Source: a virus
Direction: 5' to 3' (one strand)
Length of the DNA: 40,508 bases
IMG/VR virus record: IMGVR_UViG_3300008116_007638
Location: 1-40,508 of that record
In this document: positions 1 through 40,508 of the stretch, one piece after another
Numbering within the stretch: position 1 is the stretch's first letter
Layout: the number at the start of each line of letters is the position of its first letter
Position numbers and translations under genes: made by a program
Notes under the pieces: model-generated
Seen by the model: only the letters and a program-made list of their open reading frames with translations
Told to the model about the DNA's origin: nothing
Database searches by the model: none

Positions 1-1
1 A

Positions 2-676
2 GACTTTTCCACCTTCCAAATTTATGATTTTGATGACAGGGAACAAGTTGCGGAATATATAGGTAAAGTTCCACCTGATGTTTTAGCTGAAATTGCCTAT
101 AAATGGGGGAATATGTATAAAGCCTTTATTGTTGTGGATATCACAGGTGGGATGGGGGTATCGACTTCGAGGAAATTACAAGAACTTGGTTATAAAGATT
201 TGTATGTCGATGGAGTAGAGTTTGGTAATAAATGGAAGTATGACCCAAAAATGGATTTGAAGATTCCGGGTATTAACTTTAACTCAAAACGTGTTCAAAT
301 AATTGCATCTTTTGAAGAAGGGTTAAGACATGGATTAAAAATTAGGTCTTCACGATTATTGAACGAGATGAATACGTTTGTTTACATCAATGGTAGACCA
401 GACCACATGAAGGGGCAACATGATGATTTGATTATGTCCTTGGCAATGGCTGTGTATGTTTCTGACTCATCGTTTTCCCAATTGACAAAGGTATCTGAGC
501 AGGCCAAAACTATGTTGGAATCATGGACGGTTCAATCATATGAAAAACCACAAGAAACATACTTCAACCCATCTATTTCGAATAATAACTTCAAAAGGAA
601 TGTTGCATATCAAAATGAACCTAGCAAAAGCGATTATGAAAAGTATTTATGGTTATTCGGCGGTGGCAAGCGTTGA
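2..676 (+). CDS. terL: Terminase large subunit, C-terminal nuclease part (5' truncated by window)
   Basis: DNA-packaging motor subunit. Only the C-terminal RNase H-like nuclease part is present; the ATPase domain lies outside the window. The open frame runs from base 2 without a start, and the first ATG (113) is internal because the residues before it (EYIGKVPPDVLAEIAYKWGN) already look like terminase. Visible motifs are VVDITGG, at the position of the second acidic residue of the T4 gp17 nuclease site (Asp here, Glu in T4), and GQHDDLIMSLAMA, carrying the third catalytic Asp. The C-terminal tail ends in GGGKR. The portal gene follows after 28 bases. T4 places tail sheath and tube genes between terminase and portal; they are absent here. 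Family and role are confident from motifs and neighbours. Confidence 0.93.
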   Translation, partial: DFSTFQIYDFDDREQVAEYIGKVPPDVLAEIAYKWGNMYKAFIVVDITGGMGVSTSRKLQELGYKDLYVDGVEFGNKWKYDPKMDLKIPGINFNSKRVQIIASFEEGLRHGLKIRSSRLLNEMNTFVYINGRPDHMKGQHDDLIMSLAMAVYVSDSSFSQLTKVSEQAKTMLESWTVQSYEKPQETYFNPSISNNNFKRNVAYQNEPSKSDYEKYLWLFGGGKR

Positions 677-704
677 TAAAATATTGGCTTGATGTAATTT
701 TTGT

Positions 705-2369
705 ATGATGGCAGAAAATGAAAAAAATTTAACAGTTTGGCAGAGGTTATCCCAAACTTTCGGACCCAATTCTTTATTGGGTCAAGATATTCCTACGTAT
801 CAATACGACAAAAAAGTTTTATTGAGAACTACGGACAAAGACGAATACGAAAAACAAAAATTACAAGCTCGTCAAACTTACTATTTGTCTCAACAATGGG
901 CAAAAATTGAGAATAATTTATACTCTCAAGCAATTTATTATGAACCAACAAGATTGGCTTCATATTACGACTACGAATCAATGGAATACACTCCCGAGAT
1001 TTCTGCCGCTTTGGATACCTATGCTGAAGAATCTACCACAGTGGATGAGAATGGATACATGTTACAAATCTATTCTGACTCACCACGTATCAAATCTATT
1101 TTGGGTGATTTATTTAACAATGCTTTGGATATCAACACCAACCTTCCCATGTGGACAAGAAACACTTCGAAATATGGTGATAACTTTGTTTTCTTAAAAT
1201 TGGACCCAGTCAAGGGTGTTGTTGGTTGTTTACAACTACCAAACATCGAAATTGAAAGAATTGAAGTAGGTATGAGAGGACGAGCAACTTCAGGGTTGGG
1301 TGGTGCTCCTACAACAACAGATGCTAGAAGTTTAACTTTTACGTGGAAAAACAAAAACTTAGAATTTAATAGTTGGGAGATTGCTCACTTTAGATTGTTG
1401 GGTGACGATAGAAAATTACCTTATGGTACTTCCATGTTGGAAAAAGCTAGAAGAATTTGGAAACAACTGGTTCTTTCGGAAGACGCTATGTTGGTTTATC
1501 GTGTATCAAGAGCACCCGAGAGAAGAGTTTTCAAAGTTTACGTGGGTAATATGGAAGACCAAGACGTTCAACCATACCTACAAAGGTTTGCACAACAATT
1601 CAAAAAAGACTCTGTCGTAGACCCTCAAACAGGAAACGTAGATATGAGATTCAACCAAATGGCGGTTGACCAGGATTTCTTTATTCCAGTTAGAGACCCA
1701 GCAGCTCCAAATCCGATTGAAACCTTGGATGGTGCGAAAAACTTATCAGAAATCGCCGACATTGAATACATTCAAAAGAAATTATTGACAGCACTGAGGA
1801 TTCCAAAGGCGTTTTTGGGATTTGAAGAAGTTGTGGGAGATGGTAGAAACTTATCTCTACAAGACATCCGTTTTGCCCGTACAATCAATAGGATTCAAAA
1901 ATCTATGATTGCCGAGTTAAATAAGATTGCAATTGTTCATTTGTTTTTATTGGGATTTGAAGACGAACTTGGTTCGTTCCAACTTAGTTTGACAAATCCA
2001 TCGAAACAAGCTGATTTACTTACCATAGATGTTTGGAAAGAAAAAATGTTATTGTATAAAGATGCCGTGACAGCGGTAGATGGTATTGCACCTGTTTCAC
2101 AGACATGGGCTAAAAAACATATAATTGGTTTCTCAGATGAAGAAATCAAATTGGATTTACAACAACAGAGAATCGAAAAGGCCGTTGCAACTGAAATTCA
2201 AAATACTCCTAACGTGATTACCAAGACTGGTTTATTTGATAATATTGATAAACTTTATGGAGGTTCTACAACTTCAGAAAACTTGGGGACAATTATGGAA
2301 ATTGATTTGGATAAAGGAAGACGTTCTTTGGGTGAAATAGAAGAGCGTCTGTCTAAACTAATTAACTAA
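705..2369 (+). CDS. gp20: Portal (head-tail connector) protein, T4 gp20 family
   Basis: Forms the dodecameric portal ring through which DNA is packaged and to which the tail attaches. At 554 residues it is slightly longer than T4 gp20 (about 524). Family-like stretches include YTPEISAALDTYAEESTT near residues 95-112, TSKYGDNFVFLKLD near 154-167, PNIEIERIE, and the C-terminal region YIQKKLLTALRIPKAFLGFE around 354-373. The first two codons are both ATG (705 and 708), so either may be used. The leader has no Shine-Dalgarno sequence. It lies between terminase and head-assembly genes, as expected for a T4-type head module. Confidence 0.95.
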   Translation: MMAENEKNLTVWQRLSQTFGPNSLLGQDIPTYQYDKKVLLRTTDKDEYEKQKLQARQTYYLSQQWAKIENNLYSQAIYYEPTRLASYYDYESMEYTPEISAALDTYAEESTTVDENGYMLQIYSDSPRIKSILGDLFNNALDINTNLPMWTRNTSKYGDNFVFLKLDPVKGVVGCLQLPNIEIERIEVGMRGRATSGLGGAPTTTDARSLTFTWKNKNLEFNSWEIAHFRLLGDDRKLPYGTSMLEKARRIWKQLVLSEDAMLVYRVSRAPERRVFKVYVGNMEDQDVQPYLQRFAQQFKKDSVVDPQTGNVDMRFNQMAVDQDFFIPVRDPAAPNPIETLDGAKNLSEIADIEYIQKKLLTALRIPKAFLGFEEVVGDGRNLSLQDIRFARTINRIQKSMIAELNKIAIVHLFLLGFEDELGSFQLSLTNPSKQADLLTIDVWKEKMLLYKDAVTAVDGIAPVSQTWAKKHIIGFSDEEIKLDLQQQRIEKAVATEIQNTPNVITKTGLFDNIDKLYGGSTTSENLGTIMEIDLDKGRRSLGEIEERLSKLIN

Positions 2370-2371
2370 TA

Positions 2372-2379
2372 TATTTATA
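2372..2379 (+). promoter_or_regulatory. TATTTATA motif, candidate late promoter
   Basis: TATTTATA followed by G, 14 nt before the ATG at 2394. The same octamer recurs upstream of several other structural genes on both strands, often at nearly the same spacing, which suggests a late-promoter -10 element for the gp55-like sigma factor. Experimental start sites are unknown. Confidence 0.5.
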
Positions 2380-2393
2380 GTAAAATATATCAA

Positions 2394-3095
2394 ATGAACT
2401 TCGGAGAAATTTTATCTAAAATTGAGTCAAAAATGGTATCGTCATACGTGAATGGTACTTTGAAAGAAGATACACTAAACTTCAAAAAATTTGTTTTGGA
2501 GAATAAAACAATTAGTTCTTTGACTCACCTATATACTGAACTTGATAAGAGTCAAGGTTTGGATAAAGAAACTGCTGAATTATTTATTTCTGAGTCTGTT
2601 AGACAAATTGAAAAGTTTCTACCGAAATTAGATTTGACAAAAGTTGTAAAATGGACTCAGGATGTTGTTTGTGAAAACCAATACAAATCAATTGACAATT
2701 TGGTATACACCCTTCCAACAACAATTTTAGAATCTGTGGAAAGTAGAAAAAATATTATTTCAACTTTGACTCAAAAACCACAAGTAAAAGAATCAATTAA
2801 TTTACCTATTGAAACAATTTTCAATATTGCGGGAAAACAGTTGGAAAATTATATTCAAAATTTAGATGAATCTTCAAAAAAAGATTTGTCAAAAGTTTTA
2901 ATGACTGAAGATACACAACTAACAGTAGAATTCGAAGACTTAAAAACTAAAACGGTAGATGCTTTGAGAAAGATTTCATCTGATGATGAACTTACTCAAA
3001 ATAAATTGAACGAAACTATCGAACAAGTTTCACAAGACAACTATTCAAAGATTAATTACGTAAGATTATATAATTTATTCAATAATCTTAATTAA
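2394..3095 (+). CDS. Head-region protein of unknown function (233 aa)
   Basis: Not recognised. It is a 233-residue, mostly helical-looking, charged protein with no signal peptide, membrane segment or cysteine-rich motif. It occupies the place between portal and prohead protease where T4 carries the small prohead core genes 67 and 68, so a core/scaffold role is possible by position only. A TATTTATA motif precedes the start by 14 nt. Its stop codon overlaps by 4 nt the stop of the antisense bS21 gene (palindromic TTAA), so the two genes converge. Confidence 0.8.
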   Translation: MNFGEILSKIESKMVSSYVNGTLKEDTLNFKKFVLENKTISSLTHLYTELDKSQGLDKETAELFISESVRQIEKFLPKLDLTKVVKWTQDVVCENQYKSIDNLVYTLPTTILESVESRKNIISTLTQKPQVKESINLPIETIFNIAGKQLENYIQNLDESSKKDLSKVLMTEDTQLTVEFEDLKTKTVDALRKISSDDELTQNKLNETIEQVSQDNYSKINYVRLYNLFNNLN

Positions 3096-3283
3096 TCTTT
3101 TTCACTATCCTTTTTATTCTGAACGTACTTGGCTTTCAAAATTTGGGAACGATGTGAAACGCTCTTTTTTTGGAATTGTTGTCTTTTACGTAACTTGTCC
3201 AATTGCTTGGTTTTAATAACTTTTCCCTTAAGAATTTTGAGGGCTTTTTCGATGTTTGACTTTTCGACTATTACGTGAAGCAT
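3092..3283 (-). CDS. rpsU: Ribosomal protein bS21, phage-encoded, Bacteroidetes type
   Basis: Small-subunit ribosomal protein of 63 residues, near the normal bS21 length. The N-terminal half (IEKALKILKGKVIKTKQLDK) and the basic second half (LRKRQQFQKKSVSHRSQILK, then AKYVQNKKD) follow the bS21 pattern and look closest to Bacteroidetes bS21, which carries LRARxxFxKPSVxKRAQIQKA at this place. In Flavobacterium ribosomes bS21 helps hide the anti-Shine-Dalgarno end of 16S rRNA. The gene is antisense inside the head module. A TATTTATA motif (minus strand) lies 15 nt upstream and the leader is AT-rich without a Shine-Dalgarno sequence. Identification rests on sequence pattern and size; replacement of host bS21 is inference. 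Confidence 0.88.
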   Translation of the reverse strand: MLHVIVEKSNIEKALKILKGKVIKTKQLDKLRKRQQFQKKSVSHRSQILKAKYVQNKKDSEKD

Positions 3284-3298
3284 AGATTTGTTTATTGG

Positions 3299-3306
3299 TA
3301 TAAATA
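3299..3306 (-). promoter_or_regulatory. TATTTATA motif upstream of bS21 (candidate late promoter)
   Basis: On the minus strand the octamer TATTTATA ends 15 nt before the bS21 start codon. Spacing and sequence match the motif in front of the 2394 and 14568 genes, suggesting bS21 is expressed late together with structural genes. It lies in a 107-bp divergent gap. Confidence 0.5.
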
Positions 3307-3390
3307 ACTTGTAAAAAAGAAAAAATTTGACGGAGTAACTTTTATACCTATTATTTTACTACAAATAAATTAGTAGTACTCAAATAACAC

Positions 3391-3831
3391 ATGAAAAAAG
3401 GAAAAACCTCTCGTATTGCAGGGTTTCCCGAAGCTAAAATTACTTACGGAACAGTAGACTCAAAAAATCTAAAATCAGTTTATCTAAATTTACAAAGTTG
3501 GGTCAATCCCAAAGATGAATATGAAAATTGGGACAGAATTGTTTCATATTTTTCTAAGACAATAAAAAATTCTGTCTACGAAGTTTTGGATAAAGAAATC
3601 TTTAAGGAAAACTATATAGTAGATTTAGATTTGAGAAGTAGTGGTATTGTTACAGGAAAAAAGAGTTTTATGAATTTGGAAATTACTTTTTTTACAAACC
3701 AAGAATTCGATTTCAAAGATGTAATCCTCAAAGAATCCCTAAGAAGGGTTACTCGAAATATATACATTGAGAATTTCAAGAAAAACAAATATTTTGATTT
3801 TACAATCTCAAAAAAAGTAAAAGAAGCTTAA
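3391..3831 (+). CDS. Head-region protein of unknown function (146 aa)
   Basis: Not recognised. It has 146 residues, a basic N terminus (MKKGKTSR) and alternating beta/helix-like stretches, with no cysteine, signal peptide or membrane segment. Position between portal and prohead protease suggests a role in head assembly or neck formation, but no motif supports this. The start is preceded by a long AT-rich leader within the 107-bp divergent gap shared with bS21. The next gene, the protease, follows after 27 bases that carry a TATTTATT element. Confidence 0.78.
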   Translation: MKKGKTSRIAGFPEAKITYGTVDSKNLKSVYLNLQSWVNPKDEYENWDRIVSYFSKTIKNSVYEVLDKEIFKENYIVDLDLRSSGIVTGKKSFMNLEITFFTNQEFDFKDVILKESLRRVTRNIYIENFKKNKYFDFTISKKVKEA

Positions 3832-3836
3832 AGGTA

Positions 3837-3844
3837 TATTTATT
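3837..3844 (+). promoter_or_regulatory. TATTTATT motif before prohead protease (candidate late promoter)
   Basis: One-base variant of the TATTTATA octamer, 14 nt before the protease ATG, the same spacing as at 2372 and 14583. Only the positional regularity supports it. Confidence 0.4.
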
Positions 3845-3858
3845 ACTAAAATATCTTT

Positions 3859-4581
3859 ATGAAAATTTTGGGACCTAACGATACTGGCAAAGGAATTCTA
3901 ATTGAATATGATGCAGGTTTAGTATCACCTAACCATGAGTTTAACAAAAAAATGATTCAAGAATCTAACAAAACTATGTTGGATTATTCTAAACCTTTTG
4001 AGTTTTATGCCGTATTACAAAAGTATAATACACCAAACAGAAATGGTCGTGTTTATCCCGAGAGAATCCTTAAAAGAGAAGCCGAAAACTATAAAAAGGC
4101 AATCGCGAAAGGTGTAGCACTTTCTGAACTCAATCACCCTGAATCTTCACTGATTGATTTGGATAGAGTTTCACACAGTATCGAAGATGTTTGGTGGGAC
4201 GGTCATATTTTGATGGGTAAATTAAAATTGTTAACCTCACCTGGGTTTCATGAAAGAGGTATTGTATCTACCAAAGGTGACCAAGCGGCAAACCTTTTGA
4301 GACAGGGTGTAACTTTGGGTATATCATCAAGAGGTGTTGGGTCCCTTAAAAAAGTTGGGGAACAAAATGAAGTTCAAGATGATTTTGAATTGATTTGTTT
4401 CGATTTGGTTTCTTCACCATCTACACCTGGAGCATATCTTTTCACAAATCCTGAAGATAGAAATAACTTCGAAGAAAATTTGGAAGAGGAAAAAAGGGAA
4501 CGTTCTACCGAAATTCATTCAACTGGTTTGAATCGCTCAGTTGACTTATTGAAAAAATTAAATCATTATTTGAATAAATAA
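3859..4581 (+). CDS. gp21: Prohead core protease, T4 gp21 family
   Basis: Serine protease that matures the prohead by cutting scaffold and capsid proteins. At 240 residues it is close to T4 gp21 (212). The family pattern is visible: NRNGRVYP near residues 61-67, the His-containing motif SELNHPES (His93), SHSIEDVWWDG, and the serine-containing GISSRGVGS at 154-162, followed by FELICFDLVSSPSTPGA. His93 and a Ser in GISSRG are the likely catalytic residues, as in family S77. The acidic, Lys/Glu-rich C terminus after residue 205 may be trimmed on activation. A candidate cleavage target, INE-A, is present in the downstream capsid protein. Confidence 0.95.
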   Translation: MKILGPNDTGKGILIEYDAGLVSPNHEFNKKMIQESNKTMLDYSKPFEFYAVLQKYNTPNRNGRVYPERILKREAENYKKAIAKGVALSELNHPESSLIDLDRVSHSIEDVWWDGHILMGKLKLLTSPGFHERGIVSTKGDQAANLLRQGVTLGISSRGVGSLKKVGEQNEVQDDFELICFDLVSSPSTPGAYLFTNPEDRNNFEENLEEEKRERSTEIHSTGLNRSVDLLKKLNHYLNK

Positions 4582-4591
4582 AAAAATTCTT

Positions 4592-4804
4592 ATGGACGAA
4601 AAATATTTTGTAACAAAAATCACTTATGACTTACCTGATGATAATACAGGTAAAATCAAGAAAATCAGAGAGGAAAAACTCGTAAGAGGATATAACGTAA
4701 CTGATGTAGAAGCTAAAGTCACAAAAAGATATTCGGGTTTTCAACATGATTGGAGAATAACCGCAGTATCTGAAAGTAAAATAGACGAAGTGATTGAAGA
4801 ATAA
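4592..4804 (+). CDS. Small DUF4494-like protein
   Basis: A 70-residue acidic protein with the pattern YFVTKITYD...GKIKKIREEKLVRGYNVTDVEAKV, recalling the Bacteroidetes DUF4494 family (a KVTEPYLVDALSFTEAEAR-like stretch). Function is unknown. It lies 10 bases after the protease gene, ends just before a strong intrinsic terminator, and so is probably the last gene of the portal/protease unit. The family assignment is by eye and moderate. Confidence 0.72.
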   Translation: MDEKYFVTKITYDLPDDNTGKIKKIREEKLVRGYNVTDVEAKVTKRYSGFQHDWRITAVSESKIDEVIEE

Positions 4805-4805
4805 G

Positions 4806-4832
4806 AAAACCCCTCCGAAAGAGGGGTTTTTT
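4806..4832 (+). terminator. Intrinsic terminator
   Basis: A perfect 10-bp stem, AAAACCCCTC / GAGGGGTTTT, with loop CGAAA and a run of six T, 2 nt after the stop at 4804. The flanking A and T runs make it potentially bidirectional, but both neighbouring genes are on the plus strand. Confidence 0.92.
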
Positions 4833-4884
4833 AATTATATGAAGTTTATAATAACAGAAAAAAGAATTTTTTAAGTTTTGGCTA

Positions 4885-4892
4885 TATTTATA
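4885..4892 (+). promoter_or_regulatory. TATTTATA motif before scaffold gene (candidate late promoter)
   Basis: TATATTTATAG context, 23 nt before the scaffold ATG and 53 nt downstream of a terminator, so a promoter is expected here. It probably drives both the scaffold and the major capsid gene, since no motif copy lies between them. Confidence 0.55.
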
Positions 4893-4915
4893 GTGTAAAT
4901 TATTCACAATATAAT

Positions 4916-6532
4916 ATGGCAGAAAATAAGTCATTAGTTGAGGAAGCACTACTCCAAATGAAAAATTTGGAACAAGTAGTAGCGGAAAATGCAAAAGGAA
5001 TACTTGCTTCTACAATGAAGGAAGAAATCTCTGAACTAGTAAAAGAGTCTTTGAAAGAGGCTGAAGAGGAATCTAACGAAATGGAAATGGACGAACAACC
5101 TGAAATGGATGTTATGACTATTGATATGGATTCCGAAGAATCTGACGATGAATCCGAAGAAATGATTGATATGAATTCTGAAGACGACATGGATGACATG
5201 GAGTCTGAAGATGAAATGGATTTTGAACTTTCTATGGATGATGAAGAAGAAGATGAACAACCAATCGACCTTAGAAATGCTTCTACAGAAGAAATTCTTA
5301 AAGTATTCAAGAAAATGGGTGATGAAGATGGAATTATTGTAACTCAGGATGATGAAGATATTCATCTTACTGATAACGATGAGGATGTTGAGTATATCAT
5401 TCAAACTGAAGGTGACGATGAGTCTGATGAAGAAGTTATCGATGAAGAGATGCACGGAGAAGAGATGGAAGAAAACATTTCTGATGAAGAGCTAGATTCG
5501 ATGATGGACAGTATTTTCCAAGAATCTGAAATGGAAGAAGAAGACTCAATGGAAGAAGATGAAGTTGTTTATGAAATCGAAATGGACATGGAAGATGATG
5601 AAATGGAAGATTCAGAAATGGACGAAGAGTACATGGAAGAAGAAGACATGATGGAGGCTATTGGTTTCAAACCAGTTATGGGTCACACAAAAAAATCAAC
5701 ATTAACAAATAAAGCTAAGAAAATGGAAACAAAAGAAGGTGACATGATGACCAAACCTGTAGTAGGTAAAGGTGTTAAAACAGGAAAACCTGATTTTGAA
5801 TTCAAAGAAGGTAAGAAGATGGAAACTAAGGAAGAAGTCATCGAACCTAAAGGTTCAGCTAAAGGTGTTAATATGAATTTGAAACCTAAGAAGTTTGAAT
5901 ATACAGAAGCAAAAAAGAAGCAGGGTTATGATGCTCGTGAAGACGAGAGAGAAGGAATGAAGCACGGCAAGATTGCTGGTAAGGATTTGAAAACTACCAA
6001 AGCAAGAAGAGACGATGCTCATTTTGAAACTCGTAAAAAAGGAGAACATTCAGAAGCTGCAAGAACATTAGGTAATGGAACAAGAAATTACCCTATGAGA
6101 AAAGGTCTTCCAAAAATGAAAGTTATACCAAACGAATATCTTCAAGAAGAAGTCGAAAGATTAAGAAATAAAAACGATGAGTACCGTAAGGCTCTTAACG
6201 TGTTCAGAGAAAAACTGAATGAAGTTGCGGTATTTAATTCAAATTTGGCATACGCTACTAGATTGTTCACAGAGCATACAACCACAAAACAAGAAAAAAT
6301 CAATATCCTAAGAAGATTTGATGATGTGGAAAGTCTTAAAGAATCTAAAAATCTGTATGGTACTATTAAAAATGAGTTGAATACTCAGGTTCAAAGTGTT
6401 GTAACTGAATCTATCAAAGAGATTGACAAATCTCCAGCATCAGGTTCAGCACAAAACTTAATTGAATCTAAAACGTATGAAAATCCACAGTTCTTAAGAA
6501 TGAAGGATATCATGTCAAAAATTAACAGATAA
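4916..6532 (+). CDS. gp22: Prohead core/scaffold protein, T4 gp22-like, with long acidic block
   Basis: Internal scaffold around which the capsid assembles. Assignment rests on position between protease and gp23-type capsid and on the C-terminal coiled-coil region (EYLQEEVERLRNKNDEYRKA followed by LNEVAVFNSNLAYATRLFTE), typical of gp22-like core proteins. The 538-residue architecture is: N-terminal helix 1-45; a very acidic Glu/Asp/Met-rich block about 45-250; a Lys-rich segment about 255-395 with recurring KKMETKE-type units; coiled coil and C-terminal domain about 400-538. T4 gp22 is about 269 residues, so this is roughly twice as long. The strong charge switch may organise the core. The minus-strand ORFs across it are low-complexity shadows. 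Confidence 0.85.
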   Translation: MAENKSLVEEALLQMKNLEQVVAENAKGILASTMKEEISELVKESLKEAEEESNEMEMDEQPEMDVMTIDMDSEESDDESEEMIDMNSEDDMDDMESEDEMDFELSMDDEEEDEQPIDLRNASTEEILKVFKKMGDEDGIIVTQDDEDIHLTDNDEDVEYIIQTEGDDESDEEVIDEEMHGEEMEENISDEELDSMMDSIFQESEMEEEDSMEEDEVVYEIEMDMEDDEMEDSEMDEEYMEEEDMMEAIGFKPVMGHTKKSTLTNKAKKMETKEGDMMTKPVVGKGVKTGKPDFEFKEGKKMETKEEVIEPKGSAKGVNMNLKPKKFEYTEAKKKQGYDAREDEREGMKHGKIAGKDLKTTKARRDDAHFETRKKGEHSEAARTLGNGTRNYPMRKGLPKMKVIPNEYLQEEVERLRNKNDEYRKALNVFREKLNEVAVFNSNLAYATRLFTEHTTTKQEKINILRRFDDVESLKESKNLYGTIKNELNTQVQSVVTESIKEIDKSPASGSAQNLIESKTYENPQFLRMKDIMSKINR

Positions 6533-6563
6533 AAATAAATAAATTAAAAAAACCAATATTAAA

Positions 6564-8408
6564 ATGGGTGCATTATTAGAAAGTGGTCTAGTTGGTAACA
6601 TCGGTCTTAAGCACTTGAAAGTTATCAAAGAAGACACAGTAAATAAGTGGGACAAATTAGGATTCCTTGAGGGTCTAGGTGGTCACTTGAAAGAGAACGT
6701 AGCTCAGTTGTACGAAAACCAAGCTTCATATTTGATTAACGAAGCTTCTTCAACTTCTGACTCAGGTTCTTTCGAGACCGTAGTTTTCCCAATCGTAAGA
6801 AGAGTATTCTCTAAACTTCTTGCAAACGATATCGTATCTGTACAAGCAATGAACTTACCAATCGGTAAATTGTTCTACTTCGTACCTAAAATCCAAGGTT
6901 ACTCTGGTGGTACTACTCCTAACGACCTAGGTTACTTCGGTCAATCTGGTGACCACTACGCTCCTGTAGGTTCTCCAGGTAACTACCCAGGTAATCCTGA
7001 CGCTGGTTACACTAACGGTACAGGTTCTTACAATCCTACATACACAAAGGATTTGTATGACTTGTTCTACGAAGGTAACGAAGCTGGTTTGAATCCTCCA
7101 GGTTTGTTCGACTACTCTAAAGGTAAGTGGTCAGCTACTACAGCTACTACTACAACTGTAGCTTGGAATAACAATGGTCTTATGGTTCCTTCAGCATACA
7201 CTACAAACGATTACAGAAAGGTTATTATCGTATTGAGTGGTTTCTCTAATGCAGGTGCTGGTCAACTTATCGGACCTAATGGTAACACTATGGATACAGA
7301 AGAATTCCTTTCAGGATTGAACATCTTCGGTGTTCCTGGTAACCCAACTACAGTTGCTAACTTCAACAATCCTTACTTATTCAGAGTAGTAACTCAAAGA
7401 TATGGTAAGGGTATCGTAGAATACGGTAACCAAGCTTCAACTACTTGGCCAACAACTGGTTCAGGTGGTCAGTACTACAACGTATGTGACGCTAACGGTA
7501 GAATCTACTTGGAGGTTGACCTTCAGGTTCCTGTTTGTGTTGAGTGTGGTCAAACATCTCCTGATGGTTACACAGGTTCTACATTCTCGTCTACAACAGC
7601 ATTGAACCAAGCGTTCGTTGGTGTTTACAGAATCTACAAAGAACTTGAATTCGAAGACCAAATCGGTGAAGTTTCTTTCGACCTTGAGTCAGTAACTGTT
7701 TCTGTTACAGAAAGAAAACTTAGAGCACAATGGTCTCCTGAATTGGCACAAGACGTTGCGGCATTCCACAACATCGACGCTGAAGCTGAATTGACAGCTT
7801 TATTGTCTGAGCAAGTGGCTGCTGAAATCGATAGAGAAATCTTGAGAGACTTGAGAAAAGGTGCGGCTTGGAACCTAAGATGGGATTACAACGGATGGAA
7901 GAGACTTGCTTCTAGCGGTACAACTCCATACACTCAGAAAGACTGGAACCAAACTTTGATTACTGCAATCAACCAATTGTCAGCTCAAATCCACAAATCA
8001 ACTTTGAGAGGTGGTGCTAACTGGATTGTTGTTTCTTCTGAAGTTTCAGCTATCTTTGACGACTTGGAGTACTTCCACGTTTCAAACGCGGCTCCTGAGC
8101 AGGACCAATACAACATGGGTATCGAAAGAATCGGTACTTTGTCAGGTAGATACCAAGTGTATCGTGACCCTTACTTCCCAGCTAACCAAGTGTTGATTGG
8201 ACACAAAGGAACTAGCTTGTTGGATACAGGTTACATTTACGCTCCATACGTACCTCTACAATTGACTCCAACAATGTATAACCCATTCAACTTCACTCCT
8301 ATCAAGGGTATCATGACTAGATACGCTAAGAAGATGGTTAACAACCGTTTCTATGGTAGAGTAACAGTTGACGGTGTTAGAACATTCGACTTGAGAGAAT
8401 TGAGATAA
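6564..8408 (+). CDS. gp23: Major capsid protein, T4 gp23 family
   Basis: Hexameric shell subunit of 614 residues (T4: 521). The N-terminal region matches the gp23 pattern: GFLEGL, ENQASYLINEAS, FETVVFPIVRRVFSKLLAND, SVQAMNLPIGKLFYFVP. A likely prohead-protease site of the gp21 type (I/L-x-E then A/G) is INE-A at residues 58-61, cutting after Glu60, very near T4's cut after residue 65. Conserved C-terminal parts include FDLESVTVSVTERKLRAQWS and the end FYGRVTVDGVRTFDLRELR. Codons strongly prefer C-ending forms (TAC, AAC, TTC, GAC) unlike neighbouring genes, as expected for the most abundant protein. A terminator follows at 8431. Confidence 0.97.
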   Translation: MGALLESGLVGNIGLKHLKVIKEDTVNKWDKLGFLEGLGGHLKENVAQLYENQASYLINEASSTSDSGSFETVVFPIVRRVFSKLLANDIVSVQAMNLPIGKLFYFVPKIQGYSGGTTPNDLGYFGQSGDHYAPVGSPGNYPGNPDAGYTNGTGSYNPTYTKDLYDLFYEGNEAGLNPPGLFDYSKGKWSATTATTTTVAWNNNGLMVPSAYTTNDYRKVIIVLSGFSNAGAGQLIGPNGNTMDTEEFLSGLNIFGVPGNPTTVANFNNPYLFRVVTQRYGKGIVEYGNQASTTWPTTGSGGQYYNVCDANGRIYLEVDLQVPVCVECGQTSPDGYTGSTFSSTTALNQAFVGVYRIYKELEFEDQIGEVSFDLESVTVSVTERKLRAQWSPELAQDVAAFHNIDAEAELTALLSEQVAAEIDREILRDLRKGAAWNLRWDYNGWKRLASSGTTPYTQKDWNQTLITAINQLSAQIHKSTLRGGANWIVVSSEVSAIFDDLEYFHVSNAAPEQDQYNMGIERIGTLSGRYQVYRDPYFPANQVLIGHKGTSLLDTGYIYAPYVPLQLTPTMYNPFNFTPIKGIMTRYAKKMVNNRFYGRVTVDGVRTFDLRELR

Positions 8409-8430
8409 TATTTATCTTAATTAACAACAG

Positions 8431-8457
8431 AAGGGAGACGAAAGTCTCCCTTTTTTT
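8431..8457 (+). terminator. Intrinsic terminator after major capsid gene
   Basis: A 9-bp stem, AAGGGAGAC / GTCTCCCTT, with a GAAA tetraloop and a run of seven T overlapping the stem foot, 22 nt after the capsid stop codon. It separates the capsid transcript from the Thr/Pro-rich gene. Confidence 0.93.
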
Positions 8458-8467
8458 ATTTTACGGG

Positions 8468-8475
8468 TATTTATA
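8468..8475 (+). promoter_or_regulatory. TATTTATA motif before Thr/Pro-rich protein (candidate late promoter)
   Basis: GGGTATTTATAAG context, 18 nt before the GTG start at 8494 and immediately after the terminator, so a fresh promoter is needed here. It suggests late co-expression with the capsid. Confidence 0.55.
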
Positions 8476-8493
8476 AGATATAATTTTCAAAAG

Positions 8494-11301
8494 GTGAGTC
8501 TTTGTAAAAAACTTGTAATCAAAAACATATCTACTGTTGTTAGGGTTATCTCATACACTCGATGTTCGGATGGTTTGGTAATTGACAATTATCAAATTCC
8601 TGCAGGTGCTACAAGGACAATTTATTATAGAATATTTTCTTATAGTACTGCATCTCCTCAAAGTTTTCAAATTTTATCGTTAGAAGATTGGCCGCCAGCT
8701 TCAACACCAACACCAACACCCACGATAACTCCTACGGTGACTCCTACGGTGAGTATTACTCCTACTAATACTGCTTCACCAAGTCCAACGAGAACGAGTA
8801 CTCAAACACCTACACAGACCTCCAGTGGGACTGCAACGCCAACACCTACACCAACCGTAAGTCCAACTCAAACTCCAACTAACACACCTACTCCTTCAAT
8901 TACTCTGTCGGCAACAAATTCACCAACACCGACAAATACAAATACTCCAACTCAAACGTCAACTCAAACACCTACGAGTAGCGTTACTCCATCAAATACG
9001 CCAACGCCAACAATAACTGAATCACCAACATCAACACCAGGTGAAACTCCAACTCAAACTCCCACAAATACCGCATCTAATTCTCCTACACCAACAAATA
9101 CGGATACTCCGACCCAAACTCCATCCCAAACACCAACATCGACGGTCACTAGTACTCCTACGGTAAGTATTACAGCATCTCCAACAGCAAGTAATACCCC
9201 AACTAATACTCCTACAAATACTGTTACCGCAAGTAATACTGTTACACCAACACAAACAGAAACTCCAAGTCCAACACCCGGAGAATCTCAGACTCCGACA
9301 CCATCGGTAACCCCAACAATTACTTTGTCTCCAACAAATAGTGGTACACCGACTACAACACCAACCAACACATTCACACCAACTCCTTCGATAACATCAT
9401 CACCTACGGAAACTCCAAGTCCAACACCTGGAGAAACACCATCTCCGACCGCTTCGATTACACCTACAAATACGCCGACACAGACCTCAACAACAACACC
9501 AACTAATACTCCATCAAACACTGAAACTCCGACTAACACGCCGAGTCCTACTGTGACTGATACCCCAACCCCAACTCCTGGAGAATCTGCGACTCCAACT
9601 CCGACTCAAACAGGAACACCAACAAATACTCCAAGTAACACGGCATCTCAAACTCCAACACAGACTGAAACACCAACAAATACTCCAAGCAACACATCTT
9701 CTCAAACACCAACTCAAACTGGTACTCCAACAAATACGCCAAGTAACACGGCTTCTCAGACTGCAACACAAACACCAACTCCAACTGAAACACCAACAAA
9801 TACTCCAAGTAATACAGCGTCTCAGACTGCAACACAAACACCAACGCAAACTGAAACGCCAACCAATACTCCAAGTAATACAGCGTCTCAGACTCCATCT
9901 CAAACACCTACTCAGACCGGTACACCAACAAACACGCCAAGTAACACAGCTTCTCAGACTGCAACACAAACACCAACTCCAACTGAAACACCAACAAATA
10001 CTCCAAGTAATACAGCTTCCCAAACTCCGACTCAGACTGGTACACCAACAAATACTCCAAGTAATACAGCATCTCAGACTCCATCTCAAACGCCAACTCA
10101 GACTGGCACACCAACAAATACTCCAAGTAACACGGCTACTGAGACCCCAACTCCGACACCGACACAGACTCCAACTCCGACACAAACATACACTCCTACC
10201 CCAAGTTTAACAGCATCAGTTACTCCAACAGAAACTCCGACTCAAACACCCGAACCAACTTATTGGTCAATTAATGAATTGACAAATTGTTGTACTGGAG
10301 AACGATATAATCCTGGGGTTCTTGTTAGTTTATCTTCGACAGCACCTCAAAATGGTGACACAATTTCTGTGAATGCCGATGGTACAGGAATCAAGTGTTG
10401 GACAATCACGAGTGAGGTCACACCAATATCACCAGAATCTGGAGAATATATCATAACTAATTATGGTCCTGAAAACTGTGAGATTTGTTTGACATCGTAC
10501 CCATGTCCTTCACCAACTCCTACTCCAACTCAGACACAGACTCCAACACAAACTCAAGCGGAATTGGTTTATATCTTGGAAGAATGTCCAGGTGGTGGTG
10601 ATGTAATATATGCTAACTTTATAAATGCCGGAGCACCTAATAACGACGTAGTTTATATTAATTTCGATGGAGGAAGTGGTTGTTATATTGTTGTTGGGCC
10701 TTCGCCAGGACCTGCAGATTTATATGTAACAAGTAAAACTGACCAAACTGCTTGTAATACATGTAACGTGTCTCCAACTCCAACACCTACTCAAACTAGA
10801 ACCCCAGCGGCAACCCCAACGGTGACCCCGACTAAAACTCCAACTTCAACCCCAACAAGGACTCCAACCGGAACACCTGTAGCAACACCTACACCAACAA
10901 AGACTAAGACACCAACACCAACACAATCGAATTGTTCGACCCAAATCCAAATCAACTGGGCAATTCAAACATGTGCTAGAGGTACGTTTGAAATCTTGGT
11001 TAATGGTGGTAATGTTTATACTAAAAATGCATTGGGAATTGCGGGAAGTGGTACTGACACAATCAGTGTACCATACAACTCAACAATTACATTAAATGGT
11101 AGTGCAATAAACGTTGCAGGTGGTTCATGTGTTGGTATTTATGATACTTCAGCAATCAATATGACGCCGACAAGCGGAGGTGCGAACGGTGTTACGATTG
11201 TTAGAGTTAGTGATGGAACACCAAACAACTTCTCATATAGTTACACTAAAACGTGTCCGAACACTGTAATTACTTTAGACTATGTACCGAACCCTATTTA
11301 A
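8494..11301 (+). CDS. Mucin-like Thr/Pro-rich repeat protein, probable virion surface protein
   Basis: A 935-residue protein with GTG start, preceded by AAAAG. Architecture: N-terminal globular domain 1-66; Thr/Pro/Ser/Asn/Gln repeat region about 67-589 ending in nine TPTNTPSNT-type units; Cys-containing module A about 590-670 (CCTGERY ... CEICL); short PT linker; related Cys module B about 690-757 (ECPGGG ... CNTCN); PT linker to about 810; C-terminal beta-rich domain to 935. No signal peptide is seen. Its place right after the gp23 gene, with its own motif and terminator boundary, suggests a capsid decoration protein or fibre; no homology proves this. The very high Thr density makes it a plausible O-glycosylation target for the enzymes encoded at 19-36 kb. 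Minus-strand ORFs here are repeat shadows. Confidence 0.85.
9616..10140 (+). repeat. In-frame tandem repeat, nine units of 54 or 66 nt
   Basis: Nine consecutive units starting ACACCAACAAATACTCCAAG (synonymous variants) encode [13 protein letters not shown] followed by either PTQTE/G (18 residues) or ATQTPTPTE / PSQTPTQTG (22 residues). Length differences are multiples of three, so the reading frame is kept. The DNA is conserved enough to recombine, so copy number could vary between strains. The less regular PT region extends upstream to about 8700. Confidence 0.9.
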
Positions 11302-11318
11302 TAGGAGTTCGATTCTTG

Positions 11319-11531
11319 TCAAATATATCTAAGGGATTTTGATACAATTTCACTTTCTTGTAAAGTGAAAACACCACGACGGTAAGCACACTCTAAAGAT
11401 TTTTTAATAAAAATTGAAGCTTGTTCTTGTGACATTCCGTCTATTAACAAATTAAGGTCTGTCTGAGATGTAAAATGAACATCATCAAAGATAGTTCCTA
11501 AAATATCTTCGTTTTTTTCTGTATTTTCCAT
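11319..11531 (-). CDS. Small protein of unknown function (70 aa)
   Basis: A 70-residue acidic, helical-looking protein. The C-terminal half (MSQEQASIFIKKSLECAYRR then GVFTLQESEIVSKSLRYI) resembles a short pattern I associate with small phage proteins of the type 'AxxxGxFxLxEAxxIxxAI', but I cannot name the family. It converges on the Thr/Pro-rich gene (17-bp gap) and diverges from the gene at 11592 (60-bp gap). It is judged real because it fills an otherwise empty interval and has normal composition. Confidence 0.65.
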   Translation of the reverse strand: MENTEKNEDILGTIFDDVHFTSQTDLNLLIDGMSQEQASIFIKKSLECAYRRGVFTLQESEIVSKSLRYI

Positions 11532-11551
11532 AACAATTCAAATGGTGTTAG

Positions 11552-11559
11552 TATTTATT
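11552..11559 (+). promoter_or_regulatory. TATTTATT motif in divergent gap (weak promoter candidate)
   Basis: One-base variant of the candidate late-promoter octamer, 32 nt before the ATG at 11592, in a 60-bp divergent gap. The spacing is longer than at other copies, so the assignment is weak. Confidence 0.3.
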
Positions 11560-11591
11560 GCAAGTATCGTAAAAATCACGAAAAAAACAAC

Positions 11592-12146
11592 ATGCAAAAC
11601 AATTTGAAAGAAGATTTGGCGGTTTGGTTTGGAACTAAAAAGAAACCAAAAGGTAGTTCACAACCCAAGGGTCCATGGGTAAATATATGTTCCAAAGACA
11701 AAGATGGAAAACACCCACCGTGTGGACGGAAAGAAGCCGATTCTAAATCTTATCCAAAATGTAGAGCGGCAGGTGTTGCAGGAAAAATGAGTGATTCTGA
11801 AAAAAAAGCGGCTTGTAGACAAAAAAGAGCTGCTGAAAAGAAAGATACTCAAACAGGTAAAGGACAGAAACCTGTAATGACATCATATAAACCAAAAAAG
11901 AAAACTAATGAAGGAATGCGACAAATTATTAAGTCCATCCTCCGCGAAAGAATTGAAAGAAATGACATGTTAGAACTTGGTAAATTAGTTGAGATGGAGC
12001 ACTCATCGGACCCAAAAGTGGCAATCGAAATTGCTACCGACCATCTACAACAAAATCCAAGGTATTACTGTGTTTTATACCGTATCGGTTTAATTGACGA
12101 AGAGGATGCAGTAAAATTAGCCGAAAGTATTTGCCCCTCAATCTAA
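11592..12146 (+). CDS. Two-part basic/acidic protein with conserved phage motifs, unknown function
   Basis: A 184-residue protein. The N-terminal basic half contains PWVNICSKDKDGKHPPCGRK, then SYPKCRAAGVAGKMSD and a KKAACRQKRAAEKK run, a Cys/Gly/Lys-rich pattern that I recognise as recurrent in environmental phages but without known role. The C-terminal part (residues about 120-184) has VEMEHSSDPKVAIEIATDHL with QNPRYYCVLYR, resembling the DUF5661 pattern (EHT-DP--A-EIA-DHL-E-P-YY). The four cysteines in the N-terminal half could bind a metal. It ends in a 9-bp convergent overlap with the next gene. Family names are from memory and tentative. Confidence 0.78.
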   Translation: MQNNLKEDLAVWFGTKKKPKGSSQPKGPWVNICSKDKDGKHPPCGRKEADSKSYPKCRAAGVAGKMSDSEKKAACRQKRAAEKKDTQTGKGQKPVMTSYKPKKKTNEGMRQIIKSILRERIERNDMLELGKLVEMEHSSDPKVAIEIATDHLQQNPRYYCVLYRIGLIDEEDAVKLAESICPSI

Positions 12147-12545
12147 ACTATGGGCAATAGTCTTCAAGGAATGTTTAATATTCTTTGTAATCTCATCCTC
12201 CATCTTTTTTCGTTGTAATTCAATTTTATCGTTGAATAAGTTTTGAATGGTTTGACGAGTTTTTTCTGAAATTTGTACGGTATATGAGTATTTGTGATTA
12301 ATTACATTTACCAAACTACCATCGATGACGATGAAAATTCCAAGAATATCGTTTTTAATATAACGTTTATTGGAGATTGGTGTCATGAGAAGATTACTAT
12401 CTTCTCGCAAAATCATTTTATTACAAATCAGTAGACAATCTTTTTCATAGACTGAACGATATTGTCTATCGTAGTCCAAATATTTTATAACTTGGATAAC
12501 GGTTTTTTGTAGGAACCTACGAAAAAGGTGTCGAATTGATTTCAT
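12138..12545 (-). CDS. Protein of unknown function (135 aa)
   Basis: Not recognised. I prefer the ATG at 12545 (MKSIRHLFRRF) over a longer frame from 12608, because the extra 21 residues (hydrophobic, Phe/Tyr-rich) come from intergenic AT-rich DNA and overlap the upstream gene. The protein is basic at the N terminus and Lys/Glu-rich at the C terminus, with a predicted helical tail after residue 90. TATATTTG, a match to the flavobacterial -7 element TAnnTTTG, lies only 4 nt before the start, so it may be fortuitous. It overlaps the plus-strand gene by 9 nt. Confidence 0.62.
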   Translation of the reverse strand: MKSIRHLFRRFLQKTVIQVIKYLDYDRQYRSVYEKDCLLICNKMILREDSNLLMTPISNKRYIKNDILGIFIVIDGSLVNVINHKYSYTVQISEKTRQTIQNLFNDKIELQRKKMEDEITKNIKHSLKTIAHSLD

Positions 12546-12586
12546 GGTACAAATATATGAAAAAAAATTATTGTACCAAAAAAAAA

Positions 12587-13075
12587 TTAACAGTAAGCCC
12601 CTGAACAATGTTTCTTTCCGTCGAGTCCTGGCATCTTACCTTTACAGACTTGAACTGCGTAACCGTTGGCATATGCACTTGGATAAACATCAAATTTAGC
12701 TTTAGCTGCAGACTTACCTCTTGCGCATAATTTAGTACCTGTTTTCTTTCTATTCTTTTTCTTAGATTCTTCTAAGGTAGATATTTCAGGATTGTTTTGA
12801 TATTCGTTATCATCAGAGTGTACCTCATTCATCATAAATTCAAAGACATGGTCTAAATTTTCTTTAGACTTAGAAACATGGTCATCAGCCCAATCATGAC
12901 CGTTTTGTAAAAAACCTTCAACAACTTCTTTTGGCAAATCCAATAAAAGGTCTGCTTGTCTTTTTATTTGTTCCAAATTAGCAAAGAACATATAGTTTTC
13001 TGTTCTTTCTTCTTGTAGTGATTTTCTGATTACCTCATAAAGTTGAGATTCTGATAGTTTGATTACCTTTTTCAT
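12587..13075 (-). CDS. Phage protein with C-terminal YPSAYANGYA motif, unknown function
   Basis: A 162-residue protein. It starts with MKKVIKLSESQLYEVIRKSL, a short N-terminal helix pattern common in T4-like phage structural and accessory proteins. The C-terminal 50 residues carry GTKLCARGKSAAKAKFDVYP, SAYANGYAVQVCKGK and end in HCSGAYC: a small Cys-rich basic module recurrent in environmental phages and giant viruses, of unknown role. Four conserved-looking Cys suggest metal or disulfide structure. Its ATG overlaps the stop of the upstream gene by 4 nt (ATGA), indicating coupled translation with the 498-residue virion protein. Confidence 0.8.
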   Translation of the reverse strand: MKKVIKLSESQLYEVIRKSLQEERTENYMFFANLEQIKRQADLLLDLPKEVVEGFLQNGHDWADDHVSKSKENLDHVFEFMMNEVHSDDNEYQNNPEISTLEESKKKNRKKTGTKLCARGKSAAKAKFDVYPSAYANGYAVQVCKGKMPGLDGKKHCSGAYC

Positions 13076-14568
13076 TTTTTGTTAACTATTTCAAAAGTTA
13101 GTTGTCTTTGATAAGTATCTTTCTCACCACTAGTGTTCACCTGTATATCAACATAATATTGATTTGGGATTTTGTCTCTTGTATCAAAGATAAAATAATA
13201 CTCATTCGGAGTTCTGTTAATTTGAGTCCAATCTTGAACTTGGACTTCTGTGGTCCCCTCTTTTACATACACTCTGTAGTAAGCATCTATATTTTGTAGA
13301 ACGAATTGAGATGTGTAAGCTTGTTTGATGGTTACCATAACTTTTCTTACATCCGTATTGAGAATTTTTTCGTTTTGTTTGATACCACTGAAATCAAAAC
13401 CATACAACACTGGGTCTTTCGAAACTGAACCAATTTGATACAGGGCTGATGTTGATTGAAGTATGAAAGAATTTTCAACATCAGTTAAGCTTACACCGTC
13501 TATTACTAAATCAGTCCAAACATCATTGAATTGACATGGAGATGTATATCCTGTTATTGGTGGTATTGTGACTTCATAAACTCCTCTTGTTTTCAAACAA
13601 GTTGTAAGTCCTGTGTAACTATAGCTGGCATTATCGGGAATTGGGTCCCCGTTGGGGTCTAATATATCAACAGTAGGTAGTGAGTCCAAATTCTTATAAT
13701 CACCATTACTGAATATATACAGATATAATTTATTAAATTTGTTGGAAACAAAAGTGTTTCTATCGTCCAAAATTAAATCATCATAGGTGGTTTGTAAAAA
13801 TGGTTGATAAAAAGTTTGGGTGTGTCTTGTAAAAAATCCAACTGAATAATCTTCGGTAAGACCTGTAATATTTTCTATTTCTGGTACATATGCAACTCCC
13901 CAACCCGTAACACCTGTTGTTGCACCACTCAAAAGATTATTGATTTCATTTGACATGTCAAAATCAATATCTTCATTACCATATTCAAAATGTTGTCTAT
14001 CAACGATAGTAATGGCTGAATAATTCAAACCAGTTAAACCTGTCAAAGAGTTTGTGTTGTCATACAGACCAGGTTGTGACCAATCTGTTATAGTTGTTCT
14101 TTGATACCAATTCGAAGGACGAGTTGAGAATGCTTGGTTGTTACCCCACTGAGCGACAGCTGGTACATCAACATAATCAAAGCCAACACCTTCGTCCCAT
14201 GTTTGTCCACTTCCTGTTGAACCACTATAAGTTGGGATTCTAAATAAAATTAAATCAAAAGATTCCGCTCTTCTTGAACCATCGGATGTTGTGTCATTCA
14301 ATAACATTTCATCAAATGATGATGTGTTTGTCATTGTAAGGGTGTGAGTCATGTAAGGTGTGCATCCTGTTGAGATATCACCTGTGGCAATTTTTTGACG
14401 AAGAAGGTCCAAATCCAAATCAAAAATGAATCTTGTAAATCCGTTTGGAGCAAAGGAAACTAAATCTTCACCAAAATAAAGTTGGGTAACAGGGTTGCGA
14501 CCTGTGTTTACAAAACTGTTTTGTTGGATGGTATTATTCCTACTATAGTATGACCTTAAGATTGACAT
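13072..14568 (-). CDS. Probable virion structural protein (498 aa), beta-rich
   Basis: A 498-residue protein rich in Thr, Ser, Asn, Tyr and aromatic residues with alternating hydrophobic pattern, typical of tail, neck or fibre proteins. A segment near residues 265-295 (QPFLQTTYDDLILDDRNTF, then NKFNKLYLYIFSNG) and the C-terminal beta-sandwich-like stretch (YYRVYVKEGTTEVQVQDWTQ) look like modular adhesin/structural folds. No catalytic motif is visible. A TATTTATA element lies 14 nt upstream, suggesting its own late promoter. It lies just downstream of the gp5-like baseplate gene, so baseplate- or tail-associated is the best guess. Confidence 0.78.
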   Translation of the reverse strand: MSILRSYYSRNNTIQQNSFVNTGRNPVTQLYFGEDLVSFAPNGFTRFIFDLDLDLLRQKIATGDISTGCTPYMTHTLTMTNTSSFDEMLLNDTTSDGSRRAESFDLILFRIPTYSGSTGSGQTWDEGVGFDYVDVPAVAQWGNNQAFSTRPSNWYQRTTITDWSQPGLYDNTNSLTGLTGLNYSAITIVDRQHFEYGNEDIDFDMSNEINNLLSGATTGVTGWGVAYVPEIENITGLTEDYSVGFFTRHTQTFYQPFLQTTYDDLILDDRNTFVSNKFNKLYLYIFSNGDYKNLDSLPTVDILDPNGDPIPDNASYSYTGLTTCLKTRGVYEVTIPPITGYTSPCQFNDVWTDLVIDGVSLTDVENSFILQSTSALYQIGSVSKDPVLYGFDFSGIKQNEKILNTDVRKVMVTIKQAYTSQFVLQNIDAYYRVYVKEGTTEVQVQDWTQINRTPNEYYFIFDTRDKIPNQYYVDIQVNTSGEKDTYQRQLTFEIVNKK

Positions 14569-14582
14569 TTATATTTTTTCTA

Positions 14583-14590
14583 TATAAATA
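14583..14590 (-). promoter_or_regulatory. TATTTATA motif (minus strand), candidate late promoter
   Basis: On the minus strand TATTTATATAG lies 14 nt before the ATG at 14568, identical in octamer and spacing to the plus-strand copy at 2372. It falls in the 22-bp gap after the gp5-like gene. Confidence 0.5.
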
Positions 14591-16096
14591 TCAATTAATT
14601 CGAATATTTGGACTCAAAATCTTATTTTGAGCATTTTGTAGTTCTGTTAATATTTGTATTGCGGAAGTGTTGTCCAAAGCAACTGGTACAGGTGCTGCAC
14701 CTGGAATTGGGTGAACGTGTGCAACCAAGAACTGAACAATCAAATTAAGTAGTTGAATAAGTTCCTCACCCCTAACCATAGATGATGTATTAGGTAGGAC
14801 CCTATTTTCCAACTGTTCTTGAGTAAAACCATAAATTGTACCGTTGGTATCGACAGGCTTATTAGACTTGTGAGATATAAGGAATAAAGTGTCTCCTCCC
14901 AAACCAACGAAAGTTCCTGAATCATTGATTACGTTTTTGGGTGTAACGGTTTCCAATTCAACCTTAAATGGTTTTCCGATTTCACCTTTGGACCTTACCA
15001 TTCCGAATTTGTAACTCGCGATTCCCAAACCCGGATTCAAAGTAACTTTATTCAAAAAACGTAAACTGTTACTATAAGATATTACAGCCAATGGGTCACC
15101 CAAGTTTGACAGAACCGAATTGGTAGTCAATACGTTTCGAATGGTTACGTTAGGTCTATAAACGAAGGGAAATTGTTCGTTAACACTTGGTCCATTGACA
15201 ATTTTTCCATCGTTTACTCCTTGGATAAATCTGTTGATTCTATTGACGGCTTCTTCAAATGGTAGATTGGTAAAATTTTCATAATACTCTAATGACCTTA
15301 CCGAGTCCAAATTACTATCATATTGGATATTATCGGATAGAGTTTGGGTGGTTGGTTTTAGAGAATACAAACGAATAGAACCTGTAAATTGTTCCATCAT
15401 ATTTTCCAAATTATCAATATCCCATTCTATTAGTTTTTTGATTTGTTGGCTAACTGGCGTTGTCTTTATTAAAGTCTTTTGTTTCCCCTTTTCCACCCTT
15501 GTGTCAAACTCTGAGACCTGTAGGAAGGCACTCTTACTATTTGCTATTGGGAATTGATTAGGATTGAGATTTTTGGTCTTACTAGCTCTAATAAGAACAC
15601 CATTTTTCTTAACAATAACATCCGAGGCTCCCCTACCTAAAAGTGCGTTGTCACCAGGTTGTGGAAAAATACCAAATGATTTAACATTTTTGAAACTACC
15701 ATCTAAATTTTTCAGTGGTAATGTACCCTTAACCCTATCACCTAACGAAGTTAAATTATTGGATTGTTCTATTGTTTCCAAAGGGTAACTCATAGGACTC
15801 GAAAAGGCTCCTTGAACATAGTAAATGTCTTGATAAGGATATTCTTTGTTTTGGTAAATTAAATTAACCCTTTCTTTGACCTCAGGTACTTGGGAAAAAA
15901 ACATCGGAAATAATGGAAGACAAACAAAAGGGTCTTTTGGTCCCCATAGGTCTTGAGGGTCTTTGAATCCAAAACCATCCAAAGCCGCACGGACATTCTT
16001 ATCCAAGGGATATGCTCGAACCCTTCCTATATTTAGGGGGTCTTGGTTGTTAACAACCTCTGCGGGGAATATTATTTTATTTTGGAGCCTGTCCAT
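14591..16096 (-). CDS. Baseplate OB-fold/hub protein, gp5-like
   Basis: A 501-residue protein. The N-terminal segment AEVVNNQDPLNIGRVRAYPL matches the start of the OB-fold of gp5/gpV-type baseplate spike proteins (V-x-DPLxxGRVxVR). No lysozyme domain motif is visible, and the middle (about 150-430) is unfamiliar. Near the C terminus a hydrophobic helix (ELIQLLNLIVQFLV) is followed by AHVHPIPGAAP; HxH motifs at the tips of phage spikes bind iron, but here the motif may only be the HxHP seen in other baseplate proteins. Position among structural genes downstream of the late sigma factor fits. Its start overlaps the upstream 75-aa gene by 20 nt. Confidence 0.75.
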   Translation of the reverse strand: MDRLQNKIIFPAEVVNNQDPLNIGRVRAYPLDKNVRAALDGFGFKDPQDLWGPKDPFVCLPLFPMFFSQVPEVKERVNLIYQNKEYPYQDIYYVQGAFSSPMSYPLETIEQSNNLTSLGDRVKGTLPLKNLDGSFKNVKSFGIFPQPGDNALLGRGASDVIVKKNGVLIRASKTKNLNPNQFPIANSKSAFLQVSEFDTRVEKGKQKTLIKTTPVSQQIKKLIEWDIDNLENMMEQFTGSIRLYSLKPTTQTLSDNIQYDSNLDSVRSLEYYENFTNLPFEEAVNRINRFIQGVNDGKIVNGPSVNEQFPFVYRPNVTIRNVLTTNSVLSNLGDPLAVISYSNSLRFLNKVTLNPGLGIASYKFGMVRSKGEIGKPFKVELETVTPKNVINDSGTFVGLGGDTLFLISHKSNKPVDTNGTIYGFTQEQLENRVLPNTSSMVRGEELIQLLNLIVQFLVAHVHPIPGAAPVPVALDNTSAIQILTELQNAQNKILSPNIRIN

Positions 16097-16304
16097 TTCT
16101 TTGTTGATGTTCTTTCAAAATCGTATTGTATAGATTTTCTATATTGTCAAGGTGAATGGTCAAATCAATTACCATATTTTTTGTTTCTTCAAAATCTTCA
16201 CCTAAAAAATCCATCACGGCAATGAGTTCTTTGTTGCTACTACTCTTTAAGTCGGCAACTATTTTTTGTACTTCTTCGTAATTTACTTTATCGCTCTTAA
16301 TCAT
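16077..16304 (-). CDS. Small helical protein of unknown function (75 aa)
   Basis: A 75-residue acidic helical protein (KIVADLKSSSNKELIAVMDF), without cysteine or membrane segments, possibly coiled coil. It is embedded between two baseplate-type genes: its ATG overlaps the upstream stop by 4 nt and its 3' end overlaps the gp5-like gene by 20 nt. It is therefore probably a translated baseplate or chaperone-like accessory protein; no family is recognised. Confidence 0.7.
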   Translation of the reverse strand: MIKSDKVNYEEVQKIVADLKSSSNKELIAVMDFLGEDFEETKNMVIDLTIHLDNIENLYNTILKEHQQRNGQAPK

Positions 16305-18244
16305 TTGATAATTGATGCAAAAGGTTGTGGAACTGTTATCCCAATCGGTAGTACTACTTGCTGGGGTGCCAACGATTCGGTTTTTCCGTTTTTAGTTCTT
16401 TCTAATTCAATACCTTCAATTTGAGACTTAATTGCTAATAAGTAAAGATTTGGACTTCCATCAGGCATCGGGCCTGTAGGTATTCCATTTTTTTGTAAGG
16501 TTTTGATAACCTCCAACATGGCTCGAGTATCGTTGAATCCGGTTCTAAGTGCTGCTAAAGGTCTCAAAAAAGGTGGTGTTGGTAAATCCGCACCACGCAA
16601 TGCAAATTCAATAATATTCAAAATATCATCAACAACACTTTTACATTTTCTGTAATCGGTAACCAACTGAGTAATCAAGATTGATGCTTCTAAAAGTTGT
16701 GCAATAATTGCGTATTTTTTTGTTATTTGATTCTTTTTCAAATCTCTCGTCAAAGCTCTCAAAAGTTTTCTCACATCTCTAACGATAATATCTCTCAAAA
16801 TTTTAACAAACTCTGCGGTAATTCTTGAAACAACTTCTATTACAAACTTTTTGTAGGTTCTGACAAAAGATTCGTAGTTGTATACAACGTTTACTGCTGA
16901 GGTTTGGATGTTGGCAATTGTTGATTCTAAAGCTTTGATTAGAATCATAAAGGGAAAAAGAACTTTAGGTGTGATTACTGCTGCAAAAATTGCTTGTGGT
17001 AAGGTCGAAATTATATCATCATCTATTTTAACACCGAGTTCAAACTTTGGACCTAATGTTTTATCTTTAATTGTTTGAGTTGCCTGATTAAAAATGGCTG
17101 TGTTTTCAGCTGAATTATTGTCATCAACATCTAAAGTCAAAAGAAGTGTATCAAATAATTCGTTTACATTGAGTGGTTGTTTAACATTTGTACAATCAAT
17201 GTATTCAAAAACTCCTTGCTGTATGTTTGATAATTTTGATTCAATCAATCTCAAATCAACGTCAGTAAGTTCAAAGAACGAATCATCAACACCATCTAAA
17301 GGAGCAACCTTTGCGATTCCGCTCACATCGATTTCACTTCTGTTATCAAAACATAATCCCAAGACTCGAGTCATAATTCTTTGGAAATAACTAAAATCCA
17401 AAATTTGACCTTGTCCTTGTTTGAGTTGAATTGATATCGAACCAAAAATTATTTGGAAAACTTGTAAGAAAATGTTTTTAGTGTCAACAAGTTGGATTGA
17501 TTTGAAATAATCAGTCAGAAATTGACCAACTAAGTTTTTGTTATTTTCTCTTGGAATTAAATCTACTTTGTAAAAATTACCATTATTACCATTTGCATCT
17601 TGTTGAACATAGGTAAAGTTAAAAAGTTCTTGAGACGATGCTCCTTTATAGTTTTTTCCGTATTCGTTATTGTAAGATAACCCAGGGTTCTGAATTCGGT
17701 TATACAATTCCTTATTCATCGAGAATGGACTGTTCTGAATTACAATCGGTGGTTTTTCATAAAACAATTTTCCTACGGTGGAATCGGGAGCCTCTTTGAG
17801 ATTTCCCGCCAAGTCAATAGATTCAACAGGGATATAAAAAGGACCTAATGAGTAGGTTTGTTCTTGGGTACAACCCAACTGTTTTAACATCTCTTCTTGT
17901 ATGATTTCAGGTAATTTTGATTTGACCTGATTCAAAGCTTCAGAAAATGAATTTTTGATAAAACTCGAAGTTGATGTTGCAGTTTTACCCGTATACCTAT
18001 CATTTGGAAGTAATTTGTTGATGTTCAACAATTTATCTAACTGACTTTCAACTTGTCTTTGGTATCTCTTTTTTTGCTCCTTAAGTTGGTCCAAAGGAGA
18101 TAGTGTTTCTTCCGAACTTTTTTCTAATGAGCTTTGTTGTTGTGACTGAGATTGTTTTTCAGAATCTAAAACTTGATTGAATGTCTCCACACTTTTGATG
18201 GACTCACTCAACCTTTTGTATGAGTTATCTAAGTCTAGTGCCAT
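16301..18244 (-). CDS. Large virion/baseplate protein of unknown family (647 aa)
   Basis: A 647-residue protein. The N-terminal 80 residues are a Gln/Ser/Glu-rich coiled-coil-like segment (SEKQSQSQQQSSLEKSSEET). The middle has mixed hydrophobic stretches. The region about 435-575 is strongly helical and amphipathic (PKVLFPFMILIKALESTIAN; VIEVVSRITAEFVKILRDII), as in tape-measure or baseplate wedge proteins. There is no signal peptide, and the hydrophobic runs look amphipathic rather than transmembrane. Position in the baseplate block supports a structural role; identity is not established. Confidence 0.75.
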   Translation of the reverse strand: MALDLDNSYKRLSESIKSVETFNQVLDSEKQSQSQQQSSLEKSSEETLSPLDQLKEQKKRYQRQVESQLDKLLNINKLLPNDRYTGKTATSTSSFIKNSFSEALNQVKSKLPEIIQEEMLKQLGCTQEQTYSLGPFYIPVESIDLAGNLKEAPDSTVGKLFYEKPPIVIQNSPFSMNKELYNRIQNPGLSYNNEYGKNYKGASSQELFNFTYVQQDANGNNGNFYKVDLIPRENNKNLVGQFLTDYFKSIQLVDTKNIFLQVFQIIFGSISIQLKQGQGQILDFSYFQRIMTRVLGLCFDNRSEIDVSGIAKVAPLDGVDDSFFELTDVDLRLIESKLSNIQQGVFEYIDCTNVKQPLNVNELFDTLLLTLDVDDNNSAENTAIFNQATQTIKDKTLGPKFELGVKIDDDIISTLPQAIFAAVITPKVLFPFMILIKALESTIANIQTSAVNVVYNYESFVRTYKKFVIEVVSRITAEFVKILRDIIVRDVRKLLRALTRDLKKNQITKKYAIIAQLLEASILITQLVTDYRKCKSVVDDILNIIEFALRGADLPTPPFLRPLAALRTGFNDTRAMLEVIKTLQKNGIPTGPMPDGSPNLYLLAIKSQIEGIELERTKNGKTESLAPQQVVLPIGITVPQPFASIIK

Positions 18245-18250
18245 ATGATA

Positions 18251-18622
18251 TTATTTGAGACTATATGGCTTATCCGTATCTATGGATTCAATGTCTTTTT
18301 TGATTAGAGATTGTAACATATCATCATCAATGTCTGTCAAAGACATGTTATCATCTTGAACATTAGATTTTTCCCAAATTGCCGATTGGAGTTTTGCTAA
18401 GGTCAACTTTTTTTCAACACACTCGTTAATGATTCTTTGTTGTTTTTCAAGTACGGGACCAATTTCTTTCATGTCCTCAGCATCTTTAAGAAGTGACAAC
18501 ATTTTGTTTTGAACTCTAATCGCAGTGCTTCTTTGTTCTACAAGTTCATTATAGATTTCCTGTAGAAGTGAAAGAATTGAATCTTTACTTAGAGATATTT
18601 CTTTTTTCTTTGGTCTAGACAT
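18251..18622 (-). CDS. Coiled-coil protein downstream of late sigma factor (123 aa)
   Basis: A 123-residue charged helical protein starting MSRPKKKEISLS with a long coiled-coil-like middle (ILSLLQEIYNELVEQRSTAI) and an acidic tail. Family not recognised. It is the first gene after the gp55-like sigma gene. The T4 late co-activator gp33 has a similar size, but I see no motif that supports that identity. A TATTTATT variant lies only 4 nt before the ATG, too close for a normal promoter, within a 27-bp gap that also holds CTCCGTCAAAT. Confidence 0.7.
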   Translation of the reverse strand: MSRPKKKEISLSKDSILSLLQEIYNELVEQRSTAIRVQNKMLSLLKDAEDMKEIGPVLEKQQRIINECVEKKLTLAKLQSAIWEKSNVQDDNMSLTDIDDDMLQSLIKKDIESIDTDKPYSLK

Positions 18623-18649
18623 ACTAATAAATATAATTTGACGGAGATT

Positions 18650-19390
18650 TTACTCAATCATTCCATTTACAACAACGTAATATAGTTTTTTATATCTTTT
18701 CATCGCTGTCCGTATTTCTTTGGTAGATAAATTAGTCATTTCTCTAATCGATAGTAAAATGACATTCTTGTTGAATTTATTATTATCTGTACCTAAAAAA
18801 ATTGTTTTATAGTTTTCAAAAAGTTCAAGAAGTGCTATACCCAATTTACGTTCGTTATCGTTCAAATTTGTCTCATCCAAAGTGGTTCTCAACTCTTTCA
18901 AAAACTCAATAATTACAGCATCGGCCTCTTGTTTTTCATACTCCAAATAATATATCATATCAGGTCTCGTCTCCAACTGAGATGAAATATCTTCATACGA
19001 TATTTTACGATTTTGGTCTTTTTGGTCTTTGATTATTTGACCCATCAAATAATTTTTACAAATTGTACCAAAATAAGAATATGCTTTTTTATTCTTATCT
19101 GGTTTGAATTTGTCAACTTTTGTCATCAAAAATGAATGTGTATCGGTATGGATTTCAGTAAAATCCATATCTTTACGATACAGTTTATATCTTCTGATAA
19201 TAGAAGATATCATTTTGTCTAAAGGGTCTCTTAAAAACTCGTTGTAAATTTTGTTTTTTTCTTCAAAGGTGTCAGCGATAAGATACCTTCTCACCGCGTT
19301 TTCCTCTGGTTCATCAAAATAATTTACATTAGTTGGTTTTCTACCCCTTTTGAGAACAGTAGTTGATGTGGTTTCGGAAGAATACATCAA
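18650..19390 (-). CDS. gp55: Late-transcription sigma factor, T4 gp55-like
   Basis: Redirects host RNA polymerase to phage late promoters. In 246 residues the sigma-70 region 2-like core is visible at about 84-125: HSFLMTKVDKFKPDKNKKAY, then SYFGTICKNYLMGQIIKDQK, matching the gp55 pattern in which Lys/Phe/Pro then AYSYFGTI-KN-L is diagnostic. The C-terminal segment about 205-236 (LLSIREMTNLSTKEIRTAMK) looks like a helix-turn-helix, a possible region-4-like element, whereas T4 gp55 is shorter (185) and lacks a typical region 4. It starts with Met-Met; the ATG at 19390 overlaps the upstream glycosyltransferase stop by 4 nt. Candidate target: the TATTTATA motifs of this window. Confidence 0.85.
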   Translation of the reverse strand: MMYSSETTSTTVLKRGRKPTNVNYFDEPEENAVRRYLIADTFEEKNKIYNEFLRDPLDKMISSIIRRYKLYRKDMDFTEIHTDTHSFLMTKVDKFKPDKNKKAYSYFGTICKNYLMGQIIKDQKDQNRKISYEDISSQLETRPDMIYYLEYEKQEADAVIIEFLKELRTTLDETNLNDNERKLGIALLELFENYKTIFLGTDNNKFNKNVILLSIREMTNLSTKEIRTAMKRYKKLYYVVVNGMIE

Positions 19391-20193
19391 ACATTTTCTA
19401 CTTCATATTTTATGTTTCTGTCTTCAGCGAAATAAAATTCTTTTTTTGCGGTTGAAATCCAAAACTTAACTTCGGGTTCTGTCATAATTTCAGAACCATT
19501 TTTGTAATTCCAAAATATTGAGCCTTCTCTCATAGCAGTGTGTTTGTACCCAATCTTTGGGATTGTCATAATTCTCAAAGAATTGTAAGTAAGTCTAAGA
19601 AGTAATTCATATACAAACGTCAATTTCATGGAAGGTTTGAACGAACCATAATCTTCTAAAACTCTTTTTTTAACTACCATTCCTGCTGTTTGGAAATTTT
19701 GAAAATCCATAAGAGTTTCATTATTCAAAAATCCCATTTCTTGAGTAAAACTTGCTGCAAATGTTGCTTCATTTGTAAATCCTACAAAAACTTCTTTTTC
19801 ATCCACATCGACAACAATCGGTAAGAACGCATCAACATCAGGATATGATTCAGCATATTTCAAAACATTTTTGAACCAAATATTAGCATATTCATCATCA
19901 ACCTCGAAAAAAGAAATCCATTCACTTGATGCCGATTCAATACCAAGATTTACTTGTTTTTGATAGTTAGACTCACCATCAAATTCTACTAACTTCACGT
20001 TCAAATCACCAAAGTCGTATGATTTAAGAATATTTACAAGATTTTCTTCTTTTGTATGGACAATAATTAATTCATTGAAACCAACAACTTGAACTTGTAG
20101 GGATTTAATTGCTTTTTCAAAATAATGGTCAAATGACTTCATCAAAGCCGATTTGATTGGTAGAATAACTGATAAATTTAATTTATTTTCCAT
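19387..20193 (-). CDS. Glycosyltransferase, GT-A fold (GT2-like)
   Basis: A 268-residue protein. N-terminal LSVILPIKSA begins a GT2-type Rossmann core; SASSEWISFFEVDDEY places an acidic metal/nucleotide-binding motif EVDDE at 97-101, in the position of the DxD motif. Further support is GMVVKKRVLEDYGSF and FVYELLLRLTYN, the usual acceptor-side region. It is a soluble enzyme without membrane helices. The sugar donor and acceptor cannot be read from sequence. It sits between a GT-B enzyme (2-nt gap) and the sigma factor (4-nt overlap), so it is transcribed with both. Confidence 0.85.
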   Translation of the reverse strand: MENKLNLSVILPIKSALMKSFDHYFEKAIKSLQVQVVGFNELIIVHTKEENLVNILKSYDFGDLNVKLVEFDGESNYQKQVNLGIESASSEWISFFEVDDEYANIWFKNVLKYAESYPDVDAFLPIVVDVDEKEVFVGFTNEATFAASFTQEMGFLNNETLMDFQNFQTAGMVVKKRVLEDYGSFKPSMKLTFVYELLLRLTYNSLRIMTIPKIGYKHTAMREGSIFWNYKNGSEIMTEPEVKFWISTAKKEFYFAEDRNIKYEVENV

Positions 20194-20195
20194 GA

Positions 20196-21251
20196 TTATA
20201 CTGTTTCGGGATTAAGTTGTGCTTCAAAAGCTTCTTTTCGTTTATTTGAAAATTCTGAGAATGTTTCTAATACCATCGTTTCGAATTTATTTCTGTCTGA
20301 ATATTGTTCGGCAGTTTCACTACCTTCTGTATACAATTCGGGAACCAAATTGTCTTCTAACCATGTCTGAATAATGTCAGCAATTATATCCGACATTTGT
20401 GTTGGGTTATCAACCCATACACCATTTTTTTCATTCATCCATTCGGGCTTGATGTAAGGGATTCTTCCAAGTACAGGAACTCCCGATTTCATACATTCTA
20501 ATGGGAAAGTACCGAATGATGAGGTATAATCTAACCAAACACCCAAGAAACAATCTTGAAGTGAGTTGGCAAATTCTTCTTGAGAAAGACCTCTTAAATC
20601 TCTAAAAGTGAAAAATCTGTATTGAGGATACTTTAGGTAAAACTGTTTGATAAGATTGATACCTTCTCTTTGTTCTCTTGAATGGATACCAATGATAGGT
20701 TTGGGTGGATATTGTTGTTTACGGAATTTTTCTGAAATTACAGGTTGAATAACCTCTACGGAAACTTTCTTCATCACTTTAGAAATCGCTTGTTCCAAAG
20801 TTTCAGATGTTGTGATACACTTATAAAATCCCAATTGACTCCAACTTGTACCTGGTGTTAAGGTCTCTAACATATGGTCTACTGCTTGACAAAGAACAAT
20901 TTTACCACAAGGTAAGTTCTTCACTTGTTCCATTACATAACCGAAAATTTCAGGTATTACTAGAATATCTTCAGGTGCGATTTGAAGGTTTGTTCCTTCT
21001 ACAGATTGGTGAACCAAAGTTTCATATTCTTTGTCCAACCAATTACTTACTGAAGTGAAATCATTTTTTTCGTGTAACATAATTACACTGTAACCATTTT
21101 TATGGAGTGTCATCGCCATTTCGTAAATGTAGACTATTGAAGCCTTGGCATTACCTCTTGTGTCTTGAACGAAGAAATAGATTCTATTGTTTTTTTCTTC
21201 GATATTTTTAATTGAGCCTTTGATTTTTTCGACTAATTCTTGTTGTTCCAT
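20196..21251 (-). CDS. Glycosyltransferase, GT-B fold (GT4-like)
   Basis: A 351-residue protein. The two-lobed GT-B pattern is suggested by an N-terminal Rossmann segment with AKASIVYIYEMAMTLHKNGY (residues about 36-55) and a C-terminal donor-binding segment with GIHSREQREGINLIKQF, then TSSFGTFPLECMKSGVPVLG around residues 247-266, where Glu of the E-x7-E type motif is followed by GVPVLG. No membrane segments. Donor unknown. It is transcribed 3 nt after an 89-aa gene. Confidence 0.85.
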   Translation of the reverse strand: MEQQELVEKIKGSIKNIEEKNNRIYFFVQDTRGNAKASIVYIYEMAMTLHKNGYSVIMLHEKNDFTSVSNWLDKEYETLVHQSVEGTNLQIAPEDILVIPEIFGYVMEQVKNLPCGKIVLCQAVDHMLETLTPGTSWSQLGFYKCITTSETLEQAISKVMKKVSVEVIQPVISEKFRKQQYPPKPIIGIHSREQREGINLIKQFYLKYPQYRFFTFRDLRGLSQEEFANSLQDCFLGVWLDYTSSFGTFPLECMKSGVPVLGRIPYIKPEWMNEKNGVWVDNPTQMSDIIADIIQTWLEDNLVPELYTEGSETAEQYSDRNKFETMVLETFSEFSNKRKEAFEAQLNPETV

Positions 21252-21254
21252 TTT

Positions 21255-21524
21255 TTATAATTTCTCGATTAATTTATTTCTTAACATTGTATTCCATGCT
21301 AATCTGAATGGAATTGAAAGGGATTCAGATGATTTTTGACCGAGTTTCTCATCAACTTCGTCTTGTTCACTCAATATTACATCTGACATCATTTTTATCA
21401 TTTCATACTTTAGTATTGAAATGTGTTGACCTTCTGTGGTACCTGTGTCACTAACTGGTAGATTAACAAATTCGTCAATCTTATTTAGGTTGAAATGCCA
21501 GGTTTCACCAAAAACTTCAATCAT
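21255..21524 (-). CDS. Small protein of unknown function (89 aa)
   Basis: An 89-residue acidic protein with no recognised motif. It overlaps the upstream HAD-like gene by 8 nt and is followed 3 nt later by the GT-B gene, so it is part of the operon and very likely translated. The C-terminal PFRLAWNTMLRNKLIEKL looks like an amphipathic helix. Nothing indicates a catalytic role. Confidence 0.68.
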   Translation of the reverse strand: MIEVFGETWHFNLNKIDEFVNLPVSDTGTTEGQHISILKYEMIKMMSDVILSEQDEVDEKLGQKSSESLSIPFRLAWNTMLRNKLIEKL

Positions 21525-22113
21525 TGTTTTTTAATTTTTTAAGTTCTTCTTCAAATTCTTTCAAATTCGAAATAGTTTTATCAATTTTGATACTTGAATT
21601 ATAAGACGTTTCGAATTTAATTAAAGTTTTATCCTTTGATTCTTGTAATAAATGAGGGTTAGATGCTAACAGAATATCGAACTCTTTCCATATCTTTTCC
21701 TCATTTAGTTTATTGTAGAAAATAATTCTATCTATTTCACAACCAAACTTTGAAATAAAGAAAAGGGTTGCTGGTTTTGTTTTACCAACCTGTTCACTTA
21801 TTAAAACAAATTCGAAATCGTCTTTGTATTTCCGATAAATTTCATTCAAATCTTGAAATGTTGACATATGAGTAGATGGTGAATGCCCAAAAATTTGCAT
21901 TGCAAATTCTTCATATATGAATGACAGATATTCCTCATCTGTTTTGAACTTAAAGTGAGTTTTGAAATCAGGAGTATCAAAAGGTCTCACAATTTCAAAT
22001 TGGAAGTCTTCATCCACCAACTCCAACTCATCAATGAAAAATTTTTGATAGATTTGTTCTATCTTACTAAAAGTGTCTCGTAGGACCCCATCAACTTCTA
22101 TTGCAATTCTCAT
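21517..22113 (-). CDS. HAD-fold protein with altered nucleophile motif
   Basis: A 198-residue protein. N-terminal MRIAIEVDGVLRDTF matches HAD motif I (DxDGVxRD), but the first Asp, normally the nucleophile, is Glu6; Asp8 remains. Later LISEQVGKTKPATLFF can serve as motif II/Lys region and EFDILLASNP as motif III. The phosphoryl-enzyme step should be impaired if the Glu is genuine, so it may be a binding or regulatory protein or a slow phosphatase. The start ATG shares one base with the PhoH stop (TAATG). Phages often carry HAD proteins of unknown substrate; specificity cannot be inferred. Confidence 0.75.
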   Translation of the reverse strand: MRIAIEVDGVLRDTFSKIEQIYQKFFIDELELVDEDFQFEIVRPFDTPDFKTHFKFKTDEEYLSFIYEEFAMQIFGHSPSTHMSTFQDLNEIYRKYKDDFEFVLISEQVGKTKPATLFFISKFGCEIDRIIFYNKLNEEKIWKEFDILLASNPHLLQESKDKTLIKFETSYNSSIKIDKTISNLKEFEEELKKLKNND

Positions 22114-22841
22114 TATTCGTATTTTGTCAAGATTTTCGAAATTAAAGGATTTCTAACAATGTCATAATCCTGAAACTCGAATACACCAATATCATCAATG
22201 TTTCTGAATTTTTCAATAGCATCCCACAGACCCGAATGTTTTATATCTTTATATCTGTCAGTTTGTTCCAAATCTCCTGAGATGAAAAATTTACTGTTGT
22301 AACCAATTCTTGTTAGCAACAACTTCATTTGTTTTGGAGAACAGTTTTGAGCTTCTTCAAAAATAAGAATCGAATTATCAATGTTCATCCCTCTCATATA
22401 TGCTAAAGCAAAAACTTCCACCGCTTCGATTTCTTTAAGTTTTTCTCGAGACTCCTTACCAATAATTTTATTCAAAAGGTAGTATGATGGGAATATATAT
22501 GGGTCCAGTTTTTCCTCAACATTACCAGGTAGTGCACCAAGTTTTTCTTCAGCTTCTACCGCTGGTCTAACAATTATTATTTTGTCATAAGGGGTTTCGG
22601 GGTCTGATAATAAATCCACAGCGGCTTTCATGGATATGTAACTTTTACCAACACCAGCTGGACCCGAACAAATTGTTATTTGGTTTTTATGTAAAATTTC
22701 ATAGTAAATTCTCTGATTGTCAGATAAAAATTTTTCTCTTGTTTTCTTGGGGACAATTCTTGTAATAAGTTCTTTTTTTGTAAGTTTTTTTTGAAAAACT
22801 GTTTCTGTCTGACCTGATAATTTTGTTGTTTTTTTTCTCAT
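22113..22841 (-). CDS. phoH: PhoH-like P-loop ATPase
   Basis: A 242-residue protein. Walker A is GPAGVGKS at 60-67 and Walker B ILIFEEAQ at 158-165, with the PhoH-specific stretches IIVRPAVEAEEKLGALPG and GDLEQTD. The basic N-terminal extension (1-45) includes a Lys/Thr-rich segment. PhoH proteins are ATPases or predicted helicases linked to RNA metabolism and are widespread in marine phages; their role in infection is unsettled. It lies inside the sugar cassette between the kinase gene (15-nt gap) and the HAD-like gene, showing the cassette is interleaved with ordinary phage genes. Confidence 0.95.
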   Translation of the reverse strand: MRKKTTKLSGQTETVFQKKLTKKELITRIVPKKTREKFLSDNQRIYYEILHKNQITICSGPAGVGKSYISMKAAVDLLSDPETPYDKIIIVRPAVEAEEKLGALPGNVEEKLDPYIFPSYYLLNKIIGKESREKLKEIEAVEVFALAYMRGMNIDNSILIFEEAQNCSPKQMKLLLTRIGYNSKFFISGDLEQTDRYKDIKHSGLWDAIEKFRNIDDIGVFEFQDYDIVRNPLISKILTKYE

Positions 22842-22856
22842 ATTTTGAAATTTTGG

Positions 22857-23600
22857 TTATGGAGTTGTAACTCCTCTTTTACTCACAACTACAGAACTCA
22901 TTTTGTTTGCAAATTCTATCGATTGTGAGATGTCGTCAGTGTCAAGATATTTCGACACAAGAGCGGCGATGAAAGTATCTCCAGCACCACTAACATCAAT
23001 TGTTTCTTGAGGTTTTGGAGATTCATAAATAATATTGTTATGTTTGGCACCCTTGGGTCCCAAAGTTATAACAAATTTGGCAAGATTTGAGTCAACTATG
23101 TTTTTGTTGTTATTATACTCATCCTCATTAAGTTTGATTAAAAATAGATTTGACAACTCGATTTCTGTTAAATCTTTTTTAGAATCTAAAAAAACTTTTT
23201 TATTATTAGAACTGATAAAATTGATGATTTCCGAAGTCAAAAAACCCTTGTCATAATCACTAATTATAATTGAATCATAAGAATCTAAATTCACTAAATC
23301 ATTCATATCTATTTGATTTAGTTTTTTATTCTCACCCTTATCAACTCTTAGGAAAATATGGTTAGATTTACCTTCAATAAATCTGACTTTTTTTATTTGT
23401 TCTGAATTTGTTAAGTGAGTAATGTCAAGTTTGGCATTGATACTCTTTAGGTTGGAAACCACGTTACCAGACATTCCTGAATTGGAAGTAACATGGGTTG
23501 GTTTTAGAATCGGTACGGGAGCTTCAGGAGATAATCTTTCAACAACACCATAAATAAAACTATCTACACAAGTTTCACCTACCACTAAGATTTTTTTCAT
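22857..23600 (-). CDS. HldE-type sugar kinase (PfkB family; RfaE domain I)
   Basis: A 247-residue PfkB kinase. Features typical of the heptose-7-phosphate kinase half of HldE: N-terminal GETCVDSFIYG and ERLSPEAPVPIL (motif 24-32), and C-terminal DVSGAGDTF at 202-210 with catalytic base Asp208. At 247 residues it is shorter than the HldE kinase domain (about 315), with loss mainly in the lid and middle. Likely product is a heptose 1-phosphate for nucleotide activation, but another sugar phosphate is possible. It overlaps by 26 nt the upstream nucleotidyltransferase gene, the other half of HldE, supporting a shared pathway. Confidence 0.85.
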   Translation of the reverse strand: MKKILVVGETCVDSFIYGVVERLSPEAPVPILKPTHVTSNSGMSGNVVSNLKSINAKLDITHLTNSEQIKKVRFIEGKSNHIFLRVDKGENKKLNQIDMNDLVNLDSYDSIIISDYDKGFLTSEIINFISSNNKKVFLDSKKDLTEIELSNLFLIKLNEDEYNNNKNIVDSNLAKFVITLGPKGAKHNNIIYESPKPQETIDVSGAGDTFIAALVSKYLDTDDISQSIEFANKMSSVVVSKRGVTTP

Positions 23601-24000
23601 TTCTTATTATATTTGTTGAGGAGTAATTTCCGATTCTATCGAAGAATAACACTTGTTCACAATATTGTGAACCAATAACCTTCTTATCTCTGTAATCTGA
23701 ACCAACAATTATATATTTTGGACCCCACACTTTGACCTCATTTTCCAACTCTTCATCCGAACCAAAACCAACTACACTATCGACAAAAACTAAACTCTCG
23801 ATTAGAAATTTTCTGTCATTCCAAGTATTAATTGGTCGGTCATCTCCTTTGAAATTTTTGACACGCTCATCGTAATCCAATCCAACTCTAACTTGTCCCA
23901 TTTTTGAGGCATATCGTAATAACTCGATGTGACCTCGATGTATCACATCGAAAGTTCCATTTACCCAAATTTTCAAAGGTTTTGATTGTCCCCCGGCCAT
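23575..24000 (-). CDS. HldE/TagD-type nucleotidyltransferase (RfaE domain II)
   Basis: A 141-residue cytidylyltransferase-family enzyme that couples a sugar 1-phosphate or alcohol phosphate to NTP. Motifs: VNGTFDVIHRGH at 13-24 with the HxGH signature His21/His24; VGSDYRDKK in the position of the RfaE VxGxDY-K stretch; and GNYSSTNIIR (STxxII motif). Length equals the C-terminal half of HldE. The upstream cupin gene overlaps by 28 nt and the kinase follows with a 26-nt overlap. Likely ADP- or GDP-heptose formation with the kinase; a glycerol-phosphate cytidylyltransferase is an alternative. Confidence 0.85.
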   Translation of the reverse strand: MAGGQSKPLKIWVNGTFDVIHRGHIELLRYASKMGQVRVGLDYDERVKNFKGDDRPINTWNDRKFLIESLVFVDSVVGFGSDEELENEVKVWGPKYIIVGSDYRDKKVIGSQYCEQVLFFDRIGNYSSTNIIRNEKNLSGR

Positions 24001-24362
24001 ATTCTATAAGAATCTGAATCAAAATGAGAAGTGGAAACCTCGAAAATTATACCATCACTCAATGCCTCTAATTGATGAGGTTGACCAGGTAGTTGACGAA
24101 CTGTGTCCCCCTCTTTTAATTTATTTTCGATTACAGAGCCGTTTTCTGTATCTATCCATCGATAAATAAATTCTCCTTCTTTAACATACCAAGTTTCATC
24201 TTTCAAAAGATGATAATGCATGGAAAACTTCATACCCTCTTTGAATACGAGAAGTTTCCCACAATAGAGGTCATTGTTTTCAAAAATAATTTCATGACCC
24301 CATCCTTTTGGGATGGTACAACTACTACATTCTTTTGCGTTATAAATTATTGGTTTTTCCAT
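23973..24362 (-). CDS. Cupin-fold protein, sugar-isomerase-like
   Basis: A 129-residue single-domain cupin with metal ligand pattern His49, His51, Glu56 and His96, in SMHYHLLKDETWYV and LPGQPHQLEAL. The preceding KGWGHEIIFENNDLYCGKLL resembles mannose-6-phosphate isomerase type II and polysaccharide-biosynthesis cupins. It could isomerise or epimerise a sugar phosphate, for example to feed mannose or heptose precursors, but enzymatic activity is not certain. It starts with a TAATG junction right after the GDP-mannose 3,5-epimerase gene. Confidence 0.82.
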   Translation of the reverse strand: MEKPIIYNAKECSSCTIPKGWGHEIIFENNDLYCGKLLVFKEGMKFSMHYHLLKDETWYVKEGEFIYRWIDTENGSVIENKLKEGDTVRQLPGQPHQLEALSDGIIFEVSTSHFDSDSYRIWPGDNQNL

Positions 24363-25483
24363 TAGATAATATCCCTTTCAAGTTTTCCAAATTCTCTACG
24401 ATACACTGTATTACCTTTGTCGGGACTTTCGTAGATGTAAACGTTTTCGGATTTGTTTTTTATAACCTGTTCTTCAATCCAACTATATGTTTTTTCCATA
24501 CCTTCTCTAAGTGTTAACTTTGATTCCCAACCCACTTTTTCACGGTAAAGTTTGTTATCAGAGTTTCTACCTCTGACACCAAGAGGACATGGGAATCCAT
24601 ATTTATTTACAAATGTTTCACCCTCAATATTTTTGATTTTGATGTCTTTTCCTGATAAATCGATGGCAATTTGTGCAAGTTCGTTGATTGTTACCATTTC
24701 CTCAGAACCTATGTTCACTGGTCCCACAAAATCACTTTCCATTAATCTAAGAACCGCTTCAACACACTCATCAACATAAAGAAATGAACGTGTTTGTTGT
24801 CCATCACCCCAAACCTCTAATTGATATTCGGGTCTTGATTGACCCGGTATTTTGTCCCAATCGTTTACCTCTGCGGCTTTTCTACACATCGCAGCTGGTG
24901 ACTTCTCTTTACCACCCTTCCATGTTCCTTGTGGACCAAATACATTGTGGAATCGGGCAATTCTTACATCCAATCCATAGTTTCTCTTAAATGCCAAAAA
25001 CAATCTTTCTGAAAATAGTTTTTCCCACCCATATTCTGAATCAGGGTTAGCAGGATATGCCGAAGATTCTTCACAATTTGGATTATTGGGGTCCAACTGA
25101 TTATGTTCTGGATACATACAAGCTGAGGAGGAATAGAAAACTTTACCCACTTTCTTTTTTGACGATTCATGACAAACATTCAAATTAATCAATGCTGAAT
25201 TATGCATCACATTTGCATCGTTTTCACCCGTGAAAATATAACCAGCTCCCCCCATGTCTGCGGCCAGTTGATAAAGTTCATCAACACCTTCATCAATAAC
25301 CAATTCCACTAACTTGGGGTCTGTTAAATCACCAACAATAAATTGGTCACAAATTTCTTTTTCATCGAAGTATTCATGTTTTTTCAAATCACAAATACGA
25401 ACGTAATTCCCTTCAGATTTAAGTCTTTTTGCGAGGTGACCACCAATAAATCCGCCACCACCTAATACGATAATTTTTTTCAT
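24362..25483 (-). CDS. GDP-mannose 3,5-epimerase-like NAD-dependent SDR enzyme
   Basis: Extended SDR of 373 residues. I choose the ATG at 25483, which overlaps the upstream stop as ATGA, rather than a TTG at 25495. Nucleotide-binding motif GGGGFIGG is at 8-15; catalytic Tyr151 and Lys155 lie in EYGWEK; SSSACMYP at 118-125 includes the Cys that the plant GDP-mannose 3,5-epimerase uses. Further GME-specific stretches are MGGAGYIF, RFHNVFGPQGTWKGG with EKSPAAMCRKA, GDGQQTRSF, and PVNIGSEEMV. The expected reaction is GDP-mannose to GDP-L-galactose (or GDP-L-gulose). The next upstream gene is a GT11-like transferase, whose donors are chemically close to GDP-L-galactose. Confidence 0.9.
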   Translation of the reverse strand: MKKIIVLGGGGFIGGHLAKRLKSEGNYVRICDLKKHEYFDEKEICDQFIVGDLTDPKLVELVIDEGVDELYQLAADMGGAGYIFTGENDANVMHNSALINLNVCHESSKKKVGKVFYSSSACMYPEHNQLDPNNPNCEESSAYPANPDSEYGWEKLFSERLFLAFKRNYGLDVRIARFHNVFGPQGTWKGGKEKSPAAMCRKAAEVNDWDKIPGQSRPEYQLEVWGDGQQTRSFLYVDECVEAVLRLMESDFVGPVNIGSEEMVTINELAQIAIDLSGKDIKIKNIEGETFVNKYGFPCPLGVRGRNSDNKLYREKVGWESKLTLREGMEKTYSWIEEQVIKNKSENVYIYESPDKGNTVYRREFGKLERDII

Positions 25484-26310
25484 AATAATTTCCAATTTTC
25501 AGGATAAACATTTGATGTATCTAACACCATCGATGGATAAAAATTCTTTGGTGCAATTACGTTGTTTTTTTTGTTTAGAAAAGATGCCCACCATGAGAAA
25601 GTTGAGGCAAATGATGTGATATTATAATCACAAGATTTCATAAGGCTAAAAGTTTCAATATCATTGAATCCCTCTACAAATACAATTCTTTCATCTTTGA
25701 AATGTCTTTTACACCAATCAATGTCACTCTCCAAAACATTCTTTCTTGAACCTCCTGTGAACAATAAGATTGTTGAATCTGTGGGGATTTCCTTAAGTGC
25801 GTTTGTATAATAATTGTAAAGAACTGACCCCTCTGAAAAATCATTGGACCACTGAGTATCAGTTGGGTTTGTACCATCACTTACGTCTCCTCTTCTGACG
25901 TGTAATGAAACTGTGGTACCTAAATTATGTAGGTATTCATCAACTTTATCCTGAATTGAATTAATCATTTCAAATTCTTCGATAAGCAAGTCTCTGATGG
26001 GGGTATAATAATTGGGATGTTGAAAGAATCCCATAAAGTCAGTGTTGTCTTTTACATCAAAAACATCGGTATCAAAAATTCGGAGTTGTTTTTCATGGAA
26101 ATAGTTTTTAATATCTAAATTTCCATAGGTACAGGATGGGAGTTTGAAATTTCCCATGAGGCATTGTTGTCCGTGCCAATTTCTAACATTAATATCTTTT
26201 GGTAATACAATTTCAAATCCTGTTTTATTTTGGACTGACTTCAAAATTGCATATTGAAATAACTGATTTCCTAATCTTCCGTATTCTCCTAAATGACTAA
26301 AACTTATCAT
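25480..26310 (-). CDS. GT11 fucosyltransferase-like (alpha-1,2-fucosyltransferase family)
   Basis: A 276-residue protein. GT11 signatures: GRLGNQLFQYA at 11-21, SLHVRRGD with HVRRGD at 137-142, and the C-terminal NITSFASTFSWWASFL. These bind GDP-sugar donors. The window has no GDP-mannose 4,6-dehydratase or fucose synthase, the GDP-fucose pathway, but does encode a GDP-mannose 3,5-epimerase directly downstream with a 4-nt ATGA overlap. GDP-L-galactose may therefore be the donor, since L-galactose differs from L-fucose only by the 6-hydroxyl. Host-supplied GDP-fucose remains possible. Confidence 0.92.
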   Translation of the reverse strand: MISFSHLGEYGRLGNQLFQYAILKSVQNKTGFEIVLPKDINVRNWHGQQCLMGNFKLPSCTYGNLDIKNYFHEKQLRIFDTDVFDVKDNTDFMGFFQHPNYYTPIRDLLIEEFEMINSIQDKVDEYLHNLGTTVSLHVRRGDVSDGTNPTDTQWSNDFSEGSVLYNYYTNALKEIPTDSTILLFTGGSRKNVLESDIDWCKRHFKDERIVFVEGFNDIETFSLMKSCDYNITSFASTFSWWASFLNKKNNVIAPKNFYPSMVLDTSNVYPENWKLL

Positions 26311-26336
26311 ATTATTTTTTAGAATAATATAATTGT

Positions 26337-27416
26337 TTATGATTTTTGGTAAAGGTCCAAAAACATTTCTTGGTATTTTTGGACGACAGAATCTTTGGAG
26401 TTGAATTTTTTTACTTTATCTAAATCCATTTTTACTGTTCCGTCAAATAAACATTGGATAATTTTTTCCGCAAAATCTTCAGCCCCATCACACAAATACC
26501 CATTTGTTCCATCCTCAATTAAATCTAATGAAATATTAGTTTTTAATGAAACGACTGGTAAATTATTTTTTAAGGATTCTACAACCATCATAGGTCCCGC
26601 ATCGGCAAATGTTGTTTGAGCAAAAACATCAGCAGACTGATAAGCATCAGATAATGATTTTCTATCAGGAAAATAACCCAATTTTTTGTGTTCAAACTTA
26701 GTGTTTAATTCAACAGAATGTCCTGCAGTTAATACCATGATAATATCGTTATCTACTTTTGATTCGAGAATTTGTAAAACCTTTTCAAAAAAATCTAAAC
26801 CTTTCCGTTTCGTTTGAGGTTGAGTGGTTCCCCATAGAATTTTTTTCTTTGCGTTATCTACAAGTTTTTTATTTGTTTCTAAAGTATCAATCTCTTCAAA
26901 TGGTAGAGGGATAACGTAAGATTTCAAATTATTCAAAGGACTCACACTATGAATATTTTGAGAATATGTCGAGTGACATAATATTGTCGCGTTTACATTC
27001 GAAAAAAATTCTTTTCTTTTTTGGATATATGGACCAACAAAGTTTTGTGGGTTCAGTTCAGGATATGAATCCGAATTACCATACACCCAATGAGTCATGG
27101 CTGAGATAATTAATTTACTATTATTTCTTTCAATAATAGGACCTAAAATATCGTAGGTTAAATCTGGTCCTGTCATGATTAAAAAATCATGTTCAGGTAC
27201 TTTATATATAAATTCTGCGGTATTTGTTCTAATAGTAAATTCCCCATGATAGTCCTCGGGGTCAGGTCTAAAAACACTGAAAGAATGTGACCCAACACCT
27301 ATGACTTTAATTTCTAAATTGGGTATCATTTTCAAGGTCTTATATAGAATATAATTCCCACTTGGCGAGCCCCAATAATCAAAAATACCTGATATAAATA
27401 ATATCTTAAATTTCAT
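26337..27416 (-). CDS. Glycosyltransferase, GT4 family
   Basis: A 359-residue GT-B enzyme. N-terminal KILFISGIFDYWGSPSGNYI fits the acceptor-side lobe. The C-terminal donor-binding part shows ILWGTTQPQTKRKGLDFFEK, DVFAQTTFADAGPMMVVESL and NNLPVVSL, where the Glu in VVESL is the conserved GT4 Glu, then IEDGTNGYLCD. No membrane segments. Donor not identifiable. It overlaps the upstream methyltransferase gene by 11 nt and is followed by a 26-nt AT-rich gap before the GT11-like gene. Confidence 0.92.
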   Translation of the reverse strand: MKFKILFISGIFDYWGSPSGNYILYKTLKMIPNLEIKVIGVGSHSFSVFRPDPEDYHGEFTIRTNTAEFIYKVPEHDFLIMTGPDLTYDILGPIIERNNSKLIISAMTHWVYGNSDSYPELNPQNFVGPYIQKRKEFFSNVNATILCHSTYSQNIHSVSPLNNLKSYVIPLPFEEIDTLETNKKLVDNAKKKILWGTTQPQTKRKGLDFFEKVLQILESKVDNDIIMVLTAGHSVELNTKFEHKKLGYFPDRKSLSDAYQSADVFAQTTFADAGPMMVVESLKNNLPVVSLKTNISLDLIEDGTNGYLCDGAEDFAEKIIQCLFDGTVKMDLDKVKKFNSKDSVVQKYQEMFLDLYQKS

Positions 27417-28053
27417 TTCCTAATCGATAAAAATATGCGAGATTTCCCTCAGTTTTTTGACCTATTGAATCGTAAAAATAAAACTCGGGTAGTCCCAAAA
27501 TGGGTTCGAAAGGTTCTAAATCCATGTTTATATTTCTAGAGTTTAATCCATCAGCCGTAAACTCAACATTTTGTGAAATCGTATTATTGGAGTTTATTAT
27601 AAGATATTTTCCAACCCTTTTAATTTCATTGAGGACATCGATAATGTATCCATTGGACAGATGTTCAAAAGTTTGTCTACAAATTACCAAATCAATTGAA
27701 TCGTTCGGTTTGGACTTCAACTCAGATAACATGTCGTTACAAACAAAATTGATGTTTTCTGCCGAAAATTTTTCAGTGTTTACATCAATAATTTCTTGAA
27801 CTACATCAACACCCAAGTAATTGGGTAGTATATCTTTTATAGAACGCATCCAATTCCAATCACCACATGAACAATCAAAAATAGTTTCTACTTCAAAATC
27901 CGAAATCGTGATTTCTAAAGTGTTCTTAAAATTTTCCGCGTAAGAAAGGGATGAACCTCCACCAGATTTTGATTCACCCCTTGCTCCACGCCATAAATCT
28001 CCCGTATAGGTGGGAGTAAATAATTTTTGATATTCTTCAAATGAAGGACACAT
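27406..28053 (-). CDS. SAM-dependent methyltransferase (class I)
   Basis: A 215-residue protein. Motif I IFDCSCGDWNW at 58-68, GVDVVQE (motif II acidic at Asp83), and DLVICRQTFEHL (motif IV) support a class I methyltransferase of the sugar/small-molecule type. In this context it may methylate a glycan hydroxyl or an amino sugar, but phage methyltransferases also act on DNA or protein; no target-recognition or DPPY motif for DNA N6-adenine methylation is visible. It starts 1 nt after the aminotransferase stop. Confidence 0.88.
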   Translation of the reverse strand: MCPSFEEYQKLFTPTYTGDLWRGARGESKSGGGSSLSYAENFKNTLEITISDFEVETIFDCSCGDWNWMRSIKDILPNYLGVDVVQEIIDVNTEKFSAENINFVCNDMLSELKSKPNDSIDLVICRQTFEHLSNGYIIDVLNEIKRVGKYLIINSNNTISQNVEFTADGLNSRNINMDLEPFEPILGLPEFYFYDSIGQKTEGNLAYFYRLGNEI

Positions 28054-28054
28054 T

Positions 28055-28693
28055 TTAGATTTTTTTACAGTTTTTGAATACTGTGAAATCAGTCAAATCT
28101 CTATATCCATTATGTTCATCTAAATCAGGAACATTCATGGGGTAATTTTGCATAAGTGCCAATCCGTGTGATGCTTGTTGAGGGGTCATATACATGTTCC
28201 AACCAAGCATTTTGATGTCATCTTCGTGATATAAAACCTCGTTTCTACCTTCATAACGAGCTTGTTTGAACCATTTAACAGCATCTTCACTGTCTGTAAG
28301 AATCATACCACCCTTACCTATTTTGAGGTGTTTTTTTATGTGAAATGATAAACACATAAAACTACCAGGGATATACATATCCGAGGTAAATCTTTTAGCC
28401 GAATCATAGATTGGGTAGGGTTTAAGTTGATATATACCTTGCCAATTGTTTGTCTCTTCTGAAGTGTCAAAAATCACTTCTCCACCTGAGTGGATAATTG
28501 ATTGTGGAACAGATAAGTAAGTTTTAGATGGAATAGTTACTTGTTGTACTTCCAAATACTTACACACTAAAAATAATGCGTTGGTACAGTTATCGACTGA
28601 TATTGCGTAAGGAGCTCCTGTGTAGTCAGCAACTTCTTCTTCAAATTGTTTTACAATTTTATATGGGTTTGTTTTGGGTTTTCTAAGATTCAT
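28055..28693 (-). CDS. Short DegT/DnrJ/EryC1-type sugar aminotransferase
   Basis: PLP-dependent aminotransferase family for nucleotide-linked keto sugars. At 212 residues it is far shorter than usual (about 370): the N-terminal PLP domain is recognisable but the C-terminal small domain is mostly missing. Landmarks: DNCTNALFL (phosphate-binding turn), YDSAKRF around 97-102 (Asp of the PLP pyridine), and SFHIKKHLKIGKGG with presumed Schiff-base Lys121. No frameshift remnant is visible, and the gene is flanked by a 4-nt overlap with GNAT and a 1-nt gap to the methyltransferase. It could be a minimal active enzyme or a degenerate one. Confidence 0.85.
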   Translation of the reverse strand: MNLRKPKTNPYKIVKQFEEEVADYTGAPYAISVDNCTNALFLVCKYLEVQQVTIPSKTYLSVPQSIIHSGGEVIFDTSEETNNWQGIYQLKPYPIYDSAKRFTSDMYIPGSFMCLSFHIKKHLKIGKGGMILTDSEDAVKWFKQARYEGRNEVLYHEDDIKMLGWNMYMTPQQASHGLALMQNYPMNVPDLDEHNGYRDLTDFTVFKNCKKI

Positions 28694-29100
28694 AAAGAAA
28701 AATATAAAAAGTTTTCATCTTGTTTGTATAGTTTGAATCCACAAGACTCAAACACTTTTTTACTGGCAACATTATCTACCATAACTTTTGCTAAAACATC
28801 TCTATTTTGTTCAACAAGTTTAGATATCATAAATTTACCAATACCTTGTCCATGGTAGTTTGGATTCACAGCAAATCTGATGTCTTTGTCTACAACACCT
28901 ACAAATCCAACAGGTTCTCCGTTTCTCAAACAAATTTGATAGTCGTTACCAAATTTATCCATGTAATTTTTTTGTTGTTCAGGAGTAATAGATACCTGTT
29001 CAACAAACCCGTGTAAATTCTTAGGGTCAGTTCTGAGTTCTCTGATAACTTCATAATACTCAGGTGCATTCAATACTAATTCTAAATTTACCATATACAA
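28690..29100 (-). CDS. GNAT-family N-acetyltransferase
   Basis: A 136-residue protein. The acetyl-CoA-binding motif A appears as NPNYHGQGIGKFMISKL (core HGQGIGK at 83-89), with MVDNVASKKVFESCGFKLYK as motif B. The alternative ATG at 29094 would shorten the overlap with the upstream gene from 13 to 7 nt. It is coupled by a 4-nt ATGA overlap to the DegT aminotransferase; such pairs normally make N-acetylated amino sugars. Acetylation of a protein substrate is an alternative. Confidence 0.9.
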   Translation of the reverse strand: MYMVNLELVLNAPEYYEVIRELRTDPKNLHGFVEQVSITPEQQKNYMDKFGNDYQICLRNGEPVGFVGVVDKDIRFAVNPNYHGQGIGKFMISKLVEQNRDVLAKVMVDNVASKKVFESCGFKLYKQDENFLYFSL

Positions 29101-29873
29101 TTCTTTTCTAGATAAAACCTACCTTGTTTCATCCAATACTCTTTTAGGTATTCTCTACTTCCTTTCCATCCTTCCATTTTCATAATTGGATTTAGTGTAC
29201 TTCCCATATCTAAATAGGTGTTGTTGGGAAACTCACGAAATAACTGATGGATTATTAAATTTGACAAGCTGGCGGCGGAAACCAAAACCAAATGGTCTCG
29301 AATGTCATTTTCTGAAATATACTTTTTCAAATCATCGATGATTGAGACATCGTTGATAAAACAATTAGTACCAACTCTGAAATCTTTTACGATATCAAAA
29401 CCTAATTGAGATATATCGGCGGATTTATTTACAACGATTATTACTTTTTTTGTTTTGAACAATGGTACAATTCGTTCTAAATATTTTTCATAGTTTCCGT
29501 TAACAAACAAGTTTGACCAAGTCATGTATTCACTATCACCACCTGCCATTTCCATTTGAAAATCAAAATCAGATTGTGATACACAACATCTACAGGATAT
29601 ACCTTTGAAATAATTTTCTTGTTGGTGTTGGAGAGAGTCAATTAACATCTGCCTATTTTCTGAATGGGTTTCAGGATGAAACTTTTTTTGTTCTTCCTCA
29701 TTGTATCGACCCATACCTAAATTGTTGCCAATGATATAGTGATTTTCATTCAGTTCCAATCGTTTGTTTTGTAGAATAAACAATTCTCCATCAGAAAATC
29801 TTGTGAATGCAAAATTCTCACCATTCGATAATTTTTCTCGAAATAATTCTAAATGTCCTTCAAACGTTTTCAT
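29088..29873 (-). CDS. GT-D (DUF1792)-type glycosyltransferase
   Basis: A 261-residue protein. FAFTRFSDGEL at 21-31 contains the DxE motif (Asp-Gly-Glu) characteristic of the GT-D fold; LVLVSAASLSNLIIHQLF and the C-terminal TYLDMGSTLNPIM also fit. The founding member, dGT1 of Streptococcus, adds a sugar during O-glycosylation of a serine-rich repeat adhesin. That precedent is relevant because this window also encodes a Thr/Pro-rich repeat protein. The ATG overlaps the upstream GT2 stop by 4 nt. The family call is from motif memory and fairly strong. Confidence 0.8.
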   Translation of the reverse strand: MKTFEGHLELFREKLSNGENFAFTRFSDGELFILQNKRLELNENHYIIGNNLGMGRYNEEEQKKFHPETHSENRQMLIDSLQHQQENYFKGISCRCCVSQSDFDFQMEMAGGDSEYMTWSNLFVNGNYEKYLERIVPLFKTKKVIIVVNKSADISQLGFDIVKDFRVGTNCFINDVSIIDDLKKYISENDIRDHLVLVSAASLSNLIIHQLFREFPNNTYLDMGSTLNPIMKMEGWKGSREYLKEYWMKQGRFYLEKNCIW

Positions 29874-30598
29874 CTATTTTTCATCAATTGGAATCCTTTA
29901 TTAATATAATTGACAAAAGTATCGGACATAATTTTCAAATTGTCAAAGTTCATCGATATAGCTGCAGAATCTTGTCCGATGGACCATGCAGTCATTGGAA
30001 TACTTCCCCATTTATCAACTTGGTTTTTGGGGTGTGGAGGAACAAAAGTTTTTTTACCAAGGTACTTTTGTAAAGTGTATGAAAAATGCATGTCTTCACC
30101 AACTAAAGTCGATTGTTCAATCGAGGGTAATTCTCTCCAAAAAGTTGATAACCACTCTCGTCTAAAAAACCATGCGTGACCAACAATATCCACTTCTTCA
30201 ACCTGTTCGTTCGGTTGTGCCCAACCATGTCTGACATGAGGTTGATAACCTGTCTCAGATAAAAATTTGACACCAATAGTCCCAAGTAATCCATCGTGAG
30301 TTTTAATAGTTTCCAAACAATTTTCTAACCACTTAGGACCAGGGATTGTATCGTCATCAAAAACACAAATGTACTCGGTCTTAGCATTTAGTGCAAAGGC
30401 AAATCGAGCCCAAACTCCTAAATTCTTATTACAAGAAGCGTGAGTAGTCTGTGAGGTCAATTCTGATTTGAAATCTTCTCCAAAGTTTTGCCACAAAAGA
30501 ATTTCATCAGGTTGAACTGTTTGACGTTTTATAGCATCAAGTTGTGTCTTCAAGTGAGCACCTCTTTTATATCCATTTAAGACCACTGTAACACTCAT
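29870..30598 (-). CDS. Glycosyltransferase, GT2 (GT-A fold)
   Basis: A 242-residue protein. N-terminal VTVVLNGYKRGAHLKTQLDA starts a typical GT-A domain; YICVFDDDTIPGPKWLE includes the DxD motif (Asp81-83); VGEDMHFSYTLQKYLG fits the catalytic ED segment. Soluble, no membrane helices. It is coupled by 4-nt overlaps both to WecB upstream and GT-D downstream. Donor unknown; UDP-ManNAc or UDP-ManNAcA are candidates by neighbourhood only. Confidence 0.93.
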   Translation of the reverse strand: MSVTVVLNGYKRGAHLKTQLDAIKRQTVQPDEILLWQNFGEDFKSELTSQTTHASCNKNLGVWARFAFALNAKTEYICVFDDDTIPGPKWLENCLETIKTHDGLLGTIGVKFLSETGYQPHVRHGWAQPNEQVEEVDIVGHAWFFRREWLSTFWRELPSIEQSTLVGEDMHFSYTLQKYLGKKTFVPPHPKNQVDKWGSIPMTAWSIGQDSAAISMNFDNLKIMSDTFVNYINKGFQLMKNR

Positions 30599-31578
30599 AG
30601 TTGTTCTAATATTTTAATAATTTTTTCTGATGAAAATCCGTCACCATACGGGCATTCATAATCTACTTTATAATCATAAATTAGCCTGTCAAATAATAAA
30701 CTTAATTCATTGTGGGTTGGACACAAATAGGAATGAATATTCAATGACTCAGTTCGTTCAGTAACTTTACGACAAACAATTACTTTTTTGTTAAAAAAAG
30801 ACGCTTCTTCCTGAACCCCACCACTATCAGAAATTAATAATTTACATCGTTTCATTGTTTCGATAAATTGGTCATGGTTCATGGGTTCAACAACCTCTAC
30901 ATTTTGTAAAAGGTGTTTGTGTTTTTTTACCATTGGATTTGGATGAATTGGTAAAATAAAACGAAGTTCAGGGTATCGACTGGCAATTGAATCAATTTCT
31001 TTGAACCAATTTCCCATTTCTTCATGGTTTTCGCGTCTGTGTAGGGTTACTAAAACTATATTATCGTAACTCAGATTTTCCTTGTCTAAATTATCCAATA
31101 CGGTATTACCGACAATATAAATTTCTCCACCCACTTTTTCATCATGTAAATTATTTGCATTTGTGACTGTAGGACATAGGTGAATATCGGCAATTCTACT
31201 CACAAATTGTCTGTAAGACTCTTCAGGATATGGATTCATTTTATCATAGGTTCTGAGACCGGCTTCTAAATGAATAACTTTGATACCTCTATGGAAAGCG
31301 GCCAATGCAAGGGCAAAGGCCGATGCGGTATCTCCTTGTACTAAAACATAATCAATCCCTTGTAAACACTCATTAATTCCGTCAGAAAGTATTGATGATA
31401 CAATTGTGTCAAGTCTGTTGAGTCCGTTCTCAATATCAAGTTTGAAGTCAAAATCTCCCAAAACAATATCTTTGTGTTGGGCGGTATATAAAACTTTGTG
31501 AGGAATATTATTAGAAAGAGATATCAATTTTTTTATTTTGATATACTCGGGTCTCGTACCGTAACAATATAAAATCAT
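30595..31578 (-). CDS. wecB: UDP-N-acetylglucosamine 2-epimerase
   Basis: Converts UDP-GlcNAc to UDP-ManNAc. In 327 residues, diagnostic motifs are GTRPE at 7-11, QGDT at 81-84, HLEAGLRT at 103-110, YPEE, VTLHRRENH, ISDSGGVQEEA and the RxxTERxE-like stretch RKVTERTES. Slightly shorter than typical WecB (about 370). The dehydrogenase gene directly upstream (2-nt gap) matches the next pathway step, so the two likely produce UDP-ManNAcA. A cytoplasmic enzyme. Confidence 0.96.
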   Translation of the reverse strand: MILYCYGTRPEYIKIKKLISLSNNIPHKVLYTAQHKDIVLGDFDFKLDIENGLNRLDTIVSSILSDGINECLQGIDYVLVQGDTASAFALALAAFHRGIKVIHLEAGLRTYDKMNPYPEESYRQFVSRIADIHLCPTVTNANNLHDEKVGGEIYIVGNTVLDNLDKENLSYDNIVLVTLHRRENHEEMGNWFKEIDSIASRYPELRFILPIHPNPMVKKHKHLLQNVEVVEPMNHDQFIETMKRCKLLISDSGGVQEEASFFNKKVIVCRKVTERTESLNIHSYLCPTHNELSLLFDRLIYDYKVDYECPYGDGFSSEKIIKILEQL

Positions 31579-31580
31579 AA

Positions 31581-32747
31581 TCAGAAATGAATTGGTATTC
31601 CTTCGGGTTTAGACCCTTCAGTGTAAAATTTAACCCTATTACCGAAATCATTTGATAATTCCGACAAAAGTTTTCTGTCATTCAAAATGTAATCACACTC
31701 AATGATATTAACAGAATACCCGTCATTTAATAAGTCATACATTAATCTCAATTGTTGTGATTCAACCAACATATCAGTTCCCTTTTTATAGGTTATATGA
31801 TTCATAACAAATGGTACATTTTTGTCGGGATTAATTGTTTCCCAATGGTTTCTCAAGAATTGTGAGTGACTTTCATTGAAATCATCAACTGCGTATGGAA
31901 GATTTACTTTGAGTCCTAAAGCTGATGCAAAGTGACCTAAAGCTCTATTATCTCGTGGTAAACATGGTCCACCAAATCCAAAACCATAATTCAAATATTT
32001 GGAACCAACTCTAGAATCATTACCTATTGAATGTAATACCAACTTAATTTCATCAGACAAACCAGCGCTTGTTAGAATTTCACCAATCAAATTGGCATAA
32101 CTAATTTTGGTGGTTAGAAAACAATTTATTGATATTTTTGTAACTTCCGCAGCCATTGACGACATTGAATTAATCTTAACAGGTATTGTTTGAATTTTAG
32201 AATATATCTTAGAGAGGGTATTCACACTATTTTGATTAGTTGACCCAATCAAAACCATATCGGCCTGTTCCAAACCTTTGATAATTTCACCTTGAGCTAT
32301 GAATTCTGGATTGTAACAAACATCAATATTCATTGGATTCAAAATATCCATAATTTTTCTTGTATCACCAGGATTGGTTGTGCACCCAATAACAAATATT
32401 TTTCCAAAAACAGGTATTTCGTTTTCAAATGCCCAACCCCAATCATGCACAACATCCATTAAATACGTAATGTCGTATTCACCAGTTGGTTTAGAAGGAG
32501 TTGATACAAAGGTGTAAACAACATCACATTGTTCAATGACCTTCACATTATCTGTTGTTGCAGAAAATTTTGTGGTTTTTTGGAGTAACTCCAACACACC
32601 AGGTTCATTGGTCTGAATTAATTTTTTATTCAAACCATCGATGTAATCTTGTCTTACGTCTGAAACTAATACATCAAACCCTGCTTGTTCACAGAGTAGT
32701 GCAAAAGTTATCCCTAATCGTCCAGCACCAATAACTCCTATTTTCAT
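31581..32747 (-). CDS. wecC: UDP-ManNAc (or UDP-glucose type) 6-dehydrogenase
   Basis: NAD-dependent nucleotide-sugar dehydrogenase, 388 residues. Rossmann motif GAGRLG at 7-12; CTTNPGDT; MAAEVTKISINCFLTTKISY with catalytic Lys204 and Asn208; GFGFGGPCLPRDN with the nucleophilic Cys262. The position next to WecB suggests UDP-ManNAc as substrate; the general UDP-glucose/GDP-mannose dehydrogenase family cannot be narrowed further by eye. Each turnover consumes two NAD+, and the gene immediately upstream is an NAD synthetase with a 4-nt overlap. Confidence 0.9.
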   Translation of the reverse strand: MKIGVIGAGRLGITFALLCEQAGFDVLVSDVRQDYIDGLNKKLIQTNEPGVLELLQKTTKFSATTDNVKVIEQCDVVYTFVSTPSKPTGEYDITYLMDVVHDWGWAFENEIPVFGKIFVIGCTTNPGDTRKIMDILNPMNIDVCYNPEFIAQGEIIKGLEQADMVLIGSTNQNSVNTLSKIYSKIQTIPVKINSMSSMAAEVTKISINCFLTTKISYANLIGEILTSAGLSDEIKLVLHSIGNDSRVGSKYLNYGFGFGGPCLPRDNRALGHFASALGLKVNLPYAVDDFNESHSQFLRNHWETINPDKNVPFVMNHITYKKGTDMLVESQQLRLMYDLLNDGYSVNIIECDYILNDRKLLSELSNDFGNRVKFYTEGSKPEGIPIHF

Positions 32748-33511
32748 ACTCTGAAGGTAGGTATTGGTCTCATTTTATGAATATTTTTTTTGTGCCAAGA
32801 TTCATAAATTTTCATAACTTCATTTTCTTTTGAACTGAATTCAGTTTTGTATTGACCAATCTCCATTGCCCACTCCAATTCTTCGTATGATGCACCAATT
32901 TGGTCTTCATCACTTCTGCCATCGGACCACAACCCATCTGTTGGTTTAGCATCCAATATTTCTTTTGTTACACCAAGATACTTGCCAAGTTCCCTAACTT
33001 CCGTTTTGTATAAGTCGGCAATTGGAGATATATCAACACCACCATCACCATACTTTGTAAAAAATCCAACCCCATAATCCTCAACCTTATTACCTGTCCC
33101 AACTACAATTCCGTTTTGAGTTGTTGCTAAGTGATAAAGTGAAATCATTCTGAGTCTTGAACGAACATTTGCACTAGCTAATTCACTAGTGGCGGTCATC
33201 GAAAGGGTGTCATCAAGTAATTTGAAAACCTCACTGAGTTCAATTGTAGACTTGGTGACATTTTCATATTTGTCTTGAAGTATTGAAATTAGGTTGTTAG
33301 CTCGAATTGTCTCTTCAACATTTTGACGAATTGGTAAAACAACTAAGTTTGTTGGTAATCCTGTTTCAGCGCAAAGAGATGATACGGTGGCACTATCGAT
33401 GCCACCTGACACACCAACAACCAAAGATTCGATATTGTTGGTGATACAATAATTTTTAATCCAAAGAACAATTTTATTGGATAGTTCTTCGTAGTCTATA
33501 AAACGGTTCAT
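32744..33511 (-). CDS. nadE: Ammonia-dependent NAD+ synthetase
   Basis: Adenylates deamido-NAD and amidates it to NAD+. In 255 residues the PP-loop SGGIDS is at 35-40, NVRSRLRM at 115-122, GTGNKVEDYGVGFFTKYGDG at 138-157 and SPIADLYKTEVRELGKYLGV follow the NadE pattern. No glutaminase domain is present, so it would use free ammonia. It is coupled by ATGA overlaps to a glycosyltransferase upstream and the dehydrogenase downstream. Its presence may sustain NAD+ for sugar oxidation or counter host NAD depletion; both are inference. Confidence 0.95.
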   Translation of the reverse strand: MNRFIDYEELSNKIVLWIKNYCITNNIESLVVGVSGGIDSATVSSLCAETGLPTNLVVLPIRQNVEETIRANNLISILQDKYENVTKSTIELSEVFKLLDDTLSMTATSELASANVRSRLRMISLYHLATTQNGIVVGTGNKVEDYGVGFFTKYGDGGVDISPIADLYKTEVRELGKYLGVTKEILDAKPTDGLWSDGRSDEDQIGASYEELEWAMEIGQYKTEFSSKENEVMKIYESWHKKNIHKMRPIPTFRV

Positions 33512-35145
33512 GAGTTGATAGTTTGTAAATAAAGTTTATGTATTTGATTTGTAACGTTCTTCGAATCAAATTTTTCAAGTTCAGATTTTGTTGGTGGTTC
33601 AAATAATGTTTTCTTGTTGATGTGTCCTGAGGAATCCACATCGTAAATCCAAGAAGGTTTACCACAAAACCAACTTTCGATAGTGGTTCTACCCAACAAA
33701 ATTCCTGCGGTGTATTTTACCCTGTTGATATATTTCTCAGTATTCCAAGTTGGTTGTAAATGTTTTACGTGAGAGTTTTGTAATAGAGAATCCAAATAAT
33801 CTGACTTATTTTCACCAAGGAGCCATAATTCTAAATTTTCTGTCCGAGTTTGTTCGACCAAATCTTTGATTGAATTTTCTCTCAAATAATCAATCGTTCC
33901 TACAAATAAACAGGCGTTTTCTTCCTTTTGGTTTGAAGAACGAAATCTATCTGAATCAACTGGATTATACATTACTGAACATTGAGATTCATCTATTTGA
34001 TAAACATTTTCAATGTGTTCTTTAATTTCAGGTCTAATACAGATATAGTGTTTGATTGAATCGTGGACAACAGGTTTTTCCAATTCAATTACCTCCGAGT
34101 GTATTGTACTGACTTTATCAATTTGAGGGTACAGATTGAGAAAATAATTTGTTATCGGTTCATGTTGTACGTGAATAATATCAAAACTAATATCTGAGAC
34201 ACGATACATGGTATTTGGTATTGAAGGTCCGATTCCGTTTGGACCCTCTACTAACCATTTTCCATCCCCCATCTTGTAACCTGGAGGTTCTGATGTTGGA
34301 AAAACTTTTATGCCAACTTTTTTTGCCATTTCAGTGAGTGGTCCTCCAATTTCTGAAACCACACTCACATCGTGACCCACCTTGACCAAATTTTTTGCTA
34401 ATTCAAAGATATAAACTTCCGAACCAGTAAAGTTTTTGAAAAACAAACAACCAATTAAAATTTTTAATTTATCCTTGTCCGTTTTTTTAATTTTTACTGG
34501 AAGTAGAGATTCAAATTCTTCGGCAAAAAGTTTTCTATTGGCATCCCATTGTTCATTAGTCATACCAATGGACTTGTGGGTAATTTTAATGTCGAATACT
34601 ACCCCAATTTTTACTTGTTCAATGAAATTTCTAAAACAGAAATTAACATCGTAAAGGTGGAACCCTTTTACATTCTCATCAAAGTTTTTCTTAATTCTAT
34701 TTTTGTGTAATGCAATAAATAATCCATCAACTAAGACAGTTTCTTTGATTGAATTACCCAAGTTATCCGAGTATTTTGAGGTCCATTTTTTACCCTCATG
34801 TTCGTGGTTAACAATACCTATCATTTTTGTTCTGTCTTCCCACCACATTCCACTCTTAGGTAGTTGAGTACTACCAGCTACACCCAAAATCCCATAATCG
34901 GACCTTTTGAAGTGGTTCATAATTTTTTGACCCCAATTGTTTGAATCAAAATAAATGTCGTCGTGACAAAGTATTACAATGTCAAATGTAGATTGCTCTA
35001 AGATTTCATTGTAAACCTCGGTTAGTGATTTACCATCAGGATTTACTACTTCAATTATCTGGGAATTGTGGACACCGGAACTTTTTCTGAAATATTCTTG
35101 TAGTTCAGGGTTTGTTTCTCGGGTACTATAAGCGATTGTAATCAT
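33508..35145 (-). CDS. Two-domain glycosyltransferase (GT-A fused to GT-B)
   Basis: A 545-residue protein with two transferase modules. Residues 1-215 are GT2-like: ILEQSTFDIVILCHDDIYFD carries an HDD metal motif, and WWEDRTKMIGIVNHEHEGKK, VDGLFIALHKNRI and GFHLYDVNFCFR fit the family annotated as Glyco_tranf_2_5. Residues about 225-545 are GT4-like: LIGCLFFKNFTGSEVYIFEL, ENACLFVGTIDYLREN, and the C-terminal AGILLGRTTIESWFCGKPSW with the conserved Glu. Such a fusion could add two successive sugars. It is coupled by 4-nt overlaps to both neighbours. Confidence 0.9.
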   Translation of the reverse strand: MITIAYSTRETNPELQEYFRKSSGVHNSQIIEVVNPDGKSLTEVYNEILEQSTFDIVILCHDDIYFDSNNWGQKIMNHFKRSDYGILGVAGSTQLPKSGMWWEDRTKMIGIVNHEHEGKKWTSKYSDNLGNSIKETVLVDGLFIALHKNRIKKNFDENVKGFHLYDVNFCFRNFIEQVKIGVVFDIKITHKSIGMTNEQWDANRKLFAEEFESLLPVKIKKTDKDKLKILIGCLFFKNFTGSEVYIFELAKNLVKVGHDVSVVSEIGGPLTEMAKKVGIKVFPTSEPPGYKMGDGKWLVEGPNGIGPSIPNTMYRVSDISFDIIHVQHEPITNYFLNLYPQIDKVSTIHSEVIELEKPVVHDSIKHYICIRPEIKEHIENVYQIDESQCSVMYNPVDSDRFRSSNQKEENACLFVGTIDYLRENSIKDLVEQTRTENLELWLLGENKSDYLDSLLQNSHVKHLQPTWNTEKYINRVKYTAGILLGRTTIESWFCGKPSWIYDVDSSGHINKKTLFEPPTKSELEKFDSKNVTNQIHKLYLQTINS

Positions 35146-35573
35146 TCGAAGACTTCAATATTTAATTTTTTCTTTGTCATTTTATTCCATTTACCTTCAT
35201 ACCGAGTTGCTCTAACAATATGGTTATCAATCCAGTGGTAATTACCTCCACGAGGTTTATTCATTAAAAGGTTATGATAGAAATAACCATGTTTTTGTAA
35301 CCATTCTTCAGTTACTTTACGATGACTTTCGGTTCTTGAAGTAAAGAAAGTAATTATGTGACCTTCACTATACCAATCATTTATGGTATCGACCGACCCT
35401 GGGTAGGGTAAACAAGTTTCCATTCTCCACGGTTCTTCATTCGGAACGTCGTCAGTTATCGTACCATCAATGTCAATAAGATAGTTTTTCAAACCATCTG
35501 GCAATACTGGACTAATTGCATTACCATTATATTCCTGTTGACCCAAATCCATTTTCTCCTCTATCTTTTTCAC
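35142..35573 (-). CDS. HAD-family phosphatase
   Basis: A 143-residue protein. HAD motif I LIDIDGTITDD has Asp34 and Asp36; motif II FTSRTESHRK; motif III region GNYHWIDNHIV. This small capless form resembles HAD phosphatases found in capsule/polysaccharide clusters and phages, and could remove a phosphate from a sugar phosphate in the cassette. The frame starts 47 nt inside the dUTPase gene; an alternative ATG at 35552 would shorten this overlap. Substrate not determinable. Confidence 0.85.
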   Translation of the reverse strand: MKKIEEKMDLGQQEYNGNAISPVLPDGLKNYLIDIDGTITDDVPNEEPWRMETCLPYPGSVDTINDWYSEGHIITFFTSRTESHRKVTEEWLQKHGYFYHNLLMNKPRGGNYHWIDNHIVRATRYEGKWNKMTKKKLNIEVFE

Positions 35574-36135
35574 TTAATTTATCAGTTTCTGTGAAATTAA
35601 TCCATCTACCATTCACCACGGGACAAATACATGCTTGAGCAATTTTCATACCCGAATGGATTTGAATGGTGTCGTGAGTTGAGTTATACAGAATAACTTT
35701 AATCTCACCGTTGTAACCTGAATCTACAGTTCCTGGTGTATTTAACACAGTAAGACCTTGATTTAGAGCTAGTCCGCTCTTTGGTCTAACTTGAATTTCA
35801 AAACCTTCCTTGATGTCAAACTTAAGTCCTGTAGGCACCAAAGCTCTTGAGAGCGGTTCGATGAAAGTTTGTGTTACTGAGTATAAATCAAAACCTGAAT
35901 CTGTAGAATAGTTGTATTTTGGTGAGACAGCGTCAGGGTGAATCTTTTCGAACTTGACAACCATTCTTGGTTGTTTTTCATTGAATGAATCTTCAAGTTC
36001 TTTCAAACTGATTCCGTGTGTTTCTTCGAAATCCATTTCTTCTGAATCAGGATTTTCACCCATTTCATCATGAAGTTGACGAAGAATATTTGACAATTCT
36101 TCTTGTAGTAAATTTATCTCGTTGTTTAGTTCCAT
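35527..36135 (-). CDS. dut: dUTPase with N-terminal extension
   Basis: Hydrolyses dUTP to dUMP, keeping uracil out of phage DNA. All five trimeric dUTPase motifs are present: STDSGFDLYS at 77-86, RPKSG at 117-121, GTVDSGYNGE at 135-144 with catalytic Asp138 and Tyr141, GMKIAQACI at 162-170, and RGENGFGSTG at 192-201. The core is about 145 residues; the first 56 residues are an acidic, coiled-coil-like extension (EINLLQEELSNILRQLHDEM) that typical dUTPases lack. It lies 1 nt after the exonuclease gene. Confidence 0.95.
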   Translation of the reverse strand: MELNNEINLLQEELSNILRQLHDEMGENPDSEEMDFEETHGISLKELEDSFNEKQPRMVVKFEKIHPDAVSPKYNYSTDSGFDLYSVTQTFIEPLSRALVPTGLKFDIKEGFEIQVRPKSGLALNQGLTVLNTPGTVDSGYNGEIKVILYNSTHDTIQIHSGMKIAQACICPVVNGRWINFTETDKLSEKDRGENGFGSTGI

Positions 36136-36136
36136 C

Positions 36137-36838
36137 TTATTGTAATTCTTTTAATTTTTTCATAACGTGAATCAAAACCTCAACATCACGCTCACAGTAT
36201 TCAACAATCAAGTCAAGTTGGTTAAACATGTAATATGCCTCGTGAACTCTGTTTCCTGTTATTTCACCCTCTTTTGGTGAAGGAACCCCCAAAGCAGCAC
36301 ACATCAACTCTAAGGATGAAAGTGCAAAGTTGTTACCCATTTTCCAAATATCCATAGTATCTATTGCTTTTACTTCCCAAGGTTTTGTGTCATAACCTGG
36401 TAGTAAGGATGATGGTTTGATACCGTTTATTACCATACGTTTTTGTATTGTTGGAATATCAAACATCTTGATGTTGTGTCCACACAACCAAAAATCCATT
36501 CTGAATACTTTATCCATCAAAACATTAACATCTTTGAGTAACTTTTTCTCATCAGAATCCGAAAATGTTTGTTTATGTATTTTACCATCAGGAGTCATAA
36601 AGGCAAAACTAGCACAAACAATACGAGAAAATTCTGGTACTAAAGCCGCCCTGTTGAAATAAACTTCTTCTTTGGTAAGACTAGCGTCCTCAGGGAATCT
36701 TTTAAGAAACCAATCGAAGTAGTTATGAAATTGTTTCAGAAGTGCGGGATATTTTTCAGAAAGTTCCGCATAATCTTTAGTGATTCCAACTGTTTCAATA
36801 TCAAAAAACAAAAGTTTATTAATTGACTGATTAATCAT
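36137..36838 (-). CDS. DEDDy-type 3'-5' exonuclease (PolB-exonuclease-like)
   Basis: A 233-residue protein. Exo I FFDIETVG has Asp13 and Glu15; Exo II CGHNIKMFDIP has Asp127; Exo III YCERDVEV has Tyr214 and Asp218, matching a DEDDy exonuclease. ALSSLELMCAALGVPSPKEG fits the family annotated as predicted 3'-5' exonuclease related to the DNA polymerase B exonuclease domain. No polymerase domain is attached. A proofreading, end-trimming or nucleotide-recycling role next to dUTPase is plausible. Confidence 0.88.
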   Translation of the reverse strand: MINQSINKLLFFDIETVGITKDYAELSEKYPALLKQFHNYFDWFLKRFPEDASLTKEEVYFNRAALVPEFSRIVCASFAFMTPDGKIHKQTFSDSDEKKLLKDVNVLMDKVFRMDFWLCGHNIKMFDIPTIQKRMVINGIKPSSLLPGYDTKPWEVKAIDTMDIWKMGNNFALSSLELMCAALGVPSPKEGEITGNRVHEAYYMFNQLDLIVEYCERDVEVLIHVMKKLKELQ

Positions 36839-36841
36839 GAA

Positions 36842-38056
36842 TTATTTAATTAAAGATTTGTAAAATTCAGCTCGTGTGTCAGTAACTTTATTGATGTCGT
36901 AAGTGTCTTTTACGGTTTCATACAAACGTTGACCCAAATCAAATGCCCAATTCGGGTTATCTACCAACTTCTTTGAAAACTTAAACCAATCACTATGATT
37001 GCTTTTTTCATCAACCAACAATGCGTTACCATTAACAAAATTTCCTTTGTCCAAAGAATGGGTAAGGTCCAATGTGTAAGGTCCAAGGTTTGATGCAATA
37101 AGAGCTTTTTTGTAGAAACCAGCTTCGATTACTTTAAGTTGTGACTTCACTCGGTTGAAGATATGATTTTTAATTGGTGCCAAAGATACGTCAAATTTTG
37201 CATAGTTTCTTGCGTATGCTTGAACAGGTCTTGTCCATACTCGACGATAAAACTCATCCGCGTACTTTGAATCATCCTCTTCTTTGAACCTCATTAAGAA
37301 TTCTTGGTATTCAGGAGAAATCAATTTGGAGTTGTGTGTAAAAATGTTTTCATATTTGAACCAAACCGTTTCTTCAGGTTTGATTGGTCTTTGTTTTTGT
37401 TCTTTGGTCTGAGAATTGATTTCAGTTACCGTACCTCTTGTATCAAACCCACACAAAAACACCTGAGATTTGTCCTTTAACTGATACATTCTTGAGAACA
37501 TACTCTCCAACAACATAATGTCGTGAAGGTGTGATGAACCACCCAACCATCCAAATCTCAGTCGGTCAGATTCTACAGTTGGTTCTTTGAACTGAGGTTC
37601 ATTTGGATTAATTGCGTTAGGGAATACCACTACGTTCTTGTTGAATTTTCTAATTTCATCAGCAAAAAGTGGTGTTGTAGTTGTCACATAAGAGGCAACC
37701 TTAAGATTCTCAATAATTTTTTCATGAATTCCATTTACTCGAACTAAATCATGAATTGGGTGTTCTTTACCAGGTAACCAATAATCGTCCAAGTCCATGA
37801 TGGTTATAATACCCATACTATTGAGTACTTGCACAAAGTTTTGAGTGAATTCGTAGTTGTTTGCGATTACTCGGTGGAAATGAACAATTTGGTATTGAGT
37901 CCAAAAGTTGTAATCATTTTGAGGGGGGTCAAAAACAATGTCAACGTGGAAATCGTCAGGGTATAAATTTTGTAAAAAAATGTGAGGGTCTACCGAACGA
38001 AATTTACCAACTCCTGTTTTGTCAGATGGTAATACTAAAACTTTAATTTTTGACAT
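36842..38056 (-). CDS. Glycosyltransferase, GT-B fold, outside the main cassette
   Basis: A 404-residue protein. I choose the ATG at 38056 (MSKIKVLVLP) over a TTG at 38092, since the extension falls in intergenic DNA with a 7-bp inverted repeat. N-terminal DKTGVGKFRSVDPHIFLQNL and VHFHRV fit the acceptor lobe; TIMDLDDYWLPGKEHP, LRFGWLGGSSHLHD and the C-terminal LKVIEAGFYKKALIASNLGP correspond to the GT4-like donor lobe with the conserved Glu. Donor unknown. It precedes the exonuclease and dUTPase genes, so transferase genes flank the nucleotide-metabolism pair on both sides. Confidence 0.82.
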   Translation of the reverse strand: MSKIKVLVLPSDKTGVGKFRSVDPHIFLQNLYPDDFHVDIVFDPPQNDYNFWTQYQIVHFHRVIANNYEFTQNFVQVLNSMGIITIMDLDDYWLPGKEHPIHDLVRVNGIHEKIIENLKVASYVTTTTPLFADEIRKFNKNVVVFPNAINPNEPQFKEPTVESDRLRFGWLGGSSHLHDIMLLESMFSRMYQLKDKSQVFLCGFDTRGTVTEINSQTKEQKQRPIKPEETVWFKYENIFTHNSKLISPEYQEFLMRFKEEDDSKYADEFYRRVWTRPVQAYARNYAKFDVSLAPIKNHIFNRVKSQLKVIEAGFYKKALIASNLGPYTLDLTHSLDKGNFVNGNALLVDEKSNHSDWFKFSKKLVDNPNWAFDLGQRLYETVKDTYDINKVTDTRAEFYKSLIK

Positions 38057-38103
38057 GAGAATATTTTTCCTAAAGTATAGGAAAGGTCTCAATCAAAAAA
38101 AAG

Positions 38104-38691
38104 TTAGTTTTTCATTTTTTTAATTTTTGTTACAACACCCTCAAATACGTGTTGTCCAACTCTGAATGAAATTTGTTCTTTGGTTTTTTGAGTTGACTCA
38201 GAAATCATACCTTTTTCAGTCAAAACCTCTTCGATTGTCTCTTTAATCACTGATTTGAGAAGGTTAATATCAAAATTGTTTGATTGATATTGTGGTTGTT
38301 GAGGTTGTGATTTTTGTGAGGCTATTTTACCAGCAGCATCAGTTTTCATCAATCTTGAAGCGGCTTCGACCAATTCGTTGCTGAGAACACTTCCGTTATT
38401 GGAATTTGGTTGCTCAATTGGATGCTCAATCATCAATTTTTTGATGTGGTCAGGAAGTTTTGAATTTAGAATTTTGTCCTTGACAGGAATGTTACTATTT
38501 TCTTGGACCATCTGTTGTGGTGGTTGTCCCATAAATTCCTGTGGAATGTTGTAAGTGGCTGGTGGGGAATTAAAACTCTCTACCATGGGAGTATTGAAAT
38601 TCCCTGTACCTACCCCGCCTCGGGGTTTTTTATCGTGGACATTCATTATTTGTTTTGCCACCATTAATTTTTGCATCAAATCGTTATTCAT
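38104..38691 (-). CDS. Gln/Asn/Pro-rich protein of unknown function (195 aa)
   Basis: A 195-residue protein. The N-terminal 60 residues are low-complexity (Gly/Asn/Pro/Gln), and the middle is Gln/Ser-rich (SQKSQPQQPQYQSNNF). A more conserved-looking C terminus follows: LLKSVIKETIEEVLTEKG, then KEQISFRVGQHVFEGVVTKI. This layout suggests a flexible linker or scaffolding protein, perhaps virion-associated. The start shares one base with the stop of the upstream WYL-like gene. Family not recognised. Confidence 0.75.
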   Translation of the reverse strand: MNNDLMQKLMVAKQIMNVHDKKPRGGVGTGNFNTPMVESFNSPPATYNIPQEFMGQPPQQMVQENSNIPVKDKILNSKLPDHIKKLMIEHPIEQPNSNNGSVLSNELVEAASRLMKTDAAGKIASQKSQPQQPQYQSNNFDINLLKSVIKETIEEVLTEKGMISESTQKTKEQISFRVGQHVFEGVVTKIKKMKN

Positions 38692-39092
38692 CAGGCTGCT
38701 ATTGGTTGATTATCAAATTTAGCGATTGTTATTATCGAACTCATACCTTTGTCACCACTAAAGTTATAGCCTGGATGGGGTTCTGTAAAGTTCTCACGGG
38801 AAAACTTAAAAGATGGCATTTTATCAAGTCTGAATAATCTCCAACCAGGTAGAGGTTGAGAACCTATATATGCCGTGTGGGATGCTCCCGTTCTATCCCA
38901 AGCTCTTAAAACCAAATTACCTGCCTTTGACCTACCTAAAGCAACTGGTTCGATTTCTCTAATTCCTCGTCCACCAGGTTCATCTCCTTCATAATTTACT
39001 ATGCAAACAATCTTATTATCGATGGCTTTTTTTACATCATCGATTGAAGTTGCTTCAACTAGTAGGGATTTTAGAGATTCTAAAAGTTTCAT
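38691..39092 (-). CDS. Small protein with WYL-like domain pattern
   Basis: A 133-residue protein. The stretch IVNYEGDEPGGRGIREIEPV, then ALGRSKAGNLVLRAWDRTGA and GWRLFRLDKMPSFKFSRENF, resembles the beta-barrel WYL module (Y-G-R-EP--L----G-LRA-D---WR-FRLD-I) that binds nucleic acid or ligands in bacterial regulators. There is no helix-turn-helix domain. It may be a ligand- or nucleic-acid-binding regulator; the assignment is by pattern and not certain. It has one-base overlaps with both neighbours. Confidence 0.72.
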   Translation of the reverse strand: MKLLESLKSLLVEATSIDDVKKAIDNKIVCIVNYEGDEPGGRGIREIEPVALGRSKAGNLVLRAWDRTGASHTAYIGSQPLPGWRLFRLDKMPSFKFSRENFTEPHPGYNFSGDKGMSSIITIAKFDNQPIAA

Positions 39093-39388
39093 TATACTTC
39101 TCCTTCTACTTGATATGGTTTGTTAGGTTGGTAAGCATTAAATTTGATGTTCATTTTTCTTTCAAAAACATCTACCGATGTTCCTGCAGCTTCATTGTAA
39201 ACATCCAAGAATGTTCCAGTTCCTCTACCAATTGCGTCACCATCACCAACTGCATCAGGATTGGTTGAGGAATATTGGTTTCCTTGTTGGTTGTAATCGT
39301 TTTTAACCAAATTTTTCTTTCTTTCAATTTCTGCGATAGATGTCAATCTATTTACAGGTTGTGAAAAGTCTAAAGGTAATTGTTCCAT
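39092..39388 (-). CDS. Small protein of unknown function (98 aa)
   Basis: A 98-residue hydrophilic protein with a Gly/Asp-rich centre (NPDAVGDGDAIGRGTGTFLD) and no known motif. It starts 3 nt after the upstream gene and overlaps the WYL-like gene by one base, so it is probably translated from the same message. Possibly a virion component; no evidence beyond context. Confidence 0.7.
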   Translation of the reverse strand: MEQLPLDFSQPVNRLTSIAEIERKKNLVKNDYNQQGNQYSSTNPDAVGDGDAIGRGTGTFLDVYNEAAGTSVDVFERKMNIKFNAYQPNKPYQVEGEV

Positions 39389-39391
39389 TTT

Positions 39392-39865
39392 TTACAGAAT
39401 TTTTGTCATTAGGTCGTTTATTCTTTTCAAGCTTTCTGTTACTTGAAGGTCATATTTTTCAATGGCTTTTTTCTTAGCATCATCTTTAGATAGATTCATA
39501 CTTGGATTTGAATTATCCATTTTTAATTCTTGATTGTCCATCATACCGGTGTTGTTTCTGATTTGGTTACTTGTCGACAAAGATTGTCTAGCACCTGAGA
39601 GGATACTATCTACAAATGTTTTCATTTTATTTTCACCATTGAGTATGAAAGGAGCGTCTTGAGGAGTTCCTGTGTAGTTATCAAAAAAATTTTTAATCCT
39701 TTTCAATTCAGGATAACCTATTGAAACCGCACTTTGTAATCTCTTATTTCTATTAAACCCCTCAGTGTTCGAATCAATACCTTTCAATTTTCCAAAACAA
39801 ACTTTCATATGATTTCTCATATCCTGTGGAAAGTCCCAAGATTTGTTATAAAGATTACTGTTCAT
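39392..39865 (-). CDS. Protein of unknown function (157 aa)
   Basis: A 157-residue basic protein with a stretch GYPELKRIKNFFDNYTGTPQ and a Lys/Asp-rich C-terminal helix region (SKDDAKKKAIEKYDLQVTES). No recognised family. It overlaps the upstream gene by 11 nt. The pattern of small hydrophilic genes in a row fits phage virion or scaffold accessory proteins, but this is not shown. Confidence 0.72.
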   Translation of the reverse strand: MNSNLYNKSWDFPQDMRNHMKVCFGKLKGIDSNTEGFNRNKRLQSAVSIGYPELKRIKNFFDNYTGTPQDAPFILNGENKMKTFVDSILSGARQSLSTSNQIRNNTGMMDNQELKMDNSNPSMNLSKDDAKKKAIEKYDLQVTESLKRINDLMTKIL

Positions 39866-40508
39866 TTCTAATCAATTTAATAATTTCAGATTTACTAATA
39901 CCACTCTTTTCAAGTTGTTTTAGTAAATTTTTGAGATTTTTTCTTACTAATAAAGGTAAATCATCAACTTTATTGAATTTGTCCTTTTTTTGAATGTCTG
40001 AGTCTTTTGATTTACCAACCAACAAATCTTCCAACATACCCATCATTTTTTGACGTTGAACCTCTGTAATTTTCTTTTCAACCAATCTTTCTTGACCTTT
40101 CGAATCTAATTTGGGTGATTTTCCAAAAGTTGCACATCTTTCTTCAGCATTTTCAACCTCCAACTCATTTTTCATATAAACCACACAATCTTCATATGTC
40201 ATTCCTGAGACATCTTCATACCCAAAAGCTCCTGACAAATCCTCTTCACCAAGAGTAATTGTTTCTTCTTTTGATTCACCGTAATAAACTCGATAACCTC
40301 TTTGAACAGGATTTCCGGCCTGTCTTGTTGAAAATATAGTTTGGTCCATAGTTTTTTGTGGTGACATTTTTGGGTCGTGGATTGGTATTTTCGAATTTGC
40401 AAATGAACCATCATAATCAATTAATTCATCAATTTCTTCTTTTTCAGGTGAGATTTTGTCGATAATTTTTTTAATGTCGGACTTTTTGAATTTTTTCTTT
40501 GATTTCAT
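39855..40508 (-). CDS. Protein of unknown function at window edge (217 aa, possibly incomplete)
   Basis: The frame reaches the last base of the window, where an ATG (MKSKKKFKKSDIKKIID) lies exactly at the edge; the Lys-rich beginning looks like a true N terminus, but an upstream extension cannot be excluded. It is a charged helical protein with a central SGMTYEDCVVYMKNELEVEN segment and a C terminus LVRKNLKNLLKQLEKSGISK resembling a short helical domain. No family recognised. Confidence 0.72.
   Translation of the reverse strand: MKSKKKFKKSDIKKIIDKISPEKEEIDELIDYDGSFANSKIPIHDPKMSPQKTMDQTIFSTRQAGNPVQRGYRVYYGESKEETITLGEEDLSGAFGYEDVSGMTYEDCVVYMKNELEVENAEERCATFGKSPKLDSKGQERLVEKKITEVQRQKMMGMLEDLLVGKSKDSDIQKKDKFNKVDDLPLLVRKNLKNLLKQLEKSGISKSEIIKLIRNEQ

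Follow-up and report, generated by a model that had tools for sequence, protein, structure and literature searches.

A NadE-family gene paired with a nucleotide-sugar dehydrogenase gene in marine and freshwater phages: a possible route to uronamide sugars

Introduction

Why should a phage keep a gene of the NAD synthetase family beside a gene for a nucleotide-sugar dehydrogenase, in the middle of a block of glycan genes? The question is raised by a viral stretch of 40,508 nucleotides (IMG/VR record IMGVR_UViG_3300008116_007638, positions 1 to 40,508; hereafter the window), in which NadE, a sugar dehydrogenase and a WecB-like protein are encoded in succession. An earlier note on this DNA, made from the single sequence, had taken the dehydrogenase for WecC and had named two possible roles for NadE, local NAD supply and defence against NAD-depleting host systems. 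In this report, we compare the locus with viral and cellular relatives and weigh these and other explanations.

Results

The NadE, dehydrogenase and WecB-like reading frames are consecutive on the minus strand (Table 1), with a 4-nt overlap (ATGA) and then a 2-nt gap, as the earlier note had claimed. Its description of the genes as fused by translation was overstated: of the 36 junctions in the minus-strand block, 30 show either an overlap or a gap of at most 3 nt, nine are exactly -4, and an equal 4-nt overlap joins NadE to its preceding gene and WecB to its following one. Because such tight junctions are the norm in this block, the spacing is ordinary here, and it was discarded as evidence of a functional link.

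Table 1. Features of the glycan block in the window
Feature	Position	Strand	Remarks
Nucleotide-sugar epimerase/dehydratase (SDR)	24362..25495	-	frequent in NadE-dehydrogenase clusters
GT11-family glycosyltransferase (PF01531)	25480..26310	-	frequent in NadE-dehydrogenase clusters
GT2-family glycosyltransferase	29870..30598	-	comes after WecB, including where NadE and dehydrogenase are absent
WecB-type non-hydrolysing UDP-GlcNAc 2-epimerase, 327 aa	30595..31578	-	TIGR00236 233 bits (cut-off 210.15)
Nucleotide-sugar 6-dehydrogenase, UDP-glucose/GDP-mannose type, 388 aa	31581..32747	-	PHROG 9148 UDP-glucose dehydrogenase
NadE-family NH3-dependent ligase, 255 aa	32744..33511	-	PF02540, TIGR00552, PHROG 11189
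Two-domain glycosyltransferase (PF13712 + PF13439)	33508..35145	-	upstream of NadE, 4-nt overlap with NadE

The pairing of NadE with a sugar dehydrogenase, by contrast with the spacing, was borne out well beyond what had been claimed: the link is far stronger than is visible from a single sequence, and the adjacency is conserved far beyond chance. The dehydrogenase gene lies downstream of NadE in 79 of the 80 best viral NadE loci (directly adjacent in 57, separated by at most some 1.6 kb in the other 22), and NadE is present in 78 of the 80 best viral dehydrogenase loci, the two sets overlapping in contigs. Of the two exceptions on the dehydrogenase side, L215 proves to be one contig with L076, the exception on the NadE side, and carries both genes; L196 is a dehydrogenase locus truly without NadE, an observation that speaks against a joint role in uronamide formation. 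When loci were made distinct at 90% NadE identity, 45 remained, of which 44 had the dehydrogenase, more than had any other neighbour family (the runner-up reached 37; the GT11 family neighbours NadE in 37 of 45). Isolates with the pair include S-SSM7, P-TIM68, Bellamy and HTVC008M, and among named phages the pair occurs in all 15 records whose NadE reaches 49.6% identity or more and in none of the 34 with a more distant NadE. The dependence runs one way, since 19 of 34 named-phage records with the dehydrogenase have no close NadE and none has a close NadE without the dehydrogenase, as would be expected if NadE works on the product of the dehydrogenase. In HTVC008M, Bellamy, L028 and L058, the partner of NadE comes from another dehydrogenase branch: it scores 128-131 bits to TIGR03026, where the window's enzyme and four others of its type score 205-219, and in HTVC008M and Bellamy it is about 24% identical to the window's. 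In L185 NadE has been relocated yet still lies inside the cluster.

Outside the paired phages the arrangement changes. Among cellular genomes other than those of cyanobacteria and SAR11, no dehydrogenase was found in the stretch around NadE in the 80 best loci listed (genome_contigs, some stretches being ended by contig edges), and a dehydrogenase matching the phage type at E 1e-60 or better occurred in one of 296 genomes from the phylum of one Flavobacterium; no plasmid NadE exceeded 49.4% identity among the 15 of 278 matches listed. Some phages carry nadE in clusters of the NAD pathway: three of the four distant phage NadE examined, those of phage G, Phosso and X1 but not ME3, show 28-32% identity and, unlike the window's, lie beside NAPRT, NMNAT or NAMPT genes. 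None of the 16 paired phage records, several of which are fragments, contained PF04095 (NAPRTase/NAMPT), in a set that included contig G027 (the near-identical locus L002) and not the window record itself.

The NadE protein itself looks conventional. It scores 174.2 bits to PF02540 (cut-off 21), its sole Pfam match at E 0.001 with no asparagine synthase domain, and 188.3 bits to TIGR00552 (cut-off 63.65). The PP-loop reads S35-G-G-I-D-S40, the loop residues G, S, G, G, D and S being invariant in the alignment, and R119, T139, E144, F150, K153, D160, K169, T191, H245 and K246 are all intact; we take these positions, which the residue types fit, to be ATP or deamido-NAD contacts. Ten ligand-contact positions are invariant in all 125 viral rows and the same as in cellular NadE. 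The position of the nicotinate-side aromatic contact was taken from PMC6946656. In the AlphaFold model (pLDDT 83), the top PDB match is 3fiu, the NMN synthetase of Francisella tularensis (Z 29.9), tied with the NAD synthetase 1xng (Z 29.1), and the first 38 structural matches listed are all NAD or NMN synthetases (Z 20.3-29.9). The F. tularensis enzyme also heads the PDB matches on sequence score (153 bits), but its gene context differs, the likeness is common to NadE-type enzymes generally, and the substrate of the window protein is a prediction. The best cellular NadE among the matches listed are 49-56% identical to it. Positions that discriminate viral from cellular NadE were not clustered at ligand contacts, with 3 of 20 within two residues of one (random mean 3.4), and the residue test for an altered substrate can be called neutral to negative. 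In the tree, pair-type phage NadE fell at up to four branch points among cellular NadE; a single phage clade was neither supported nor rejected (AU p 0.19 and 0.23), and therefore independent recruitments are not claimed.

The dehydrogenase is not WecC. It exceeds the TIGR03026 cut-off (212.5 bits against 189.8), and its best PDB matches are 3gg2, 1mfz and 3vtf, the GDP-mannose dehydrogenase 1mfz ranking among UDP-glucose dehydrogenases (UGDs), whereas the models of UDP-ManNAc dehydrogenases gave 44.8 against a cut-off of 459 (PRK11064) and 70.5 against 750 (UDPMaNacDH_Arch). The scores also lie beneath the UDP-glucose equivalog cut-offs (TuaD 149.5 of 700, AglM 140.9 of 670), so the assignment holds at the level of type and the substrate is predicted only. 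The catalytic-Cys motif is GFGFGGPCLPRD, with C262 invariant in 16 rows. Aligned with one sequence per type, this motif reads GFGGPCLPRD in the window, GYGGYCLPKD in E. coli Ugd and GVGGHCIAVD in WecC, and the helix of the catalytic Lys/Asn region reads TTKISYAN, AMRVAYFN and DVNIAFAN, respectively. Both the equivalog scores and the Ugd-type motifs count against WecC.

WecB and its GT2-family glycosyltransferase form a module separable from the NadE-dehydrogenase pair. Among the 80 viral NadE loci (L002-L081) WecB accompanies the pair in just L002 and L003, and among the 80 dehydrogenase-side loci it occurs in just L171, L172 and L217; conversely, 14 of 16 WecB loci, 13 of them near-identical, have WecB with its own glycosyltransferase and neither NadE nor the dehydrogenase. 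All three genes are found together again in one other phage, L217, whose WecB is 73% identical to that of the window.

Discussion

Gene context and the type of reaction hint at a uronamide function for the phage NadE. We tentatively favour, at a little under an even chance, the reading that NadE and the nucleotide-sugar dehydrogenase are a conserved two-gene phage module for a modified sugar acid, a nucleotide-hexuronamide; with slightly more reserve, we suggest that T4-like and other phages of sea and fresh water may have recruited one branch of the NAD synthetase family for amidation of a nucleotide-uronic acid at its C6 carboxylate. The family and motif of the dehydrogenase indicate that it would oxidise C6 of a nucleotide sugar, probably UDP-glucose or a related hexose, to the carboxylate with two NAD+. 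The NadE-family protein would then adenylate this carboxylate with ATP, and ammonia would replace AMP to give the nucleotide-hexuronamide; in its known reaction, NadE carries out the same adenylation and amidation on the carboxylate of nicotinate. The glycosyltransferases of the block might place the uronamide in a glycan, and in a side branch, suggested by the separable gene pairs, WecB may give UDP-ManNAc to its own glycosyltransferase. The phage NadE may thus amidate a phage-made sugar instead of, or besides, making NAD. The same job, conversion of a sugar carboxylate to an amide in a glycan pathway, is ascribed to WbpS of P. gingivalis (PGN_1234), which makes glucuronamide according to PMC7468200; the amidotransferase there belongs to the AsnB family, and the candidate in the window to the NadE family. 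In T. forsythia, as described in PMC6120980, a glycan cluster with wecC and wecB holds asnB and the glycan contains ManNAcA and its uronamide, but asnB is ascribed there to a different modification.

It is also quite possible that the window NadE is a plain NAD synthetase, because the contact positions are unchanged in all viral rows and it shares 49-56% identity with the best cellular NadE listed. The unchanged contacts, as well as the structural tie between NMN and NAD synthetases, are observations that run against amidation of a sugar. An ordinary NAD (or NMN) synthetase would keep the infected cell stocked with NAD for use by the dehydrogenase and by the epimerases of the glycan block, a role that we regard as possible, though somewhat doubtful. 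Profile scores above the NAD synthetase cut-off and the fold agree with this, as do cell-like NadE branches close to phage NadE, since a cell-like replacement in the tree would fit ordinary NadE activity. UGD-type enzymes, however, reduce NAD+ and do not consume it; the dehydrogenase cycles NAD+ and NADH. Local NAD supply, as the earlier note had it, therefore stands as a possibility but accounts poorly for the pairing, since over half of the named-phage dehydrogenase records manage without a close NadE; in addition, the pair records lack PF04095, and it is the distant phage NadE that mostly adjoin NAD-pathway genes. In PMC11097641 and PMC7238727, NAD or electron transport is indeed the role given to phage nadE.

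Other explanations fare less well. The route to UDP-ManNAcA, in which WecB makes UDP-ManNAc, the dehydrogenase oxidises it as WecC and NadE is an accessory, is improbable: WecB is a good TIGR00236 member and the trio was seen again in L217, but the dehydrogenase falls far under the UDP-ManNAc cut-offs, has Ugd-type motifs, and keeps company with NadE without WecB in nearly all loci, while WecB mostly travels with its glycosyltransferase and without the pair. UDP-ManNAcA as the product, which the full gene set had suggested, is thus disfavoured by the UDP-glucose/GDP-mannose type of the enzyme and by the relatives. Replenishment by NadE of NAD+ drained by NADase-type host defences is very unlikely. 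NadE forms NAD from NaAD only, not from NADase products. Phage NAD reconstitution is established for other enzymes, those of NARP1 (Adps and Namat), which act on NADase products (PMC12774641). Furthermore, no partner enzyme was found by PF04095, the sole family searched, NadE is fixed within sugar clusters next to one enzyme class, and one of eight cassette proteins, a neighbour protein, matched PADLOC, weakly and to a Cas-associated exonuclease-type model of no relevance. Least probable of all, to the point of being hardly credible, is that the genes share no biochemistry and are co-inherited passengers on one mobile glycan island. Many loci do come from related T4-like phages with further common neighbours such as GT11, but the pair persists while other neighbours change, the dehydrogenase has been swapped for another branch, and the NadE of L185 has moved but was kept in the cluster.

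Within the open-access PMC literature, we found no paper on phage NadE-dehydrogenase pairing or on a uronamide enzyme of the NadE family, and as far as these searches show, uronamide formation by this family was not previously known. Both genes are among the cyanophage genes counted in PMC10452541 (24/153 and 1/153) and among the abundant snow-virus genes in the passages of PMC11097641 that mention them, where no link is drawn. Phage nadE is currently read as an auxiliary NAD gene (PMC11097641 and PMC7238727). A NadE-like gene is present in many ocean and freshwater phages, almost always adjoining a sugar-acid gene. If the uronamide reading is true, many auxiliary-metabolic-gene calls on phage nadE would be wrong, the substrates of the NAD synthetase family would be widened by a further class, and uronamide sugars, in which the uronic acids of a glycan lose their negative charge, would be established as phage products.

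Results

Genomic setting

The left part of the window, a virus record of 40,508 bases, carries head genes of T4-like type: the terminase end, portal, head maturation protease and major head protein. To their right runs a long minus-strand block rich in glycosyltransferases and nucleotide-sugar genes. NadE, the dehydrogenase and WecB lie there at the positions given in the earlier note, the first two overlapping by 4 nt and the last two separated by 2 nt. Such spacing is ordinary in the block, where 30 of the 36 junctions are equally tight (an overlap or a gap of at most 3 nt), nine being exactly -4. Immediately behind the gene for the major head protein lies one for a 935-aa protein with a mucin-like stretch (residues 71-660: Thr 36%, Pro 19%, Ser 12%) that might serve as acceptor for the numerous glycosyltransferases encoded in the block. 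The heptose genes are split into a PfkB kinase resembling HldE domain I and an adenylyltransferase resembling domain II, both below cut-off (TIGR02198, 135 against 345; TIGR02199, 86 against 182). A DegT/DnrJ aminotransferase homologue of just 212 aa matches a 360-position profile in two separate stretches, and this short form recurs in L217, a viral locus that has most of the window cassette in common.

Positions of the features discussed
Feature	Sequence	Position	Strand
NadE	window	32744-33511	-
Dehydrogenase	window	31581-32747	-
WecB	window	30595-31578	-
GT2 gene	window	29870-30598	-
935-aa protein	window	8494-11301	+
Heptose genes	window	22857-24000	-
DegT/DnrJ homologue	window	28055-28693	-
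Porin-like gene	L005	8801-10303	
Porin-like gene	L032	10477-11970	
Porin-like gene	L080	11275-12741	
AVU42_gp170	L167	2650-3084	

Identities of the three genes

By HMM, predicted fold, the PP-loop and ligand-contact residues (at what we take to be the contact positions), NadE belongs fully to the family of NH3-dependent NAD synthetases. The second gene encodes a nucleotide-sugar 6-dehydrogenase scoring over the TIGR03026 cut-off. It had been called WecC, an identity that fails: UDP-ManNAc dehydrogenase models give 44.8 and 70.5 against cut-offs of 459 and 750, the best solved relatives are UDP-glucose-type and GDP-mannose-type dehydrogenases, and an alignment that includes the E. coli enzymes Ugd and WecC shows motifs resembling those of Ugd. 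The product of the third gene matches WecB well by HMM, as proposed. Among the viral loci examined, L217 and the contigs of the window phage are the only ones in which WecB adjoins the pair. In 14 of 16 WecB loci, NadE and the dehydrogenase are both absent from the fetched stretch, and WecB is followed by the same GT2 gene; 13 of the 14 loci are near-identical, and in the remaining one, L272, only 347 bases precede WecB. The natural units are therefore NadE-dehydrogenase and WecB-GT2, and UDP-ManNAcA is not the obvious product. The earlier observation stands, and its interpretation is supported in part.

A conserved NadE-dehydrogenase pair

The real finding is the conserved pair, which no paper found in a search of the open-access PMC literature reports. 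Scanning viral_contigs with NadE gave 313 relatives, and in 79 of the best 80 loci, which include L002 and L003, near-identical to the window, a dehydrogenase homologue lies downstream, directly in 57 (52 with the same 4-nt overlap, five with an overlap called at 16 nt) and after 736-1644 nt in 22. The 80th locus, L076, ends where the stored stretch ends, and its contig carries both genes. At 90% NadE identity 45 loci are left, with the dehydrogenase as the most constant neighbour family (44/45). In the reverse direction, the best 80 of 467 viral relatives of the dehydrogenase were examined, and 78 carry NadE in the locus; in L185 NadE is relocated to behind the dehydrogenase. This set has contigs in common with the NadE set and is not independent of it. 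One exception, L215, is the contig of L076; the other, L196, where an upstream glycosyltransferase abuts the dehydrogenase, is the only contig among these 80 with no NadE anywhere on its whole length (46.6 kb). In 7 of the 45 loci the cluster is followed downstream by a porin-like gene with the conserved N-terminus MKLKQLMLAPVALG..., which we would guess is probably of cyanobacterial kind.

All 15 named-phage records (11 names, including S-SSM7, Bellamy, P-TIM68, S-SCSM2R, Sf-FS3 and HTVC008M) whose NadE reaches at least 49.6% identity have a dehydrogenase adjoining it or one gene away, and among the 34 records that matched a dehydrogenase, 19 lack such a NadE; close NadE was therefore not seen without the dehydrogenase, whereas the dehydrogenase is seen without NadE. 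At the search sensitivity used, none of 34 named-phage records with a more distant NadE had a dehydrogenase in the same record. Among cells, the fetched stretches of the 80 top-scoring NadE loci contained no dehydrogenase (0/80). The partner comes from another dehydrogenase branch in HTVC008M, Bellamy, L028 and L058. A second, distant dehydrogenase kind (128-131 bits to TIGR03026, under its cut-off) is paired with NadE in L028, L058, L164 and L166.

Three of four distant phage NadE genes inspected lie instead with NAD genes: nicotinate phosphoribosyltransferase and nicotinate nucleotide adenylyltransferase in phage G, nicotinate phosphoribosyltransferase and NMN adenylyltransferase in Phosso, and NMN adenylyltransferase and nicotinamide phosphoribosyltransferase in X1; ME3 shows neither. 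PF04095, the family used to search for such phosphoribosyltransferases, occurs in none of 16 records with the pair, four complete named genomes included. Annotation-based counts of phage nadE may be inflated, as is illustrated by AVU42_gp170 of Prochlorococcus phage P-TIM68: annotated 'NAD synthetase', it has no evident NadE resemblance in its 144-aa translation, PF02540 matches only the other gene of the record, and from the look of the sequence our guess is a putative GIY-YIG-type nuclease.

Discussion

NadE-family enzymes adenylate a carboxylate and then exchange AMP for ammonia, as is established for NaAD. From gene context and reaction type, we prefer a reading whereby the C6 carboxylate that the dehydrogenase forms on a nucleotide sugar would be adenylated by the NadE-family protein, with AMP then swapped for ammonia to yield a uronamide. 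The chief evidence against this reading is that the checked contact positions are the same as in cellular NadE in 125/125 viral rows, that viral-specific positions do not cluster round them and that phage NadE is intermingled with cellular branches in the tree. For these reasons we hold it nearly as likely that NadE supplies NAD; this accounts well for the NadE residues but poorly for a one-way, partner-swapping and cluster-bound pairing, because the dehydrogenase does not consume NAD.

Uronamide formation, our preferred reading, has a cellular parallel. According to passages of PMC7468200, uronamides are known in Bacteroidota, where they are made beside such dehydrogenases and the AsnB-type WbpS performs the step; passages of PMC6120980 place asnB within a wecC-wecB cluster whose glycan contains a uronamide and give asnB a different modification. 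Whereas WbpS/AsnB occupies this slot in the Bacteroidota pathway, in phage the same slot would be filled by a NadE enzyme.
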